Origin: a virus
Virus record (IMG/VR): IMGVR_UViG_3300035228_000644
Location: 1-62,018 of that record
Length of the DNA: 62,018 nt
Direction: 5' to 3' (one strand)
Shown here piece by piece: positions 1 through 62,018 of the stretch. Below the pieces are notes generated by a model. That model was given only the letters and a program-made list of their open reading frames with translations, was not told the DNA's origin and made no database searches. Both the position numbers and the translations under genes were made by a program. Within the stretch, counting starts at the first letter, position 1; the number at the start of each line of letters is the position of its first letter.

Positions 1-94
1 AATCTTTATTGAGATACACTGCAGTACCACCGCCGACAATACCAGCAGTTCCTACAAATGATAGTACTGCTAAAACATTAATTACTTTTTGCAT
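1..94 (-). CDS. small membrane protein, N-terminal part (runs off the left edge)
   Basis: An ATG at 94-92 opens a frame with no stop before the window edge, giving 31 residues (MQKVINVLAV...). Residues 3-24 form one hydrophobic Gly-rich segment that could be a membrane anchor or uncleaved signal, followed by the polar start YLNKD. A good ribosome site (GGAG, 6 bases upstream) supports the start, and the stop of the preceding gene lies 11 bases away, so the two are probably cotranscribed. Function unknown. The ORF is real on start context and spacing; its length cannot be judged here. Confidence 0.7.
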   Translation of the reverse strand, partial: MQKVINVLAVLSFVGTAGIVGGGTAVYLNKD

Positions 95-105
95 TTTATT
101 CTCCG

Positions 106-522
106 TTACATTTTATATGAATCGTCAGTAGAAATTTTGATTGGTGCCTGCTCAATACGAATAGTCTGTGCAGGTGCAGTTTCTTTTGCTGCTTGAATCA
201 ATCTTTCCATATCTGCTTTACTGATGCCACCACCGCTGCTAGATTCTCCTGCTTTCTTTGCTGCCTGGACACCAAAAGTCGCAAGCACCCCAGTAAAGAC
301 ACTTGCGATAAAAGTCGGATCTAGTTTTTGCTCTGGGATTCCAAGAGCAGGGGGTAGTTTAATATAAGCGAGCGTGAGTATTCCGCCGCTCCAAACAAGG
401 ATACCAAGCCTAACAAAAGTAGACAGAATAGCAAGTTGTTCTTCCTTGTCATCTGCTGCCTCTTTAATTTTACCTAGAATACCTTTCTTTTTAGGTTCTT
501 CCTTTTTAACTTCTTCTGGCAT
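106..522 (-). CDS. hypothetical two-segment membrane protein downstream of regA
   Basis: 138 aa. A Lys/Glu-rich cytoplasmic-looking N-terminus (residues 1-30) precedes a hydrophobic segment at about 31-55 and a second at about 69-88, then a Gly/Ser-rich linker and a polar tail. Two membrane segments with charged ends resemble many phage holins and inner-membrane proteins, but nothing specific identifies a holin. It lies 24 bases after regA and 11 bases before the next small membrane gene, at the downstream end of the replication operon. No clear Shine-Dalgarno is visible before the ATG. I do not recognise a family; the call rests on length, position and compositional normality. Confidence 0.75.
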   Translation of the reverse strand: MPEEVKKEEPKKKGILGKIKEAADDKEEQLAILSTFVRLGILVWSGGILTLAYIKLPPALGIPEQKLDPTFIASVFTGVLATFGVQAAKKAGESSSGGGISKADMERLIQAAKETAPAQTIRIEQAPIKISTDDSYKM

Positions 523-546
523 TGATGAAAAGCAAGGTTCTTCTAT

Positions 547-975
547 TTAGGATTCAGGAACTTGTCTTTTCTTCCCAATATTATATTTCGATTCTAAAGT
601 CCATTCACCCTTTTCTTTATAGGCAATAACTTTAATCTGACTAAGAGGTGCTGCATCTGTTACAGAATTTTCCTTTACAATTTCCACCAAACCCCAATCA
701 GATAAGAGTTTGATAATACGGTTGCGTCTTTGAACATCATTCTCTGACAGGTTTGCTTTCTTACCATCTAAGGCAAACAACTCCTTGAAGTGAACAATAT
801 AATATTGACCTTTCTTATGAAGAATATGACAAGATTGAAATAATTTCTTCTCCTTACGAGAAGCAACACCAATACGAGTAAGAGTTTCACGCACCTTTAA
901 GAAATCATCTGGTTCCTTCAGATTGACCTCCACCATATCTTCCTTTGACCACTGAACTTCTTTAGGTTCATTCAT
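547..975 (-). CDS. regA: RegA translational repressor
   Basis: 142 aa. T4 RegA binds the start region of many early phage mRNAs and blocks their translation, shifting synthesis from replication proteins to late proteins. The sequence matches T4 RegA through its length: a PDDFLKVRETLTRIG segment, SCHILHKKGQYYIVHFKE, an acidic middle, DWGLVEIV and a C-terminal KYNIGKK. The start ATG overlaps the gp62 stop by ATGA, the same gene order (62 then regA) as T4. The product exceeds T4 RegA (about 122 aa), mostly at the N-terminus (MNEPKEVQWSKEDMVE) and in a loop before the last strands. Identification is secure; its target set in this phage is not visible. Confidence 0.95.
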   Translation of the reverse strand: MNEPKEVQWSKEDMVEVNLKEPDDFLKVRETLTRIGVASRKEKKLFQSCHILHKKGQYYIVHFKELFALDGKKANLSENDVQRRNRIIKLLSDWGLVEIVKENSVTDAAPLSQIKVIAYKEKGEWTLESKYNIGKKRQVPES

Positions 976-1376
976 CGTTTCTTACCACCTTTATTCAATT
1001 TGTCTTTAATAACCATAAGTTGGTTGTCGGTAAGAATCCTGAGTGCTTGCATTGCTTTCTCGGTTGAATAACCATAGAATTCTTTGACAAGTTCAATATC
1101 CGTCACCTTTTCTTTTTTACCCCAAGGAGAAAATCTCTTACGGGACCTGACGGTATTTATAAAGAAATCGTACTGCATTTTTTTATCCAGGTTTGGATAC
1201 TGATTCATTTCATTAGAAATCATCAAAGTATCCATATGATGGGATAAACATTTATTGATAATATATGGAGGATACTTTGCTTCCCAAGCAGGATCCCCAT
1301 CTTCCATCAGATTCTTTTTAGTAAGATTGATAGAATTTAAATAATCCTTAAGAGGATACCGTTCATCATACGACAT
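972..1376 (-). CDS. 62: clamp loader small subunit gp62
   Basis: 134 aa. In T4, one gp62 joins four gp44 ATPases to load the gp45 clamp onto primer-template DNA. The pattern YPLKDYLNSIN near the N-terminus, the central CLSHHMDT and NQYPNLDKKMQYDF, and the Lys-rich tail fit the cyanophage gp62 type, which is shorter than T4 gp62 (about 187 aa). It sits just upstream of regA with an ATGA overlap. Unlike T4, it does not directly follow gp44: a DNA adenine methylase gene lies between them and overlaps its start by 11 bases. Identification rests on sequence pattern and synteny. Confidence 0.88.
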   Translation of the reverse strand: MSYDERYPLKDYLNSINLTKKNLMEDGDPAWEAKYPPYIINKCLSHHMDTLMISNEMNQYPNLDKKMQYDFFINTVRSRKRFSPWGKKEKVTDIELVKEFYGYSTEKAMQALRILTDNQLMVIKDKLNKGGKKR

Positions 1377-2193
1377 AGTTAAGTAGTAGCAGTTCTTTAC
1401 GTTGTTGCTGGTCTTTCATATACTCACCAACTGATCGCATGGTATAAGTATGATCGTACTCATGTGGTTTCCAATCAATGAATCGAGACTTGATTAGATT
1501 GGAAGAGTTGTATGATACCATCTGGTCACAAGCATGTCTATCACATGCAAAGAAAAACTCATCATGATCAAACCCCTTATGCATCCCACCTTTCTTACCA
1601 TAGAGATTGGACTTAATCTCATAAGGTGGATCTAGATACACAAACGATTCCTTCTTATTAGTTAGAAGTTCTTCGTATGACAGATTAGTAATTCTCCAGT
1701 CTTGGATGAGTTCTCCATAGGCGGGGAGTTTATCAATCCCTCGCATACTAAAGTTTGAGTCTGACGCCTGTTTGCTGAAGGACGAGGACTCAGTGAGACC
1801 AGAGAAAGAGCACTTATTAACAATATAAAAACACACAGCAGCAGATAGGTTGGATGTTGAATCATCGTTTAGTTTCTCCTTAGCGTCTAGAAATAATTGT
1901 TTTGCTGATACTGGTTCTGGATGACTTTGCTTAAGTTGAACCAACTGATTACGAATCTCATCTGCATCGTACTGCAGTTCTTTCCAAAAATTATATAATG
2001 GTTCATACAAATCATTCACCCAGATATCCAGGTGAGGATACATCTGAGTGATATAGAGAGCAACAGAACCTCCACCAACGAAGGGTTCCCGAAACTCGGT
2101 GTAGTCTTTGAATGATGGAAAGAACTGTGCCATCTTTTTGGTGGCACGAGACTTACCACCAGGATAACGAAGAGGAGTCTTTAATGATGTCAT
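1366..2193 (-). CDS. dam: DNA N6-adenine methyltransferase (Dam/D12 class)
   Basis: 275 aa from the ATG at 2193, which overlaps the gp44 stop by ATGA; an upstream in-frame start at 2229 would add 12 residues inside gp44 and looks unlikely. Class D12 enzymes transfer a methyl group from S-adenosylmethionine to adenine N6. Visible motifs are RYPGGK at residues 9-14 with FREPFVGGGSV after it (cofactor site) and the catalytic DPPY at 188-191. GATC is the usual Dam target but specificity cannot be read here. The gene sits between the two clamp-loader subunit genes and overlaps both (4 bases with 44, 11 bases with 62). Its likely role is protecting phage DNA from restriction or marking replicated DNA. 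Confidence 0.92.
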   Translation of the reverse strand: MTSLKTPLRYPGGKSRATKKMAQFFPSFKDYTEFREPFVGGGSVALYITQMYPHLDIWVNDLYEPLYNFWKELQYDADEIRNQLVQLKQSHPEPVSAKQLFLDAKEKLNDDSTSNLSAAVCFYIVNKCSFSGLTESSSFSKQASDSNFSMRGIDKLPAYGELIQDWRITNLSYEELLTNKKESFVYLDPPYEIKSNLYGKKGGMHKGFDHDEFFFACDRHACDQMVSYNSSNLIKSRFIDWKPHEYDHTYTMRSVGEYMKDQQQRKELLLLNYVV

Positions 2194-3131
2194 TTGAATT
2201 GACACTCTAACATAATTTGAGTAAGACAAGCAAGAAGATTAATCTCCTGATCCACAGCAAATGCAGACTTGTATTGATACTCAGCAATGATTAGAACAGC
2301 AGCAGCAACACTAGGACCATCCATCACACCAGATAGATTGTCATAGAGTTTACGCATAATAGATGTTGGGTCAGCATCTAGATTTTGTGTCACCCACTTC
2401 TTAACATCATTAAACTTCTTGTTCTTTAATGCTGTCACAAGAGTATCTACATTAGCATCACCTAACGTCGCCAGAATGCCAGTGTCGATAACCCCCGTGC
2501 TTGCATATCGCTGCAGTTCGTTAATGGTTCTTCGGAAGTCTGGAAAGTATTTTTGGATGACTTCTGCAACAACTCTCGGAGCGAAGGTGACCTCCTCGCG
2601 CCTGAGGATATCCTGACACCTTGTAAAAAACGCACCAGCAAGTTCTTGCTTTGTCTGTCCACGAACGTTAAACTCTACGACTGTTGTTCTGCTATGTAGC
2701 GGTTCAATAATCTTGTTTTTGAAGTTACAAGTGAATATGAACCTACAGTTTTTTTGGAACTCTTCGATACTTGCACGAAGGAGTAATTGAACATCTGCGG
2801 TTGTATTGTCTGCCTCATCAATGATAAGAACTTTGTGACGAGCAGAAGCAGTGAGAGACACAGTAGCAGCAAAGTTCTTTGCCTGATTGCGTACAGTATC
2901 CAGGAATCTACCTTCATCCGATCCATTGATAACATAGTAGTCTGCTCCAAGTTCGTTACAAAGTGCCTTGGCGATGGTGGTCTTACCAACACCAGCAGTT
3001 CCAGATAAGAGGAGATTAGGGATCTCACCCTGGTCAATGAAACTCTGGAAGGTTTGCTTCACATTAGCAGGAAGAATGCATTCCTCAACAGTCTGAGGAC
3101 GATACTTCTCTACCCATAAAAAATCATTCAT
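2190..3131 (-). CDS. 44: clamp loader large subunit gp44 (AAA+ ATPase)
   Basis: 313 aa. It is the ATPase of the clamp loader that opens and places the gp45 ring. The N-terminus WVEKYRPQ is the classic RFC/DnaX opening. Walker A is GTAGVGKT at about residues 44-51, Walker B LIIDEAD near residue 105, followed by a sensor-1 FTCNF and an arginine-finger-region SRT. Length equals T4 gp44 (about 319 aa). The start ATG shares one base with the gp45 stop, and its own stop overlaps the methylase start by ATGA, so translation is probably coupled through the operon 45-44-dam-62-regA. Confidence 0.97.
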   Translation of the reverse strand: MNDFLWVEKYRPQTVEECILPANVKQTFQSFIDQGEIPNLLLSGTAGVGKTTIAKALCNELGADYYVINGSDEGRFLDTVRNQAKNFAATVSLTASARHKVLIIDEADNTTADVQLLLRASIEEFQKNCRFIFTCNFKNKIIEPLHSRTTVVEFNVRGQTKQELAGAFFTRCQDILRREEVTFAPRVVAEVIQKYFPDFRRTINELQRYASTGVIDTGILATLGDANVDTLVTALKNKKFNDVKKWVTQNLDADPTSIMRKLYDNLSGVMDGPSVAAAVLIIAEYQYKSAFAVDQEINLLACLTQIMLECQFK

Positions 3132-3790
3132 TAGTTGTTAGGTTCGAGAGCAATAAAGTATTTGATGCCATTGCCCTGGAATAGAGCAACATTATGCTTA
3201 CTAATAGTTACATGATAATCATCCAACAATAGTTTTAGATTCTCAACTTTAAAACAATAACAGAATTCATTATCAGTTTCACCAACTTCAACAGAGTAAC
3301 TGTTAGAAGTATCATTCTTTTTATCAGTCACACAAAGATTCATAGTTCCACCTGTTCCATACAAACATAGATCGGGTAGTTGATAAACTAGTGCTGCTTT
3401 TTTAAGTTGATCAAGTTGGAGTCGATTGAGTTGAAATGTTACATCAGAAGAAGGAATATTAATTTCCTTCTCAGGAGGTTGAGTGATAATATCAGGGTCG
3501 GCATAAAAGAAACGAGTCTTAGACTTACCACGCCTATCACTCACAGTAACATAATTACTCTGTGAGGTATCAAGTTTTGGTGTATCAAATAGATTCAAAC
3601 CACCAAGAAATACACCCAAGTCATAGATAGAAATTTGATTCTCAAATTGTTCTTCAACATCAGCAATAGCAAGAATGTTTTTGTTGATGCTGAGAGTAGA
3701 AACTTGATTGCCAGGTTTGATGACAATAGACTTGTTAATAGAACAGAAGTTCTTTAAGACTTCAATGGTGGATTTGGAAATTACTGTCAT
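3131..3790 (-). CDS. 45: sliding clamp gp45
   Basis: 219 aa, close to T4 gp45 (228 aa). The trimeric ring tethers the DNA polymerase and, in T4, also tracks DNA to activate late promoters with gp55 and gp33. The sequence has the two-domain clamp pattern: VLKNFCSINKSIVIKPG at the N-terminus, an inter-domain region around LNRLQLDQLKKAA, and a C-terminal KYFIALEP. The start overlaps the stop of the DUF3310 gene by ATGA. Because many genes in this window carry T4-type late promoters, this clamp probably has the same transcriptional role here (inference). Confidence 0.95.
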   Translation of the reverse strand: MTVISKSTIEVLKNFCSINKSIVIKPGNQVSTLSINKNILAIADVEEQFENQISIYDLGVFLGGLNLFDTPKLDTSQSNYVTVSDRRGKSKTRFFYADPDIITQPPEKEINIPSSDVTFQLNRLQLDQLKKAALVYQLPDLCLYGTGGTMNLCVTDKKNDTSNSYSVEVGETDNEFCYCFKVENLKLLLDDYHVTISKHNVALFQGNGIKYFIALEPNN

Positions 3791-4071
3791 TGAGGGTATA
3801 CTTCTTTAGGGGGTGCAGATTTGTCAGAGAAATGGAGGAGGAGCAATCCGTAGTGTAGGATCTTAATGATATCACGACGGGCAGTGCCTTTACGGTCATA
3901 GCGAGAAGCATACTTTAGAATGTTACTTCTACAGAATGCCTCAGCATCACCACAGGATTCAATCAGATCTAATGTTTGAATCTGATCGTTACCAGCAGAA
4001 TAGTGTTGTCCGTAGGTCCCTGTGATATAATCGCGCAACTCCTTGAGAAGCGCATCTTCATTGTATTTCAT
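3787..4071 (-). CDS. DUF3310 family protein
   Basis: 94 aa. It contains the DUF3310 pattern: Gln-His-Tyr near residue 22, then IQTLDLIESCGDAEAFCRSN, then KYASRYDRKGT and a closing ILHYGLLLL. DUF3310 proteins occur in many phages, have sometimes been described as nucleotide-kinase-like, and lack an agreed function. The gene is locked between cobS-like and gp45 by ATGA overlaps at both ends, so it is translated with the replication operon; a role linked to nucleotide supply or replication is plausible but inferred from context only. Confidence 0.85.
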   Translation of the reverse strand: MKYNEDALLKELRDYITGTYGQHYSAGNDQIQTLDLIESCGDAEAFCRSNILKYASRYDRKGTARRDIIKILHYGLLLLHFSDKSAPPKEVYPQ

Positions 4072-5147
4072 AATAAGATGTTTTCTTCATCCTCATTATA
4101 TTCCGAATCTTCTCCAGCGTCAACCTTAGTGTAGAGATCTAGGAAAGATTGTTTTGTATCGTCATCAAAACGATTCACACACTTAGTGATAGCGTCAAGA
4201 CGATCACCAAAAATATCATATGCCTGCACAATATGGACCAGACGACGTGTCGTGATTACTTCATCAACACCACCGTCAAAGAAGGTCTTACGAATCACAC
4301 CTGCCCACTTTACAAGATTCTCTGCAAAAACTGGATCACAACCAACATTCAACAGGATCTTAGTTTCTACAATAGCACTGGGATACTCCTGCTCAAAAGT
4401 TACAGGGAATCGTTCGAGGAATGCCTCATTGAGAATATTGGTTCCAACAAAGCGACCGTCATCGCTACCTTTACCTTTAGTATTTGCAGTTGCAATAACA
4501 TTGAATCCGTCCTTAGGAGTTACATACTTACCAATTTTTTTCAGAAACACACCCTTGCCTTCAAGGATGGATTGTAAACAGAGGATTTTATTTGAAGCAA
4601 GGTCAACTTCATCAAGTAGCAAGACTGCTCCTCTTTCAAGTGCCTCCACGACAGGTCCGTTATGCCAAACAGTTGACCCATTGTCAAGACGGAAACCACC
4701 AATAAGATCATCCTCATCAGTTTCAATAGTAATATTTACCCGAATCAACTCTCGTTTTGTTGCAGCACAAGTTTGCTCAACTGACATGGTTTTACCATTG
4801 CCAGAAAGACCTGTGATGAAGATAGGATAAAACTTACGGGACTGAATAATCTTGCGAACAGATGAAAAATTACCAAACTGGACATAGGAATCATCTTTTT
4901 CAGGAATATAGTTTACAGCAGATGTGACAGAGGGTGCTTCATATGCTCGCTCAATCTCTTGAGCAGTCAAGTTCCACTTACCTGTTCCTGATTTATAAGA
5001 CTTCAAACGCTTGCAAGCAGTAGCGTAGGACAGATTGAGTTGACTTGCTGCCTCGCGAATATTCTGACACCCGACTTCAACACCGAAATTATCGATGAGA
5101 TATTGAACCATTTGTTCAGTAGTAACAGGATTTGGAGCGAAGGGCAT
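4068..5147 (-). CDS. cobS: MoxR/CobS-type AAA+ ATPase with an N-terminal helix-turn-helix
   Basis: 359 aa. Residues about 10-55 look like a helix-turn-helix (IREAASQLNLSYATACKRLK). The AAA+ module follows: Walker A GLSGNGKT at 113-120, the CobS/MoxR signature DDLIGG and GFRLDNGSTVWHNGPV around 147-166, Walker B LLLDEVD at 176-182, sensor IATANTKG and an arginine-finger region. In bacteria CobS works with CobT in cobaltochelatase; MoxR relatives work with VWA proteins to remodel other targets. A CobT-like partner lies upstream (5875-7995) but under a separate promoter, beyond a terminator. I see no CobN or cobalamin enzyme, so the chelatase role is uncertain. SD AAGGAAC precedes the ATG. Confidence 0.9.
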   Translation of the reverse strand: MPFAPNPVTTEQMVQYLIDNFGVEVGCQNIREAASQLNLSYATACKRLKSYKSGTGKWNLTAQEIERAYEAPSVTSAVNYIPEKDDSYVQFGNFSSVRKIIQSRKFYPIFITGLSGNGKTMSVEQTCAATKRELIRVNITIETDEDDLIGGFRLDNGSTVWHNGPVVEALERGAVLLLDEVDLASNKILCLQSILEGKGVFLKKIGKYVTPKDGFNVIATANTKGKGSDDGRFVGTNILNEAFLERFPVTFEQEYPSAIVETKILLNVGCDPVFAENLVKWAGVIRKTFFDGGVDEVITTRRLVHIVQAYDIFGDRLDAITKCVNRFDDDTKQSFLDLYTKVDAGEDSEYNEDEENILL

Positions 5148-5162
5148 GAGTTCCTTTGTTGA

Positions 5163-5179
5163 CTATACAGATAGTATAG
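5163..5179. promoter_or_regulatory. inverted repeat over the cobS-like promoter
   Basis: CTATAC-N5-GTATAG, a perfect 6-base palindrome, covers the -10 and probable transcription start. It could be an operator, or simply reflect AT-rich -10-like sequence on both strands. Confidence 0.35.
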
Positions 5180-5181
5180 CA
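5166..5181 (-). promoter_or_regulatory. extended -10 promoter for the cobS-like/replication operon
   Basis: Minus-strand TGCTATACT (5181-5173) is an extended -10 element. It starts 26 bases before the cobS-like ATG and directly follows a terminator, as expected for a fresh transcription start. No -35 match is visible because the hairpin occupies that position. The same TGNTATAMT form precedes the CobT-like gene and gp55. Confidence 0.5.
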
Positions 5182-5205
5182 GAAAACCCCCCCGAACGGG
5201 AGGGT
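5182..5205 (-). terminator. rho-independent terminator
   Basis: On the minus strand ACCCTCCC-GTTC-GGGGGGGT forms an 8-bp stem (one G-U pair, loop 5194-5197) followed by TTTTCT. It ends the transcript carrying the 170-aa gene and separates it from the cobS-like operon. Confidence 0.85.
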
Positions 5206-5225
5206 CTTGGACAGTTATTTAGTTG

Positions 5226-5738
5226 TCACACCCACTCAGGTTTGTGATTTGGAATACGCAGATAGTTAGATGACACCCATGGTTTAGATGCAATGTACAT
5301 CTTGTAAGCAGTGAAGATGTCAATGCTGGTGTCATACTTATATTCGTCAGGTCCTGCAAAGACAAAAGGAGTATGATCACTCAACTTTGCAGAAGGAATG
5401 ATCTCGTCAGCAGCAAGGAGAGTCCTATAACAGGTATGGTTTTTCCCATACCGAGTATAATACTCGTCACATAATGCAACGCCATGCTCAAGCAACCATC
5501 GAGAGTTTGCTACAGTCTCATTTGCCCACTTGGTGCAAGGGTGATTACGAAACGCTCCCTTGTCCGTAGCATAGGGTGTTCCATCTTTCTTAGGCAGTGT
5601 GCCATAACCATGCCCCCACTTGTCTGAGGCGACTATAGCAAGCATCTGGCAGGTCTCTAGAGGCATCTTAACGATGTGCTTGTCAGGCAGAACTTCTGCT
5701 GACTTCCATGGAGACTCGTCAGTGACGAAGATGTTCAT
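5226..5738 (-). CDS. conserved phage protein of unknown function (DKHxxKMxLET motif)
   Basis: 170 aa. The N-terminus carries a recognisable phage-wide pattern: NIFVTDESP, then LPDKHIVKMPLETCQML, then HPCTKWANET, then RYGK with a Cys/His-rich neighbourhood. I know this pattern from hypothetical proteins of many tailed phages and some bacteria but cannot assign an enzyme. Conserved Asp, Lys-His, Glu and His-Pro-Cys residues suggest an active or metal site. Its ATG overlaps the stop of a 47-aa gene by ATGA, so it is the last member of the CobT-like transcript and ends 20 bases before a terminator. Confidence 0.82.
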   Translation of the reverse strand: MNIFVTDESPWKSAEVLPDKHIVKMPLETCQMLAIVASDKWGHGYGTLPKKDGTPYATDKGAFRNHPCTKWANETVANSRWLLEHGVALCDEYYTRYGKNHTCYRTLLAADEIIPSAKLSDHTPFVFAGPDEYKYDTSIDIFTAYKMYIASKPWVSSNYLRIPNHKPEWV

Positions 5739-5878
5739 TCAAATACTGCCGTTACTCCCATGATAGTTGCTCCAGGGTTTCGTGCCAAGGCAACCTTCTT
5801 AGCATCGTCATAGTCTGTAGCAATAACAATTTCGTCAAAAACTGTTCCTGCCTTGAATAGTTGTACTTTACACTTCAT
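5735..5878 (-). CDS. 47-aa conserved-looking small protein coupled to the CobT-like gene
   Basis: A short frame, MKCKVQLFKAGTVF...MGVTAVFE, linked at both ends by ATGA overlaps: its ATG (5878-5876) overlaps the CobT-like stop, and its TGA (5737-5735) overlaps the next ATG. The sequence is soluble, with a beta-strand-like start and an Asp-rich helix (ATDYDDAKKVALARNP), resembling small phage proteins that modify strand or RNA binding, but no family is recognised. Double translational coupling is the main evidence that it is real. Confidence 0.75.
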   Translation of the reverse strand: MKCKVQLFKAGTVFDEIVIATDYDDAKKVALARNPGATIMGVTAVFE

Positions 5879-7995
5879 GCGATTTGCTCAATAAATGCGT
5901 TAAGGATGGTCTTGTTTGTCATTTTAGAACCCATGTGTTTTTTAAATGCACGAGCGAGTTCTGCTTTGGTGGCAACTTCGGACTTTTGTTTTACCTCAAG
6001 ATCTAAAGTTCCTAGTCCAGTATTTTTATCGGGCATATAGAATGCCTCAGTAAATCCTGCACTTTCTTTAATGGAAGCAAAACGTTCCTTTCTCCACTGC
6101 TTATCGATTGCATCAAATTTATCATATGCAATTTCTCTAATCAGTTTAGATAAATCACCTTTACTACAAAGACGAATACCAACCCAATTATAATCAGTAA
6201 TCTCACGATAGAATGATACTATCTCTTTTGTAGTTTCATATGGATGACTTGAGATTCTACGGGTATATCCAGTTTCAGGATCGCGAAGAAAAAATACTTT
6301 ACCCCGAGTGTGGCATAGGTATTGATACCGATATTCTCCAGCGCGATAGTAATGATCTTCAGCAAACTTATGAATGTAACTCATAGGATTTGCTTCACCA
6401 TCAGTCAAACAAATAACATTTACTTTACTAACTCTTTCAATCTTTTTAAGATTAGAAACAATTTTACGAGTGCAATATACTGCTTCGGCAAGAGGAGTTC
6501 CGCCAAGAGTATACTCTGAAAAATAATTTAGACGCCATCCATTCATAGCAAACACCTGAGTATATACTAATTGCATAGACTTCTCAAGAGATTGTCTATT
6601 TTGACGAGATGAAAAGAATTCAAGCAGACGAAAATCTGAAGAAATTCCTAACTCATTTTCATTCTGCATGATATTAAGATCATCATTCTGAATATGATAT
6701 CCATGTCCAGATTGGAAAGCATATACTCGAAATGGAATTCCAGATTTTTTACAGAACCAGATGAGATTATAAGTTTGTTTCAGGGTATCAAGCAATTGAT
6801 TACCCATGGAACCAGACCAATCAAGATACATTATAAGACCATGATTTTTACCTTCAGGAACTACAGTGACTCTTTTAAAGATGTCATCATTATATTTGTA
6901 AGTGTGTAGTTTGTTGGTATCAAGAACACCTGTTTTAGAAGTTGCTGAACGACGGTACTCTTCAGCAGATTTTTTCATGTCAAACTGCTTACACAAATAA
7001 TTGACAGTCTTCTGTGTATCTTTTTTAAATGAATTGTAATTATCAACAGCATACTGAACATACTCTCCCCAAGTGCGTTCGGGATCATAAAAATGTCCTT
7101 GGAGTTTTTCTTGAATTGTTTTAAAAGGAACAATTAAATCTTCAACTTTAGGATTAGGAATTGAGAGATATACCCATTCCTTAGCATTGTCATCTACAAG
7201 AGTCTCAAGTGCTTCTGCAAGTGCATCATTAGTTACACATTTGGTTTCATCAGCGTCACCCCCATAAGAAGGTGTATCTAAATCTGTATCACTCTGCTCA
7301 ATATCTTCTCTCCATTCACTCTCACGCCTTGCTGCCTCTTCAAGCATCTCTTCGTGAGTCATCTCCTCATAGTCATCACTATCAACAGGGTTTATTTCTT
7401 CCTCACGATCTGCTTGTGCTTGACCATCTTCTGTTGATGGCATCATCATCTCTTCTTTATGATCCTGTTTTTCAGAACAATATTCATACAATTCTTTAGA
7501 AAGATTAACTACCTCCCTAAAGGTTTTAGTTTGATCTGCACGACGGACCCATACCATCTCATCATCAGAGAATGGAATACTAGGATTACCTTTGAAATAA
7601 AGATTGATACGATCAATCAATGAGAGTGTTGTGGGATCTTCATGTTTTACACCAAAGAAGTCCTCATTCCACAACTCTTTATATCCCTCAAAAAAAGATT
7701 TACGGAGACCAGGATAGGTTACCTTCATCATACGTTCGATACGAGCATCCTCCAGAACATTCACAAATGCCTTTGAGGCACCACTGTAATCCTCATTAGG
7801 AGTATACAGAGCATGTCCTACCTCATGCCCCACCAGAAGGTCATAAACGGTATTAGAGGCAGTCTTCCAGATAGGGAGGATGAGCAGACGTTTATCAACA
7901 TCAAAGCACGCGGTACTAACCTTACGATGCTCTACAGTCAGGTTCTCTGTAGCGAGTAGTTTGGCAAGAGTGCCCTTGACTTCCTGAGTGTTCAT
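5875..7995 (-). CDS. cobT: CobT-like VWA protein with an HExxH site
   Basis: 706 aa. The N-terminal region holds HEVGH at residues 57-61 and a downstream LEDARIE near 81-87, together a zinc-peptidase-like H-E-x-x-H plus Glu arrangement. An acidic linker (about 165-260, rich in Asp and Glu) follows, then a von Willebrand A domain with MIDAS motif DWSGSM at 392-397 and CLTDGEAN near 530. Acidic linker plus C-terminal VWA is the CobT layout; CobT and relatives such as ViaA act with MoxR/CobS AAA+ ATPases. The partner ATPase is encoded downstream at 4068-5147. Whether the HExxH is proteolytically active cannot be told. Transcription probably starts at the extended -10 promoter within 8012-8027. 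Confidence 0.88.
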   Translation of the reverse strand: MNTQEVKGTLAKLLATENLTVEHRKVSTACFDVDKRLLILPIWKTASNTVYDLLVGHEVGHALYTPNEDYSGASKAFVNVLEDARIERMMKVTYPGLRKSFFEGYKELWNEDFFGVKHEDPTTLSLIDRINLYFKGNPSIPFSDDEMVWVRRADQTKTFREVVNLSKELYEYCSEKQDHKEEMMMPSTEDGQAQADREEEINPVDSDDYEEMTHEEMLEEAARRESEWREDIEQSDTDLDTPSYGGDADETKCVTNDALAEALETLVDDNAKEWVYLSIPNPKVEDLIVPFKTIQEKLQGHFYDPERTWGEYVQYAVDNYNSFKKDTQKTVNYLCKQFDMKKSAEEYRRSATSKTGVLDTNKLHTYKYNDDIFKRVTVVPEGKNHGLIMYLDWSGSMGNQLLDTLKQTYNLIWFCKKSGIPFRVYAFQSGHGYHIQNDDLNIMQNENELGISSDFRLLEFFSSRQNRQSLEKSMQLVYTQVFAMNGWRLNYFSEYTLGGTPLAEAVYCTRKIVSNLKKIERVSKVNVICLTDGEANPMSYIHKFAEDHYYRAGEYRYQYLCHTRGKVFFLRDPETGYTRRISSHPYETTKEIVSFYREITDYNWVGIRLCSKGDLSKLIREIAYDKFDAIDKQWRKERFASIKESAGFTEAFYMPDKNTGLGTLDLEVKQKSEVATKAELARAFKKHMGSKMTNKTILNAFIEQIA

Positions 7996-8008
7996 CCGTC
8001 TCTCTTGG

Positions 8009-8233
8009 TTACCTTGTAATTATAGCACTATCGTCAAGGTGTGGGGAAACTACAGGGACACTTTGATTACTGTCCCAGTGGCGGATCACTCCAGCAATAA
8101 TGAAAAAATTAGTAATGAGATAACTAAAAAACACGAGAGATCGTATAACAACAATAGCATTGTCATACCTCTCGGTCTTCTCATCAGAGAACGAACCCAA
8201 GGCATATTTCCAAACCCTCAATATTTTTTTCAC
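8009..8233 (-). CDS. small membrane protein
   Basis: 74 aa with a GTG start that overlaps the glutaredoxin-like stop (GTGA). A basic, amphipathic N-terminus (KKILRVWKYALGSF) leads to a hydrophobic segment at about residues 27-49 (single membrane span), then a polar tail. I do not recognise a family, though the fully coupled start and normal composition support expression. The last codons overlap the promoter of the CobT-like gene. Confidence 0.72.
   Translation of the reverse strand: MKKILRVWKYALGSFSDEKTERYDNAIVVIRSLVFFSYLITNFFIIAGVIRHWDSNQSVPVVSPHLDDSAIITR
8012..8027 (-). promoter_or_regulatory. extended -10 promoter for the CobT-like operon
   Basis: Minus-strand TGCTATAAT (8027-8019) is a perfect extended -10, about 24 bases before the CobT-like ATG. 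A CTTGACGAT block just upstream is too near to be its -35 but is identical to the -35 region of the gp55 promoter. The site overlaps the 3' end of the 74-aa gene. Confidence 0.5.
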
Positions 8234-8466
8234 ACAAGCATTCCTTTCTCTTGTAGGAAATGTAATGTGTCATGCATGTTGCCAACGTGCTTATAACCTA
8301 AAGAGACCTGAGGATAAGTTGCTCCTTCACCAAATTCATTTTCAAAAGAACGTTGAGTAAAGTGCTTATTAAGTTTATACTCTAAAAACTCTCCACCAAG
8401 AGAATCTAATAGTGCCACCATACGCTCGCACTCTTGACTATCGTTAGAATAAATTACTGCTTGCAT
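8230..8466 (-). CDS. glutaredoxin-like protein lacking the first active-site Cys
   Basis: 78 aa from the ATG at 8466 (a TTG at 8481 is in frame but not needed). Glutaredoxins reduce disulfides using glutathione through a CPYC site. Here the first strand AVIYSNDSQECERM aligns SQEC with CPYC, so the N-terminal Cys is Ser and only the second Cys remains. The cis-Pro segment YPQVSLGYKHVGNM, which contacts glutathione, is intact. This variant may bind glutathione without dithiol activity, or serve as a scaffold. The gene overlaps a 49-aa Cys-rich ORF upstream and the membrane protein gene downstream. Confidence 0.82.
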   Translation of the reverse strand: MQAVIYSNDSQECERMVALLDSLGGEFLEYKLNKHFTQRSFENEFGEGATYPQVSLGYKHVGNMHDTLHFLQEKGMLV

Positions 8467-8603
8467 TTGCTTTTTAACCAACAGGGTTTACATAATGAAT
8501 TTTTATATTTATTTTTGGATGAAACATAGCATCCGACTTGAGGACATTGATTTGCTGGTATCATTTTACCGCACCCAATACACTCAGTTTCCCACATCTT
8601 CAT
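8454..8603 (-). CDS. 49-aa four-Cys (zinc-ribbon-like) protein
   Basis: The frame MKMWETECIGCGKMIP...LCKPCWLKSKCKQ has two CxxC knuckles (CIGC at residues 8-11, CKPC at 38-41) about 26 residues apart plus extra Cys, typical of small zinc ribbons. The ATG (8603-8601) overlaps the stop of the preceding 43-aa gene by ATGA, and its TAA lies 13 bases inside the glutaredoxin-like gene. Such phage proteins often bind nucleic acid or host RNA polymerase, but no specific role is supported. Confidence 0.72.
   Translation of the reverse strand: MKMWETECIGCGKMIPANQCPQVGCYVSSKNKYKNSLCKPCWLKSKCKQ
8506..8513 (-). promoter_or_regulatory. possible late promoter AATAAATA
   Basis: AATAAATA on the minus strand, 40 bases before the glutaredoxin-like ATG and inside the 49-aa gene. 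It fits the T4 late consensus, but a chance match in AT-rich sequence is possible. Confidence 0.35.
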
Positions 8604-8731
8604 AACAATACTTCATTGGGATTGAGATTTTTTACAAATTGCACAGGATCTTTTTCAGACTTGTGTACCCAATGATAGCGCATACACTCGAATATAGGAT
8701 CCCATGTGGGGACACAAACATAATCAGTCAC
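8600..8731 (-). CDS. 43-aa hypothetical protein
   Basis: GTG start at 8731 with a strong GGAGG site 5 bases upstream, located inside the last codons of the 104-aa gene. The product (MTDYVCVPTWDPIF...NPNEVLL) contains Trp, Cys and His residues but no known domain. Its TGA overlaps the ATG of the four-Cys gene. A strong SD and coupling at both ends make it credible despite its size. Confidence 0.68.
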   Translation of the reverse strand: MTDYVCVPTWDPIFECMRYHWVHKSEKDPVQFVKNLNPNEVLL

Positions 8732-9038
8732 GTTGCCTCCAGTCATCAGGTTTGTCTCTTCCGAACCATTCTTTTATATCGTCAGCATCAGCAAATCCCG
8801 TTTTGTGATTGGATGGGTCGGGATCACCTAGTCCCATCCTATTCAGAAAATCGTCGGTACTACCTTCTTCAATTTCTTGAGAAGATTGTCTTCTTGCTTT
8901 TTGCAACCAATCTCTGGCAAGTGTATGAGACTTAGCAAGTTTCTCTGCCCATATCATATCGTCAAGTTTTACCTCTTCACCATTTGCAATACATTTACAA
9001 ATGAATTCTAAGCGCAGTCTGTACTGTGTAGAAAGCAA
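8724..9038 (-). CDS. hypothetical protein, alpha-helical and charged
   Basis: 104 aa from TTG at 9038, chosen because AGGAG lies 8 bases upstream; a TTG at 9053 would add five residues but lacks a site. The first 50 residues (RLRLEFICKCIANGEEV, then DDMIWAEKLAKSHTLARDWLQKA) look helical, followed by an acidic, Asp-rich tail ending in DDWRQRD. I have seen similar proteins next to gp46 in cyanophages but know no function. A late-type promoter lies upstream at 9061-9068, inside the end of gp46. Confidence 0.75.
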   Translation of the reverse strand: MLSTQYRLRLEFICKCIANGEEVKLDDMIWAEKLAKSHTLARDWLQKARRQSSQEIEEGSTDDFLNRMGLGDPDPSNHKTGFADADDIKEWFGRDKPDDWRQRD

Positions 9039-9060
9039 AAGTTTTCTCCTCAACCAAGTT

Positions 9061-9068
9061 TATTTAGG
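9061..9068 (-). promoter_or_regulatory. late promoter candidate CCTAAATA
   Basis: CCTAAATA on the minus strand, 23 bases before the TTG of the 104-aa gene and overlapping the gp46 stop region. It matches the CTAAATA form seen before gp19 and other structural genes. Confidence 0.45.
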
Positions 9069-10785
9069 ACTCATCCGACATCTTTGAAAAATCATTAATC
9101 TTTTCAAACTTCAGTGTTCGCAAGAACTTATCAACAAGAATGTCACCTTTATGTGAGATAACAAAGACATTAGTATCATTTCCGAGACTACGAAGAATCT
9201 GAAGAAGTTCACCTGTACCTGACGCATCAAGAGAACTATCAAAAACTTCATCAAGAATCAAAAGATTTGTAGCAACACTATTCTTCATCCTAGCAACTTC
9301 ACGCCAAGTAAACAATAATGCCAAATCAATTTTTTGCTTCTCACCTTCAGAAAATGATGAGTATGAGAACTCATCTCTGAAACGACTCTTAATGACTTCA
9401 TTAAACTCTTCATCCAATGTAAAGTTGACAAAGAAATCCATTGACTGAAGATACTTATTAATCAATTGATTAAAGATAGGGACATACTTTTTGATAATCT
9501 GACTTTTAATACCAGAGTCTTTCAACAAAGTTCCAACTACTTGAAACTCATCTAAACATTGATTGACTTCAGAACAATTTTTTTCTGTATCATCATATTC
9601 TTTTTTAAATGCAAATAAAATTTCTTCTTCCTGATCGATGTTTGGTCTGCTTTGTTGTAGATTGGTAATTTCTTTTGTGATTTCAAGATTCTCCATCTCA
9701 AGACGAACAATTTCTCGTTCAACTGCAGTAGCATCACTACGAACTTCATACAACATTGCAGAAGTTTCTTCCATCTTACTAACAATATCTACTGCTTCAG
9801 TAATATCTTTAGTGAATTCTTCAATCTCAACAGAAAGAGTTTTACCAGATTTTATTAGATCGGTAACTTGATTTTTTTTAAATGCGCTACTAATATCTTG
9901 CGTACATGTAGGACAAACATCATGACCTTTGAAGAACTTCAAATCTTTAGCAATTAATTTTAGTTCTGATTTTTTATCTGATTGACTTTGACGTAATCTT
10001 TGAATAAACGTTTTTTGATTTGTAGAATCTTCTACCTGTTCTTTAAGAATAACAATCTCATCCTTCTTTTTTTTATGCTGAACACCCAATTCAACAACAC
10101 GATTAGCATTTTTATTATATCTACTACGTTTTTCTTCTTGACGATTCTCATTCACTTCAAGTAAAGAACCAATCAATTTTTTCTGACCTTCGAGTTTCTC
10201 TTTAGACAACCGAAGCATATGACCACAATCATTACTTTGACTTTGTGCTGTACGAATTCTATCTTTCAATAAAGAATTCATGTTTGAAAATATATTAATA
10301 TCCAACAAGTCTTCTATCACCTCTCTCCTATGACCAGCAAGCAATTGCATAAAAGGAACAAATGTGCTAGATCCAAGAATGACAACTTGAGTAAATGATT
10401 TATAATTAAGTTTTAATACCGACTGCTCAAGATATTTTTGCGTATCTTTAGCGGCAGCATCTTGATCAACAAGTTTATTATTTTTATACAGTTCAAATGC
10501 ATTTGGTTTAATACTCCTAAACACACGGTATTCATCTCTACCAATAGAAAAACAAACTTCAACTTTAGTTCCCTTTTCATTAATAGAATTTACTAATTGA
10601 TTTTTGTTAATTTTGCGAAATGCTTTTCCAAACAAAGCAAAACACAGAGCATCCAACATAGTGGATTTCCCTGCGCCATTAGAACCTACAATAAGTGTTG
10701 ATGAAGACTCGCAAAAATCAATCTCAGTCCACTGGTCTCCTGTTGAAAGAAAGTTTTTCCAGCGAATAGTCTCAAATGTAATCAT
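9064..10785 (-). CDS. 46: recombination endonuclease subunit gp46 (SbcC/Rad50-like)
   Basis: 573 aa, close to T4 gp46 (560 aa). With gp47 it resects DNA ends for recombination-dependent replication. Walker A GSNGAGKS is at residues 34-41; a coiled-coil middle contains the zinc hook CPTC near residue 290; the ABC signature FSEGEKQKIDLAL and Walker B LLILDEVFD lie near the C-terminus. The start overlaps the stop of the DUF3110-like gene by ATGA, and gp47 lies further upstream, the same 47-46 arrangement as T4 with one small gene between. Confidence 0.96.
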   Translation of the reverse strand: MITFETIRWKNFLSTGDQWTEIDFCESSSTLIVGSNGAGKSTMLDALCFALFGKAFRKINKNQLVNSINEKGTKVEVCFSIGRDEYRVFRSIKPNAFELYKNNKLVDQDAAAKDTQKYLEQSVLKLNYKSFTQVVILGSSTFVPFMQLLAGHRREVIEDLLDINIFSNMNSLLKDRIRTAQSQSNDCGHMLRLSKEKLEGQKKLIGSLLEVNENRQEEKRSRYNKNANRVVELGVQHKKKKDEIVILKEQVEDSTNQKTFIQRLRQSQSDKKSELKLIAKDLKFFKGHDVCPTCTQDISSAFKKNQVTDLIKSGKTLSVEIEEFTKDITEAVDIVSKMEETSAMLYEVRSDATAVEREIVRLEMENLEITKEITNLQQSRPNIDQEEEILFAFKKEYDDTEKNCSEVNQCLDEFQVVGTLLKDSGIKSQIIKKYVPIFNQLINKYLQSMDFFVNFTLDEEFNEVIKSRFRDEFSYSSFSEGEKQKIDLALLFTWREVARMKNSVATNLLILDEVFDSSLDASGTGELLQILRSLGNDTNVFVISHKGDILVDKFLRTLKFEKINDFSKMSDES

Positions 10786-11030
10786 GGGGGAACAATCAGA
10801 TCGTCTTTGGATATGACAGTATAAACATATCCATATTGGTTACAGTTAACAGCAATAACAGTTTTATCAACTTCTATAATTTCTAATTCATCTTCGTAAT
10901 CATCTGCATTTAAAAGATTTACATAACGTTCAGCGTCATCTCGTTCCTCAAACAAAGTCACAGTTTTTGTACGTGCTTTGCTGTTTATAGCATAGATGCC
11001 GCCTGAGTTTTTATCTGTTAAAACAAACAT
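10782..11030 (-). CDS. DUF3110-like protein between gp47 and gp46
   Basis: 82 aa. Its layout (FVLTDKNSGGIYAI..., then KTVTLFEERDDAERYVNLL, then an acidic Asp/Glu run, then a beta-hairpin end) resembles DUF3110, a small family I know mainly from cyanobacteria where a FEDEDDAxRYAxxLEAQDF core is typical. The match is by pattern only. It is fixed between 47 and 46: the ATG at 11030 abuts the gp47 stop and its TGA overlaps the gp46 ATG. In T4 this slot holds different small genes, so a role in end processing is guesswork. Confidence 0.75.
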   Translation of the reverse strand: MFVLTDKNSGGIYAINSKARTKTVTLFEERDDAERYVNLLNADDYEDELEIIEVDKTVIAVNCNQYGYVYTVISKDDLIVPP

Positions 11031-12065
11031 TTAAATTTCCGATGCTTCCATATACAGAGACCTCATTACATTTTTCACATTTGATTTATTAACTTTGAGG
11101 TCAATATCATCTATGTAGTTATCTAACAATGTCATTGTATCTTCGGTTTCCAGAACCTCAGAACCAGAATCAAGTTCAACACTTAGATCCTCAATAATTT
11201 TGAGGTCTCCAAGACCCATGTCTTGTAGTTGACTTACAGCATAATCAAACTTAGCATAGTCACCTTTGTTTTCTACAATTAATTTAACGTAAGATCCTTT
11301 AAGGTCTTCTTCGTTAGGTAGGGTAACCCCGTTATTATAATAGAGTTTATGGAAAATGTCAAATGGATTTTTATAGAAAGTAGTTTTTAAAGTTTCTGTG
11401 TCAAATACATGGAACCCTCGCTTACATCCATAGTCATTCCAATATAGTTGATAAGGATTACCAAGATAATTTACATTCTTCTTGGTTGATTTCATATGAT
11501 AGTGTCCCGAGAATACTTTTTTAAACTTAGAAAAGGCATTCGAGTCCATACCATGTTGCATTACATGACCAGGATGAGCTTCAAAACCATTTAGTTCTAG
11601 ATGACCCATGCATACTTTTGCTTCGGTACTTCCTACTTTTTCCAGAACTTCTGTACGATTCTCATCGCAAATCCAAGGGAGAAGGAGTATAGGAAGATTG
11701 TCATACACAAGAGTGGTAGGGCTAGTGATGACGTTGATGTTGTTGTATTCTCCAAGTAACTCACTTGGGGCGTTAACTCGTAGAGTATTTTTGTAATAAA
11801 TATCATGATTTCCTACAAGCATATCCATACTGACACCTCTTTCCTGGAGAGGTGTAAACCACATCTCCTTTGCTGCTTCAAGAGACATAAAGTTGATAGA
11901 ACGTCTCTTGTCAAAGGTATCGCCAAGACAGATAATTTTAGATATCTTATGCGAATCAATAAATGGAAGAACTACTTCCCCATAGAATTTTTTATAATGA
12001 TCAATAAAGGATTGATTGTCATTGCGAACACCAAAGTGTTGATCGGTTATTAATAAAAGTTTCAT
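11031..12065 (-). CDS. 47: recombination endonuclease subunit gp47 (SbcD/Mre11-like)
   Basis: 344 aa, T4 gp47 size (339 aa). It supplies the Mn-dependent nuclease of the gp46/47 complex. The five phosphoesterase motifs are readable: ITDQHFG at the N-terminus, CLGDTFDKR, VGNHD, CMGHLEL and FSGHYH, which together form the two-metal site. The ATG overlaps the cupin gene stop by ATGA. Identification is secure. Confidence 0.96.
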   Translation of the reverse strand: MKLLLITDQHFGVRNDNQSFIDHYKKFYGEVVLPFIDSHKISKIICLGDTFDKRRSINFMSLEAAKEMWFTPLQERGVSMDMLVGNHDIYYKNTLRVNAPSELLGEYNNINVITSPTTLVYDNLPILLLPWICDENRTEVLEKVGSTEAKVCMGHLELNGFEAHPGHVMQHGMDSNAFSKFKKVFSGHYHMKSTKKNVNYLGNPYQLYWNDYGCKRGFHVFDTETLKTTFYKNPFDIFHKLYYNNGVTLPNEEDLKGSYVKLIVENKGDYAKFDYAVSQLQDMGLGDLKIIEDLSVELDSGSEVLETEDTMTLLDNYIDDIDLKVNKSNVKNVMRSLYMEASEI

Positions 12066-12529
12066 GTGTCAATTCTATTATTTTTTGATACTTCCCAAGA
12101 AAAACTTAAAGTTACTCTAGGTTCTACAATTTGAGGTTCGTGATAAACACCTTTAGGTATAAAAATACTATCACCAGGATCTACAGTATAAGATGGACAA
12201 TCATCAAATTTGTAAATAACAGATCCAATAGCAGAAACAATTAAGACATCCATAACATCTTTATGTCGTCCATAGGTTGCACTACTATTACCCAAAGATG
12301 AGTAGACATGCATCTGTACAATGTTTTGAGAATCCTTAACTTCGTCGTAAGCAGTTCTAATAGAACCTGGAGCAAATTTACTATGCATTGCAAAGGTTGG
12401 GGGAATTAATGGTGTGTCTGCAATAAAATTTACAGCACCATTTTCAAAATCAAACGCTAGTTTTTTTATTACATCAGACCATTCAATAGATCTTACAATC
12501 TTAAAATGATTTCGAGTAAATTTAATCAC
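12062..12529 (-). CDS. cupin/JmjC-like putative 2-oxoglutarate oxygenase
   Basis: 155 aa with a GTG start (12529) that lies within the last codons of the preceding 44-aa gene. The double-stranded beta-helix pattern includes YGRHKDVMDVLI with H89-x-D91, the second half VDPGDSIFIPKGVYHEP with H130, and a closing VTLSFSW. H-x-D and a distal His are the iron ligands of JmjC-type hydroxylases and Cupin_4 proteins, which act on proteins such as ribosomal subunits. No substrate is evident. It shares its transcript with gp47 and gp46, so infection-stage expression is probably early or middle. Confidence 0.75.
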   Translation of the reverse strand: MIKFTRNHFKIVRSIEWSDVIKKLAFDFENGAVNFIADTPLIPPTFAMHSKFAPGSIRTAYDEVKDSQNIVQMHVYSSLGNSSATYGRHKDVMDVLIVSAIGSVIYKFDDCPSYTVDPGDSIFIPKGVYHEPQIVEPRVTLSFSWEVSKNNRIDT

Positions 12530-12656
12530 TAGATTGGTTTTCCTTTTCTAGGTCCTTAAGTCTTTTGCGCCAGTAACCGCGTTCATTGTCATCTCTGCAG
12601 GGACTATCTTTTTGGACTGCATCGCGCAATCTTTCTTGATCAGTTTTCTTGGTCAT
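12522..12656 (-). CDS. 44-aa charged micro-protein downstream of gp55
   Basis: MTKKTDQERLRDAVQ...KDLEKENQSSD is a highly charged, helical peptide. Its ATG (12656-12654) overlaps the gp55 stop by ATGA, and its TAA lies 8 bases after the cupin GTG. The core DSPCRDDNERGYWRKR is compact and unlike random frame shadow. T4 has a small coactivator (gp33) that pairs with gp55, but this peptide is much shorter and I see no basis to equate them. Function unknown. Confidence 0.7.
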   Translation of the reverse strand: MTKKTDQERLRDAVQKDSPCRDDNERGYWRKRLKDLEKENQSSD

Positions 12657-13189
12657 CGTTTTGAGTTCATCTCCACACGGGACTTGATCTGATTATAACC
12701 TGTATCTGTGTCTCCGTCAACCGTAAACACATGGTCATATCCAGACTTCTCAAGAATCTTATCTTTGATATCTAACTGACGTTTCTCTTTTGCAATTCTC
12801 CTTAGGAATGCATAGTACACAATTTGTGTGAAGTATGCAAACGGATTTTTAGATTTTGCTGGATTAAAGTTATCAATATACTGAATACAATTTTCGATAC
12901 CATCACAAACCATATCATCTTTATACATGTAGTTGATAAAGTTCGGTCTGTATGATAGGTGTGTAGCAATTTTTAAAAAACAACTACCAATATAATTTCC
13001 TACTCTAGGTTTATTTTCACTCTTCCACTTTTTTAAGAAAGCAAACTCTTCATCCTGATCCATCTTAGCGAGTTCAGGAAATTCTTTTATAGCAGCATTA
13101 TACATATTCTGCCGATAGTCTACAATAGCAGCAAGGAACTCTTGATTATCAACGTAATGCTGTTTTTGTTTTTTTACAGTTGTTTTCAT
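12653..13189 (-). CDS. 55: late-transcription sigma factor gp55
   Basis: 178 aa, matching T4 gp55 (185 aa). It is a minimal sigma-70-family factor that directs host RNA polymerase to TATAAATA late promoters. Characteristic stretches are YVDNQEFLAAIVDYRQ at the N-terminus, CDGIENCIQYIDNFNP, then NPFAYFTQIVYYAFLRRIAKE (region 2, -10 recognition). Its own promoter is a sigma-70 type with extended -10 (13211-13238), fitting expression by unmodified host polymerase before late transcription. Many late-type promoters in this window are its likely targets. Confidence 0.95.
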   Translation of the reverse strand: MKTTVKKQKQHYVDNQEFLAAIVDYRQNMYNAAIKEFPELAKMDQDEEFAFLKKWKSENKPRVGNYIGSCFLKIATHLSYRPNFINYMYKDDMVCDGIENCIQYIDNFNPAKSKNPFAYFTQIVYYAFLRRIAKEKRQLDIKDKILEKSGYDHVFTVDGDTDTGYNQIKSRVEMNSKR

Positions 13190-13203
13190 ATGGTTACTTG
13201 CTT

Positions 13204-13238
13204 TGTTTATATTATAACATACTTGACAAGATCGTCAA
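13204..13238 (-). promoter_or_regulatory. sigma-70 promoter of gp55
   Basis: Minus strand: -35 TTGACG (13238-13233), 16-base spacer, -10 TATAAT (13216-13211) preceded by TG at the extended -10 position. Predicted start about 13204, 15 bases before the gp55 ATG. This is the best host-type promoter in the window. Confidence 0.75.
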
Positions 13239-13240
13239 GT
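13221..13240. promoter_or_regulatory. inverted repeat across the gp55 -35 element
   Basis: ACTTGAC-N6-GTCAAGT, a perfect 7-base inverted repeat, covers the -35 hexamer and upstream spacer. A repressor or activator site is one reading; the other is coincidence of two TTGAC-like half sites. Confidence 0.45.
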
Positions 13241-13277
13241 CTCTGTAGAATAACCATGTGAGGGTTCAAGACAAGTT

Positions 13278-13697
13278 CTAGCTTTTATAGATTCGTTCAA
13301 ATCGACTTCTTGCTTCATTAATCTTTCCTAAGTAACCCATCTCTGGTTCAGGATCTATTTTTGTTGTATCTTTTTTATCAAGATTATCTCCTAATAAAAA
13401 TGCTTCATACAGGAAAGTAACTTCTTTACTCATTGAAGTAACAGTCAAGATATCTTTTTCCTGAATAATAAAAAAATCTTCATCGGAAAATTGCATCCAC
13501 TTTGCAAATCCTATTCCTCTGATAGTTCGACCATCATCAGATTCTTTAGTAACAATTTGTGTGGAAACAGGATCCTGAATGAAAACTAAGGTAGAACCCT
13601 CATCTTCAGTAAGAACTGCTTTGCCTAGTACCTCTTCTCCATTAAGGAGTTTGAAGATACCATAAAATTCTTCGTCGTGTCTTGCGTAACTAATCAT
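13278..13697 (-). CDS. hypothetical protein, beta-rich, downstream of uvsW
   Basis: 139 aa. The N-terminal half (FYGIFKLLNGEEVLGKAV, then VFIQDPVSTQIVTKE) has the alternation and glycine spacing of a small beta-barrel such as an Sm-like fold, and residues 60-100 continue as strands with a Trp-Met-Gln-Phe-Ser stretch. This Sm-like idea is a pattern impression, not an identified family. The C-terminus is charged and helical. It overlaps the uvsW stop by 8 bases. The 88 bases after it hold the gp55 promoter. Confidence 0.78.
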   Translation of the reverse strand: MISYARHDEEFYGIFKLLNGEEVLGKAVLTEDEGSTLVFIQDPVSTQIVTKESDDGRTIRGIGFAKWMQFSDEDFFIIQEKDILTVTSMSKEVTFLYEAFLLGDNLDKKDTTKIDPEPEMGYLGKINEARSRFERIYKS

Positions 13698-15165
13698 AAG
13701 TTTTTATTTTAACATCTATGATTTCATAATTAAATTTTTCTTCGTTATAGACTTTGACTCTCTCCATTAAATGGTTGAGTGTATAGTTGTTACCTCTGTC
13801 TGTAGAGATATCATCAGCAATGTCGTATAACGTTGCTTGAGATTTATTTTCGCCTTTCCTTAGGACACGACCAATAGATTGTAGGTTGCGAACTCTGGAC
13901 TTTGAAGGACTTGCGAAGATAACGTTGTGTAATCTTTTGATGTTGATGCCTGTGGAAAACGTACCATATGAAGCAACGATGATGGCATTATCAGATTGTT
14001 CGGTTAATAGTCTGATGTCTTCACGGTCATTAACGTCTACTCCACCGTGTACGAAGTGTACTGGTCTTTCGGTGTAACTATTTATCATCTCATAAAGAGG
14101 CACTCCGTGACGCTCTACATAGTTGAAAAGGACTAGAGTGTTTCCTTTTAGATCACAAGCAAGATTGCGGATAAATTTATTCCTACCCTCATGCTCTACA
14201 AGGTATCCTATCTCATCCTGATAACCTTCAAATAATTTCTCCTCGTGCTTTACTAGAACAATCTTTACTTTCAACTTAGCAACATGTCCCGCTTCCATTA
14301 GTTGAGCAGTTCGTGTCACTTGGGAACACCTACCAAATACACCTTCAAGAACTAACTGATTGACATTTGCACCATCAAGAGTTCCTGTAAATCCAATACG
14401 ATATTTACATTCATGCAACTTACCCATCAGAGACGTAAGAGATTTAGCTTTGAAAAGGTGTGCCTCGTCACCGATAACTACATCGAACCTATCAAACCAT
14501 TTTCTAGGTTCCTTATAGATAGATTGCCAAGTGGTAATTACCACCTGATGGTCCGTGTATTTTTCTTGCCCCGCATATATTTTGTGGCAGTTTTCGGACG
14601 CCATCCATCCATATTCCTCAAAGTCCTTATACATCTGCTCCACGAGAGAGGTGGTAGGGACTACAATTAAAATATTTCTGTCTGCATTTGCATGAAAACG
14701 TACTAATGCATAAATCATCAGAGACTTTCCAGAAGCTGTTGGTGACAATAAAAGTCGCCTATTATATTTTAATGCCTCGTATATTGCTTTATACTGATAA
14801 TCCCTTACCTTCAAATTTTGTGGAAGATGTAGTGCCTTCACAAATCCAGCAACTCCTTGAGGAGTGATAAAATCATTCTGAGACATTGGATGACCAAAGT
14901 ATTTGCAGTCTTCCATGCGATACTTATATCCTTTTTTATCCGCCCATTCCATGAGATAGTCTAAGAGACCACAATATATCTCTCCAGTTGCTGGGGAATA
15001 AAGGCGGATTTTTCCATCCCATCCTTTCCACCGACGTTGCTTCTGCATATACTTTGCAGACTCAACTTCAAAACAAAAATAATCTGCTAGTTCATAATTG
15101 ATATGAGGTTCTGCCTCAACTTTAAGATACACTTCATTCTTCTTTTTAATAACTAAGTCATGCAT
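13690..15165 (-). CDS. uvsW: UvsW DNA/RNA helicase
   Basis: 491 aa, T4 UvsW size (about 503). UvsW is an SF2 helicase that unwinds R-loops and branched recombination intermediates, switching off origin replication late in infection. Motifs: RDYQYKAI (Q-like), SPTASGKS near 137-144 (I), VVPTTSLVEQ (Ia), DEAH (II), GFTGTLDG (III) and QSIGRVLRKGE (VI). The N-terminal DNA-binding region starts HDLVIKKKNEVYLKVEAEPH. It overlaps a 2OG-oxygenase gene by 8 bases. No SD is visible, so start coupling with the upstream stop is likely. Confidence 0.95.
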   Translation of the reverse strand: MHDLVIKKKNEVYLKVEAEPHINYELADYFCFEVESAKYMQKQRRWKGWDGKIRLYSPATGEIYCGLLDYLMEWADKKGYKYRMEDCKYFGHPMSQNDFITPQGVAGFVKALHLPQNLKVRDYQYKAIYEALKYNRRLLLSPTASGKSLMIYALVRFHANADRNILIVVPTTSLVEQMYKDFEEYGWMASENCHKIYAGQEKYTDHQVVITTWQSIYKEPRKWFDRFDVVIGDEAHLFKAKSLTSLMGKLHECKYRIGFTGTLDGANVNQLVLEGVFGRCSQVTRTAQLMEAGHVAKLKVKIVLVKHEEKLFEGYQDEIGYLVEHEGRNKFIRNLACDLKGNTLVLFNYVERHGVPLYEMINSYTERPVHFVHGGVDVNDREDIRLLTEQSDNAIIVASYGTFSTGINIKRLHNVIFASPSKSRVRNLQSIGRVLRKGENKSQATLYDIADDISTDRGNNYTLNHLMERVKVYNEEKFNYEIIDVKIKTYD

Positions 15166-15748
15166 AAGGAGGTCCAGTAAACCACGCTACAATAGATTTT
15201 CTGACGCCAGATGTCACAGGACGGACTCTGTGCCATGTAGTGCTATTGAAAAAAATAGCGTCACCCTTTTTAAGACGAAAAGTTTCGTATCTTGGGTTGC
15301 TCTCTGGTTTATATATCTCCAAATCAAACTCCCCACCTTCATATTCATCCAAGTTACTTAAGAACAAACTCATACTAACTTTTCTAGTAGAAGGGTTTCC
15401 TTGCATATCTGGGAGAAACTGTTGATGTTGATCAACATGCCAATCGTATTTACCACCCTCTGGATATACACCAAATTGAATTGGTTCGACATCTGTGATA
15501 TTTAAATACCAATTTGCATCACGATTAATTTGACGTATCGTGTCCATCAATGCACAATTTAATCTGTAGTCTCTAATCCATACTGATTCACATACTCTTA
15601 GAGACTTATCCTCTACATCTAACTTGTCGTCATTAACAACTTTACTACTTTTCCAATCTAATTTTGTTTCTGATATTGCACGTCTAACTTCATGCATAAG
15701 ATTGGTATCAAATGAGATGTGCAGATAGGGAGCACCATATTTAATCAT
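15158..15748 (-). CDS. 2OG-Fe(II) oxygenase (prolyl-4-hydroxylase type)
   Basis: 196 aa. The C-terminal jelly-roll has iron ligands H104-x-D106 (WHVDQH), H173 (TWHRV) and the 2-oxoglutarate-binding R183. Neighbouring strands VSMSLFLSNLDEYEGGEFDL and KGDAIFFNSTTWHRV fit the P4Hc domain. These enzymes are abundant in T4-like cyanophages and their substrates are unknown; they lie between recombination genes uvsY and uvsW here. It ends by overlapping uvsW. A second, more divergent member is at 16853-17545. Confidence 0.9.
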   Translation of the reverse strand: MIKYGAPYLHISFDTNLMHEVRRAISETKLDWKSSKVVNDDKLDVEDKSLRVCESVWIRDYRLNCALMDTIRQINRDANWYLNITDVEPIQFGVYPEGGKYDWHVDQHQQFLPDMQGNPSTRKVSMSLFLSNLDEYEGGEFDLEIYKPESNPRYETFRLKKGDAIFFNSTTWHRVRPVTSGVRKSIVAWFTGPPYA

Positions 15749-15755
15749 AATTTAA

Positions 15756-16184
15756 TTACATACCAGATTGAAATCTTTTCCATTCAATAGCATTCTTAAT
15801 GTGGTAAGTGCGAGAATTTATCATTCGCAATACACCATCTAAAAAGAATATCACTTGCTCTATGTAGTCAATCTTGAATTGAATCTTTTGAATATCCTGA
15901 TCTGCCTCAATAAACATTACAAGTTCATCCTTAGCAGTTAATTTAAGATCAAAAGGCAGTTCTTTATATACTGAAGCAGGTGCTTTACCTTTATAATATA
16001 ACCATTTTTCTTTAAGCAATCTTTTCATTTCCAATTCTCTATCTTTTTTCATAAGAGAATATGTATTATGAAACTCCATGTATTTCATATGGAGTTGAGG
16101 GATTGCTAGAGAGTCATTATCATGAAGATCATCATCCAGTTTGGAATCAGTCTTCCACATTTCTTGAAGTGTTTCTAGATTCAT
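15756..16184 (-). CDS. uvsY: UvsY recombination mediator
   Basis: 142 aa, T4 UvsY size (137 aa). It loads UvsX recombinase onto gp32-coated single-stranded DNA. Similarity to T4 is visible in NLETLQEMWKTDSKL, the basic middle LLKEKWLYYKGKAP, the ADQDIQKI stretch and the end IKNAIEWKRFQSGM. Its ATG lies 38 bases inside a 53-aa ORF of another frame. uvsX itself is outside the window. Confidence 0.93.
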   Translation of the reverse strand: MNLETLQEMWKTDSKLDDDLHDNDSLAIPQLHMKYMEFHNTYSLMKKDRELEMKRLLKEKWLYYKGKAPASVYKELPFDLKLTAKDELVMFIEADQDIQKIQFKIDYIEQVIFFLDGVLRMINSRTYHIKNAIEWKRFQSGM

Positions 16185-16308
16185 AACGATACTTAAGTGC
16201 TTGTAAATTCCATGCTTGTGCTAAACTCTTGGGTCCATTCTCTAGAAATTTTCTTTCTCTAAGAGTAAGCACCCAATTGTCAAGCATGTCTTGTCTCCAT
16301 TCTATCAT
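16147..16308 (-). CDS. 53-aa protein overlapping uvsY
   Basis: A second frame, MIEWRQDMLDNWVL...RNTSRNVED, starts with ATG at 16308, overlapping the stop of the tube-like gene by ATGA, and ends 38 bases inside uvsY. The first 40 residues are a charged, Trp-bearing amphipathic helix pattern (LRERKFLENGPKSLAQAWNLQALKYRY). T4 and relatives carry small uvsY.-1/-2 genes near here, so small ORFs at this place are common. Function unknown. The ATGA coupling and the otherwise uncovered 120 bases are the evidence. Confidence 0.68.
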   Translation of the reverse strand: MIEWRQDMLDNWVLTLRERKFLENGPKSLAQAWNLQALKYRYESRNTSRNVED

Positions 16309-16853
16309 CTTCTTGTCTTACGATTAACATCTCTGATCTCATAGATTGTATATCTAAATGTTGCAGTTGCTGTAAAATAATCATTATCAGTTCCTGTTAC
16401 ATCAAATGATAATGTTGATAAATTTGTTGGAAATAAATCTTTGAATACAACATCAAAATTTGCAATGTTGTTATTGTTTAAAACCTGAAGTGTTGCATCA
16501 GAAAATCTTCTATCCCCCTCAGTAATACTGCTGGTTGAATTCATCCAGTCTAATCTTTCATCATCATCTTGTGGTGTTCCTAATGCTCTCATCCAGTTAT
16601 GCAACTGCATGTAATTCTCTAAATCTTCGTCAACAATAAACTCAATATTAAAATCACTATACCGCATGTTCCCTTCAGTAGGGATTACTACTCTACCTCT
16701 TGTAGGAATTTCTACTTGACCTAATTCGACAGTAGGAATTTCTGCTTTTTGACACAAGAAAGAAACTTTCTTTGCTTTATCCAAAATGAATAAAAATCCA
16801 ATTGGTGAAAGATAGTTTTTGTTTGAAAGTTGATCGTTGTACCAGTTTGCCAT
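16305..16853 (-). CDS. tail-tube-like baseplate protein (gp19/gp54 fold)
   Basis: 182 aa. The pattern LFILDKAKKVSFLCQKAEIP, then PTRGRVVIPTEGNMRYSDFNIEFIVDE and LHNWM matches the tail-tube fold, and parallels gp19 at 23155-23754 (PFRGRVLKIAGDRTFEPWTI, then FELWSSS). It is not the main tube protein; by synteny (T4 uvsY neighbours 25, 26, 48 and 54) it is likely a baseplate tube-initiator or hub-tube adaptor such as gp54 or gp48. Exact orthology is uncertain. Its TAA shares its first base with the oxygenase gene stop region downstream order, and the 53-aa gene is coupled to it. Confidence 0.75.
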   Translation of the reverse strand: MANWYNDQLSNKNYLSPIGFLFILDKAKKVSFLCQKAEIPTVELGQVEIPTRGRVVIPTEGNMRYSDFNIEFIVDEDLENYMQLHNWMRALGTPQDDDERLDWMNSTSSITEGDRRFSDATLQVLNNNNIANFDVVFKDLFPTNLSTLSFDVTGTDNDYFTATATFRYTIYEIRDVNRKTRR

Positions 16854-17545
16854 TATCCTAAAATGCTATTGTCTTGTATGTTTCTTTCCATCCACCCCGT
16901 TATAATATATTTTTCACCTTTTAATGGAGCGTTGCCTCTATGAGTATGAGTAAATCCTGATGGCCACATGAGAACTCTTCCTCGTTTTGGTTTAAACCTC
17001 TTATGTAAGTAAATAAATTCTGTTTCACCACCAGCGTCATCATCTACATCATTCAAATACATCATAACTGCAAGAACTCTTGTGTTAGAAGATCTGTATG
17101 CATACTCATTTTCACAATGCCATACATGATATCCTTGACCTGGTAATGTTCTTTGAACATTTGCATTGTATATTTGAGATTGTATTGTATGGAGAGTAAA
17201 AAATTTATCACAATACTTTTCATAACAAGTATGAATTATATTGTTAAAAATTCCACTCAATTCACCAGACTTTTCCATGACAAATCGATACGATGCTGAT
17301 CCAACTACATTTTTTTCTGGAAGAGAAACGAGATCGGGTCCGATAGAATTAACTCTATCTTGTATATGACCAATATATTTTCCAGTACTAGTTTTATCGT
17401 GTGTATTCCAAATTTTTCTTTCCACACTTACTTGCATAGATTCACATCTATTGAAATAATCAATATACTTATCAATTTCAATTTGATGGATGTCTACATC
17501 AAAAACACCAATAAAATCTTCAATTTTATAATCATTAATTACCAT
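16853..17545 (-). CDS. 2OG-Fe(II) oxygenase, HxE variant
   Basis: 230 aa from ATG 17545; an ATG at 17557 adds four residues but would leave almost no leader behind the late promoter at 17567-17574. Numbered from 17557, the iron ligands are H147-x-E149 (WHCENEY) and His 204/206 (FTHTHRG), with K216 (EKYIITGW) replacing the usual Arg for 2-oxoglutarate. YLNDVDDDAGGETEF and KPKRGRVLMWPSG flank the core. HxE in place of HxD is a less common variant. It precedes the tube-like gene by adjoining stop and start. Substrate unknown. Confidence 0.85.
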   Translation of the reverse strand: MVINDYKIEDFIGVFDVDIHQIEIDKYIDYFNRCESMQVSVERKIWNTHDKTSTGKYIGHIQDRVNSIGPDLVSLPEKNVVGSASYRFVMEKSGELSGIFNNIIHTCYEKYCDKFFTLHTIQSQIYNANVQRTLPGQGYHVWHCENEYAYRSSNTRVLAVMMYLNDVDDDAGGETEFIYLHKRFKPKRGRVLMWPSGFTHTHRGNAPLKGEKYIITGWMERNIQDNSILG

Positions 17546-17566
17546 CATAATAATCATCTATACAAA

Positions 17567-17574
17567 TATTTAGA
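17567..17574 (-). promoter_or_regulatory. late promoter candidate TCTAAATA
   Basis: TCTAAATA on the minus strand directly before the HxE oxygenase gene. Distance favours translation from the internal ATG pair at 17548/17545 rather than 17557. Confidence 0.5.
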
Positions 17575-17577
17575 CAA

Positions 17578-17603
17578 AGAAAAAGGGGGTCTTAAAACCC
17601 CCT
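17578..17603 (-). terminator. rho-independent terminator
   Basis: Minus strand AGGGGGT-TTTAAG-ACCCCCT followed by TTT and CTTT: a 7-bp GC-rich stem (17584-17590 with 17597-17603) downstream of the 55-aa gene and before the oxygenase late promoter. Confidence 0.85.
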
Positions 17604-17635
17604 ACACTTCCTCCACACGGTATAGTATGTATATT

Positions 17636-17803
17636 CTACATAAGAACCTCTTTACAGATTCTTTTACATGATGCTTGATTTGTAGTATCGCATTCAATTA
17701 AACATTCGTAATAGTCATTTAGCAATTCTAATTCAGACTCTTCCGATGACGCATTAAAATGCCTCCACTCATACAACTGATTGATCGAAGTACTGTTCTT
17801 CAT
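17636..17803 (-). CDS. 55-aa four-Cys hypothetical protein
   Basis: Start ATG at 17803 has GAGAG 5 bases upstream; an ATG at 17818 adds five residues but lacks a site. The sequence (MKNSTSINQLYEWRHFN..., then ELELLNDYYECLIECDTT) is acidic and helical and carries four Cys (YECLIEC and ASCKRIC), so a Cys-pair hairpin held by disulfides or zinc is possible. It stands alone between two terminators, downstream of an AT-rich region with a weak -10-like TATATT. Function unknown. Confidence 0.65.
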   Translation of the reverse strand: MKNSTSINQLYEWRHFNASSEESELELLNDYYECLIECDTTNQASCKRICKEVLM

Positions 17804-17818
17804 TGTTCTCTCTTTCAT

Positions 17819-17963
17819 AACTGTGAGTCATAATATAATTAAAATTTGGGTTCATTTGTCCACCTCATAGTTCTGTTACTATCTATACTAAATGTCAGGA
17901 TATTCTGACGGAATGAGTATGAGTAGCAAAGAATATTAATGCCTACTAACTTATACCTAGACA
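17819..17963. other. non-coding AT-rich segment between two terminators
   Basis: 145 bases with no convincing gene. It probably contains the promoter of the 55-aa gene: TATATT near 17832 on the minus strand with a poor TGGACA 19 bases upstream. A short minus-strand frame (about 41 codons) starts in the U-tract of the gp23 terminator but has no coupled neighbour and is not called. Confidence 0.5.
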
Positions 17964-17992
17964 TAAAAAAAGACCCCCCTTGTGGGAGGTCT
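17964..17992 (-). terminator. strong terminator after gp23
   Basis: Minus strand AGACCTCCC-ACAA-GGGGGGTCT, a 9-bp stem (17984-17992 with 17971-17979) followed by seven T residues. It lies 41 bases after the major capsid stop, at the end of the structural operon. Confidence 0.93.
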
Positions 17993-18032
17993 GAAAGGAC
18001 ATGTGGGACAACCTGCCCCACAACAACCTTGA

Positions 18033-19427
18033 TCACATGAGGTTCGAAACCTGCACACGACGGTAGTAACGGTTGGAGTTGGCGGTAAGAGCACCCGAAC
18101 CCTGTGTGAGACCTTGTGAGAAGGGGTTTGAGACCATGCCGTAGCGAGTCTTGAAACCGATCTTCGGAGTGAAGGTGTCAGGATTGATTGCACGAACCTG
18201 CTGCAGAGGAACGTATGGGCAGTAGAACAGTCCAGCATCAAATGCATTAGCTCCCTTATAACCAGCAACGTAGAAGTGCTTGTCACTTACGTTAGCAGAG
18301 TAAGGATCAACATAGACCTTGATCTTACCGTTGAGAGTACCAACCAGTGTGCTGGAGGTATCATCAACACCTGTCAGGGCGTTGTTGCCTTGGAGAGCAG
18401 GGGTGTAGTCAAGAACACCAGCCATACCCAGTGCAGAAGCAACGTCGGCAGAACAGATCAGGATGTTGCCTTTCCCGCGACGAGTTTGCTGACCAATAGC
18501 GTTAGCATCGCGCTCAATCTGGAACAGAAGTCCTTTGAACTTCTCAACAGACCAACGACCGTTGCTGTCAACGTCAAGGTCAAAGATACCAGCGTTAGCG
18601 GTATTGTTCTGAGCACCAGCGACAGCGTTGACGTAGATTGTACGAACAACTTCACGGTTGATTTCAGCAAGAATTTCTGTGCTGAGGATGTTGGCGAGTT
18701 CTTGCTCGGCATCCAAACCATGAATCGCCTTCAAATCCTGAGCAAGCTCAAGGCTGTACTCGGCCTTCAGGGCGCGTGACTTGGCAGTAACACTAACCTT
18801 CTCGATGGAGAAACCCATCTCACGGAAAGCGGTAGATGCAGCACCATCGTTAAGTGCTTCGGCAGTGGCTGTAGCCATGCCAGTACCGTCTCCAGTCTGC
18901 TCATAGGTTCCAGCGGGGGAATCATTCAGGAGACCAGGGTTAGCGCCTTGGGCGTCGTTTGTGGCATCAGAGGCGTTGGTATCGTAGTTGCTAAGACCTG
19001 TACCAGCACCACCAGAGAAACCAGCGTTGGGCTCATTGAACATCGCTTCTCTGTAATCGCCAGAAGCAGGGCTACGCTCAGAACCATACTGAGTACGCAT
19101 TGCGAAGATCAGTCCAGTAGGACCAGTCATCGGTTGAACGCCTGCAACGTCATAGGCGATCAGTGAAGGCATGGAACGACGGATCAAGCTGATCAGCACA
19201 GGATCGAAACCTGCGTTAGGACCAGTTGCAGTCGCACCGCCACCGAAACCACCTGTACCAGAGGTAGCAAGAGTTTCGTTAAGCATTTGAGCTTCTTCTG
19301 TAGTAGCTCTTTCTTGGTTTTCTAGGAGTTGAGCAACGACGCCACGCTTGTGAGAATCAGTAATCTCGGGACAAGAATCGTGATTCAGGACGGGTGCCCA
19401 CTTCTCCTGGAGTTGTTTAATAGACAT
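18033..19427 (-). CDS. 23: major capsid protein gp23
   Basis: 464 aa, somewhat shorter than T4 gp23 (521 aa) as usual in cyanophages. It forms the hexamers of the head and is cleaved by gp21 at the N-terminus. Typical stretches: EKWAPVLNHDSCPEI near the N-terminus, LIRRSMPSLIAYDVAGVQPMTGPTGLIFAMR, then KSRALKAEYSLELAQDLKAIHGLDAE, and the C-terminal GFKTRYGMVSNPF. A GGAAA site precedes the ATG. A weak late-type TCCAAATA lies at 19461-19468, 34 bases upstream, the same distance as other late promoters. The G/C-rich, less AT-biased codon use of this gene compared with neighbours fits high expression. Confidence 0.97.
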   Translation of the reverse strand: MSIKQLQEKWAPVLNHDSCPEITDSHKRGVVAQLLENQERATTEEAQMLNETLATSGTGGFGGGATATGPNAGFDPVLISLIRRSMPSLIAYDVAGVQPMTGPTGLIFAMRTQYGSERSPASGDYREAMFNEPNAGFSGGAGTGLSNYDTNASDATNDAQGANPGLLNDSPAGTYEQTGDGTGMATATAEALNDGAASTAFREMGFSIEKVSVTAKSRALKAEYSLELAQDLKAIHGLDAEQELANILSTEILAEINREVVRTIYVNAVAGAQNNTANAGIFDLDVDSNGRWSVEKFKGLLFQIERDANAIGQQTRRGKGNILICSADVASALGMAGVLDYTPALQGNNALTGVDDTSSTLVGTLNGKIKVYVDPYSANVSDKHFYVAGYKGANAFDAGLFYCPYVPLQQVRAINPDTFTPKIGFKTRYGMVSNPFSQGLTQGSGALTANSNRYYRRVQVSNLM

Positions 19428-19459
19428 TTTAGTTTCCAGTTTTAGTAGTTAGGGTTAAA

Positions 19460-20476
19460 TTATTTGGACCAGCGAGCAAGGGCATCAACGTATTTCGACA
19501 TTGAACCGCTCGTGGTGTCTTCGACAAGGGGTGCCGAAACTTCTTCGGTGGGTTCAACTGCATGAGCAGTCTCAGCCTTTCTAGTGAAGTAGGATTCCTT
19601 AATCGTATTGACCTTATTTCTAAAGTCATCTTCAGTTTCAAACTCAACACCCTCGGCTAAAGATGCAAGCTTCTCCTTTTGGGTTTCAGCAAGACCAGTA
19701 GCACATTCGTTCACAATTTCCATTTTTACAAACTCGCCAATTCTCTTATTCAAGGAGATGTTAGCGTCGATTTGCTCGTTGAGTTTAGCTTCCATATCAT
19801 CAATTTCTTCAACCATGCCATCAAGCATGTTGAACTTTTCTTCGGGCACCGTAAAGTTGTGCTCTAGGAAAAGACCTTTTAGGCCAGAGAAGAATGACTC
19901 TGCCATCTCAGTTTTAATACCATGCTCGATCTGGAGGGAGTTCTCCTTCATCCAAGATTCTGCAGCATATGAGAGATAGTCATCAACCTTCTCGGCCAAT
20001 TCTGTTTGAATCTTTTCAACTTCTTCAGTTAAGGTAGATTCAAATGCTTCTGTCAACGCTTCAACTTCTCTATTAACACGACTGGTTACAGCTGCTTCAA
20101 AGATAGTTGTTGCTTTTACACGGAACTCTTCTGAGAGTCCTTCACCAGCGACAAGAGCGTCAACATCTTCAGTAAAGTCGAGGTCGGTTTCAGCGATGAT
20201 TTCTTCTTCACTTTCCGTTTCCTCCGTCTTAGCAGATGCGTCACTGGGTTTTGTGGAAGGAACGGGTGCCTTACTTACTGCCTTAGCAGCAGAAGCGCCT
20301 GCGTTCTTGGTGCCCTTAGCACCTTCTTCCGAGTCCGAAGTAACAGTTACCACTTTCTGCGACTCATCTTTGAGTGCAGTTTTTTCGCCAGGTTTAGCGT
20401 CTTTGGTAACTACGTTGGAACCTTCGGTCACTTGGTCCATATTATCTAACTCTTTATCGAGTGAGGTCTCAGCCAT
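19460..20476 (-). CDS. 22: prohead scaffold protein gp22
   Basis: 338 aa. The prohead core assembles the capsid and is later degraded by gp21. The sequence is acidic and almost wholly helical, with a low-complexity Ala/Lys/Ser/Glu N-terminal third (to about residue 110), then coiled-coil segments (EAFESTLTEEVEKIQTELAE and similar) and the end MSKYVDALARW, a form I associate with gp22. It is longer than T4 gp22 (269 aa) by the N-terminal extension. SD GGAG and a late promoter at 20511-20518 precede it. Confidence 0.9.
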   Translation of the reverse strand: MAETSLDKELDNMDQVTEGSNVVTKDAKPGEKTALKDESQKVVTVTSDSEEGAKGTKNAGASAAKAVSKAPVPSTKPSDASAKTEETESEEEIIAETDLDFTEDVDALVAGEGLSEEFRVKATTIFEAAVTSRVNREVEALTEAFESTLTEEVEKIQTELAEKVDDYLSYAAESWMKENSLQIEHGIKTEMAESFFSGLKGLFLEHNFTVPEEKFNMLDGMVEEIDDMEAKLNEQIDANISLNKRIGEFVKMEIVNECATGLAETQKEKLASLAEGVEFETEDDFRNKVNTIKESYFTRKAETAHAVEPTEEVSAPLVEDTTSGSMSKYVDALARWSK

Positions 20477-20510
20477 TTGTTTGAACTCCGTTATGCATTA
20501 GCGTTGTCTT

Positions 20511-20518
20511 TATTTATT
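20511..20518 (-). promoter_or_regulatory. late promoter AATAAATA before gp22
   Basis: AATAAATA on the minus strand, inside a TAAATAAATAAA run 35 bases before the gp22 ATG, in the gap after the gp21 stop. Confidence 0.6.
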
Positions 20519-20524
20519 TATAAT

Positions 20525-21169
20525 TCACAGACTCTTTAAAAATACTGCAAACGCGGAGATTTTACGCTCCTGCAGATTGATAAGGGTTGCTTTATCAATT
20601 TTTTGTTTGATTTGAGCAATAGCAGACTCTTTAAGGATGCCATTATCCCAAACCCATTCCTTTCCTTCCATAATACCGTCAACAAATGCATCGGGAGCAG
20701 AAGGATCTGCTACAATATCAGCAGCAGTAGCAAGCATAAAGTCATCTGCGACGACATTACAACCTTCTTTTTTAACTAAAGAACCCATGCCTCTAGAAGA
20801 AACGCCAAGACTGACGCCTTCAGAAAGAAGATTCTTCGCAATATTACCCATGGGAGTATCAAGAATTTTTGCTCTACCAATGAAGTTGTTTCCATCTTCT
20901 TTGAGAGATTCGATCTTATGCGACACTCTATCAAGATTGATAGAAGGACCATCGGGGTGACCTAATTCTCCAAGGGCACGCCCCTTTTGAATGTAGTTCT
21001 CGCTGTATTTAGCAACTTCGCGTTGTAAAGTCGGTAACTTATACATGCGACCATTGCGGTTTTGCAGTTCTGCCTGCAAGAAGATACCTTCGATGAAGTA
21101 ATTCTTCTTTCCTTCATTCTCTTCACAGAGAAAATTTACTTGAGTAATTTCTTCAGCTATCAGTTTCAT
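20525..21169 (-). CDS. 21: prohead core protease gp21
   Basis: 214 aa from ATG 21169 (MKLIAEEITQ), the usual N-terminus; an open frame extends 26 codons further into the upstream gene but is out of family. Gp21 cleaves scaffold and capsid proteins and then itself. The S21-type active site is visible as GELGHPDGP (His) and GVSSRGMGSL (Ser), with KIESL and DIVADPSAP further on. T4 gp21 has 212 aa. It overlaps the gp67/68-like gene by 17 bases. Confidence 0.94.
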   Translation of the reverse strand: MKLIAEEITQVNFLCEENEGKKNYFIEGIFLQAELQNRNGRMYKLPTLQREVAKYSENYIQKGRALGELGHPDGPSINLDRVSHKIESLKEDGNNFIGRAKILDTPMGNIAKNLLSEGVSLGVSSRGMGSLVKKEGCNVVADDFMLATAADIVADPSAPDAFVDGIMEGKEWVWDNGILKESAIAQIKQKIDKATLINLQERKISAFAVFLKSL

Positions 21170-21479
21170 TTTCTTCTGGGGTTTCTTCTGTTTGTTCTTC
21201 GGCAGATGCCTCGGTAGCGGGAGGTTCGTGTGGTTGACGTTCATCAACTTCTACATTTTCCACATCACCTGTATCAGGTAAACTATCTGCAATTTCATCT
21301 GCAGAATCCTGAGCAGTATCATCTAATTCAAATCCCATACTTTTTGCAAAATCAATCTTGCGCTGTTGGATAGCATCAAAAGATGCAGCACCTAAAGCAT
21401 CATTAATAGAATCAATTGCAGATGATTTATCGTCGCTAAAGATTTGTTTTACAATATTTTGTGAAATTTCGCTAGGCAT
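21153..21479 (-). CDS. prohead core protein, gp67/gp68-like
   Basis: 108 aa, very acidic. The first 55 residues form a helix (IVKQIFSDDKSSAIDSI, then ALGAASFDAIQQRKIDFAKSMGF) and the rest is a Glu/Asp/Pro/Thr-rich tail. Position between portal (20) and protease (21) equals T4 genes 67 and 68, whose products are small internal core proteins processed by gp21. Sequence similarity is too weak to say which. It has its own late promoter at 21501-21508. Confidence 0.78.
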   Translation of the reverse strand: MPSEISQNIVKQIFSDDKSSAIDSINDALGAASFDAIQQRKIDFAKSMGFELDDTAQDSADEIADSLPDTGDVENVEVDERQPHEPPATEASAEEQTEETPEENETDS

Positions 21480-21500
21480 AATAATGTTCCCACTATATAA

Positions 21501-21508
21501 TATTTAGT
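21501..21508 (-). promoter_or_regulatory. late promoter ACTAAATA before the core protein gene
   Basis: ACTAAATA on the minus strand 22 bases before the ATG, in a 33-base gap between genes. Confidence 0.55.
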
Positions 21509-21512
21509 CTAT

Positions 21513-23120
21513 TTAAAATTCACCCCTACGGGCATCACTTGGTTCAACTGCGGATTCTTCATTAGGTGCTACTTCTGCTGGTGGTGCTCCTCCACCTCCA
21601 TTGCCAGCAGCCATAGCGGGATCCATTTCCGCATTAGGATCAGCAATAATACCTGATTCCATCTCATCAGCGATTTGCTCATCAATCTCTTTAATCTCTA
21701 CATCGGTTTGTTTTAGAACCTGACGACGAATAAAGTCTACTGAGAAATACTTCCCAACATAAGGATCCATAACGTTTACTTGATTCATACGCTCATTACG
21801 AATCTCAAGTTCTTTGAGTTCTGTGAAGTAATTATCGGCAATGAAATCAAACTGAATATGGTTCTTCAGATCTTCCCATTCTTCAATGGACATAATGCCC
21901 TTAAGAATGAGTTGTGTTTTTAAAAGATCTGTGAAGAGTTCAGAGAAACGCTTGCGAAGACGAGCGATAAACTTCTGGAACTTAACTTCATCTCTAGTAA
22001 TTTCAGCAGCACGACCAATGTTAAATGTGGTCTCTGTTTCTAAACGGGAACCAGGAACATTGAGTGACTTATAAAGTTTCTTCTGGAAATACTTTACATC
22101 CTCAAGTTCGCCAAGATTCTGCCCACCAGGAAGTGTGGAGATTTCAGTACCTCTACCACCTTCTCTACGTGGTAACCAGAAGTCTTCCATCATGGACATA
22201 AACTTCTTGTCGTCTTTAATCTCACCAGTATTTGAATCATAAACCATCTTGTTACGATAGCGACCCATAACTTCGCGAAGATATTGCTCCGCTTTGTTCT
22301 TAGGGAGATTACCAACATCAATGTAGAAAATTCTACGCTCAGGTGCTCTACTTAAACGATAGATAACCAGAGAATCTTCAATCATTCTCAGTTGGTTGAC
22401 TGCCTTAATCGCCTTATGCAGATGACTAAGAGTCATGTTTTTGTTCAGGTCTTGAATACCTGAGTGACAATAAGTGATAGAATCAGTAGTAATCTTCATA
22501 CCCTGATTAGTCGAGTTCTTCAACCCCTTTGGATTGTATAAGAAATACTCTGCTGATTTTTGTGTGAGTTGAGTATTGAGATCTACACCACGTAGTTGCT
22601 CTGGACGTTTTTGCTCATACTCAGTTACCTTGCGAATCTTGCGAGGATCGATATATCTAAGTTCTGTTAGACCACCATTAGGATCTTTGGGGTCAATTAC
22701 TTTATGATAAAATAATCTTCCATCAACATACCAACGACGGAAGATTTCATATGAACGATTTTCAAAATCTAAGAGACGAAGAACTTCATCAAATTCCTCT
22801 CTCATAAGTTTTTTAATTTTATCCGACACCTTGAGATTAGAAAGTTCTAACTCAACTGGAACATCGTCAAAGTTTCCACAAATAGTCTCATTGACGATAT
22901 CATCAACTGCACTATCACACTCTGGTTGCATCACCATCTCTCTATATCGAGTGATGAGTTCATAATCATTACGAATTGATCCATCAAAATCGACAGAATA
23001 TCCGTAGTATCCGCCACCTACAATAGGTTGCGAACCATCCATTTTGTCTTTCTGAACAAAAGAAGGCCCCTTAGGGACCTTCTTCGCTCTTTCAAGTGAA
23101 AATCCGAAGAGCTGTGACAT
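21513..23120 (-). CDS. 20: portal vertex protein gp20
   Basis: 535 aa, T4 gp20 size (524 aa). The dodecameric portal nucleates head assembly and carries DNA during packaging. Recognisable: DYELITRYREMVMQPECDSAVDDIVNE, YIDVGNLPKNKAEQYLREVM (the region used in cyanophage g20 surveys), LPGGQNLGELEDVKYFQKKLY and NVPGSRLE. The C-terminus is Glu/Pro/Gly-rich and likely disordered. Late promoter at 23149-23156. Confidence 0.97.
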   Translation of the reverse strand: MSQLFGFSLERAKKVPKGPSFVQKDKMDGSQPIVGGGYYGYSVDFDGSIRNDYELITRYREMVMQPECDSAVDDIVNETICGNFDDVPVELELSNLKVSDKIKKLMREEFDEVLRLLDFENRSYEIFRRWYVDGRLFYHKVIDPKDPNGGLTELRYIDPRKIRKVTEYEQKRPEQLRGVDLNTQLTQKSAEYFLYNPKGLKNSTNQGMKITTDSITYCHSGIQDLNKNMTLSHLHKAIKAVNQLRMIEDSLVIYRLSRAPERRIFYIDVGNLPKNKAEQYLREVMGRYRNKMVYDSNTGEIKDDKKFMSMMEDFWLPRREGGRGTEISTLPGGQNLGELEDVKYFQKKLYKSLNVPGSRLETETTFNIGRAAEITRDEVKFQKFIARLRKRFSELFTDLLKTQLILKGIMSIEEWEDLKNHIQFDFIADNYFTELKELEIRNERMNQVNVMDPYVGKYFSVDFIRRQVLKQTDVEIKEIDEQIADEMESGIIADPNAEMDPAMAAGNGGGGAPPAEVAPNEESAVEPSDARRGEF

Positions 23121-23148
23121 TATAATCTTAAGTTAACTGATCCTGATC

Positions 23149-23156
23149 TATTTATC
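23149..23156 (-). promoter_or_regulatory. late promoter GATAAATA before gp20
   Basis: GATAAATA on the minus strand 29 bases before the gp20 ATG; it overlaps the gp19 stop codon region. Confidence 0.6.
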
Positions 23157-23754
23157 AGGTATCGGCATCCTTATCTTTCTTGGAATCTAAAGGAGTCCAG
23201 TATTGAACTTGGAGTTCAACTGTAAACTCTTCAATAGAATCGTTGTTACCGAAATCAAGATCGATAGCAGCAATATTACTGGGGAATACATTGTAGAATT
23301 TGTAGGACTTAAGAACTTTGGGTTTCTTGCCACTCTTCAAATCGCGTGCTAATTGATGAACTTTCATATCAGCAAAGTAACCGCTACTGTCGTCACGATT
23401 CCCAAGACCACCAGCAGAAGTAAAGTTTTCGTTGTATGCCTGAATACTAGAAGACCAGAGTTCAAATGCGCTGCGAAGAATAAACTTGCTGTCGTTTTGA
23501 ATTGTAATCGTCCAAGGTTCGAAAGTTCTATCTCCTGCAATCTTCAGGACTCTTCCTCTAAAAGGAACTTCAATAACACCAATCTGTGAAGAAGGAAGAT
23601 TTGCTGCACGAACAGTAAACTTACCTAGTTTAACAGCGTCAGCATTGTCAATGATTCCTGAGGGGAAAGCGATATCTACTTGGAATAAATTGGGTCTTGC
23701 AAAATCAGATGTGACATTTGCTTTAAAAGCGTCAATTGTTCCTCTTACTGCCAT
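23155..23754 (-). CDS. 19: tail tube protein gp19
   Basis: 199 aa, larger than T4 gp19 (163 aa). It forms the inner tube through which DNA passes. FARPNLFQVDIAFPSG, the strand pair EVPFRGRVLKIAGDRTFEPW and C-terminal VELQVQYWTPL are typical. It sits immediately downstream of the sheath gene but is separated from it by a strong terminator and has its own late promoter, which would let tube and sheath levels be set separately. Confidence 0.95.
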   Translation of the reverse strand: MAVRGTIDAFKANVTSDFARPNLFQVDIAFPSGIIDNADAVKLGKFTVRAANLPSSQIGVIEVPFRGRVLKIAGDRTFEPWTITIQNDSKFILRSAFELWSSSIQAYNENFTSAGGLGNRDDSSGYFADMKVHQLARDLKSGKKPKVLKSYKFYNVFPSNIAAIDLDFGNNDSIEEFTVELQVQYWTPLDSKKDKDADT

Positions 23755-23780
23755 GAGTTAATACCTGTACTCGTCACATA

Positions 23781-23788
23781 TATTTAGA
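23781..23788 (-). promoter_or_regulatory. late promoter TCTAAATA before gp19
   Basis: TCTAAATA on the minus strand 27 bases before the gp19 ATG, just after the gp18 terminator. Confidence 0.6.
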
Positions 23789-23807
23789 CTAATTGATATT
23801 TTCAGAC

Positions 23808-23832
23808 AAAAAAAGAGACCCCGTAGGGTCTC
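23808..23832 (-). terminator. terminator after gp18
   Basis: Minus strand GAGACCC-TACG-GGGTCTC, a perfect 7-bp stem with tetraloop (23826-23832 with 23815-23821), followed by seven T residues; 20 bases after the gp18 stop. Confidence 0.93.
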
Positions 23833-23852
23833 AGAAGAATGTTAATATCTAA

Positions 23853-26102
23853 TCAATTAGCGACTTCAGTAAACGAAACACCAGTTCTTGTTGCGGTGAA
23901 TGTCAGTGAAATGTAGTTGATAGTACGTGTTGGTTTTACATAGATTTCTGCATAAAACTCACCACGATCAACTGATTCAGGTGGGTTGTTGTCGCTATCG
24001 CACTTGACCAAGAAGTCAGTTACACCACGACGACCTTGAACTTCACGCATGTAAGGTTCAACGATGTTCACAAACAAGGAACGTTGTGCCTCGTCATTCT
24101 GTTCAAACAGTTGTGCCTTAGCAGCACCACCAATAACACGTTCGATAGTCAAGAACAAACGGCGAACGTTGATACGATCAAATGCTGATGCAAAAGATTG
24201 TGCAGTCTTATCACCATAAAGGACTACGCCTTGACCAGGGAAAGAAACAATTGGATTGACACGAGCAGAATACAAACGGTCACGTTGAAGTTTGTTAGGA
24301 GTATATGCAAGTTTGATTGCATTTCTCAATGTACCACGTTGGAAACCAGCAGGAGAGAACCAAGGTTCTGCAACTTCAGTTGTCTGTAGGCAAAGTCCAG
24401 CAACGTCACCGTTACATGGGACATAGCGATAGACATCATTGTACTTATCGTAGATATACTTATAACCAGAATCAAAGACAATGTAAGAACTAGATGGCAG
24501 TTTATCAAAGAAATCGATAATATTATCTGTTGCCGAAGATGCGTTAGCAACACCAATTACATTAGCACGACGAGGAGATACAAACAAGATGCAGTCACGG
24601 CGCTCTTCAACAATGTTTGCCAAAGATGTGACCTTAGCTAGTGCTGCTGAATCATCAGGACCAGAAGGACCAGTCAGGAAGAAGTCAACAGTTTGGGACT
24701 CAGGATCAGACAGCAGTTCGTATGCAGTTGCAACATCAATATTGCTAATTGTGTAATTACCACCACCAACTGCGTAGTCAGCACCACTCTCAAGACGATA
24801 GTAGAAAGTAGCGTTGTTAATAGAACCTACAGTTGTACGACCTTCAGGATATGAAACCGAACCAGCAGATGAACGGAGTAAGTTGAACTGACGTGCGTTA
24901 GCAGCTAATCCCCAGTTACCAGCAGCAGCAGAAGCGGTAGCATTAAATACTCCAGTCTCGTGCTCACCCCAGAAGATGTACTGGGAGCGTTGCTTAATTA
25001 CATTAGTATAGAAGTTAGTCTCACCAACAGAAGTTTTAGCATCCGATGCCTTAGAAACACCAGTGAAACGCTCAAGCAGAGCACCAGTTGTTCCAGTAAT
25101 TCCACCATCGATGTCAACAACGACAACATGCAGTTCATCACGGAATCCACCTGCATTAGTTGCAAAGAGTGAAGTACCAGGACGAGGAGCAACGTTTACC
25201 CATTTTACACCAGGAAGATACTCACGCTCATCATATTCGTTACGGACACTAGTGACTGCAATTGCAGTGGAGTTGGTATCAGCAACACTGTCAGCAGCGG
25301 CGAAGGCAATGCTACCTTTATCTAAACCAACGTACAGACGACGCTCAATAGTTGTATTGATGGCAGCAGTATTAGCTCCTTGAGTAATTACTTGACCATC
25401 AGCAAGAATACCAGTGACACCACCACCAGGAAGACCAATTTCAAGTTTGTTGTTAGCAGGATCCCAAGCGAGAACGGTAACAGTTTCATCAGAACCAGAA
25501 ATACTAATAGTTGTAGTTGCACCAGGAACAAAGTCGCCAACAATAGTGTCGACAGTAAGAACAATGCTATACTTAAAAACTTTACCAGCGGCACCTGATG
25601 CTGCAGCAACTACTTCATCAGCAACAAACTCATGCTCGTTACCCGAACCAGGAGCAGGGAGAACTGCAATCTGGTCAGCACCAGCGTCTGTTACAAAAAT
25701 ACCGATGGAATTTCCTTTTGATCCAGGAGTTTGTGCTGCCCACGAGAAACCGTTATTTGCGGTCTCAATATTAGTCTCATAATCATCAAGATTTTTAATT
25801 AGAGGAGCACTGCCTGTGTTAACAGCGTTCTTAAGGTTGGTTGAAGAAACGCGAACAGTTTTTAGGACACCACCATAACCCAAGAACTGAGAAGCAGTAT
25901 ACCAATACTCATAGTTATTTTCGTTTGGTTTGCCAAAAACTTCAGCAAGTTCTCTCTCTGAAGAAATATTTACAATTTCTTCTACGGGACCCTGTTCAAA
26001 AGGTGCTGCAAGTACGCCAACATTTGCAGTTGATAGTGAGGTAATAGTCGTCAGGTCTCTTTCCTGAATGACTACACCTGGCGATGATTGATTGACTGCC
26101 AT
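23853..26102 (-). CDS. 18: tail sheath protein gp18
   Basis: 749 aa (T4 gp18: 659). It forms the contractile sheath. Standard features: N-terminal SPGVVIQERDLTTITS, FVSPRRANVIG, then DSGYKYIYDKYND with YVPCNGDVAGLC, the C-terminal WFSPAGFQRGTLRNA, ALVNPI-type RVNPIVSFPGQGVVLYGDKTAQ and DRINVRRLFLTIERVI. The extra length includes an insert near residues 160-265 with the phage module pattern (VLAWDPANNKLEIGL) also present in the baseplate proteins. It has the best late promoter in the window (26146-26153). Confidence 0.97.
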   Translation of the reverse strand: MAVNQSSPGVVIQERDLTTITSLSTANVGVLAAPFEQGPVEEIVNISSERELAEVFGKPNENNYEYWYTASQFLGYGGVLKTVRVSSTNLKNAVNTGSAPLIKNLDDYETNIETANNGFSWAAQTPGSKGNSIGIFVTDAGADQIAVLPAPGSGNEHEFVADEVVAAASGAAGKVFKYSIVLTVDTIVGDFVPGATTTISISGSDETVTVLAWDPANNKLEIGLPGGGVTGILADGQVITQGANTAAINTTIERRLYVGLDKGSIAFAAADSVADTNSTAIAVTSVRNEYDEREYLPGVKWVNVAPRPGTSLFATNAGGFRDELHVVVVDIDGGITGTTGALLERFTGVSKASDAKTSVGETNFYTNVIKQRSQYIFWGEHETGVFNATASAAAGNWGLAANARQFNLLRSSAGSVSYPEGRTTVGSINNATFYYRLESGADYAVGGGNYTISNIDVATAYELLSDPESQTVDFFLTGPSGPDDSAALAKVTSLANIVEERRDCILFVSPRRANVIGVANASSATDNIIDFFDKLPSSSYIVFDSGYKYIYDKYNDVYRYVPCNGDVAGLCLQTTEVAEPWFSPAGFQRGTLRNAIKLAYTPNKLQRDRLYSARVNPIVSFPGQGVVLYGDKTAQSFASAFDRINVRRLFLTIERVIGGAAKAQLFEQNDEAQRSLFVNIVEPYMREVQGRRGVTDFLVKCDSDNNPPESVDRGEFYAEIYVKPTRTINYISLTFTATRTGVSFTEVAN

Positions 26103-26145
26103 TGTTTAAGTCTCCTTGTAATTCCAACATCGGGTTGTCTAAGAT

Positions 26146-26153
26146 TATTTATA
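26146..26153 (-). promoter_or_regulatory. late promoter TATAAATA before gp18
   Basis: TATAAATA, the exact T4 late consensus, on the minus strand 44 bases before the gp18 ATG. Confidence 0.75.
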
Positions 26154-26164
26154 TTTTTGAAAAC

Positions 26165-27814
26165 TCACTGGAACTCCCACATGTACGATCTATCACCATA
26201 TTCCGCGATCTCCCACCGCTCTCCCTGAGCATCAATAATATGATCATCATCCAATCCATCTGACATAAATCCAAATGGTGCCATATCTTGTTCGATATTT
26301 TCTCTTTGGTCATCATAGATGCGTTGTCTCACATCATTATCGTGCATCTGCTTAAAGTATTCCTGCATCGCCATCCAGGCAAAGATAACTAAACACATTG
26401 CAAGATCATCGTTACAACCATCTTCAGCAGAAAAGGATTGCCCTTTAACTATGAATGTAGTTAGTTCTGCAATTGTATCGTAGTCTGAAATGATAAGTTT
26501 GTCTTCTTCAATCAATGCTTTAAGATTTGAGCATCCAACCTGTTTTACAGCAGTGGACATCTTGACACCCAATTGCGTCTTCTTACCAGAGAATCCTTGA
26601 CCTAGTTGTTGTCCTGCACGACCGCGCATTGCTACCATCAAAAGATTTTCATACTCTAAATCAAACTGAATGATATCTGCAACCTGTCCGCCAATATCAT
26701 TTACTTCACATAAAATATATGCATGGTTATAATTTCTTGCTACATCTATAATAACATTGGGGAAGATAATGGGTTTGATTTCATTATTTCTATATCTAGC
26801 AACCATTTCGTATGGCACTGTAGTAGTATCCATAACACAGAATGCTGAATAATCTTGACTTGTACCACGAGCAACGTCAACCGTTACGATGTAATTATGC
26901 TCAGGTTCAACACGTTTGTAGATAGCAAGACCTTTATTTTGTGCAATGGGATCCGCATACGGCATCGTCCTCAACTTACTTGGAGCAATCAATGTATCAA
27001 CAGAACCAAGGAACTCACATTCAAACTCAACCTTGAACTGTTGTTCTGAAGTGTTCTTAATAGTCTGTTCTTTCCATGCAGCATCTCTACCAGGAACAGC
27101 AGACCAATGAACTTCTGTTGGTATATATTCGTTCTTACCAAGTTCTGCATCGTGCCATAACTTATAGAACATGTTCATCCCATGTGGCGTGGAGATGATG
27201 ATTACCTTTGTGCTTTTACCAGAAGATATAGTAGGATAGACAGATGAAAAGAACTGATCAGCAATGTGGTTCGGAACAAACGCGAATTCGTCCAGAAAAA
27301 TGACATTAAAAGACATGCCCCTGACGGCACTAGAACTAGTAGAGGCAGCCATGATTTTGCTGCCATTCTCCAGTTCCAGACTGCCCCTGTTCCATTGGAG
27401 GATTCCTTGCTGGAGCCATTTGGGGAGGTTTTCATAACTCAGTTGTAATCTCTGCAGCATCTCACGCGAGGTTGCTGCTTTGTTTGCTAGGATAGCGACA
27501 TTGACATTCGCATTAAAAAGTACATACCAAAGAAGGTATGAAGTAACGATAGTAGACTTACCAGACTGACGAGGTAACTTTGCAATATTAAATCTTTTGT
27601 CGTGAAACTTCCTAGTCATTTCAACCTGAAAGTCATACATGTCAAAAGGAATCAAACCCTTATCCAGAGAAACAATTTTAATATATGTCTGGATGAAATA
27701 TACAGGATCATCTGCACACTTAATATACTCCTGAACTTCGTCTGGAGTAAAGTTTGTAGCGACGTTTGCTTTCTTTAGATTGGGATTACCAAGATACTGT
27801 TCGGTTGTACTCAT
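26165..27814 (-). CDS. 17: terminase large subunit gp17
   Basis: 549 aa (T4 gp17: 610). It is the packaging ATPase and headful nuclease. Walker A PRQSGKST at 81-88, Walker B VIFLDEFAF and coupling motif IISTPHG define the ATPase; the nuclease has DVARGTSQDYSAF, CEVNDIGGQ and DDLAMCLVIF with the acidic metal ligands. The start ATG overlaps the stop of a 28-aa membrane peptide gene by ATGA, so gp17 is translated as part of the small-gene chain upstream. gp16, the partner, is about 5 kb upstream. Confidence 0.97.
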   Translation of the reverse strand: MSTTEQYLGNPNLKKANVATNFTPDEVQEYIKCADDPVYFIQTYIKIVSLDKGLIPFDMYDFQVEMTRKFHDKRFNIAKLPRQSGKSTIVTSYLLWYVLFNANVNVAILANKAATSREMLQRLQLSYENLPKWLQQGILQWNRGSLELENGSKIMAASTSSSAVRGMSFNVIFLDEFAFVPNHIADQFFSSVYPTISSGKSTKVIIISTPHGMNMFYKLWHDAELGKNEYIPTEVHWSAVPGRDAAWKEQTIKNTSEQQFKVEFECEFLGSVDTLIAPSKLRTMPYADPIAQNKGLAIYKRVEPEHNYIVTVDVARGTSQDYSAFCVMDTTTVPYEMVARYRNNEIKPIIFPNVIIDVARNYNHAYILCEVNDIGGQVADIIQFDLEYENLLMVAMRGRAGQQLGQGFSGKKTQLGVKMSTAVKQVGCSNLKALIEEDKLIISDYDTIAELTTFIVKGQSFSAEDGCNDDLAMCLVIFAWMAMQEYFKQMHDNDVRQRIYDDQRENIEQDMAPFGFMSDGLDDDHIIDAQGERWEIAEYGDRSYMWEFQ

Positions 27815-27897
27815 TTGTTATTCTTCACAGACCAACTCATTTCCATTCCTATTGTAAGCAATATCACAAATCCAAAAACAAATAAACCACTCATCAT
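27811..27897 (-). CDS. 28-aa membrane micro-peptide coupled to gp17
   Basis: MMSGLFVFGFVILLTIGMEM followed by a short basic tail: a single hydrophobic helix with Gly and aromatic residues. The ATG (27897-27895) overlaps the nuclease stop by ATGA and the TGA (27813-27811) overlaps the gp17 ATG. A tandem ATGATG start is present. Coupling at both ends and a pure transmembrane design make it a plausible real membrane peptide, possibly regulating lysis or envelope proteins (inference only). Confidence 0.65.
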   Translation of the reverse strand: MMSGLFVFGFVILLTIGMEMSWSVKNNK

Positions 27898-28355
27898 TCT
27901 ACCAGTGTCCCATGCTCTCTACGAATCTCTTTCAGTGCTTCAAGGTTCATATCCTTGGTGCCACCATCATATGCGTGAGCATATCCTTCGGTGATCATCA
28001 ATTCATTGAGGGAAGTTTCTTGATCTCCGATGTAAAGCCATCCAAGGAGTCTGCCATATTTGCCCATTCCACCAACAAGCTCAGTTCTGATAACAAGATC
28101 TTCTTCTCCAGCAATTGCTGAGTTAAGATGTTCTTTAATCCAATTTGTTGCGTCAATTCCAAGTGCTTTCTCCTCTAAATTTCTTGTTCTTTTTTCTGGC
28201 GTATCAACGCCTGCAACTCTAACTCTTTCTTTCTTGAATAAATCAAACCCAAGGTCAATAGTGACATCGATAGTATCACCATCAAGGACACGATTGATCT
28301 CCACTACCCTGAAGTTGTAACAACTTTTCCTGTTTGGTGGTGTCATTGCTCCCAT
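27894..28355 (-). CDS. micrococcal-nuclease-like nuclease (SNase domain)
   Basis: 153 aa. The staphylococcal nuclease fold is clear: VLDGDTIDVTIDLGF (Asp-Gly-Asp-Thr metal site), RVRVAGVDTPE (catalytic Arg and Asp), KYGRLLGWLY (second Arg) and LNELMITEGYAHAYDGG. No signal peptide is visible, so it likely works in the cytoplasm, for example in host DNA or RNA breakdown. The ATG at 28355 lies 74 bases inside the 69-aa membrane gene, so start choice is not fully certain; an ATG three codons in has a GGGAG site too close to it. Confidence 0.9.
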   Translation of the reverse strand: MGAMTPPNRKSCYNFRVVEINRVLDGDTIDVTIDLGFDLFKKERVRVAGVDTPEKRTRNLEEKALGIDATNWIKEHLNSAIAGEEDLVIRTELVGGMGKYGRLLGWLYIGDQETSLNELMITEGYAHAYDGGTKDMNLEALKEIRREHGTLVE

Positions 28356-28491
28356 TTTTTAATTCTGCAAATGCCATTCTTAATATGTATATGACATAAC
28401 CTAGTGCCAATCCAACGGCAATGATTACCAAGATAATCACTGACCATACAGGATCACCTGGAATATCTAATGGTCTTAATAATAAATTCAT
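28282..28491 (-). CDS. 69-aa single-span membrane protein
   Basis: After MNLLLRPLDIPGDPVW comes one long hydrophobic span (SVIILVIIAVGLALGYVIYI, residues about 17-37), then a charged tail. Its ATG overlaps the stop of a 50-aa membrane protein by ATGA, and its 3' end runs 74 bases into the nuclease gene in another frame, an unusually long overlap. N-out or N-in topology cannot be decided. It belongs to a run of four small membrane genes before the large terminase; no family recognised. Confidence 0.78.
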   Translation of the reverse strand: MNLLLRPLDIPGDPVWSVIILVIIAVGLALGYVIYILRMAFAELKNGSNDTTKQEKLLQLQGSGDQSCP

Positions 28492-28640
28492 TTCTTAAAA
28501 GGTTCCCAATGTTGCCAACCATGTTTGTGAACTGCCCACATTCCTATGATAGGAACAAAGACAAGACACCATGCCATGATTCCTAACCCATATGGATTGT
28601 TTAATACAACACCGCAAAATCTAGCAAACTGTAATATCAT
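28488..28640 (-). CDS. 50-aa membrane protein
   Basis: MILQFARFCGVVLNNPYGLG leads to a hydrophobic segment (IMAWCLVFVPIIGMWAV) and an aromatic, basic tail ending HKHGWQHWEPFKK. The tail is typical of a short cytoplasmic end after one membrane span. ATGA overlaps at both ends tie it to the 30-aa gene before and the 69-aa gene after. Tail His/Trp content is notable. No family recognised. Confidence 0.78.
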   Translation of the reverse strand: MILQFARFCGVVLNNPYGLGIMAWCLVFVPIIGMWAVHKHGWQHWEPFKK

Positions 28641-28729
28641 AATGGATAAGCGTTTAGTAAACTCCAGGATACAAAACCTAAGATTGTACCGAATATAATT
28701 GTTGCTGATAGACTAGTTTCTGGTTTCAT
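28637..28729 (-). CDS. 30-aa membrane micro-peptide
   Basis: MKPETSLSATIIFGTILGFV... is a short polar head and one hydrophobic helix, like small photosystem-type or holin-like single-span peptides. Start ATG (28729) lies 17 bases inside the preceding 70-aa gene; the TGA overlaps the 50-aa gene's ATG. No specific similarity can be claimed. Coupling and design are the evidence. Confidence 0.65.
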   Translation of the reverse strand: MKPETSLSATIIFGTILGFVSWSLLNAYPL

Positions 28730-28925
28730 TGTTTTTCTTCCAAAGTTCTAGAAAGTAACGATCAACTTTATACAAATCACCAGCTGGTGGTTGATCTTCA
28801 ATCTGAGACCATTCTTTACAAAGATCTCTCATTTCACTTGTTAATCTGTTTGGCGTAAACATTCTAGCAAATGATGACATGGCAAACGCATGTCTCATCT
28901 TAATGCGCTGTTCCATTTCCGTCAA
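28713..28925 (-). CDS. 70-aa hypothetical protein
   Basis: TTG start at 28925 with GAGGG 5 bases upstream; an in-frame ATG at 28916 is the alternative. The product is helical and charged: MEQRIKMRHAFAMSSFARMF, TPNRLTSEMRDLCKEW, and DLYKVDRYFLELWKKNN. No known family. It overlaps the 67-aa gene by 26 bases, continuing the overlapped small-gene chain. Confidence 0.72.
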   Translation of the reverse strand: MTEMEQRIKMRHAFAMSSFARMFTPNRLTSEMRDLCKEWSQIEDQPPAGDLYKVDRYFLELWKKNNETRN

Positions 28926-29103
28926 TTTTACCCTCGTATATTTTAATCAACTTCATTGCTTGTTTTCTATCACACCCACAAGGTGCATTTTTCACACAAC
29001 GAAGAATAAATTCATCATCGCTGATAGTAGGTTTAATAGTAAACCCCCACTTATCAACTTCACCTTCAATGGGTGCTTCACATGGATCAAATTCGTGTGG
29101 CAT
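28900..29103 (-). CDS. 67-aa Cys-containing hypothetical protein
   Basis: MPHEFDPCEAPIEGEVDKW, then ILRCVKNAPCGCDRKQAMKLIKIYEG. Cys residues at 8, 36, 42 and 44 could bind metal. The ATG (29103-29101) shares a base with the TAA of the truncated Gnd-like gene (TAATG). Function unknown; the compact C-terminal helix is basic. Confidence 0.75.
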   Translation of the reverse strand: MPHEFDPCEAPIEGEVDKWGFTIKPTISDDEFILRCVKNAPCGCDRKQAMKLIKIYEGKIDGNGTAH

Positions 29104-29573
29104 TAGATAGTATTACCTGGAGATAGAGATTGGAAAATTTTAGAACAAACATCAATAGCAGATCTTGACCCATATACACCAGAGAAGATATAAGATATAC
29201 CTAACTTAGAGCAATACTTTTCAAGTTCCTGACATTTTTTTATGTCACTGGTACTATGATCAATAATAATATCACCATCCTCAAGTAAAGGTAGTAACTC
29301 ATCAAGTGTGTCTTCTGCCTTTTGCTCTGGGAGTGTGATCTGAAAGATACCAGGAACTTTACCAGCACTAGTATATCTAAGACTATCAGATTTAACTGCC
29401 TGAACAAGATACTCTAGTGAAGTTACACACCCACTAATATATCCTGCTTCATATTGTCCACAGGCACTCTCGTAACTGCTACTACTATAACCCCAAACTT
29501 CTATACCTGCTTTCAGCATAAGACGAGACATTCCCTCACCCCTACGCCCCAAACCAATCATTCCAACTTTCAT
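29103..29573 (-). CDS. truncated 6-phosphogluconate dehydrogenase-like protein (NAD-binding domain only)
   Basis: 156 aa versus over 300 in complete Gnd. It starts MKVGMIGLGRRGEGMS, the Gnd Rossmann fingerprint with GLGRRG at 7-12, continues KAGIEVWGY, ISGCVTSLEYLV, then DTLDELLPLLEDGDIIIDHSTSD. Complete enzymes continue here with a substrate loop and a large helical domain carrying catalytic Lys and Glu; instead this protein ends after SGVYGSRSAIDV with a short unrelated tail. It cannot form a normal dehydrogenase. The ORF is intact with SD AGGAG, so it may be maintained as a short dinucleotide-binding protein, or be recent decay. Confidence 0.85.
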   Translation of the reverse strand: MKVGMIGLGRRGEGMSRLMLKAGIEVWGYSSSSYESACGQYEAGYISGCVTSLEYLVQAVKSDSLRYTSAGKVPGIFQITLPEQKAEDTLDELLPLLEDGDIIIDHSTSDIKKCQELEKYCSKLGISYIFSGVYGSRSAIDVCSKIFQSLSPGNTI

Positions 29574-29580
29574 AATTCTC

Positions 29581-29763
29581 CTATAAACTAATTTTTAACC
29601 AAGGTAATAGTGGAGGGATCACTCCGATAAGTCGAAGTAGACCCTCAGCAAAAAGTGAGAGAACAACCCAACCAACACACATAGAGATAATTCCAGCATT
29701 ACGATTGTGTTTTCGTATGGCATCATCAATCATCTCCTGGCATTCTTCTTTAGTTAAAGACAT
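29581..29763 (-). CDS. 60-aa membrane protein after plastocyanin
   Basis: MSLTKEECQEMIDDAIRKHNRN is a charged helix, followed by a hydrophobic stretch (AGIISMCVGWVVLSLFAEGLLRL, residues about 23-45) and a Pro-rich end. A single span with cytoplasmic N-terminus is the likely topology. The ATG lies directly after the plastocyanin TAA (GAGTAAATG), so translation is coupled. A link to plastocyanin function is possible from order only. No family recognised. Confidence 0.78.
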   Translation of the reverse strand: MSLTKEECQEMIDDAIRKHNRNAGIISMCVGWVVLSLFAEGLLRLIGVIPPLLPWLKISL

Positions 29764-30087
29764 TTACTCCACATGAACTACACCTGTCATACCTGCGCTC
29801 TGATGAGGACCACAAAAGAAATTATAGTCCCCTTTGTCGGCAAATACCACATCTTGTGTTTCTCCAGGAGCAAATAGTAATGCTTCTCTAGAAAGATCTG
29901 GACGTGCTTCCACAATAATATTATGAGGAGGTAGTGATTCATTCATAAAATGAACTGTGTCACCTGCAGAGATTGTAATCTCATTCGGTTCAAATACTAG
30001 GTTGCCATTAGCACCCATTGTGACATCTACTGCCCATGCAGGAATCGCAAGTACTAATGTAATAACAAAGACAAAAATAAATCGCAT
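29764..30087 (-). CDS. petE: plastocyanin
   Basis: 107 aa from ATG 30087 (a TTG one codon earlier is in frame). Plastocyanin carries electrons from cytochrome b6f to photosystem I in the thylakoid lumen. A Sec signal peptide (residues 1-19, ending AWA) is followed by the cupredoxin domain: FEPNEITISAGDTV and the complete type-1 copper site H55 (PPHN), C92, H95 and M100 (FFCGPHQSAGM). Carrying this gene, a phage could maintain host photosynthetic or respiratory electron flow during infection (inference from known cyanophage cargo). A late-type AGTAAATA is at 30109-30116. Confidence 0.95.
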   Translation of the reverse strand: MRFIFVFVITLVLAIPAWAVDVTMGANGNLVFEPNEITISAGDTVHFMNESLPPHNIIVEARPDLSREALLFAPGETQDVVFADKGDYNFFCGPHQSAGMTGVVHVE

Positions 30088-30108
30088 CAATTTTTAAGCA
30101 ACTGAAAC

Positions 30109-30116
30109 TATTTACT
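30109..30116 (-). promoter_or_regulatory. late promoter candidate AGTAAATA before plastocyanin
   Basis: AGTAAATA on the minus strand 22 bases before the plastocyanin ATG. It differs from the consensus at the second base, so it is a weaker call. Confidence 0.4.
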
Positions 30117-30145
30117 CAATGACAAAAAACTATAAATTTTTCATG

Positions 30146-30451
30146 TTAGGGATTCATCATGTTATTGAGTTCATCCAAAGAATCTCTTTTTGATTTCAAT
30201 GCACCATCAATATATCCCCTTCTATATGCCCATGTTTGTCCACCAGTTTCCCCTCTCTTGGGATTGATGCACTTTGTGTAGTCTGGATCTTCTTTACTAA
30301 GACTATTGCAAACTAAACCAGCAAGGTCCATTTCATTACCTTTGTTTCCAGTACCAGTCCACATATGCTGTCCGTTAAGCCAAACAGCACCACACTTAGC
30401 ACACTCCTTCCTTTCCATAGAAAAGGATGATACTTCTTTTGGATCAGTCAT
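30146..30451 (-). CDS. hypothetical CxxC protein
   Basis: 101 aa. KECAKCGAVWLNGQHMWTGTG carries a CxxC and a His/Trp pair, VCNSL and KCINPKRG supply two further Cys, so a four-Cys zinc site is likely. The second half, QTWAYRRGYIDGALK, is aromatic and charged. I do not recognise a named family. Own late promoter (30484-30491) suggests late expression, possibly as virion or assembly protein. Confidence 0.78.
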   Translation of the reverse strand: MTDPKEVSSFSMERKECAKCGAVWLNGQHMWTGTGNKGNEMDLAGLVCNSLSKEDPDYTKCINPKRGETGGQTWAYRRGYIDGALKSKRDSLDELNNMMNP

Positions 30452-30483
30452 AAAATGCAGTATCCCACTATAACGATTTTAAT

Positions 30484-30491
30484 TATTTATT
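30484..30491 (-). promoter_or_regulatory. late promoter AATAAATA
   Basis: AATAAATA on the minus strand 33 bases before the CxxC protein ATG, in the 69-base gap after the Lys-rich protein gene. Confidence 0.6.
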
Positions 30492-30520
30492 GTACCATAT
30501 TGATACAAGTTATCAATCTG

Positions 30521-32071
30521 TTAGCAGTTCCAAGCTCTCAATGACTTGGACAGACGATCATCTCCAGTATTATTAGATGCTTTCTGCCTCTTTCTCATAC
30601 CTTTCATTCTAGCGCAGAAGGATGCCCTGCGGGGGTTTCCAACTTTCTTGCTTGGTGCTTTGAGGTCAGATCCTGGATTTGCCTTTTCATAAGACTTTCG
30701 TCCTTTTTCGTTAAGTCCCCCTTCGGAGTTTTTTCCTGATTTTTTTGTCCAGGCTGCTCCTTCATTTGTTACACCTTCTGGAACGCAATTTGGTACTAGT
30801 TTGTCACCTTTCTTTTTCATACCAACTTTTTTATATCCCTGCCAACACTTCTCTTGAACATGTTGGAATGCCATTCCTTCAGACTTATTACCATAACTAG
30901 CAGCACCCTTCTTACGGCACTGGACTAATCTACCACTAGCATATGCAGAAGGCCAAACCTTTGCACTTGCTTTTACTTTCTTATAGCAAGCATCTTTCTC
31001 GCCTGCTTTCTCGTTAACAAACTCTTCACCAACGCCAACATTAGTTACTCTCTCTTTCTTCTTGGCATCTCCCTTTTTGAGATATGAATCGAGTTGCTTT
31101 TGTTTGATTGCACGGATCATAGAAGAACGCTTACTAAGATATGCAGGTTTCTCACCTTGGGTTTTTCTGATTGCCTTGATAGCAACATCACCCATACCTT
31201 CTGTTTGGATTTCTTCTTTTCTAAGACCCAATCTACCCAACAAAGATTTTTTCTTAGGTTTGATATTGGCACCCATCTTGTTCAATCTGCTAGTAGCAGT
31301 GCCCGACTTTGCTGCCTTCTGACGCTTGGAATAGTCCATATAGGACTCACCTGGTTTCAGTTTCTTAGGGTCTGCCTTAGGTTTTGCTGCATCAGCACGA
31401 TCTTCACGAGCACGAGCATTAGCACCAGGACCACCTAGCTTACGATCTTTCTCAGGATCTGGATGCCACGTATCAGCACGCTCACTAACAACTGCTTCTT
31501 TCTTCATCTTATTAAGATGTTTTTTGATACGTTCGGACTGACCTTTATGCATCTTAGATGCACCATCAAGTTCTTTGGACATTGTTTTAAGGTCGAGATC
31601 TTCTGTCTTCACGTTTTTTGCCTTCCCTTTACGATCTGGATTTGGATCTTTAGCATTCTTACGACGAAATGCTGCTTCCTCTTCGCCTTTATTTAGGTTT
31701 CTTTTCATCTTACTAGACCCACACTTGGGTTTAGTTGTTTGACCAGGTTGCTTTGCACAAGGTTTTCCTGCATATTTACCACCAAGTTGTACCCAACCAG
31801 GTGTTCCATCAGATGATTTACTCTTACCAAACCAGTCACGAAGAGAATTATCTCCAGACTTGTTTGCTTCTCCAAATACATCTTTGTATGTTGGTGGCAT
31901 TTTAGACATCTCTCCCATAGCCATTTTGTTTGCAGTCTTATGCATCACCTCTTTGGAACGACTTCCATAGAGTTTATTCCACCTATTCTTACCTTTCATC
32001 ATACCCCTAATGTATTTCTTAGCGGTGCCATTAAGGGCAGGTGGAACATCTGATGCAAAACCTTGTGCCAT
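30521..32071 (-). CDS. Lys-rich mosaic protein (DUF5872/DUF6321-like segments)
   Basis: 516 aa and strongly basic. It is a string of short Gly/Lys/Cys-rich segments: GWVQLGGKYAGKPCAKQPG (around residue 95), KDPNPDRKGKAKN, WPSAYASGRLVQCRKKG (around 375), CWQGYKKVGMKKKG with NCVPEG (around 415-435), and the end AWTKKSGKNSEGGLNEKGR, RASFCARMKGM, RLSKSLRAWNC, which I associate with DUF6321 and DUF5872. Such segments recur in cyanophage proteins of unknown role. Overall charge suggests nucleic-acid binding, perhaps packaged with DNA. Two bases separate it from the gene before it. Confidence 0.8.
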   Translation of the reverse strand: MAQGFASDVPPALNGTAKKYIRGMMKGKNRWNKLYGSRSKEVMHKTANKMAMGEMSKMPPTYKDVFGEANKSGDNSLRDWFGKSKSSDGTPGWVQLGGKYAGKPCAKQPGQTTKPKCGSSKMKRNLNKGEEEAAFRRKNAKDPNPDRKGKAKNVKTEDLDLKTMSKELDGASKMHKGQSERIKKHLNKMKKEAVVSERADTWHPDPEKDRKLGGPGANARAREDRADAAKPKADPKKLKPGESYMDYSKRQKAAKSGTATSRLNKMGANIKPKKKSLLGRLGLRKEEIQTEGMGDVAIKAIRKTQGEKPAYLSKRSSMIRAIKQKQLDSYLKKGDAKKKERVTNVGVGEEFVNEKAGEKDACYKKVKASAKVWPSAYASGRLVQCRKKGAASYGNKSEGMAFQHVQEKCWQGYKKVGMKKKGDKLVPNCVPEGVTNEGAAWTKKSGKNSEGGLNEKGRKSYEKANPGSDLKAPSKKVGNPRRASFCARMKGMRKRQKASNNTGDDRLSKSLRAWNC

Positions 32072-32072
32072 A

Positions 32073-32609
32073 TCAACCGCCTACAACTTGAACTTCTTCA
32101 ACAACAATTGCATTGCCAGTTGCAGCAATACTTACACAACGCTTGACGATTGCCTGAGGACCACTGTAAGCATAAGTATAATCTGCAGATGCAGCAGAAG
32201 AATCAATATCGGTGCTAATAAAGTTTGGACGTACAGCAGTGACTTTCTTACCCGCTGTTCCTGCAGACAGGAAAGCAGCATTGATTCCAGGAGATGTACT
32301 ATCATCTTCTACTGCAATGAAGTCGTCTACTGAGAATGGGTGAGTATTAACAGTTTCTCCAAGATTAGTTCCGAGTTGATAATCTGCAGTAGAATCATCG
32401 ACACCCTTTACAATTCTTGCTTGTCCAGGTTTGCCACCCTTTAGCAGAAGTGCTTGATCTTGAATCAGGGTGATTGCAGGACCACCATTGAATGCAACTG
32501 TAGCATCACCTGCCGTTGCAACTACGCGATAATATCCAGTCTGTACAACTTGATATTCTGTAGCATCAGCAGCGATTGCATTCGTGCTTAAAACATTTAA
32601 TACTGTCAT
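32073..32609 (-). CDS. probable virion protein of unknown function
   Basis: 178 aa, acidic and beta-rich with few Lys or Cys. NAIAADATEYQVVQTGYYRVVATAGDATVAFNG at the start looks like a jelly-roll strand series, followed by SVDDFIAVEDDSTSPGINAA. The composition (Ala, Val, Thr, Asp) is that of cyanophage head or tail decoration proteins. It has a late promoter at 32633-32640 and lies directly after gp16. Function is inferred only from composition and expression class. Confidence 0.75.
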   Translation of the reverse strand: MTVLNVLSTNAIAADATEYQVVQTGYYRVVATAGDATVAFNGGPAITLIQDQALLLKGGKPGQARIVKGVDDSTADYQLGTNLGETVNTHPFSVDDFIAVEDDSTSPGINAAFLSAGTAGKKVTAVRPNFISTDIDSSAASADYTYAYSGPQAIVKRCVSIAATGNAIVVEEVQVVGG

Positions 32610-32615
32610 GTCGTG

Positions 32616-33047
32616 TTAGTTCGTGTCGGTATTATTTATCTCCTTTTGTTTCTTTAGCATTTTTTGGAGGTCCGCAGTACTGCCAATAAACATCGTGTTA
32701 TTAACAGTAGACGGTCCCGACTTTTTATCCTCGGCATCTAAATCCTTCATTTTCTTTTGTAAGTCGATCAACTTATCAGCAGTATCTGCTACGCTTTTAA
32801 TTGTTGTCGCAGCAACTTCGTAAGCACGAGGATGATCTGACGCTCGTGCCACATCAAGTATGCCATCTACTGCCTCCTGTCCTTTCATTACTAACATATG
32901 CAATGCAGCACGAGTAGTCTCGTAATCCTGCCTCACATCAGGAGCATCAGTTTTCTTTAATTCTGGTTTTACTTTTTCAACATGCTTCTGGAGATCAGAA
33001 GGTTCTGCTCCAAAAGCATCATTAAGACCTTCAAATGGATTTGCCAT
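32616..33047 (-). CDS. 16: terminase small subunit gp16
   Basis: 143 aa (T4 gp16: 164). It recognises DNA and stimulates gp17. The core DYETTRAALHMLVMKGQEAVDGI, then ARASDHPRAYEVAATTIKSVADTADKLIDLQKKM is the gp16 central coiled-coil oligomerisation region, with variable ends. Gene order gp15-gp16 is as in T4, but gp17 is displaced about 5 kb by inserted accessory genes. Confidence 0.9.
   Translation of the reverse strand: MANPFEGLNDAFGAEPSDLQKHVEKVKPELKKTDAPDVRQDYETTRAALHMLVMKGQEAVDGILDVARASDHPRAYEVAATTIKSVADTADKLIDLQKKMKDLDAEDKKSGPSTVNNTMFIGSTADLQKMLKKQKEINNTDTN
32633..32640 (-). promoter_or_regulatory. late promoter GATAAATA
   Basis: GATAAATA on the minus strand 24 bases before the 178-aa virion-like gene and inside the 3' end of gp16. 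Confidence 0.55.
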
Positions 33048-33049
33048 AG

Positions 33050-33835
33050 TTAAATTGCCTCATCAGCACCACTAATAGGATTACGTTTCTTATTATCTGT
33101 AAAGTCCTCATCAACAACACCAAATCCAAAATCATCATCAGCATCTGCTGAGAGAGGATTTGGTTGAATGGTATAACGTACTTCTCTGGGTGCAGAAGAA
33201 GTATTTGTATCTGTGTACATATCGGTGATGACCTTTTTGATGGTCTTGCTTTCTGTAACAGGACCGTATAGATATGTTTTTACAGTAAACTGTAGGGTAT
33301 AAATGATTGCTCTACGAGTAGCAAAATCTCCCTCATAAGTATCTTCATAATCAACACCTGTTAAAATAACAGGAACATCCTTAGTTTCATCAACTTCCGA
33401 AAGCAACTTAACTGCTAGATTGAAATGTGGTTGAAAAACTGGTAAAATTTGCTCAAGAATCTGAAGACCATCTTCTTGATTCTTAGAAATAATTGCTAAT
33501 TCAAATGAAAGATTATAGGGAACTGGCATGAAAACACTCTTGTTCTCATCAGTATCTTTAGCAAATTTAATTTTTTGGGTTGGTGATACCTTTCTAGAGG
33601 AATCGTAAGTGATACCATTAATTTCAAACGAAATTCTAGGAAGAGTAATCTGAGTTCTTTTGTTTGTAGGGTCAGGATTTTGATCGAGACGTGCTAAAAA
33701 CTTTTGTTTTGGACCATATGCCAAAGGAACTTTCATCACTTCAGTAGAGCGACGAAGTTCAATATTATTAAACATCGTGCCAAACGCCACGATAGTCTTT
33801 CTAAAAATTTCGTGATATGAATATGTGCCTAACAT
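33050..33835 (-). CDS. 15: tail sheath stabilizer/terminator gp15
   Basis: 261 aa (T4 gp15: 272). It caps the tail and joins it to the neck. Strongly T4-like: EIFRKTIVAFGTMFNNIELRR, then VPLAYGPKQKFLARLDQNP, LPRISFEINGI and EQILPVFQPHFNLAVKLL. Its ATG overlaps the gp14 stop by ATGA-type overlap (shared base at 33835), keeping 13-14-15-16 as one translation unit. Confidence 0.95.
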   Translation of the reverse strand: MLGTYSYHEIFRKTIVAFGTMFNNIELRRSTEVMKVPLAYGPKQKFLARLDQNPDPTNKRTQITLPRISFEINGITYDSSRKVSPTQKIKFAKDTDENKSVFMPVPYNLSFELAIISKNQEDGLQILEQILPVFQPHFNLAVKLLSEVDETKDVPVILTGVDYEDTYEGDFATRRAIIYTLQFTVKTYLYGPVTESKTIKKVITDMYTDTNTSSAPREVRYTIQPNPLSADADDDFGFGVVDEDFTDNKKRNPISGADEAI

Positions 33836-35007
33836 CAGATTGTAGTATCAGTAATGGACCCAACAGAACCAAAGGGATTGCCTTCAGTGAAATCTATAAT
33901 ATCGTCATCAGCAGTTTCAAAACTATAGTTCTGGTCAATGCTATCAGCGGTATTAGTATTATTTAGAGTGTTATAGGATTCAGGACTCCAGAGAGCACCT
34001 GATGTCAATCCCTTAACTGTTTCTGAAGTATTGAAGGTTCCAGTTCTATTGATGACTTGGAGTTCTCTTGTCCCACTATTCCAGGACTTGACTTCTGCTC
34101 TAGAGTCTTTTGGAGAGTAGTCAATTGTAACAGATGGGGCACTAGTGTAACCAGTACCACCACTTGAAACAGTGATACCGCTAACAATCCCTGTAGCTGA
34201 AATCGTCGCCGTCCCTGTTGCTCCACTTCCACCACCTCCTGTAATAGTAACTGTAGGTGGCAATGCTGATTTATAATGCTCACCACCATCAGTGATTGTA
34301 AAGGAACTTACTGCGTTCCCAGTAATTGCTGCAGTTGCTGTTGCAAGATATAAATCTCCAACAATCTCCTCACCAACTGTGAAGTCGCCAGAACCGCCAG
34401 CATCCATTACTAGTTTGATAGAATTGGCGAAGGCAGTTTCGATAGCGTCAATTGCTGCAACACCAGTATCAAGTTTTTCGTCGCTGTACTCAAAGAGTTC
34501 ACACTGGCATTCCCAGACATAACCTTTACCCAATTGATAAAATGGTTTTTCTGCTTCTACAAACTTAATCTCAAATAAATGTTTTGTTGTTGGAAACCAA
34601 ATAAGATCTCCTTCATTAGGACGACCCTCTACATTTAAGACGGCGTTATCATCCACCTTCTCAGTAAATTTAGTTCTCGAAAATATAAACGTAGTCTTAT
34701 CTTCAATACGGACACCAAACTTACTCAGAAGTTCTCCCTGACCTTCCCATCCTTCCACATTGTTGACATATGCCCTAACAGAAAGTGCTTGTGTAAAGTT
34801 ACTACTTTCTACTTCTTGAAAGATTGTATCTTTATTGACATATGTTCTGGGTAGATAATAAATGTCTTGTCCATATAGTTCAATACTCTCATTAATGAGA
34901 TTACCCATAAACATTTGTTCCTGGGAAGAACCATTTAAATTTAGTCGGCAACTACTTGTATAGTCTGACTGAATACAATTTTCTGGGGGATCGTTTCTAT
35001 AAGTCAT
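33835..35007 (-). CDS. 14: neck protein gp14 with an added C-terminal beta module
   Basis: 390 aa against 256 in T4. Residues about 25-185 match gp14: NLINESIELYGQDIYYLPR, YVNKDTIFQEVE, SVRAYVNNVEGWEGQGELL, GDLIWFPTTKHLFEI and PFYQLGKGYVWECQCELF. The rest (about 190-390) is an added segment holding two GGxxYxSAPxV-type strands (residues about 235-300) and a TSGA module, as in the tail proteins. MTYRNDPPENC is used as start; an internal ATG (codon 32) with an AGGAA site is an alternative. Confidence 0.9.
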   Translation of the reverse strand: MTYRNDPPENCIQSDYTSSCRLNLNGSSQEQMFMGNLINESIELYGQDIYYLPRTYVNKDTIFQEVESSNFTQALSVRAYVNNVEGWEGQGELLSKFGVRIEDKTTFIFSRTKFTEKVDDNAVLNVEGRPNEGDLIWFPTTKHLFEIKFVEAEKPFYQLGKGYVWECQCELFEYSDEKLDTGVAAIDAIETAFANSIKLVMDAGGSGDFTVGEEIVGDLYLATATAAITGNAVSSFTITDGGEHYKSALPPTVTITGGGGSGATGTATISATGIVSGITVSSGGTGYTSAPSVTIDYSPKDSRAEVKSWNSGTRELQVINRTGTFNTSETVKGLTSGALWSPESYNTLNNTNTADSIDQNYSFETADDDIIDFTEGNPFGSVGSITDTTI

Positions 35008-35008
35008 T

Positions 35009-35815
35009 TTAACCGATTAAATCCATAGGGGGAATTTCGTATGTACTACGAATATCTGTCTCAAGATCTTTCTTAAATTGACTTGCGTCTTCAAGAATTT
35101 GACGACCATTTAGAGTCACACCACCAAGCATTTGAATACCATCATACTTACTGAGGTTGCGACCCCATTGCTGTTGGAACAGTGATTCAACATAATCTTT
35201 CAACCATGCATCGTTAAACATACCAGTATAGGTAGTGGGATCTTGACGCATCAAAACTTCTACAACAATCTGGTCACCAGTCTGTAGGTCGCCCCAACCC
35301 ATATCTAAATAAAGTCTTCCTTGATGCTCATTAAATCTAACTCTACGATTCTTTTGAGAATTGGTGACCCAATCCAAAGTCTCCATATATTGAGATGTCA
35401 TATAGTAATGTAAAATTTGCCCATGAGTCATGGAGTAAATGTCGTTCAAAAAGATTTGGTACTTAATATTGAACATGTTACCAGGAGCAATACTAGAAGC
35501 GCCGACAGATGAATATACATGATTGACACCTAGTACACCAGGAGGAAGAGAAACAAACTCTTGCCCCTCATACCATGCGGTTGATCCTATTTGGGATGTT
35601 GCTTGAGCAGCAGTTTTAATAGCATCAGTGACTTCAATTTTAACAAATGCAGTATAACTTCCATTAAAATGAAACTCTTGATAGTAATCAATTGCTTCTT
35701 CAATCAGGTCATCTAGTTGCTCATCACACACGTTAATGTCGATAGCAGGAAAACCTAATCTACGAAGAGCGTAGTTTTTTAACTCAGTTTTAGTAGCGGG
35801 TCTTGTGGCGGACAT
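35009..35815 (-). CDS. 13: neck protein gp13
   Basis: 268 aa (T4 gp13: 309). With gp14 it closes the filled head and connects the tail. ELKNYALRRLGFPAIDINVCDEQLDDLIEEAIDYYQ, the PGNMFNIKYQIFLNDIY stretch and LKDYVESLFQQQWGRNLSKY match gp13-type head completion proteins. It starts 6 bases after the fibre stop and probably relies on the fibre transcript, since no late promoter is visible. Confidence 0.94.
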   Translation of the reverse strand: MSATRPATKTELKNYALRRLGFPAIDINVCDEQLDDLIEEAIDYYQEFHFNGSYTAFVKIEVTDAIKTAAQATSQIGSTAWYEGQEFVSLPPGVLGVNHVYSSVGASSIAPGNMFNIKYQIFLNDIYSMTHGQILHYYMTSQYMETLDWVTNSQKNRRVRFNEHQGRLYLDMGWGDLQTGDQIVVEVLMRQDPTTYTGMFNDAWLKDYVESLFQQQWGRNLSKYDGIQMLGGVTLNGRQILEDASQFKKDLETDIRSTYEIPPMDLIG

Positions 35816-35821
35816 TTGTTA

Positions 35822-38800
35822 TCAAGCGAACGATTGGACAGTTAAAGTAGTAACATCATTAGCACTGACGACTTCTCCAACTTTGAAGAATCCGTCAACA
35901 GTATCAACGGTAATTGCGCTAGCAGCAAGAGCAGTGATAACACCTGTGGTGCCACTGGTAGCACCTGTCACAGTTGCACCAACTTCCATTGTAGTAACGT
36001 CAGTCAGTTGCAGAGTTGCATTAGTAGCAACAGTAGCAACATTAACTGTACCACCTGCAGCAGGGTTGCTACCATCCAATCCAGTGGGTTGAACAATAGT
36101 GATTGTCTCACCAACAACATATCCAGTGCCACCGTCGTTAATAGTAACGTTGGTGATTGCACCAGCAGAAGCAGCAATATCAACAGTGAAGGATGCAGAT
36201 CCAGATCCACCAGTTGTTGCAAGAGCAGTTCCTGTAACATAGTTAGAACCGCCTGCAAGAGATGCTAGGTTCAGTGACAATACTTTACCAGCATTGGGGT
36301 TAGTGACTGTTACAGACTCGCTAATGAGGAAACCAGAACCACCTGCATTAACTGCAGCGGCAGTAATAATACCATTAACAACAGTAGTATTAACTGTTAG
36401 TGAAGTACCTGTACCACCTGTTGTAGCAACCGCAGTTCCAGCAACAAATCCTCCCAGACCACCATTTGTGACGGAAGTGGTAACAGCAGCACCAGGTGTA
36501 GGATCACCAGAGAGGTTCAAGGTTAGAGTGGTAGTAGTTGCAAGATTAGTGAGCATTGCTTGTAGTTGAGCAAATGCATTATCCAGTTTGGTCTGTACTC
36601 TTGCCTCAGTGTAATACTGATTAGTACCTTCTGAAAGATTGGTAGTTGACTTGCTGGAAAGATCCAGGTTTGCACCAGTCTGTAGATTGACTCTTGCATC
36701 AGCACGAGCACTTGTGTGATAGAGATTGGTAGAACCTTCACTCAGATCATCAGTGTCTGCTGCAGCAATCCTTGCGTCTGCACGAGCATTAGTATAATAG
36801 AGGTTAGTACCTTCTGCCAAATTAGCAGTATTCTTACCTGCGAGACTTGCATCAAAGCGTGCCTCAGTGTAGAAGATATTCGTAGAACCTTCAGTTACAT
36901 TATCGGTATTGATGTCTGCCTGAGTGACACTCAGAGCGCCTGCACCACTAAGTTCTACGCCTACGCCGTATGTAAAGTGTGTGCGGGTCCTAGCAGCGGT
37001 TGTAAAGAGGTTTGAGGAACCTTCGGTTACATTGTCTGTATTAACGTCTGCCTGAGTAACAGAGAGTGTATAGGTGCCTGCTGTGTCATCATATACCTTA
37101 GTAATACCTGTACTAGCAACCAACAGAGCATTAACTCTGTCATCAACACGCTCATTAGTGAAGTAAAGGTTAGATCCTTCAGTCAGATCTCCAGTATCAT
37201 GATTACTAATATCGGATGTTTGACCAGTAACATTACCAACCAATGCTGCAGTAATAATACCAGCAGAGAAATTACCAGATCCGTCACGAAGGACAAGGTT
37301 GTTTGATGAGTTATTTGCAGTAGAAGCAACGTTGATTGTAGTGTTGCCAGAAACACCATCAGCATTCGTCAGTGTAATACCAGAAGATGCTGTAACAGCG
37401 AGTGTGCGCTGTGCATAGGTATTTGCAGCAGTCCTTACAACATAACCAGTGCCTGACATTGCGGCGAGTGCAGTAATGTCTGCATCATTATAAGTCGTAG
37501 TGATTGTTACTGCTGCTGATCCATCGAAGGATACATTACCGTCAACAACACCATCAACTGTGATGACTCTTGCAGTCTTCAGTGCATCAGCAGTTGTTGC
37601 ATTTCCTAAGAAACCTGCACCTGCACCTACTGCAGAAGCAGCAGTAATTTGATTTGCAGCAAAATCTCCATTACTGTCACGAGCAACAACAGTAGTTGCA
37701 GTTGCTGTAGAAGCAGTTGTCATGCTATCCAAAAGGTCAGCATTGAGGTTATTAATCTTAGTCGTGTTAGGAATAACCAGAGCAGCACCAGAAGAAACCT
37801 GAGAGATGATCTGACCATCTACGGTCAAGGTGCCATCAATATTTGCATTGGCATCAACATCAAGTGCTGTACCAGAACCAGTAAGATTGAGATTACCAGC
37901 ACGAAGTTGTCCATCAGTACCAGAAAGAACTTCTGATGAGTTAGTTGCACTTGTTATGAATGCGAATTGGTTGGCGGATCTGTCATATCCGAAGAACCCA
38001 ATTTTCGCAGAGCCGTCGTAATAACGGAATTCAACACCACGATCCTTACCATCGTTAGACGATGGTGCTGTGTCACCACCCACAGTAATAATAGGGTCAT
38101 CGAGAGTTGTGACCGTAGAATTGACAGTAGTGGTTGTTCCATTGATAGTGAGGTTTCCAGTAACAGTAAGATTGGACTCAGCAGTTACATCACCACCGAT
38201 GTCTAGGGTGCCACGAATATCAGTGTTACCGTTATCAGTATCTACAGTTAACTTGTTCGCAGCAGATGCGTTTTGAATAGCAAATGTTTTGTTATCTGCA
38301 GTGATAGTAACGTCATCATGAGTTACCAAAGCACCAGAAATATCTGCAGAGTTATTGAGATCCAGAGCACCAGTTAATTCAGTGCCCCCATAAACTCTAG
38401 CATCACCACTAACTGCAAGGTTCTTACCAATAGCAGCACCACCAGTTAGTTGGAATGCACCATCAGCAGCATAAGAACCAGTTAAGGTCTGCTGTGTATT
38501 TCTTGTGAAAGTGACAACACCAGATGTACCCAAGGTGTCATTAATCTGAGTTGCATCACCAATAGTTACTGTACCGATGATGTTTGTGTTGCCATTGTCA
38601 GTATCAACCTCAAACTTCGCAACTGCAGAACCGTTTCTTACAGAGAAGAGTTCATTAGAAGCATCAACAATCAGAGAATCATTGATAGTTGTCTGACCCT
38701 GAACAACCAATGTACCATCAGTTGCAATGTTACCTGAAGAAGAGGCAACAGTCATCTTATCCGTACTACCACTTCTAACAGCAAAGTTGGCATCAACATC

Positions 38801-41800
38801 AACGGTGTTATTAAACTCGGTTACACCAGTAACTGTTAACTGGGCACCAAGTGTGACATTGTTATCAACATTGAGAGTTGAGTTTAACTCAGTATGACCA
38901 TCAGCAGTTAATGTACCTTCAATATTTGTATTACCTGAAGCAGCAGTAACAAAGAATTTATCAGTAGTTCCCGATCTAACAGCAAAGTCACCGTCCTGAT
39001 CAAGCGTGCCGTTTAAATTTACATTATCATTAACAGTTAGTGTGCCTTCAATTGTTGTATCGCCAGTTGCACCAATAACGGTAAACTTCTCAGTGTCACC
39101 ATTGTTTAGTTTACCAACAGAGAATCTTTCATTAGATCCAGTAGCACCAACATACAGGGATTTCATAATACCTGCACCACCATGTGCTTTTAAGGTGGAA
39201 GTATTATGGGATGCGTAGGAAGGACTTGCCTGATAAGTGTCACCGAAACGACCTCTATACCTAACTCTCAACCAGTTAAGTCTAGATTCAGTCTCGTCCG
39301 CACTATCCTTAATCTCAAGAGGACCGTTAACATGTAATGTGCCATCAATTAGAGCAGATCCAGCAACATATGCACCACCATCAACTCTCAGAGATCCGTA
39401 GTCATTAGATTGAATCTCCCATACACCAGTGCCAGAATTCTTAGCAGTGGTAATATCGTTAGTGCTTTCAGAGTGAATGTTACCTGAGATTGCAACATCA
39501 CCGTTAGCATCAATATTATTAGTGAAGGTTGCAACGTCTGTGACACCCAATGTGCCAGCAATAGTTGTGTTACCAGAAGCAGCAATAACGTTAAACTTGT
39601 TACTATTAACGTTAAGGTTTCCTGTGATATCAGTTACACCTGCAATAGATGCATTACCAGTTGTAGATTGGAATTCAACCTTAGTTGTACCACTACCATT
39701 ATTCAGTTGCAAAGTCTTAGAAGCACCTTGGATGACCATGTTGTCATCGAAGCGAGAGGTACTAGTAACACGCAATGTACTATCTACATCTAACAGACCA
39801 CCAATATTAACTGCGCCTGTGATACCTACACCACCAGCAACAACCAAATCACCAGTTGTATTGGAGGAAGATGCAGTACCAGTTGTAAGTTTTAAATTAC
39901 CTGCAATGATACCCGAATCAGTACCAGTAAAGACTTCGGCAGTATTTGTAGCAGCATGAAGGAAACGATATCCGCCAGCATGAGCAGCTAAATCTGCATA
40001 ATTAGTATCCCAACCAAAGAAACCTAAGCGTGCTTGAGAATCATAATAGTTGAATTCAATACCACGATCTAAATTGTCGTCAGTTGTAGGTACGGTATCA
40101 CCACCAAGTAAAATGGTGACATCATCCACACTCAGTTGTGTAGAGTTGACTGTAGTTGTAGTACCATCAATCTGAAGATTGCCATGAATACGAACAAGAC
40201 CAGTTATTGCACGATCATCACCTGGATCTAAATGCATAGTTGCATCTGTAGTTCCAAGGTAGTTTGTCTGGAATCTATAGTCCTCTACATGAACTTTACC
40301 TGTTGCTTCCGACGCACTAATCTGTACGGTATCTTCGGCAGTAATAATAATGTTGCTGGTTCCATCTCCAGCATTAGTTGTCAAAATATTAAAGTTTCTA
40401 TTTGTAGCAGTATTCTGACTTAACTGGAAGGTAAGGTTACCATCCCCAGTCTTATCCAATGTCTGATTAAGAGCGCCGTCGAGAGTAATATCAGCGTCAG
40501 AGAAATACGACCGTACATTAACATCAAGTTCGCCAGCTCCGCCGTCCCCCGTATTATTAGCGCCAACGAGTAGATTACCGCTCGTATCATTAACTTTAAG
40601 ATAGTTAAGATAATTGAATCCTCTGTATCCAGTGGTTGCAGTAAGTTCTTGATCAAGTTCAAAATCTTCTTTTGTAGTTCCATCAGCAAAAGAAATTCTA
40701 TTATTTTGTAATTGTGTATTATCAACACCAACAGCAGCAATAGTTACATGTCCGTTGGCATCAACATCAAAATCTTCTTGTGCGAAAGAAGCAAGTCCTT
40801 TCTGCTCTACTGTTGCAGCACCGAGATATCTCCAAGCACCAGCATCTGTAGCATCAGTATGAGTTGGAGCACCTTGTCCTGCAGCAATACTAGCGATTGC
40901 TTGATATACTCCAGTACTTTCTTCAATAATATCATATCTTGCATACGTTGTACCTGCTGCATATGCCGCATACTTACTACCTTCAGTAGCAGTAGCAATA
41001 GGTACGTTTGTTGCACTTGTTAGTCTGCCATATCCATCAACTGTAAATTTCGTTGCGTTTACAGTCTCGGTGCCAAATGGTTCGTTGTTAGATCCAAGAG
41101 CATCAACTGATGTGAGAGATTCTGTATTGTAATTACCAAGAACTACAGGAGTAATAATAAGATCGATAGTGGGATTTCCACTAATACCACCACCATCATT
41201 GACGGCAATTCTAGTTGATGTACCAGTAATGGTACGAGTTACCATTGTGTTAGTAGCAGTTCTACTAATTAATCCACTTGTTGTAAGATTCGCAATTGCC
41301 TGTAAGTCATTATCAAATGGTTGAGCACCAGTTCCTTCAATACTCGTGTTTAATCCATACTCAGCAAGAGTTGTTGGATTAGAAGCATTGGTAACTCTAC
41401 CTTTAGCATCTACAGTAACCTTAGTATAAGTTGCACTAGAGGTTGCTGTATTATCATGGTGGGGAAGAGTTGAAATTAAATCTAATGTAGATGTAATTTG
41501 AATATTTTGTGATCCGTCAAAAATTTGAGATCCAACAATATCTCCAGTCAACTGGATTTGTCTAGAAGAAGCAAGTCTAGAAGAGGTGGCAGAGTTACCA
41601 ATAAGGGTTGCTGTAATCGTACCTGCTGAGAAATTACCATCAGCATCTCTTTGAACAAGAGTATTTGCTGTATTTGATACCGACTCAATCGGTCGTTCAT
41701 ATCTTAAGGTGTTCCAAGCTGTTACACCGTCACCAATTTTAATACGACCAGTATCTAGTTCGACGCCAAATTCGCCTTGAGCAAGGATTGGATTAGCGTT

Positions 41801-41848
41801 TGCCCACTCTTGAGCTCCACCACGTCTTAATTGAATTCTATTTGCCAT
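35822..41848 (-). CDS. long tail fibre protein (Mtd-like N-terminus, tandem repeats)
   Basis: 2008 aa. The N-terminus (RIQLRRGGAQEW, AQGEFGVELDTGRIKIGDG) is the Mtd/fibre-attachment type. Then come many Asn/Asp/Thr/Gly-rich repeats of about 40 residues (LTVNDNVNLNGTL, NFAVRSGSTDKMTV forms), an internally duplicated block (residues about 556-655 and 1235-1325: TTTTVNST, GGDTxPxxxD, RGxEFxYYD, GFFGxD), and six EGxNLYxTxAR repeats near 1550-1770. The C-terminus has the GGxGY and TSGA modules (1790-2008). This is a trimeric-fibre-like adhesin; the distal end likely contacts host envelope. T4 orthology is not assignable. It has a late promoter and follows a terminator. Confidence 0.88.
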   Translation of the reverse strand: MANRIQLRRGGAQEWANANPILAQGEFGVELDTGRIKIGDGVTAWNTLRYERPIESVSNTANTLVQRDADGNFSAGTITATLIGNSATSSRLASSRQIQLTGDIVGSQIFDGSQNIQITSTLDLISTLPHHDNTATSSATYTKVTVDAKGRVTNASNPTTLAEYGLNTSIEGTGAQPFDNDLQAIANLTTSGLISRTATNTMVTRTITGTSTRIAVNDGGGISGNPTIDLIITPVVLGNYNTESLTSVDALGSNNEPFGTETVNATKFTVDGYGRLTSATNVPIATATEGSKYAAYAAGTTYARYDIIEESTGVYQAIASIAAGQGAPTHTDATDAGAWRYLGAATVEQKGLASFAQEDFDVDANGHVTIAAVGVDNTQLQNNRISFADGTTKEDFELDQELTATTGYRGFNYLNYLKVNDTSGNLLVGANNTGDGGAGELDVNVRSYFSDADITLDGALNQTLDKTGDGNLTFQLSQNTATNRNFNILTTNAGDGTSNIIITAEDTVQISASEATGKVHVEDYRFQTNYLGTTDATMHLDPGDDRAITGLVRIHGNLQIDGTTTTVNSTQLSVDDVTILLGGDTVPTTDDNLDRGIEFNYYDSQARLGFFGWDTNYADLAAHAGGYRFLHAATNTAEVFTGTDSGIIAGNLKLTTGTASSSNTTGDLVVAGGVGITGAVNIGGLLDVDSTLRVTSTSRFDDNMVIQGASKTLQLNNGSGTTKVEFQSTTGNASIAGVTDITGNLNVNSNKFNVIAASGNTTIAGTLGVTDVATFTNNIDANGDVAISGNIHSESTNDITTAKNSGTGVWEIQSNDYGSLRVDGGAYVAGSALIDGTLHVNGPLEIKDSADETESRLNWLRVRYRGRFGDTYQASPSYASHNTSTLKAHGGAGIMKSLYVGATGSNERFSVGKLNNGDTEKFTVIGATGDTTIEGTLTVNDNVNLNGTLDQDGDFAVRSGTTDKFFVTAASGNTNIEGTLTADGHTELNSTLNVDNNVTLGAQLTVTGVTEFNNTVDVDANFAVRSGSTDKMTVASSSGNIATDGTLVVQGQTTINDSLIVDASNELFSVRNGSAVAKFEVDTDNGNTNIIGTVTIGDATQINDTLGTSGVVTFTRNTQQTLTGSYAADGAFQLTGGAAIGKNLAVSGDARVYGGTELTGALDLNNSADISGALVTHDDVTITADNKTFAIQNASAANKLTVDTDNGNTDIRGTLDIGGDVTAESNLTVTGNLTINGTTTTVNSTVTTLDDPIITVGGDTAPSSNDGKDRGVEFRYYDGSAKIGFFGYDRSANQFAFITSATNSSEVLSGTDGQLRAGNLNLTGSGTALDVDANANIDGTLTVDGQIISQVSSGAALVIPNTTKINNLNADLLDSMTTASTATATTVVARDSNGDFAANQITAASAVGAGAGFLGNATTADALKTARVITVDGVVDGNVSFDGSAAVTITTTYNDADITALAAMSGTGYVVRTAANTYAQRTLAVTASSGITLTNADGVSGNTTINVASTANNSSNNLVLRDGSGNFSAGIITAALVGNVTGQTSDISNHDTGDLTEGSNLYFTNERVDDRVNALLVASTGITKVYDDTAGTYTLSVTQADVNTDNVTEGSSNLFTTAARTRTHFTYGVGVELSGAGALSVTQADINTDNVTEGSTNIFYTEARFDASLAGKNTANLAEGTNLYYTNARADARIAAADTDDLSEGSTNLYHTSARADARVNLQTGANLDLSSKSTTNLSEGTNQYYTEARVQTKLDNAFAQLQAMLTNLATTTTLTLNLSGDPTPGAAVTTSVTNGGLGGFVAGTAVATTGGTGTSLTVNTTVVNGIITAAAVNAGGSGFLISESVTVTNPNAGKVLSLNLASLAGGSNYVTGTALATTGGSGSASFTVDIAASAGAITNVTINDGGTGYVVGETITIVQPTGLDGSNPAAGGTVNVATVATNATLQLTDVTTMEVGATVTGATSGTTGVITALAASAITVDTVDGFFKVGEVVSANDVTTLTVQSFA

Positions 41849-41884
41849 TTTTTACGACAACTCTAAGAGATTATGCTTCTGAGT

Positions 41885-41892
41885 TATTTATG
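41885..41892 (-). promoter_or_regulatory. late promoter CATAAATA before the fibre gene
   Basis: CATAAATA on the minus strand 37 bases before the fibre ATG, between the terminator and the gene. Confidence 0.65.
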
Positions 41893-41896
41893 CCAT

Positions 41897-41921
41897 TAAA
41901 AAGGGGGACGTTGCCCCCTTT
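41897..41921 (-). terminator. terminator after the 76-aa coiled-coil gene
   Basis: Minus strand AAAGGGGG-CAACGT-CCCCCTTT, an 8-bp stem (41914-41921 with 41900-41902/41903-41907), followed by TT. It separates the baseplate operon from the fibre gene. Confidence 0.85.
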
Positions 41922-41923
41922 GA

Positions 41924-42154
41924 TTAATCTGTTGTTCCTACTGCAAGATCCTCATCTTCTTCATCTTCTGGCGGTGCAGACTCAGTTTCTGGATTATAGT
42001 ATTCCAATGCTTCAATTGCACCTTGAAGTTTCAGTGCTGTGGATTCATTAGCACGCATTTGTTCTCCAAGTTTTTTATTCTCTTCAATCAATGCAGCGAA
42101 ACGCTCTTTAAATTGTTGAAGCATTTCGTCTTGAGAGACTTTTTCAATCGTCAT
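41924..42154 (-). CDS. 76-aa acidic coiled-coil protein
   Basis: MTIEKVSQDEMLQQFKERFAALIEENKKLGEQM is a heptad-type helix, continued to EALEYYN, then an acidic tail rich in Pro, Glu and Asp. The ATG overlaps the 82-aa gene's stop by ATGA. Located between the DUF4815 protein and the fibre gene, it may be a fibre or baseplate assembly helper, as small coiled-coil proteins often are in T4 tails. No family recognised. Confidence 0.75.
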   Translation of the reverse strand: MTIEKVSQDEMLQQFKERFAALIEENKKLGEQMRANESTALKLQGAIEALEYYNPETESAPPEDEEDEDLAVGTTD

Positions 42155-42399
42155 AATGTTTTACTTTGATTTTGGACTAACGTTAGTAAGAGGGATTTGA
42201 TATCACTCATATCAGATTTTAGATCAGAAACCTCTTTTTGTAAAGCTTTCTTCTCCATTTCTTCTTGTTGCCTCTTATTGTAAGATGCCATATATTTATC
42301 ATATTCATCCTGACTACCTTTTAGGATAGCAGTGGAAGAAGGATCTCTATAGACACCCTCCTTCCCTTCAACTGGAATTAACTCTTCAAAATCGTTCAT
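42151..42399 (-). CDS. 82-aa coiled-coil protein
   Basis: MNDFEELIPVEGKEGVYRDP, then KYMASYNKRQQEEMEKKALQKEVSDLKSDMSDIKSLL, a continuous charged heptad coiled coil. Its ATG adjoins the stop of the 2619-aa gene, and the 76-aa gene follows by ATGA, so the two may form a pair. An oligomer-forming adaptor or chaperone for the tail is the likeliest type, from sequence only. Confidence 0.75.
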   Translation of the reverse strand: MNDFEELIPVEGKEGVYRDPSSTAILKGSQDEYDKYMASYNKRQQEEMEKKALQKEVSDLKSDMSDIKSLLLTLVQNQSKTL

Positions 42400-45300
42400 T
42401 AGGTTGCAAGTGCGATAGCACGAAGGTCTGCGATTAGTGGGATTCTTGCTTGACTGGTAGATTTCATAACAATCTTAAGTTGGAATGCGTTGAAATTCAA
42501 ACCACTTACTTCATAATAATAATCTTTCCAAAGAATTTCTTCTGAAGCAGAAGCGTCATATTGTAGTGGTAACGGCATCATAGTCCAACCAAGAGAATTT
42601 ATATCATCATTTGTACCAGTGCTAAATGCTCTGTAGTAAATTCTAACCTCTGCTTCTGGTGGTCGTGACATTTGGAAGTCGACTCTCAGAGATCTAGATT
42701 CTCTAATCAATCTAGCAAGTCTTGTAATATATACACAATCATTCTGATCACCGAAAGGTAATGTAGAAACATCTTGTGTACGATCAATCTGACCTTGCTG
42801 ACCATAAGGTGATGGACCACCAGGCCAATTATTGATTCTATTACTTGTAGTAATTAATGAGCATCTATCAAGATCAACAACTGGAGAAAGAGTTGACTTT
42901 GTAGTAGAAAGATCAATAGCCATTGTTAATGATTTCTGACCATCTAGTTTTGCCAATTCATTTACTTCGGAACAAACCAGTTTGGGATTTGGGAAGAAAT
43001 TCAGATCATTAATAGTAATAGTTTGATAAGAACCATCATTAACAAAAGAGTTTTGGTCACGAGGTGTAGATCCACCTTCACCACCACCATCACCAACAGA
43101 AGTTCCTGTTGTAGTATTAATCCTAGAAGTGATAGTAGTTTCAGGCATATTCATGACAGAGATCGTTGGCGTCAATGTTTCAAACTGAGTATTTTGTGTT
43201 GCAAATACTCTATTGCCACCTGCACGAATGCCACTATTAGCAACACCTGCCATTTGAAGCATATAAGTATCCATCCAAGGACATTCAAGACTTGTATGAG
43301 TCTTATTAATATCGATTAGGGGAATACCGTCAAGGTTATAACATTCAACAATAGCACCAGATGCATGTGTTACATCTACTGTACCATTAGAACCTCTTCC
43401 AGAAGTAGCAACAGTAATTGTCTTACCGTCAGAAGAAATGGCAGAGTATTTAATAATTTCATTATCAATCTTGACATAACCAGGATTGGCATCACTAACT
43501 GCTGCACCGTTGACGACTTGGTGGAAGGTTGATGAATCAGTTGCTGACAAACTAGTAGCAGCTGCTGCCAGAGCACTAGTGAGAGATGATGGAGAAATTT
43601 CAGAAACTACACCTTCAATCTTAACATTATTTTGTCTGCTATGCATACCATGATTTCTGTGGTAGACGAGAATTTCTTGCTCATCATTTGCATAATTCGG
43701 TGCTGAAGAAAGATATGCACCAAAGGAATCACCGCTTTCTAAACAGGATGTAACTGTTCCAGTCCATCCTCCAGTTTCACTTATACTTTCAGTATCTGTA
43801 AATGCACCAGTAATATAGTGAAGTACTAATGCATTAGATCCATTCCATGTCTTAACAATACCAACAGAACCAGAAGTCGCACCCGTAACAATATCACCCA
43901 CTTCTAATGTTCCAGTGGCACTACCTACAACCATAGTTGCAAGTGCCTCAGAAGATCTAATTAAGAAGGTGGTAGTTGTTCCTTGTAACCAATTACCAGA
44001 AACATCATTTACAGTAATCTTATCAATTACAGAACCTGAAGTAGTAGAACTTACGACAGTTGCTTGTGCATTTGATGTTTGTTGAAGTAAACGAGCACCT
44101 TGACTAAAGGTGTATTGATTGTTAGCTAAACCAGCACTAAGAACAAGTTTTGGTTTAATAGTTTGAATTGGATTATCAATTAATCTATGAATTCCATTAT
44201 TACCTCTACCTTGAGGAGTATTATTCAGAACAACCGTACCAGTAGTTGATGTAAAGTCTGCACGATAAATTGTGAACTTCAAATCTTCATACTGGTCAGC
44301 AGTCCATGTAGATGCGTTCTGAGACTTAAACAGAACACCAGCATATGGTTGCTCAGAGATTGTTCTAGTTCCAGTTACATCAACGTCTCCCATTCTAGAG
44401 ATCCAAACTTGATATTCGTTTGAGTCAGATAAGAGAACAAAGCAATATTCAACAGACGCCTTAATATAAACAGGTGCTCTAAATGTGAACCTAGTAGGAA
44501 CTGCAGCACTTGTAGAAATGTCAATTGTATCTGGAGTAATTGTAACATCAGAGAAAGGTAGAATAGTCTTTGTTGGATAACCATTCTCCATAGTACGAAT
44601 CTGCATAGAGATTGGAATATTTGTATCCTTAGTATTAAAGAATACATCTACACCACTCAGGAACATACCACCTTCTTCTTCAACGATAAACGATTGTGCA
44701 AGAGGGTCATACCAACCAATCTGCCTTTCCTCCACCCTAGTTGTTTGGACAACTCTATCTTCAGAAACAGTATCTCTAACTAGTTCAGCATTACGAACCG
44801 CCAAAACATTTTCCTGAACCGTTTGAAGTGTACCAGTTGCAGCATAAGTTGTATCTGCAGATGAATCGACCGTACCAGGTGCCTTACTATTTTCTTCAGA
44901 TGTCGTGAATCTAAAGGTTCTTGTGCCAGTTGCCCAACGTGGATTTGCATCATTCTTGGGAGAAGGAATGAACAAACAACCCTGGAGATTGCCAACATTA
45001 TCTGTCAATAAACGACGATCTTGGACGACTGCAACTGCACCAGAAGTTTGTCCAGTTAAAAGTTCTCCAACCTGAATATTACCAAAGTAATCTGGAGATA
45101 CTGTCTCCGAAATTGCAGTGATATCATGATTCAGATATGCAGTTTGAGAGGAATATGATGTGGGAAGAACTTCTGTACCTTTACCATAAGGGTTAGTCTT
45201 AAGACCATCATCAGGAGCAACAACTTTTAATTGAGCACCAGAATTAGAACCAATAACAGTCTCACCCACAACGAAAGGAGTTTCGTTAGTTCTAGCATCA

Positions 45301-48300
45301 GTTGTAGAGTTTTTGATAATTTCAATAACTTTAGGGGTAATATAAGTACTGACATTGACTCCATCAAAGAATGCATACATTCTTGTGCGTGGTTTCATAC
45401 GATCAACATTGAAACCAATATTACGTGAACGAATCCAAGGAATAGCACTTCTAGAAAGAACAGTATCACCTAAAGATCTACGCTCAATCTTAGGAACAAC
45501 TCTTGTACGGACACCTTGGCGTGCCTGATTGTTAACAACACGGAAGGTTTCGCGATTATGTAGATAGAAAAGTCCCTGTCTACGCTGACCGTGACCAGCA
45601 CGACCTAACTGACGACCAACACCATATGTACCAGATGCTGATGTTGTTTGAGTTGATGACAATAGGGTTTCACCAGTCCAGTTTGTCTGCCAAGATCCCC
45701 ACTGAATAGGAGCAAAACCATCTTGATCAACTTGCATATCTTCAGATACTGATGAGAAATCTCCTTCAATATTTTCTACCCTAGCTGGCATACGATCAGT
45801 ATCGATCCAATCATCGGATGCAGGTGTTAGATCAATACGACCAATAAATGTAAATACGTTGAATGGGTTTACATTTTCAGTCCTAGAAGCATATGGTTGT
45901 GTGACGATTGCTACATCATCATAAGGAAGCATCAGGACATTTCCTTCAGTCTTAACGATGTTTGTAGATTCTGCTGCATTATATTGAAGAGCAACATTAG
46001 TGGTGTAATGTTGAGCGCGTAACTGACCCTCTTTAAAGTCAAGGGAGCATTTATAATCAGGACTAAAGACAGCACCAGTAGTATGATCAGTAAAGTCATC
46101 TACTACATAACCATTCTTAAGTCTATCAAAACCATTTTCATCGTATGTTTTTGTATTTTCTGCTTGCGATTCAAGTAAAGACAACGATGTGTAATATTCA
46201 ACATGAGTAAGTCTGGTTTCCAGATCACCAATGTCCTTCATTGTATATCGTTTAATCACTTCAGTAGAGATAAGAACATCCCTTTCTGGATCAAACACAA
46301 ATGGTTTGTATTCAATTGATGCTAAGAGCATCGCATTTTCAACTTTTGGAGGTGGAATCAAGAAATATCCTGAAACACCTTTAGTTACAATTAGTTTGCC
46401 GTCATGAGAGAGATATAATTTATCAATTCTAGGAAGATACCATGAATAGTCACATCTGAATGATGAATCAACTTCCATAATATCAAAGATGGTGGCACCA
46501 CCACTACCACCAGCAGTACTGAATACCCTAGAAACAAAGTCAAAAGTTGTACAATTTACAAAGAATGGAGCACTAACAGTTCCGCTACCATTTCTCAGTT
46601 CTTGAACAGCAGGACGGAGATCAATTTGATCTCTAATATACTTAATAGAACCATCCAACTTGTAGTTTGGAATTTCTTTATATGAAATGCCACTATATGA
46701 TTCGGCAGAGAAATAATCACCAGATGCTTCATGACTTAGATAGTCAAAAATAACAAGTAGTCTTCTCGTGGGTGCAACTGTAGAGGGAAGACGAACAAGT
46801 TTAGAAACATCGTAGAAGTTAGTTCTTTGACCAGATTCAAGAGTGAACTGATCTGTGATAACTTTACTTCCAACAAATGTAGAATTTTCGCTATCATCGA
46901 TGATACCCGTAACTGCAGTACCAGCACTATTAAATCCATTAACAGTCTCACCAGTAATGAAAGGAATTTCATTCAATCCAACATAGTATAGTTTTAAATC
47001 TGAATTGGAGAAAGAGATAACTCGTCCTCTAGCACCAGATGTTTTACCAATAATAAGAGTGCTTGCAGCAAAGAATACAGATTCTGTTAGGACAACGTAT
47101 GGAGATGATGCGTCATTCTCATCAAATGATTCATAAATTGCATGAACTTTATAAACATCATTTATACCAAAAGAAACATCTTGATCTTGGACTCTAGTTC
47201 CATACAAAGAACTATAGATCAATCCTGTAGGTTGTTGAACTAAGTCCTCCTCCGATTTGAAGACTTTAAGTGCCTTCATCTTAGATGCTGTTTTAATCTT
47301 CTTAGATACTGTGTTCTTAGAAACAAGTGCCGTCAGAGTAATAGTTGCAACACTACCAAGACCATCAATAGATATAGATTGATTACCAGAACCAAAAGTT
47401 ACCGTTAAAGCACCGATGTCAACTTCAGCATCAAGGTCGACGTTCTGACCATTTGAATACACAACAGAACCACCATTAGCAATAATGGTAAGAATATAGT
47501 TGTCGCCAGATAACGCTCCAAAAGATTCCGATTCTGGTAAAGTGAGGGTGATAGCACCAGTTGTTACAGTTTTTGATGCAAAGTTTCTATAAACAAAGAA
47601 TGATTCATCATCCAAAGACTTCATTGTGTCTTCTGGAAGGTCAAAAGAAAGTTCTCCGTTTTGATAATCTTTTTGGAAAATGAATGGACGTAATCTAACC
47701 AATTCTCCATACTGACCATCATTAACAGTACCAACTTTTAAAGTACTATCAATTCTTGCAACTTGATTTGCAAAATCAAAAATCTCACTACTTGAAGGAA
47801 CAGTAGATTTTTTATTAATTGCTGTAGTTGCAATAGCAGCAGGATCAACTCTTAAAATACGATGAGTGTTTGTTCCTTCAAGGTCAGAAAGTGTCGGAGT
47901 AACAACATCACCAGGTCTCAAATCTTTTTCAAATCTTGTACGGAAACCAGTAATATCGTTAGTGCCAGCAGTAGCAACATCAAAAGTTGCACTATTACCA
48001 TGAATTGTAGCAACATCAAAGGTAAGAGCAGCACCTCCCCCACTACCTAGTTGAGCATCAGCAACTGTAATTGTTTCATTAACTATGAATCCAGTACCAT
48101 CATTAGTAATAGTAACAGTTGCAGCACCTGAACCATCAACTACAATGGAGAAAGTGGCAGCACTACCAGAAGCACCAGTACTATAATCTGATGCACCAAT
48201 TGTATATGTACCCGCAGTCCTACTACCATCAGCAGCACTGATAGTATCAATCGTGTTAATACCTGATGCGTTTGCATTAGCAATTGTGATCGTCTCATCA

Positions 48301-50258
48301 ACTGCATACCCAGTACCAGGGGCATTGACAGTTACTGCAGTAACAACACCTGCTGACGCGGTAATATCTACAGTTAGACTAGAACCCCCACCACCAGTTG
48401 TAGCAATACCTGTAGCAGTTGTATATCCAGTACCACCAACAATAGTGTCTAGAGTAAGAACATCACCAGATGTCTGGTCAATATTAACTGTAGAGGACTC
48501 AATAGGTCGAGAATCATTTAAAATCCAATTTGCGCCAAATCTAATGTTACTAGATCCATCTTTACCAAAGGAAGATTTTGCATCAGTTAATTTGTAACTG
48601 TGTGCTGCTTCCAGAGTACCAACGTCTCTACCATTGATATCAAGGATTTCACCATTAGAGAAAACACCAGTCACATGCTCAAGATAAATGTAATGTGACC
48701 CATTACCAGTATCCGCAATATATCCTGTAGCACCAGATGTTTTACCAGTAACTCTAGTTCCAGAAACATATGGAGTAACTGCATTAGCGATGTTTAACAC
48801 CGTAAACATCTGAGCATCAAAGAACCAAAGATCATAAACACCATCAGCAATTGTCGGTTCGATTCCGAACGGTGATGTTGCTGCTAAAGCAGTGCTAGAT
48901 TTTTGTAATTGAATAACTCTACATCTACCGATTCTATTAGCACCAGATTTTACTGCATTAGTTACATTTGGTTGCCAATCGTCATATAGATCAAGAATCT
49001 GATATGCATCACTTACACCATCACCAGAAACTTCTGGCCATCCATATACATCATAGACTTTAATAAAGTTACCAAGATTGAAGTTGACAATACCATTCTG
49101 GCGTTTCTCAAAATCTCTTGGTTTATCTACATCAACATACTGAGGTGAAATAAACTCACTTCTATAACCTCTAATATATGCCTTACCAGGACTAACTTCA
49201 ATCGCTAATTTACTATCGGTTGCTTCAAATCCTTGAGCAGATGTTTGTCCCTGTTGATAAACACCATTATTAAATCCATCATTAAGATGCTCACGCATCG
49301 TAACATCAAATGTGTCAATTACATAATCACCAGACTCCTCGTAAGTACGACGAGCCATAGATTTTTCCAACTCACTATATTCAGTTCTTTCAACAAAACT
49401 TTCAATTCTACTATTATTAATTCTTAGTAATTCAATAAAATTCTTATCTGCTTCATCTGTAATCAGTCTCTTAACAAACTGAGTTTGAATCTTGAATCTA
49501 TGGGCACCTGGGGCAGAGTAATTGGAAGTTCCTGCAGCATTATCATTTAGAGATTCGTCATCTTCTGGAGTAACAATAGACTCAAGAATATCGAGACCAA
49601 CCCTATAAGAAGGAGTGTTGGTATACTGATCAAGAATAATATAAGAAGATGGCACATTTACAAAATGACCACGGATATAGTATACACCCTCACTAATATA
49701 GGCAGTAGATCCAATTGCAGTGGCATTAACAGGAAGGAGTTGTGCAAAGGGAGTACCAATTTCAATCAAAGTTGAACCAAAAGTAATCTCACTATCCGTA
49801 ATCAACTGTTCATTAATCTGAAACGTCTTTAGACCTGTTGCAGATGTTGTATCTCCAGAATCAATATACTTAACATATAAAGTGATATAACTTCTTTCCG
49901 ATTCCGTAGAAGAGATACTGTATAGAACTTTTGCTCTAACACCTGTGGTCAGTCCTTCAATAATAGTTCCTGTTAATTGACTTCTATAAGTCTCAACATC
50001 ACTACCTAAAAAAGATTCTTGTAGTAGAACTGCCTGAACATCCAAGTCATAACCCACTTGACCAGGAATGACCATCGCTCCATCTTTGAACAGATGAGTT
50101 CCGACAGACTCTACTTGATTTTGCAGAATACTCTGCATCGTGCTAAGTTCTCTCGCCTGAATTGGAAATCCAGGTCGGAATAGCACCCTATAAAAATTAT
50201 TATCCTTATCGAAGTCGTCGTAATAAGGGGTGACGTTTAGATTTGTGTTTTGTGCCAT
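42399..50258 (-). CDS. giant baseplate/fibre-type virion protein, DUF4815-like
   Basis: 2619 aa. The N-terminus NVTPYYDDFDKDNNFYRVLF, then IQARELSTMQSILQNQ and GAMVIPGQV is the DUF4815 tail-protein start known in T4-like cyanophages. The body (residues about 600-760) holds several GGxGYxxxxGIATTGGGG-type beta modules and five or more TSGA modules (near 505, 1085, 1735 and 2125). A polar Arg-rich zone around 1560-1640 (RRQGLFYLHNRETFRV) and a C-terminal beta domain follow. By position between gp8 and gp13, and by size, it may correspond to the T4 gp9/gp10 to short-fibre region; orthology is not shown. Its ATG shares one base with the gp8 stop. Confidence 0.85.
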   Translation of the reverse strand: MAQNTNLNVTPYYDDFDKDNNFYRVLFRPGFPIQARELSTMQSILQNQVESVGTHLFKDGAMVIPGQVGYDLDVQAVLLQESFLGSDVETYRSQLTGTIIEGLTTGVRAKVLYSISSTESERSYITLYVKYIDSGDTTSATGLKTFQINEQLITDSEITFGSTLIEIGTPFAQLLPVNATAIGSTAYISEGVYYIRGHFVNVPSSYIILDQYTNTPSYRVGLDILESIVTPEDDESLNDNAAGTSNYSAPGAHRFKIQTQFVKRLITDEADKNFIELLRINNSRIESFVERTEYSELEKSMARRTYEESGDYVIDTFDVTMREHLNDGFNNGVYQQGQTSAQGFEATDSKLAIEVSPGKAYIRGYRSEFISPQYVDVDKPRDFEKRQNGIVNFNLGNFIKVYDVYGWPEVSGDGVSDAYQILDLYDDWQPNVTNAVKSGANRIGRCRVIQLQKSSTALAATSPFGIEPTIADGVYDLWFFDAQMFTVLNIANAVTPYVSGTRVTGKTSGATGYIADTGNGSHYIYLEHVTGVFSNGEILDINGRDVGTLEAAHSYKLTDAKSSFGKDGSSNIRFGANWILNDSRPIESSTVNIDQTSGDVLTLDTIVGGTGYTTATGIATTGGGGSSLTVDITASAGVVTAVTVNAPGTGYAVDETITIANANASGINTIDTISAADGSRTAGTYTIGASDYSTGASGSAATFSIVVDGSGAATVTITNDGTGFIVNETITVADAQLGSGGGAALTFDVATIHGNSATFDVATAGTNDITGFRTRFEKDLRPGDVVTPTLSDLEGTNTHRILRVDPAAIATTAINKKSTVPSSSEIFDFANQVARIDSTLKVGTVNDGQYGELVRLRPFIFQKDYQNGELSFDLPEDTMKSLDDESFFVYRNFASKTVTTGAITLTLPESESFGALSGDNYILTIIANGGSVVYSNGQNVDLDAEVDIGALTVTFGSGNQSISIDGLGSVATITLTALVSKNTVSKKIKTASKMKALKVFKSEEDLVQQPTGLIYSSLYGTRVQDQDVSFGINDVYKVHAIYESFDENDASSPYVVLTESVFFAASTLIIGKTSGARGRVISFSNSDLKLYYVGLNEIPFITGETVNGFNSAGTAVTGIIDDSENSTFVGSKVITDQFTLESGQRTNFYDVSKLVRLPSTVAPTRRLLVIFDYLSHEASGDYFSAESYSGISYKEIPNYKLDGSIKYIRDQIDLRPAVQELRNGSGTVSAPFFVNCTTFDFVSRVFSTAGGSGGATIFDIMEVDSSFRCDYSWYLPRIDKLYLSHDGKLIVTKGVSGYFLIPPPKVENAMLLASIEYKPFVFDPERDVLISTEVIKRYTMKDIGDLETRLTHVEYYTSLSLLESQAENTKTYDENGFDRLKNGYVVDDFTDHTTGAVFSPDYKCSLDFKEGQLRAQHYTTNVALQYNAAESTNIVKTEGNVLMLPYDDVAIVTQPYASRTENVNPFNVFTFIGRIDLTPASDDWIDTDRMPARVENIEGDFSSVSEDMQVDQDGFAPIQWGSWQTNWTGETLLSSTQTTSASGTYGVGRQLGRAGHGQRRQGLFYLHNRETFRVVNNQARQGVRTRVVPKIERRSLGDTVLSRSAIPWIRSRNIGFNVDRMKPRTRMYAFFDGVNVSTYITPKVIEIIKNSTTDARTNETPFVVGETVIGSNSGAQLKVVAPDDGLKTNPYGKGTEVLPTSYSSQTAYLNHDITAISETVSPDYFGNIQVGELLTGQTSGAVAVVQDRRLLTDNVGNLQGCLFIPSPKNDANPRWATGTRTFRFTTSEENSKAPGTVDSSADTTYAATGTLQTVQENVLAVRNAELVRDTVSEDRVVQTTRVEERQIGWYDPLAQSFIVEEEGGMFLSGVDVFFNTKDTNIPISMQIRTMENGYPTKTILPFSDVTITPDTIDISTSAAVPTRFTFRAPVYIKASVEYCFVLLSDSNEYQVWISRMGDVDVTGTRTISEQPYAGVLFKSQNASTWTADQYEDLKFTIYRADFTSTTGTVVLNNTPQGRGNNGIHRLIDNPIQTIKPKLVLSAGLANNQYTFSQGARLLQQTSNAQATVVSSTTSGSVIDKITVNDVSGNWLQGTTTTFLIRSSEALATMVVGSATGTLEVGDIVTGATSGSVGIVKTWNGSNALVLHYITGAFTDTESISETGGWTGTVTSCLESGDSFGAYLSSAPNYANDEQEILVYHRNHGMHSRQNNVKIEGVVSEISPSSLTSALAAAATSLSATDSSTFHQVVNGAAVSDANPGYVKIDNEIIKYSAISSDGKTITVATSGRGSNGTVDVTHASGAIVECYNLDGIPLIDINKTHTSLECPWMDTYMLQMAGVANSGIRAGGNRVFATQNTQFETLTPTISVMNMPETTITSRINTTTGTSVGDGGGEGGSTPRDQNSFVNDGSYQTITINDLNFFPNPKLVCSEVNELAKLDGQKSLTMAIDLSTTKSTLSPVVDLDRCSLITTSNRINNWPGGPSPYGQQGQIDRTQDVSTLPFGDQNDCVYITRLARLIRESRSLRVDFQMSRPPEAEVRIYYRAFSTGTNDDINSLGWTMMPLPLQYDASASEEILWKDYYYEVSGLNFNAFQLKIVMKSTSQARIPLIADLRAIALAT

Positions 50259-51790
50259 TAGAACTCGATTACGATTTTGATGTCTTCTACTTGGTCGTTT
50301 GCACGACTAATTGCTCTTCTGTTATCTATATAAACAACCTGACCACTATTTGGTTCAATCTCGGCTTTTGCAAATCCGTTATTAAATCTCATACCCAAGT
50401 CATATTCAGTGTTGTTAATAGTTCTAGAAGAAGAATTTGGTACTGCGGGAAAGTTTACATCTGGTTGACCTGATGCACCAGAAGTTGCTCCACTAATTAC
50501 ATTGGAACCGTCAAACTCATTTTGTGTGCCCGTAACTTCAGGGAAAATTCCATCAACAGAGTTCTGGTAATATTTTAGAACTTTTGTTATTGCATTCCAA
50601 GAAATAACACGACCGCGAGCAGTAACGTTTGTTCCACCAACAACTCTGGTTTGAGTAATAATTTCGTCAGGAACATAGTTCCCTTGGAAAATTGGTGAAA
50701 AAATAACTGCTTTAGTTGCAGATACCGTTAGATCTGAGATGAGTTCTGCTGTTCCAAACTTAAGAGGATTTGTTACAAGACCAATACGACGATAGTCATT
50801 ATCAATAGGGAAATCACCAGCACCTTCATCATATGATAGTTTAGCGTTGATCATGACGCGAAAAGCACCAATTTCAACAGCAGAATCATTACCATGTCCA
50901 TTTGGTGGAGGGATGATAACATCAACTTCTCCACTAGTTCCTGTTCCAATACCAGTGATAGAACCAATACTGATTTGACCGAATGTATACCCAGTACCAC
51001 CAGAAGTAACTGTGGCTGATGTGATCTTACCACCATCAACAACGATGGAAACACGACCGCCAGCACCGTCACCATTGATAGCAACGTTATCATAAGTTCC
51101 GTTGTTATAACCAGAACCAGATGAGTTAATTACAACAGTGTCAATTTCACCACCAACTGCATTTGTTTTTACCGCGTCATTGGTAAAGACGGGCATGTAA
51201 TCGTTGGAGAAAAACTTAAGAACCGAAGCAACTGGAATAGTGTACATATACTTCCAACGATATCCATCGCCAGTAGTAATAATACTGGTGGAAGTACCAG
51301 TAGGTTCAACAGTAGAAGGTTTTCCATTAGGATCAGAAGGAGATGTTCCGTTGTAGATACACTTATATACTTGATATTGTGAATTTACAACATAAAAATC
51401 TGCATCATATAGTTTAGTAGCACCAGAGGAGGCAGTCTTACTAGGAGAATAGTCGTGACGATACATATCGTAGGTAAAACCTAAACCACCAGTGGTTTGT
51501 TCGGGAGATACCCAATCAATACGTCGACAAACCTGAATAGTGTCCGCAGCAAGGACTCTCTTCAGGGAAATCATATCATCATATGAATTAGAAAACTCCG
51601 AGAAGGAGTCGACTGCTTGAGGGGGAGAATTTTCATTATCCCAAGACTGAGGTCTTCCAATGAAAACATAAAGTCTATCACGATTAGATCCTGCTAAAGA
51701 ATCCGATTCAGTCGCATTGGGACCTTCAAGTGCCTTGATGAATTTCCTCGATGAGAAAATTCTAAATTGATCAGTTAGTAGGGCTGCCAT
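50258..51790 (-). CDS. 8: baseplate wedge protein gp8
   Basis: 510 aa (T4 gp8: 334). The first 200 residues match the cyanophage gp8 type: LLTDQFRIFSSRKFIKAL, RLYVFIGRPQSWDNENSPPQ, SLKRVLAADTIQVCRRIDW, then FYVVNSQYQVYKCIYNG and GYRWKYMYTIPVAS. After residue 210 there are two GGxGY-type modules and a TSGA module, i.e. the added length is modular. It has a late promoter at 51820-51827 and is followed directly by the giant DUF4815-like gene. Confidence 0.92.
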   Translation of the reverse strand: MAALLTDQFRIFSSRKFIKALEGPNATESDSLAGSNRDRLYVFIGRPQSWDNENSPPQAVDSFSEFSNSYDDMISLKRVLAADTIQVCRRIDWVSPEQTTGGLGFTYDMYRHDYSPSKTASSGATKLYDADFYVVNSQYQVYKCIYNGTSPSDPNGKPSTVEPTGTSTSIITTGDGYRWKYMYTIPVASVLKFFSNDYMPVFTNDAVKTNAVGGEIDTVVINSSGSGYNNGTYDNVAINGDGAGGRVSIVVDGGKITSATVTSGGTGYTFGQISIGSITGIGTGTSGEVDVIIPPPNGHGNDSAVEIGAFRVMINAKLSYDEGAGDFPIDNDYRRIGLVTNPLKFGTAELISDLTVSATKAVIFSPIFQGNYVPDEIITQTRVVGGTNVTARGRVISWNAITKVLKYYQNSVDGIFPEVTGTQNEFDGSNVISGATSGASGQPDVNFPAVPNSSSRTINNTEYDLGMRFNNGFAKAEIEPNSGQVVYIDNRRAISRANDQVEDIKIVIEF

Positions 51791-51819
51791 TTCCTAGGGG
51801 TACTATTATCCTTCTTGTT

Positions 51820-51827
51820 TATTTATG
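51820..51827 (-). promoter_or_regulatory. late promoter CATAAATA before gp8
   Basis: CATAAATA on the minus strand 30 bases before the gp8 ATG. Confidence 0.6.
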
Positions 51828-51831
51828 AAGG

Positions 51832-54800
51832 TTACGAACGAGCATTAGATATGTATTCAATGCTCTTGATTCTATAAGATGCTCCACTATTACCAAGGAT
51901 CTTTTCACCACCCATAATTGCGTATCCACTAGCACCTGAACCTGTAGTATCTCCACCAGCATTTGTGAATGTAATTGTTGGATGTAAGTTATATGTCCCA
52001 TCAATAGTTTGTGGAATACCATATCCACCATTAGTTAATGTAATGGTGGATACCTGGTCTCCTGCTGTAGTCATAACTACAGTTCCAACCGCTTGTATAT
52101 CTCCAGTATTCTCAATGGCGATTGTTGGTGATGCTGTGTAGTTTGTTCCAGGATTTTGAATATACACATCAACAATAGTGCTTTTCTCTGAGAATTGATA
52201 TAGATAACCTGCCTCACCTACAGCAACATTCCCAGTATTAAATGGAATGATAGATTGAACTTGAAGAATATTTGTGTTTGGATTCCAAGAAACAACGGTT
52301 CCCTTAATACCAGAGACTTCTCCAGTTACAACTTCATTGACGCTATAGTTTTGTCCATTACCAAATGAAGGGTCTACAGTAATGTTGACTAGAGCAGTAT
52401 GATCAGTTCCTTCATTAAGACCGCCTGCTGTAGAGATAGCAGCATATCTAAATGGCACATTTGCGTCCTTAATAGCATCTCCAACTTGGAATAGTGTTGT
52501 ATTTGTACCACCTTGTGTTTCCTCAATACCATAAAGTGAATTATAAATTCCACCCTCTAGATTGATTTGATTGGCATAGTCTGTTGCTGTATTTACCAAA
52601 TCGGGAATACCATCCCCAGCGCCAGACTGTTCGTCATCATCTTCAAATTTCTTATCTGTTATAGATGAAATTGGTGTGGTCAATAAAGTAATTGAAGATC
52701 CCAATTCAACTAAAAGCACATGAGGTTCCTGCCCAAACGAGGTACTATTTGCAACTCCTGCATCAAATTGAACTGTTGCATCCTCTGTAGAAGGAATACC
52801 ACCATCAATGAATGCAAGTTCATCAATTTCAAAAACAAGTAATAATTCTCTAGTAGATGCATTCCAATCATATACTTTAGCAATTTTATTTGATGCGCTC
52901 TCAACTCTACGAATAAGTCTATCGCCAATATTAAATTTATAAGTTGAAACACCAAACTGATCATTTTGAGCAGCATCTAATATAACTCTTTGGTCATAAT
53001 TAAAATTAACTCCACGAGTAAGACCTGAAAACTTTTCATCAGTTTTTGAAGTGTATGCAATAGTCTCATAATCAAGAATAAATTCTCCAGATCCTGGAAA
53101 AGCAGTAGTTGATTTTACATAAATTTCAGAGTCATCTGGAGCAACATCTTTTGACAATCCAGTCAAGAAAATCGTTGAACTATTATTAGATTGACGAGAT
53201 CGTGTTTTACGTTTTAGATTAACTAATCGAGTAAAGATAACATTAGGTGAAGATGTATATCCATCACCCTGATCGGTGACAGTGATACCTGATATTTGAC
53301 CTTGGTTAATTGTGGCAACTGCTTTTGCACCAATACCACCACCACCAGTCAAGAGAATGAATGGAGGTTCTTGATAGAATTCACCAGGATCTGCAATACC
53401 AATTGTTGTTACTTTACCAGTGATGTCAATCTTAGCAGCACCTTTAGCGTCCTGTCCTCCACCACCTTCAAAAATTACTGTAGGTGCTGTAGAATAACTT
53501 CTTCCAGGATTTAAGAGTGTAAGACCAGTTACTGTTTGTACTGTAGGTGTTCCTGTTGCACCAGATCCTTCACCACCTAATATCTTCGCCTTTGCCGATC
53601 CAAAGTAGTTATCACCACTTCTTGACATCTTAATGTAAGAAACGCTACCAGTATCATCTAAAACAACTTCTCCTGCCGCCCCATCAGGGAATGTAGTTGG
53701 GAGAGTGGGAACAACGTCACCTTCAAATATTGGAGTTCCATAATACTTAGGACCGATAGCATATGGATATACAGGATTTCCACTACCATCTTCAGTCATA
53801 AAGTATGCATATGTCCCATTTGGATACTCTGGTGTTACAGCAAACTTACCATTAAACTCATCCAATGTTCCAACACTAGAATCGTAAATGTAATCCTGAA
53901 TAAGATCCCCCAATACATAACCAGTTTGAACTGTTCTAACTCCCGAAGTTGATGCAGGATAAGCAAAAACATATAAAGTTGTTGGTGCTGATACAGGAAC
54001 TGTGAATCTTAATTCTCTAGAAGTTGCTGCATTAAATCCAGAAATATATGATGTGAAATCGGTTACTTGAGATCCATCAAGATAATATTCGACACCTAAA
54101 GAATACAAATATGAAGTGTTTCCAATATCTGATGGATTTCCTGTTGAGTGCCACCCAGTCTCGGTTTCAGATAATAGTAGAAACTGAGTATCATTGGAAG
54201 AATTATTTTGGTTAAAAATATAAGTTTTACCCCTATCAAGACTCAAGAAATTAGGTCTTACTCCATCAAATAAGAATTCGTTATTTGATACAGTTACCGC
54301 ATATGTGACGGTAGATACTGTATTTACATCTTCTCTTGGTCCAGGTAATTCTGCTGTAGTTCTAACACGGAAAGAAGATACCTCTCTTACAGCATTACCA
54401 CTTGAATTGTATCCATAAGGTCCATAAATGGGATAACCATCATACGACATGCCAAGAATTTTGGAATGCCCGTCAAGGTGACGACTATAATCTAAAGTTC
54501 CTCCTGTGCCAAAATAATCTTCAACATAATAATTGTTTATTGTAGTTTCAGCACTGACATCGGTATCGATACTAATATAACCCTCATTACCATCATAACC
54601 AGACATATTGCCATGGTTCTTACAGAAATAATAAATTCTACTAGTTTCATCAGGATTCATTATAAGAAGAGGAGCATATTCATCTTCATAGTCTGCTGCT
54701 GGTGCTGCAGATGATCCTGTGCTTTGATAATACAAAGTTCCAGGTGAAATATTATGGATTCCATCAGCAGTTGTACTAAACTGTATTGGATGTCCTATAC

Positions 54801-55977
54801 CTTGAGTATTGGATGAATCTGACTGATTGAATTTAATTAAATAATTTTGCTTTACTGTAATATTATCGGGTGCCAAATAATATTGACCAGGAGAAAAGGG
54901 ACCAAACTTTGCAGCATCAACTCCAAAATCAATATAGTAAAGATTCAGGGAAACTGGTGGTGAAGTAATTGTGAATGTAAATCCATTAGAACCCAAACAT
55001 CTATCATTTTCAGCAAAAACTTGTGCAGTGGAAACTGATCTAAGATAAATTCTAGTGATATTATTTAAACCATCTCTAGCAATTTTTGCAACCTCCCCTC
55101 TTGCAGTACCACCAATTTCATCAACTATTCTACCAATACTAATATTTCCTAATGTTTCATCAACATTAGAAACATCTAGCATAATATTTCCATATTCAAC
55201 CTTAACATTCCAAGTATATTGTTTTAGTTTACCCCACTCAAATACACCATTTGCTGTAGAAAATTCATCAATAACTTTACTAGATTGATAATATCTTACA
55301 TTCCCCTCAGTTACTGTATCATAAACAGTATTAGATTTTATATAGTCATACTTTACAGAATCAATAGCAAAATTAGTCGGTGCATTGCCTGCAGTACCCC
55401 ATTCAGGAGTATGGAGTAAACCACCATTTGCAAGAATTCCTAAAACTTTATCATTCTGTTCCGTTCGGATTCCTGCGTCAGGAGCATCTTTACCACCACG
55501 GTAAATAAATGTTTGATCAAAATTTCTATCTACTAATGGTCCTCCAGATGGAATTGATTCCGTTTGAGTCCAGGTTGGTTTAGGATCATTATCGGATACA
55601 ATACGAAGTCTATCTGTATCAACAGTAAATGTTCCAATGGTAGGTGAGTTTGGATGAGACTGCCAAATTTTATTTACATTAAAAGATGAAATTACGTTTG
55701 GTGTTTCTTGCTCAGGAAAAAATCTCAATCTTAGTGGATCATACCCATTTCCCCTTTCTAAAACTCTAACATGTGTAATCCTACCAGATGCACTATCAAC
55801 AATAGGATACAAAAGTGCTTCTTGGTCGGGAGTTCCACAACCAGTTACAGTTAAACGAGGAGGATCTGATTGTGAATAACCAGATCCACCATCCACTACT
55901 CTTATCGCACGAACACCGAAAATCTCATCAAAGATTGGTTCGATGACAGCACCAGATCCAGGAACAGTTCTTGTCAT
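51832..55977 (-). CDS. virion protein with cupredoxin-like and YHYH domains
   Basis: 1381 aa. N-terminus VPGSGAVIEPIFDEIFGVRAIRV and a GGSGYSQSDPPR module (residues 37-60). Residues about 363-459 form a cupredoxin-like domain ending FCKNHGNMSGY (Cys-x2-His-x2-Met). A YHYH-type domain follows at about 490-525 (RHLDGHSKILGMSYDGYPIYGPYGY). A second cupredoxin-like, but Cys-less, domain covers about 560-680. Then come six GGxGY-type segments at about 770-920, and a C-terminal part with a TSGA-like (SGIKGTVVSWNP) module. Baseplate or tail-spike protein by context; metal binding is inferred from ligands only. Confidence 0.85.
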   Translation of the reverse strand: MTRTVPGSGAVIEPIFDEIFGVRAIRVVDGGSGYSQSDPPRLTVTGCGTPDQEALLYPIVDSASGRITHVRVLERGNGYDPLRLRFFPEQETPNVISSFNVNKIWQSHPNSPTIGTFTVDTDRLRIVSDNDPKPTWTQTESIPSGGPLVDRNFDQTFIYRGGKDAPDAGIRTEQNDKVLGILANGGLLHTPEWGTAGNAPTNFAIDSVKYDYIKSNTVYDTVTEGNVRYYQSSKVIDEFSTANGVFEWGKLKQYTWNVKVEYGNIMLDVSNVDETLGNISIGRIVDEIGGTARGEVAKIARDGLNNITRIYLRSVSTAQVFAENDRCLGSNGFTFTITSPPVSLNLYYIDFGVDAAKFGPFSPGQYYLAPDNITVKQNYLIKFNQSDSSNTQGIGHPIQFSTTADGIHNISPGTLYYQSTGSSAAPAADYEDEYAPLLIMNPDETSRIYYFCKNHGNMSGYDGNEGYISIDTDVSAETTINNYYVEDYFGTGGTLDYSRHLDGHSKILGMSYDGYPIYGPYGYNSSGNAVREVSSFRVRTTAELPGPREDVNTVSTVTYAVTVSNNEFLFDGVRPNFLSLDRGKTYIFNQNNSSNDTQFLLLSETETGWHSTGNPSDIGNTSYLYSLGVEYYLDGSQVTDFTSYISGFNAATSRELRFTVPVSAPTTLYVFAYPASTSGVRTVQTGYVLGDLIQDYIYDSSVGTLDEFNGKFAVTPEYPNGTYAYFMTEDGSGNPVYPYAIGPKYYGTPIFEGDVVPTLPTTFPDGAAGEVVLDDTGSVSYIKMSRSGDNYFGSAKAKILGGEGSGATGTPTVQTVTGLTLLNPGRSYSTAPTVIFEGGGGQDAKGAAKIDITGKVTTIGIADPGEFYQEPPFILLTGGGGIGAKAVATINQGQISGITVTDQGDGYTSSPNVIFTRLVNLKRKTRSRQSNNSSTIFLTGLSKDVAPDDSEIYVKSTTAFPGSGEFILDYETIAYTSKTDEKFSGLTRGVNFNYDQRVILDAAQNDQFGVSTYKFNIGDRLIRRVESASNKIAKVYDWNASTRELLLVFEIDELAFIDGGIPSTEDATVQFDAGVANSTSFGQEPHVLLVELGSSITLLTTPISSITDKKFEDDDEQSGAGDGIPDLVNTATDYANQINLEGGIYNSLYGIEETQGGTNTTLFQVGDAIKDANVPFRYAAISTAGGLNEGTDHTALVNITVDPSFGNGQNYSVNEVVTGEVSGIKGTVVSWNPNTNILQVQSIIPFNTGNVAVGEAGYLYQFSEKSTIVDVYIQNPGTNYTASPTIAIENTGDIQAVGTVVMTTAGDQVSTITLTNGGYGIPQTIDGTYNLHPTITFTNAGGDTTGSGASGYAIMGGEKILGNSGASYRIKSIEYISNARS

Positions 55978-55982
55978 TTATA

Positions 55983-57203
55983 TCAAACGATAACGTTAAT
56001 AGTGCCATTCATCTGTGCATGAATGGTGCATTGATAATAAAGAGTACTTGGAGCATCCATTGGGATTGTAAAGTACAATACCGAAGTTCCACTACCAGTT
56101 TGACCTGTAGTGTATGGAGTTCCTGTTAATCCCTGACTACTTTGAAGTCTAAATGGGTGGGATCCCCCATTTGTACTATTGTCAAAGGCGTATGTCATTC
56201 CTCTCATCACATAGAGAGTGGGATCACTTGTGACTCCAGAAAATCCAGGACCATTGAATGTAAAATTACTTGCCCCATCTGCACCCAGTTCCCACCAAGT
56301 AAGTGGACTACGAGTCACAACCCAATCAGTTCCATTCCAATATAAAGAATCACCTTGAGTAATACCAGTAACATCAGTATCAGTTAATGCGGCAAGAGTT
56401 GTAGTAAGAGTACCATTGAAGTTTACAGTTACAGTATCACCAACAACTGCTGTAGTGATATTAGTACCACCAGTAATTGTTAATGTATCTGAAGAAGTAT
56501 TAGCAGTTGTACTTCCAGTATCTGCCGCAATACTAGCAAAGATATTCTGTTCTCCTGCACCAGCTACATCATCAGCAGGAACAAAATTAGTTCCATTCCA
56601 CTTCAGTACTTGGTTAGTTGTAGGAGCGGCAGTTGTAATATCGACATCAGACAGAGCATCAATCCCAGAATACTCAGTAAGAAGTTTTGCTCTAGTATCA
56701 CCAATACCACCAGAAGTGATGTTCATATTTACATATGGATTATCATCACCATCAACTGTAAAGAAATAACCAGGTGTAGATGCTGCAGTAGGAGCATTAC
56801 CTAATGTAGTATATTCATTTTTGTAGGAAATTGTCGATCCTACACTAACACCTCCAGTAGCACCATCAAAAATAGTGGTTAGACTTCCAGTAGTAATTCT
56901 AACGTCCCCCGTTCCATTTGGAGCAAGAGTAATATCACCATCAGATGATGAAATAATAGAATTACCAGAAACGTCTAATGCAGATGTTAATGCATTGAAA
57001 TTACCAGGAGAAAATTCAGATCCATCATATTTTAAAACTTGACCCACTGCAGGATTTAATACAGAGATGCCCAAAGCAGACCCATTACCAATGGCGGTAT
57101 ATAGTTCATTAAAATTATCATTAATTTTGTCACCGCCACTCCTTAGAGTATCACCTGTATTGTCATTGGCAACTGTGCCAATGTTTAGGGATTGTTTAGA
57201 CAT
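55983..57203 (-). CDS. tail fibre-type protein ending in a plastocyanin-like domain
   Basis: 406 aa. The N-terminus (NIGTVANDNTGDTLRSGG, then INDNFNELYTAI) is the common phage tail-fibre opening. The middle is Thr/Ser/Gly-rich repeat sequence (LTLAPNGTG and ATDTxxTGI forms). The last 100 residues are cupredoxin-like: FTFNGPGFSG, RGMTYAFDNSTNGG, SHPFRLQSS and the end YYQCTIHAQMNGTINV with His, Cys, His, Met in type-1 copper order (CxxHxxM). It has a late promoter and lies between the two giant genes. Confidence 0.83.
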   Translation of the reverse strand: MSKQSLNIGTVANDNTGDTLRSGGDKINDNFNELYTAIGNGSALGISVLNPAVGQVLKYDGSEFSPGNFNALTSALDVSGNSIISSSDGDITLAPNGTGDVRITTGSLTTIFDGATGGVSVGSTISYKNEYTTLGNAPTAASTPGYFFTVDGDDNPYVNMNITSGGIGDTRAKLLTEYSGIDALSDVDITTAAPTTNQVLKWNGTNFVPADDVAGAGEQNIFASIAADTGSTTANTSSDTLTITGGTNITTAVVGDTVTVNFNGTLTTTLAALTDTDVTGITQGDSLYWNGTDWVVTRSPLTWWELGADGASNFTFNGPGFSGVTSDPTLYVMRGMTYAFDNSTNGGSHPFRLQSSQGLTGTPYTTGQTGSGTSVLYFTIPMDAPSTLYYQCTIHAQMNGTINVIV

Positions 57204-57223
57204 TACTCGCTACAATTTTTAGT

Positions 57224-57231
57224 TATTTATG
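57224..57231 (-). promoter_or_regulatory. late promoter CATAAATA before the 406-aa gene
   Basis: CATAAATA on the minus strand 21 bases before the ATG of the plastocyanin-like fibre gene; overlaps the stop of the preceding giant gene. Confidence 0.55.
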
Positions 57232-60200
57232 AGATTACTTCAGGGTCAATTACTTCAGCACCATATAAGGAAAGGTCTGGGGCAGTCCAATCATCAGGAA
57301 CGGAAGTTTCAACGCTCACATTTGGATTTTGATATCCAGTTCCACTGTCTGTAACAGTAACACTAGCAACACCAATCAGTGCCTTAACTTGACCATCAAA
57401 ACCAGAGATAGAGTCAAGTCTTACTACAGGTCTAGACGTATATCCAGATCCACCAGCAGTGATTTGTACCTTTTCAATAAATCCTGAAGTGAGGTTAGCA
57501 GTTGCTTGTGCATTTTGCCCAAAAACAGAACCAAGGTAATCAAATGTAATTAAAGAGTTTGAAGACTCAATAACAGCAACCTCACGATCACTAACTTCAC
57601 CTTGGATATCTATGAAGTCGCCTGCTTCAACTGGAGGAACAACAACATCAGCATCCACGTCCGCTTCAGAACCAACATATGAGAACGCTACAAACGTAGA
57701 TCCAAAACGAGGAATTTCTGAGAAGATAATTCTAGAACCAACAATCTCAAAACCAACGCCAGGTTCCTGAAGAACTCCATTGATAGAAACAATAATATTA
57801 TTTTCAGGACGAATAGTTGAAGATTGAACACCATCTGTAAGTGTAAGAGAATAGAATATCTCATCTCTTCTCAAATTGAAGGATTGGCGTAATGAGTCAA
57901 ACTCGAATGAGATATCATCCAATTGTCTTAGTTTACCAATATAGAATCCAGTAAAGGAAGATCCGATATCGGGTGGTTCGGAGAACTGAATCTTATCAGA
58001 GAAGGCAGTATATGCCGACCCCGCACCAGGTGGTTGTAAGATACCATTAACAAAGATCATCATATGACCTGCAGGATCTGGTAGATACTGAGTGCCCTTT
58101 TCAGTGGTAAGATTAAAGGTAGTTTGAACACCATCAAATCCACGGAAGAATCTCTTAACTCTTGCTTTCAGAATCTTTCTAGTAACAACACTTGAACGAT
58201 AACCTTGTGGACCTCTTAGACCATCTCTACCAGTAAACGTTCCAATAACATTTGTGAGATATAATCTCTTAGTAAGTCCAACATCACGAACATCTTGCAC
58301 AAGACCAGACGCTGCACCCGCTACAGTAGTTCTATTGGAAACTGTAGCAGTTCCCTGCAGAACAGTTTCACCCAATCCAAAATCACCAATAGTATCTGTG
58401 ATATTGAAAGAACCCTGTATTGGTGCAACATATATGTAATTATTATCAAGATCAACTTCAGTAATAGTTCCATATATGCTAGTGTCTTGTACACCACCAC
58501 TAACCATTCTGTAAAGTGTATTACCAACTTGGAATATGTTGAGAGTAGCATCTACAGAAACTGTTAATCTGAGATATCCGATAGAGGCAATTCTATCACC
58601 AACACTGATATCAAGACCCGCATACTTCTTAACTTCAAGATATTCTCTAGAAGACTCGGGATAAACAACCGATGTAGTTTCAAGAGATCCTAATAAAGTC
58701 TCAGTATCAACAGTTAGAATACCGCCAGTATTATTAGTAACAGCAGCCTGATTAACTGTATACGAAACGGGTTGTGCAGATTCAGTGCTAGTATATCCTC
58801 GGAATGAAATATTTTCTTCAAAAGATCCTTTGACGTTGATAACGTGTAAGCGATTTTCAAGGGCACTTACTTGTGCTGTAGTGGTATTAGTAGCACCTTC
58901 AATAATATCAGTGACTGACCAAGTTCCAGCAGTTACAGCAACATCGAGATACTTAAAATTAGCATCTTGATAGAATCCATAAACAATACCAGTTATGCTG
59001 CTATCACCTTGCTTTTGAACCACTTCATTCATTGTGAAAGGTCCATCAGTAATATTACCATCAATTCGGAATCTCTTATATGCTTTAGCAACCTTAGATT
59101 CATTTACAGCAATTGTTTGAATCTCTGCATAGATATCTTTATCAAGTGAATAGAAATAATCCGATCCAATAAGTTCACCACTAATTCCGATAGGAATATC
59201 GCGAGTTCCATAAGATTTAGTTTGAATTGTAATTGAATTTGTTAAATTAACAGTAGTGTAATGATTACTAGATTTTAATTGCTCTTCAATAATATCAATA
59301 TTGTTTCTGATGAATCCCATGACAGATTTTCCATCATAATTAGCACCAGCAGTAGAATCATAGAATTTGGAGAATCCTGAAGTAGGAGATGGACTTACTA
59401 GATCATTATCCAATGCTCTTCTAATGAAATCCTGTAAGAGATCCAAAGAATATTTCTTAATATTATATTCAATATTTGCATAAAATTCTTGACCAGAAAC
59501 AGCAACATATGTTCCCAAGACTTCATTAGATAACTTAGCACCCCAAGCAAATACACCTGGTCCACCAGTAATATCTAAAAGATAAACAGATCCTGCATTT
59601 GAATTTTGATCATCTCCTCCTGAAGCAGCAATATAAAGATTGCCGCTAATAAGTGTTACTGCACTACCAAATAAATCTGCAACGTTGGCATCAAATGCGC
59701 TTTCAATAAGTCCGTTAGTCCCATCTAAATCATACAAGAACACCAAACCTTGAGTAGCAACTCCACCACTAGATAATTGATCATTAGGGGCACCAACGGC
59801 AACTTTACCGTTATCAATAGTCATTGAAGAACCGAACTTGATTCCTGCAGCACCACCACCATCACCACCAGCGACGGGAGTTAACTCTACTTCATTAGTA
59901 CCATCCAGATCAAACACCCATGCTCCACCTCTAGCAGCATTACCACCGACTGTCATATTGGGAGAGAAAACACCAATCTTATTGTCACCAACACATACAC
60001 CATAACCAAATTGATCCCCTGTTGAAGGACCCGCATGAGCGAACTTAACTTCATTTGCACCATCAGCAGCATCATAAACATAAACAGCACCTGTGCTACT
60101 TGTTTCACCAAGAGCACCAATAACAACTTTACCATTTCCAGCAGCGACTGAGAATCCGAACCTATCACTAGCAGCAGCATCGGATGCTTGAATACTATAT

Positions 60201-62018
60201 TCAAAATTACCACTTAAATCATAAACACACACTGCACCTTGTTGTGCTTGATTGTTTGCTGCACCATTCCAACCATTAACACCGATATAGACTTTATTGT
60301 TGAAGATAGCAACAGATTGTCCAAAGTAATCTTCAGATCTTTGAGTTAGATTGGAACTACTCATATCAATCTTAACTTCATTACCACCATCTAAATCGAA
60401 GATGTAAACTACACCCGCATTGGTAAGAACATCATCCTCATCAATAATACTTTCTCCATATGCACCAACCGCAATCTTGCTATTCCCTATAGAAGTAGAA
60501 TATCCAAAGTACGAGTAAGAAGATTTAACACTCGGAAGAATTTGAACTTGATTTGAACCATCTTGATCGTAAACATATACGGTTCCGTTACTATCAAAAC
60601 CATCTGTAGATGCTAGACCTGCGCCAATGACTACTTTTCCGTTTCCACTAGAAATACTCTCAGCAGTTCGACCAAGTTGAGAATTGTTAGAAAGTGGAGG
60701 AGAAAGTTTGATGTCATTTGCAGTTCCTGTAAAATCAAGAAGTGCTGTTGTATTACTCAGGATATTGAGTTTATTGACAAGAGTTGCAAATCCAAAACCA
60801 AATTCTGTGGTAATGTACAATCTATACCATCCATTACCAAAAGGAATTGCTCCATGTCCAGTAACAGTAAGACCAGAGGTAGTAAAGATACTTCCAATTT
60901 GTCCTGTGGTTAAATTGGCATTGAAATGTGCATTCTCAGTGCCAGAATCTAAGAATACTGTAAATCTTACATTGTTATACTCAGATGCTTTTACAAACAT
61001 AGATGAAGTAAATGTTTGTGTTGGATTGACCGCACCACTATCAAATTTCAATGAACCACTGTCAAATTTAGAGGCATTACTATCAAAGGTATCAAATGAA
61101 GTTAAAGTATAAGATCTTTGAATATGATGTTGTCCTGTAGTTTCAGTAATGGCAATTTTTTCAGAAGTAATTGTATTATCAGGGGAAGTTCCTGTATTTG
61201 CAGAAACTTCAGTTAATGCTGTTGTCCAATTAGAATCAAATTGTTCTGGAGTTGTCCAAAGATTAGTAGGAGTTATAGAACCTTCAATTAGAGAAGAAAT
61301 TGCACTAGCAGTTTCAATGGTTTTGACATTAGAAGTATCATTGTACCATTCATGTGGAACTGTTACACCATTCTCACCAATCGTTGCCGAGGCACCAGAT
61401 GGAGCAGTTATAGAATCGCCATCTGCAAAAATTGTTCCAACCAAGGAACCAATAATCATGGTGGATCCTGAACTATAAAGAACGGTTGCTGTTGCAGATC
61501 CATTAGTAATAGTTTCACCAGTAATAAATGTCCCGTAGAATGAAGAGAAAGTTAATGTATACGCAACTTGAGTATCTGTAGTGTTACTTGTTATGAAATC
61601 ATACTCAACAATATTGATAATATCTTCAACGAAAGAATCATATTTCCAAGAATCCTGACCAAACTGATTATTTACACTAGCAGCAATTTCTTGCTTGTAA
61701 TAGTTTTCATTAAATAAGATATTCTTAACTGCACTTCTTGCTTCAATTTTTCCTGGGAATAATGTATTCAGAGCAGTATCAAGGAGTTCTCTCATTCTGC
61801 AGGAAACTGCAGCAATATCAGTTGGAGTAATTGAATCTCTATATGCAGTAGCATTTGCAAATGATGCCGCATATTGAGGACTAGTTACACTAGTACCCTT
61901 AGTATAAAGAATATTTTTAATTGCCTTTTCAGCAAGAGTTCTAATTTGCTCATTAGCAAAGAAGAACGTGTATAGTTCATTATCGATTGTGATAATTTTC
62001 AAATCAGTAGTCAAGAAC
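57227..62018 (-). CDS. giant virion protein with an FG-GAP beta-propeller (5' end missing at the window edge)
   Basis: At least 1597 codons: the frame is open to the window edge (the TTG at 62014 need not be the start). Residues about 315-440 resemble a LamG-type sandwich (YNNVRFTVFLDSG). Residues about 445-820 contain seven FG-GAP blades, each of form FGxSVxxxNGKVxIGA then GAVYVYDLDG, typical of integrin-like propellers. After a helical region come repeats with VNGILQPPG and FSEPPxxGSxFxxFY, then two GGxGYxSRP modules at the C-terminus. It probably forms part of the baseplate or a receptor-binding appendage; by position it may stand near T4 gp7. Confidence 0.83.
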   Translation of the reverse strand, partial: FLTTDLKIITIDNELYTFFFANEQIRTLAEKAIKNILYTKGTSVTSPQYAASFANATAYRDSITPTDIAAVSCRMRELLDTALNTLFPGKIEARSAVKNILFNENYYKQEIAASVNNQFGQDSWKYDSFVEDIINIVEYDFITSNTTDTQVAYTLTFSSFYGTFITGETITNGSATATVLYSSGSTMIIGSLVGTIFADGDSITAPSGASATIGENGVTVPHEWYNDTSNVKTIETASAISSLIEGSITPTNLWTTPEQFDSNWTTALTEVSANTGTSPDNTITSEKIAITETTGQHHIQRSYTLTSFDTFDSNASKFDSGSLKFDSGAVNPTQTFTSSMFVKASEYNNVRFTVFLDSGTENAHFNANLTTGQIGSIFTTSGLTVTGHGAIPFGNGWYRLYITTEFGFGFATLVNKLNILSNTTALLDFTGTANDIKLSPPLSNNSQLGRTAESISSGNGKVVIGAGLASTDGFDSNGTVYVYDQDGSNQVQILPSVKSSYSYFGYSTSIGNSKIAVGAYGESIIDEDDVLTNAGVVYIFDLDGGNEVKIDMSSSNLTQRSEDYFGQSVAIFNNKVYIGVNGWNGAANNQAQQGAVCVYDLSGNFEYSIQASDAAASDRFGFSVAAGNGKVVIGALGETSSTGAVYVYDAADGANEVKFAHAGPSTGDQFGYGVCVGDNKIGVFSPNMTVGGNAARGGAWVFDLDGTNEVELTPVAGGDGGGAAGIKFGSSMTIDNGKVAVGAPNDQLSSGGVATQGLVFLYDLDGTNGLIESAFDANVADLFGSAVTLISGNLYIAASGGDDQNSNAGSVYLLDITGGPGVFAWGAKLSNEVLGTYVAVSGQEFYANIEYNIKKYSLDLLQDFIRRALDNDLVSPSPTSGFSKFYDSTAGANYDGKSVMGFIRNNIDIIEEQLKSSNHYTTVNLTNSITIQTKSYGTRDIPIGISGELIGSDYFYSLDKDIYAEIQTIAVNESKVAKAYKRFRIDGNITDGPFTMNEVVQKQGDSSITGIVYGFYQDANFKYLDVAVTAGTWSVTDIIEGATNTTTAQVSALENRLHVINVKGSFEENISFRGYTSTESAQPVSYTVNQAAVTNNTGGILTVDTETLLGSLETTSVVYPESSREYLEVKKYAGLDISVGDRIASIGYLRLTVSVDATLNIFQVGNTLYRMVSGGVQDTSIYGTITEVDLDNNYIYVAPIQGSFNITDTIGDFGLGETVLQGTATVSNRTTVAGAASGLVQDVRDVGLTKRLYLTNVIGTFTGRDGLRGPQGYRSSVVTRKILKARVKRFFRGFDGVQTTFNLTTEKGTQYLPDPAGHMMIFVNGILQPPGAGSAYTAFSDKIQFSEPPDIGSSFTGFYIGKLRQLDDISFEFDSLRQSFNLRRDEIFYSLTLTDGVQSSTIRPENNIIVSINGVLQEPGVGFEIVGSRIIFSEIPRFGSTFVAFSYVGSEADVDADVVVPPVEAGDFIDIQGEVSDREVAVIESSNSLITFDYLGSVFGQNAQATANLTSGFIEKVQITAGGSGYTSRPVVRLDSISGFDGQVKALIGVASVTVTDSGTGYQNPNVSVETSVPDDWTAPDLSLYGAEVIDPEVIS

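Follow-up and report, generated by a model that had tools for sequence, protein, structure and literature searches.

The genes in question lie in the window analysed here, a 62,018-nucleotide (62-kb) fragment of a T4-like cyanophage (IMG/VR record IMGVR_UViG_3300035228_000644). A cobS-like ATPase and a cobT-like HExxH and VWA protein are encoded at the positions given in a preliminary description of this DNA, separated by two open reading frames (ORFs) rather than directly adjacent. The pair and its surroundings comprise the following features:

2190-3131, minus strand: gp44 clamp loader, downstream neighbour (PF21328, 1.7e-16; PF00004, 4.3e-17)
3131-3790, minus strand: gp45 sliding clamp, downstream neighbour (PF09116, 3.8e-13)
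4068-5147, minus strand: cobS-like MoxR/AAA_5 ATPase, ORF of 359 aa
5226-5738, minus strand: pyrimidine-dimer-glycosylase-like ORF between the pair (PF03013, 2.7e-14; phrog_624, 1.3e-83)
5735-5878: ORF of 47 aa, also between the cobS-like and cobT-like genes
5875-7995, minus strand: cobT-like HExxH and VWA protein, ORF of 706 aa (phrog_459 'peptidase', 1062 bits)
6805-6822, minus strand: DWSGSM MIDAS motif, cobT-like residues 392-397 (D392, S394, S396 and M397 invariant)
7735-7752, minus strand: EDARIE, cobT-like residues 82-87, with E82 as putative third metal ligand (E82, D83 and R85 invariant)
7813-7827, minus strand: HEVGH, putative zinc-site motif, cobT-like residues 57-61 (H57, E58 and H61 invariant in 95 viral homologues)
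9064-10785, minus strand: gp46 recombination nuclease subunit (SbcC/Rad50-like), upstream neighbour (PF02463, 1.7e-17)
11031-12065, minus strand: gp47-like ORF (SbcD/Mre11), upstream neighbour, a position that gp47 also occupies in syn9 and P-SSM2

In the window the pair is thus flanked by gp46/47 on one side and by gp45/44 on the other. The glycosylase-like ORF is a neighbour and at most a candidate component. The gene that follows the peptidase in P-SSM2 is annotated 'DNA binding protein'.

The gene pair was known already as cobS plus a 'peptidase' in the cyanophage core (PMC3037559), and was named CobST and described as widespread in tailed viruses (Liu et al. 2021, PMC8651126). Phage records with at least 80% coverage number 457 for CobT and 459 for CobS, with equal counts in those labelled Synechococcus (365/365), Cyanophage (61/61) and Prochlorococcus (24/24). 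Wherever both genes were found they share a strand (138/138 loci; median gap 136 nt). The upstream side carries gp46 at 81 of 90 loci, and the downstream side gp45/gp44 at 59 of 67. The pair stays together even away from its usual site, in S-CREM2 and in S-CRM01, where it sits among tRNA genes, and is also present in the Pelagibacter phages HTVC008M and Mosig. Staphylococcus phage 812 encodes a CobS-like ATPase while HExxH is absent from the two nearby proteins examined, so such an ATPase can occur without an HExxH partner. On expression timing, cobS goes unmentioned in the main text of two transcriptome papers. A putative group I intron at one locus (L024) had no Rfam match and is better read as a split intein.

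The cobS-like protein matches AAA_5 (PF07728, E 6.8e-20) and phrog_249 (1e-146), with a Walker A motif at 113-GLSGNGKT-120 and a Walker B motif at 176-LLLDE-180. Residues K119, D179, E180, N222, R246, R301 and R302 are invariant in the homologue alignment. An AlphaFold2 model (pLDDT 82.6) divides the protein into a winged-HTH-like domain (about residues 10-70) and an AAA+ core with lid (about 78-345), and its nearest fold neighbours in VIA-align are CbbQ2 (6l1q, Z 25.0) and NorQ (9qh9, Z 23.7), within a CbbQ/NorQ range of Z 20-25. The AAA_5 match, Walker motifs, sensor and arginine residues and MoxR-like fold together identify a MoxR-type AAA+ ATPase.

The N-terminal domain is predicted as tri-helical plus wing (helices 10-21, 27-36, 41-47 and 62-70, strands 52-54 and 57-59; pLDDT 83-88), and residues 26-54 have several weak Pfam matches to HTH families, all below cut-off. 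The preliminary description had supposed that this HTH might direct the ATPase to DNA, a role that found no support in charge or conservation: net charge of the HTH-like stretch is 0 in the window (median +1 among homologues), conservation is 0.46 versus 0.81 for the ATPase, and the domain is absent from an Ochrobactrum relative.

The cobT-like protein consists of an N-terminal zincin-like domain, an acidic low-confidence linker (about residues 188-245), a long helix and a C-terminal VWA domain (model pLDDT 81.7). Direct sequence searches of Pfam, NCBIfam and PDB gave nothing significant. In the model, HExxH lies inside helix 48-64 and E82 inside helix 75-93. Across the 95 viral homologues, with identity down to 26%, 40 of 706 columns are invariant, and H57, E58, H61, E82, D83 and R85 are all among them against a random expectation of about 2e-8, so that these motifs are not chance, although many alignment rows had been retrieved with a pattern that included EDxRI, which leaves HExxH as the unbiased part. 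By sequence, then, the conserved HExxH with its downstream acidic ligand points to a putative zincin metallopeptidase. Whole-chain structural searches, whose lists were filled by VWA, returned no match for the zincin domain; the VWA fold itself resembles those of MDN1-MIDAS (Z 15.3) and NorD (Z 14.5). In the MIDAS, D392, S394, S396 and D532 are invariant and T500 nearly so. With its DxSxS motif, distal T/D and MoxR gene partner, the protein has the features of a VWA co-chaperone.

The kinship of the ATPase with cobaltochelatase CobS is real. HHalign relates phage to genuine CobS at 99.2% probability, and a profile search against solved structures gave the phage protein 109 bits to cobaltochelatase CobS, 60 to CbbQ and 58 to NorQ. 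On the CobS model TIGR01650, however, it scores 56.8 bits against a cut-off of 558.55, about tenfold short, while genuine L225 comes in right at that threshold with 558.0 (and has 786 on TIGR01651). Phage CobT has no match to TIGR01651 (cut-off 759 bits), PF06213 or PF11775. As judged by these models, the pair appears to belong to neither cobaltochelatase family. In a tree, phage CobS, genuine CobS and mobile-element AAA proteins form three separate supported groups, the placing of single-row phage ATPases being unreliable owing to long branches. The preliminary description had reasoned that a simple cobalamin role would be supported if phage CobS lacked an HTH fold and clustered tightly with cobaltochelatase CobS; the model does predict an HTH-like fold, and phage CobS branches off as a clade of its own. 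For CobT, direct comparison of phage and genuine profiles is not significant (12% probability), and the two are linked solely via mobile-element homologues, which align both with the phage N-domain (99.7%, E 2e-25) and with genuine CobT (99.7%). Both zinc-site histidines are missing in 32 of 32 genuine CobT proteins, where position 57 is A or S and position 61 mostly R or K. The initial reading as a MoxR-VWA remodelling pair, not a simple cobalamin enzyme, is strengthened by this active-site-like HExxH, conserved in the phages and absent from genuine CobT.

A cobalamin role for cyanophage cobS was mooted earlier (PMC2984593), and Liu et al. 2021 proposed for tailed viruses that CobST hijacks CobN (PMC8651126): viral CobST would stand in for ChlI/ChlD or a missing CobST and work with host CobN to lift cobalamin supply. 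The homology to CobS speaks for this, as do picocyanobacterial hosts, which may have a CobT gap to fill because three genomes each encode two CobN-family proteins and CobT occurs in 0 of 151. Set against it are the retained histidines and the tenfold shortfall at the equivalog cut-offs. The absence of CobN near the pair, noted from the outset, holds for the window (a fragment) and for five complete related phage genomes. The pair is present in SAR11 phages as well, yet CobN was found neither in HTVC008M or Mosig nor in any of 99 genomes from the presumed SAR11 family; SAR11 is described as B12-auxotrophic (PMC9296465). Since SAR11 hosts appear to lack CobN, the host chelatase, one of two targets suggested at first, is unlikely to be a general one, and we regard the cobalamin reading as distinctly improbable. 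A gene name in double use may lie behind part of the phage B12 story, because a review presents cobS as the final step in making cobalamin (PMC2984593) and a metagenome paper applies the name to a different model, TIGR00317 (PMC4303638).

The setting among replication and recombination genes, which the preliminary description had observed at this locus, recurs for comparable pairs on unrelated mobile elements. MoxR and HExxH-VWA pairs adjoin such genes on the IncA/C plasmid pRA1 (gene order AAA-x-bet-exo-DUF3150-VWA) and in genomic islands, and neighbours of the mobile homologues include DUF3150 (11), YqaJ (6), RecT (5), RadC (2) and topoisomerase (2). In Klebsiella, Vibrio, Gordonia and Microcystis phages, too, MoxR genes have HExxH-VWA partners, and genes for DNA polymerase, primase, DnaB or RecA-like proteins lie nearby. 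HExxH is present in 25 of 25 mobile-element homologues, a count that is not independent, the motif having been in the selection patterns and filter. The window CobT has no direct match in the plasmid collection, where a mobile homologue does match.

We propose that the two genes encode one MoxR-VWA-type machine, their products forming a physical complex. The ATPase would assemble into a ring that powers conformational change; the VWA/MIDAS domain of the cobT-like protein would capture substrate and hand it to the N-terminal zinc-metallopeptidase-like domain, where HExxH and E82 may bind zinc and confer peptidase activity, and the HTH-like domain may have a role of its own. Such an ATP-driven machine would remodel, and probably clip, phage replication or recombination complexes or proteins stuck on DNA, and would not insert cobalt into corrins; we lean, by a modest measure, towards this reading as correct. 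Gene neighbourhood, a weak guide to the target and one that in S-CRM01 consists of tRNA genes, faintly suggests the replisome, the other target first put forward. We extend the proposal only tentatively, as something that could well fail, to a widespread, hitherto unrecognised two-gene ATP-dependent metalloprotease or remodelling machine that mobile DNA of several kinds (phages both T4-like and other, IncA/C plasmids, genomic islands) would use to serve replication or recombination complexes, with cobaltochelatase CobT as a relative whose protease site was lost.

The same folds could belong to a pure chaperone whose work is to assemble or activate a protein complex or to insert a metal, in the manner of CbbQO, NorQD and Rea1, with HExxH as a structural element or metal carrier. 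An intact HExxH may serve a structural or regulatory role, and the ATPase does fold most like CbbQ2 and NorQ, the VWA domain most like MDN1/Rea1-MIDAS and NorD. The invariance of the HExxH glutamate, both histidines and E82, however, is the usual catalytic zincin pattern, and we consider a pure chaperone doubtful. That the pair is kept in phages of very different hosts would suit a counter-defence or host-takeover protease that hits a host protein, not phage DNA complexes. This we think very unlikely: the pair adjoins replication and recombination genes, not variable islands, it occurs on conjugative plasmid pRA1 next to bet/exo, and PADLOC gave no match for the phage pair. Anti-phage defence was likewise rejected, the mobile AAA giving only marginal mad8 matches.

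The distinction matters because cobS is counted as a cyanophage auxiliary metabolic gene and metagenome surveys take it as a sign that vitamin B12 is being made. Should the pair be a remodelling protease, this ecological conclusion would be wrong in the case of a core phage gene that is abundant. The proposal, if true, would also join phages and conjugative plasmids by one shared DNA-metabolism accessory, hint at a route from a protease-like ancestor to a chelatase subunit, and open a core function of these cyanophages to direct test.

Among known systems, cobaltochelatase CobS/CobT (TIGR01650/TIGR01651, PF06213/PF11775) likewise combines a MoxR ATPase with a VWA partner bearing an acidic linker; the phage system differs in showing no CobN in the phage genomes covered, in keeping the HExxH that genuine CobT has lost and in the extra HTH-like N-terminal domain of its ATPase. 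Liu et al. 2021 dealt with this very gene pair under the name viral CobST and treated the peptidase annotation of cobT as a mistake (PMC8651126), whereas the motif evidence favours retaining a metallopeptidase-like reading. CbbQ-CbbO and NorQ-NorD include the closest solved folds of the ATPase, yet the phage sequence is nearer CobS and the phage lacks a rubisco or NO-reductase context. Midasin/Rea1 (MDN1), which provides the best MIDAS match and about 210 bits summed over several AAA modules, is one giant protein, in contrast to two small separate phage genes. The mobile-element CobT-like VWA proteins of pRA1 and islands share HExxH, EDxRIE, MIDAS and a MoxR partner with the phage protein, with confident alignment over the N-domain only. 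Those genes adjoin RecT/Bet, YqaJ or exonuclease genes, and their systems are set apart by a DUF3150 companion and a CbbQ_C lid on the ATPase.

In the window, the cobT-like and cobS-like genes stand beside replication and recombination genes, as the preliminary description had noted, with gp47-like and gp46 upstream and gp45 and gp44 downstream. The order in minus-strand transcription is gp47-like, gp46, small ORFs, cobT-like, a 47-aa ORF, a pyrimidine-dimer-glycosylase-like gene, cobS-like, a DUF3310 ORF, gp45, gp44, and a D12 methyltransferase. With its 62 kb, the window is a partial genome of a T4-like cyanophage; the best relatives among those listed are Synechococcus phages ACG-2014b (~83% nucleotide identity over 12 kb). 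In T4, by contrast, rpbA and 45.2 occupy the 45-46 slot where the window has the pair.

Features of the window locus
5875-7995, minus strand: cobT-like gene
5226-5738, minus strand: pyrimidine-dimer DNA glycosylase-like repair gene, between cobT and cobS
4068-5147, minus strand: cobS-like gene
1366-2229, minus strand: D12 class adenine DNA methyltransferase, adjoining the clamp-loader gene gp44

A GC-rich terminator-like hairpin (5187-5204, CCCTCCCGTTCGGGGGG then GTTTTC) lies directly upstream of cobS, with the glycosylase-like gene on its other side, and could separate the expression of the two.

Across homologous loci, CobS and CobT tallies by organism group are identical in all three cyanophage groups, and the genes share a strand wherever both were found (138/138 loci; median gap 136 nt). 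CobS is out of reach at 21 loci, nearly all of them at contig ends; for locus L152 it lies elsewhere in the genome. The pair is preceded by gp46 at 81 of 90 testable loci and followed by gp45 or gp44 at 59 of 67, while in S-CRM01 and S-CREM2 it sits away from this site, yet still together. The insert at the gp46-CobT position varies among phages (oxygenases, peptide deformylase, HNH), and in Pelagibacter phage HTVC008M (L025:3103-5813) it consists of uncharacterised ORFs. At L024:7381-10213, the Walker B segment of CobS (ILDE|CDLADA) is interrupted by a stretch whose motifs read as a split intein; the putative N-part ends ...NSKHPFVVGDG..., the C-part starts ...NHTFVTSNGIVTHN, and a separate 382-aa ORF between them (8333-9481) is possibly a homing endonuclease. 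CobT and CobS are both in pieces, as separate ORFs, in Pseudoalteromonas phage vB_Psh_XG4 (L027:5869-9403), a record labelled unverified, so that sequencing error and insertions are both possible.

In CobS, for which a helix-turn-helix-like N-terminal segment had been noted earlier, residues ~10-70 are predicted (pLDDT 83-88) to fold as a helix-turn-helix-like domain that includes a small wing; an AAA+ core, nearest in fold to CbbQ2 (Z 25.0) and NorQ (Z 23.7), and a lid follow. In the CobT model, HEVGH (57-61) lies on helix 48-64 and EDARIE (82-87) on helix 75-93; an acidic, mostly low-confidence stretch (~188-245) and a long helix (310-354) precede a VWA domain. This domain carries DWSGSM (392-397) and matches MDN1-MIDAS (Z 15.3), NorD (Z 14.5), and Rea1-MIDAS (Z 13.7). 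The 21 residues from the second HExxH histidine to E82 presumably resemble the spacing of gluzincins. An alignment of 95 viral CobT sequences, with identity down to 26%, has 40 invariant columns, among them H57, E58, H61, E82, D83, R85, D392, S394, S396, and D532. EDxRI and DWSGSM were search patterns in one viral scan; HExxH was used in none, and its invariance is therefore no product of how the sequences were selected. It occurs within the first 120 residues in 133 of 134 full-length viral genes; the sole exception, L049, has an N-terminal extension in the called ORF, and its motif is intact among the 95 aligned rows.

The gene cobS is among 25 cyanophage core genes (PMC3037559) and is absent from hosts, and a cobalamin role has been put forward (PMC2984593). 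A 2021 study named the pair CobST, deemed the peptidase label mistaken, and proposed hijack of host CobN (PMC8651126); for a 2023 study, it is unknown if such a function applies to the phage gene (PMC9983427). By the sequence features tested, the pair falls outside the cobaltochelatases, in keeping with the earlier suggestion that its role is not necessarily cobalamin synthesis. CobS of the window scores 57 bits against TIGR01650 (cut-off 559) and a family-profile search gave no TIGR01651 match for its CobT, versus 558 and 786 bits for a genuine bacterial pair. Both histidines of the putative zinc site are absent from genuine CobT (n=32, alphaproteobacterial, retrieved via PF06213; CobS in the same fetched stretch for 29): these proteins carry A or S at position 57 and R, K, N or Q at position 61, with E82 mostly retained. 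The CobS tree places phage (support 100/98), genuine (100/100), and mobile-element (99/95) sequences in three separate groups. The phage CobT N-domain matches mobile-element CobT-like proteins (profile match 99.7%), and these match genuine CobT over full length (99.7%); on these profiles, the phage-genuine relation is indirect, via the mobile-element proteins.

Among hosts, PF06213 occurs in 0/151 genomes of the Prochlorococcus family, and three picocyanobacterial genomes carry two CobN-family genes each, one of which is expected to be ChlH. CobN was found in 0/99 genomes of the family taken as SAR11, an assignment that rests on a probe, genome sizes of 0.7-1.6 Mb, and class; the family surrounds one of two genomes picked by the 16S probe sequence SAR11-152R, which we take to mark SAR11. 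Published B12 auxotrophy of SAR11 agrees with this absence (PMC9296465). The pair is present in the Pelagibacter phages HTVC008M and Mosig, in neither of which CobN was found.

A scan of cellular genomes recovered HExxH-EDxRIE-VWA proteins, most of those scanned matching PF06213, in Geobacter relatives, Methylobacter, Halomonas, Thioalkalivibrio, and others, with a MoxR gene in the available flank at 18 of 27 HExxH-VWA loci; a relative is present in 1,221 plasmid records. IncA/C plasmid pRA1 has the order AAA, unknown, bet, exo, DUF3150, VWA, and Pfam tallies over 85 ORFs of mobile-element loci are DUF3150 11, YqaJ 6, RecT 5, RadC 2, and topoisomerase 2. DUF3150 (L219:10633-11907), which often accompanies the VWA gene on mobile elements and was seen in none of the annotated phage loci, may be a third component of the mobile-element systems. 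In phages of Klebsiella, Vibrio, Microcystis, and Gordonia, a CobS-like ATPase adjoins an HExxH VWA protein (variants HEVGH, HECYH, HETLH, HELCH). Nearby are genes for DNA polymerase III alpha, for a primase together with a polymerase, for a RecA-family protein, and for a primase with DnaB. These partners were chosen by their position beside the ATPase, and their HExxH is therefore independent support.

Established MoxR-VWA pairs (discussed, e.g., in PMC7159879) work through peptide binding by the VWA partner and conformational change powered by the ATPase ring. The MoxR-like fold (CbbQ2, NorQ), the VWA/MIDAS fold, and the constant pairing leave the remodelling pair proposed in the preliminary description well supported as a machine of this kind, in which CobT would bind the substrate peptide and the CobS ring would drive its conformational change. 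That CobT has a conserved HExxH + E domain as well points to a protease driven by ATP, or to a remodeller that would clip its substrate; protease action is plausible on these sequence features. Given the recurring neighbour genes, the most likely substrates would be complexes of replication or recombination, or else proteins trapped on DNA. The analysis shows sequence features, predicted folds, co-occurrence, and gene order; we infer all functional steps from these. The proposed machine would follow a logic comparable to that of AAA+ proteases.
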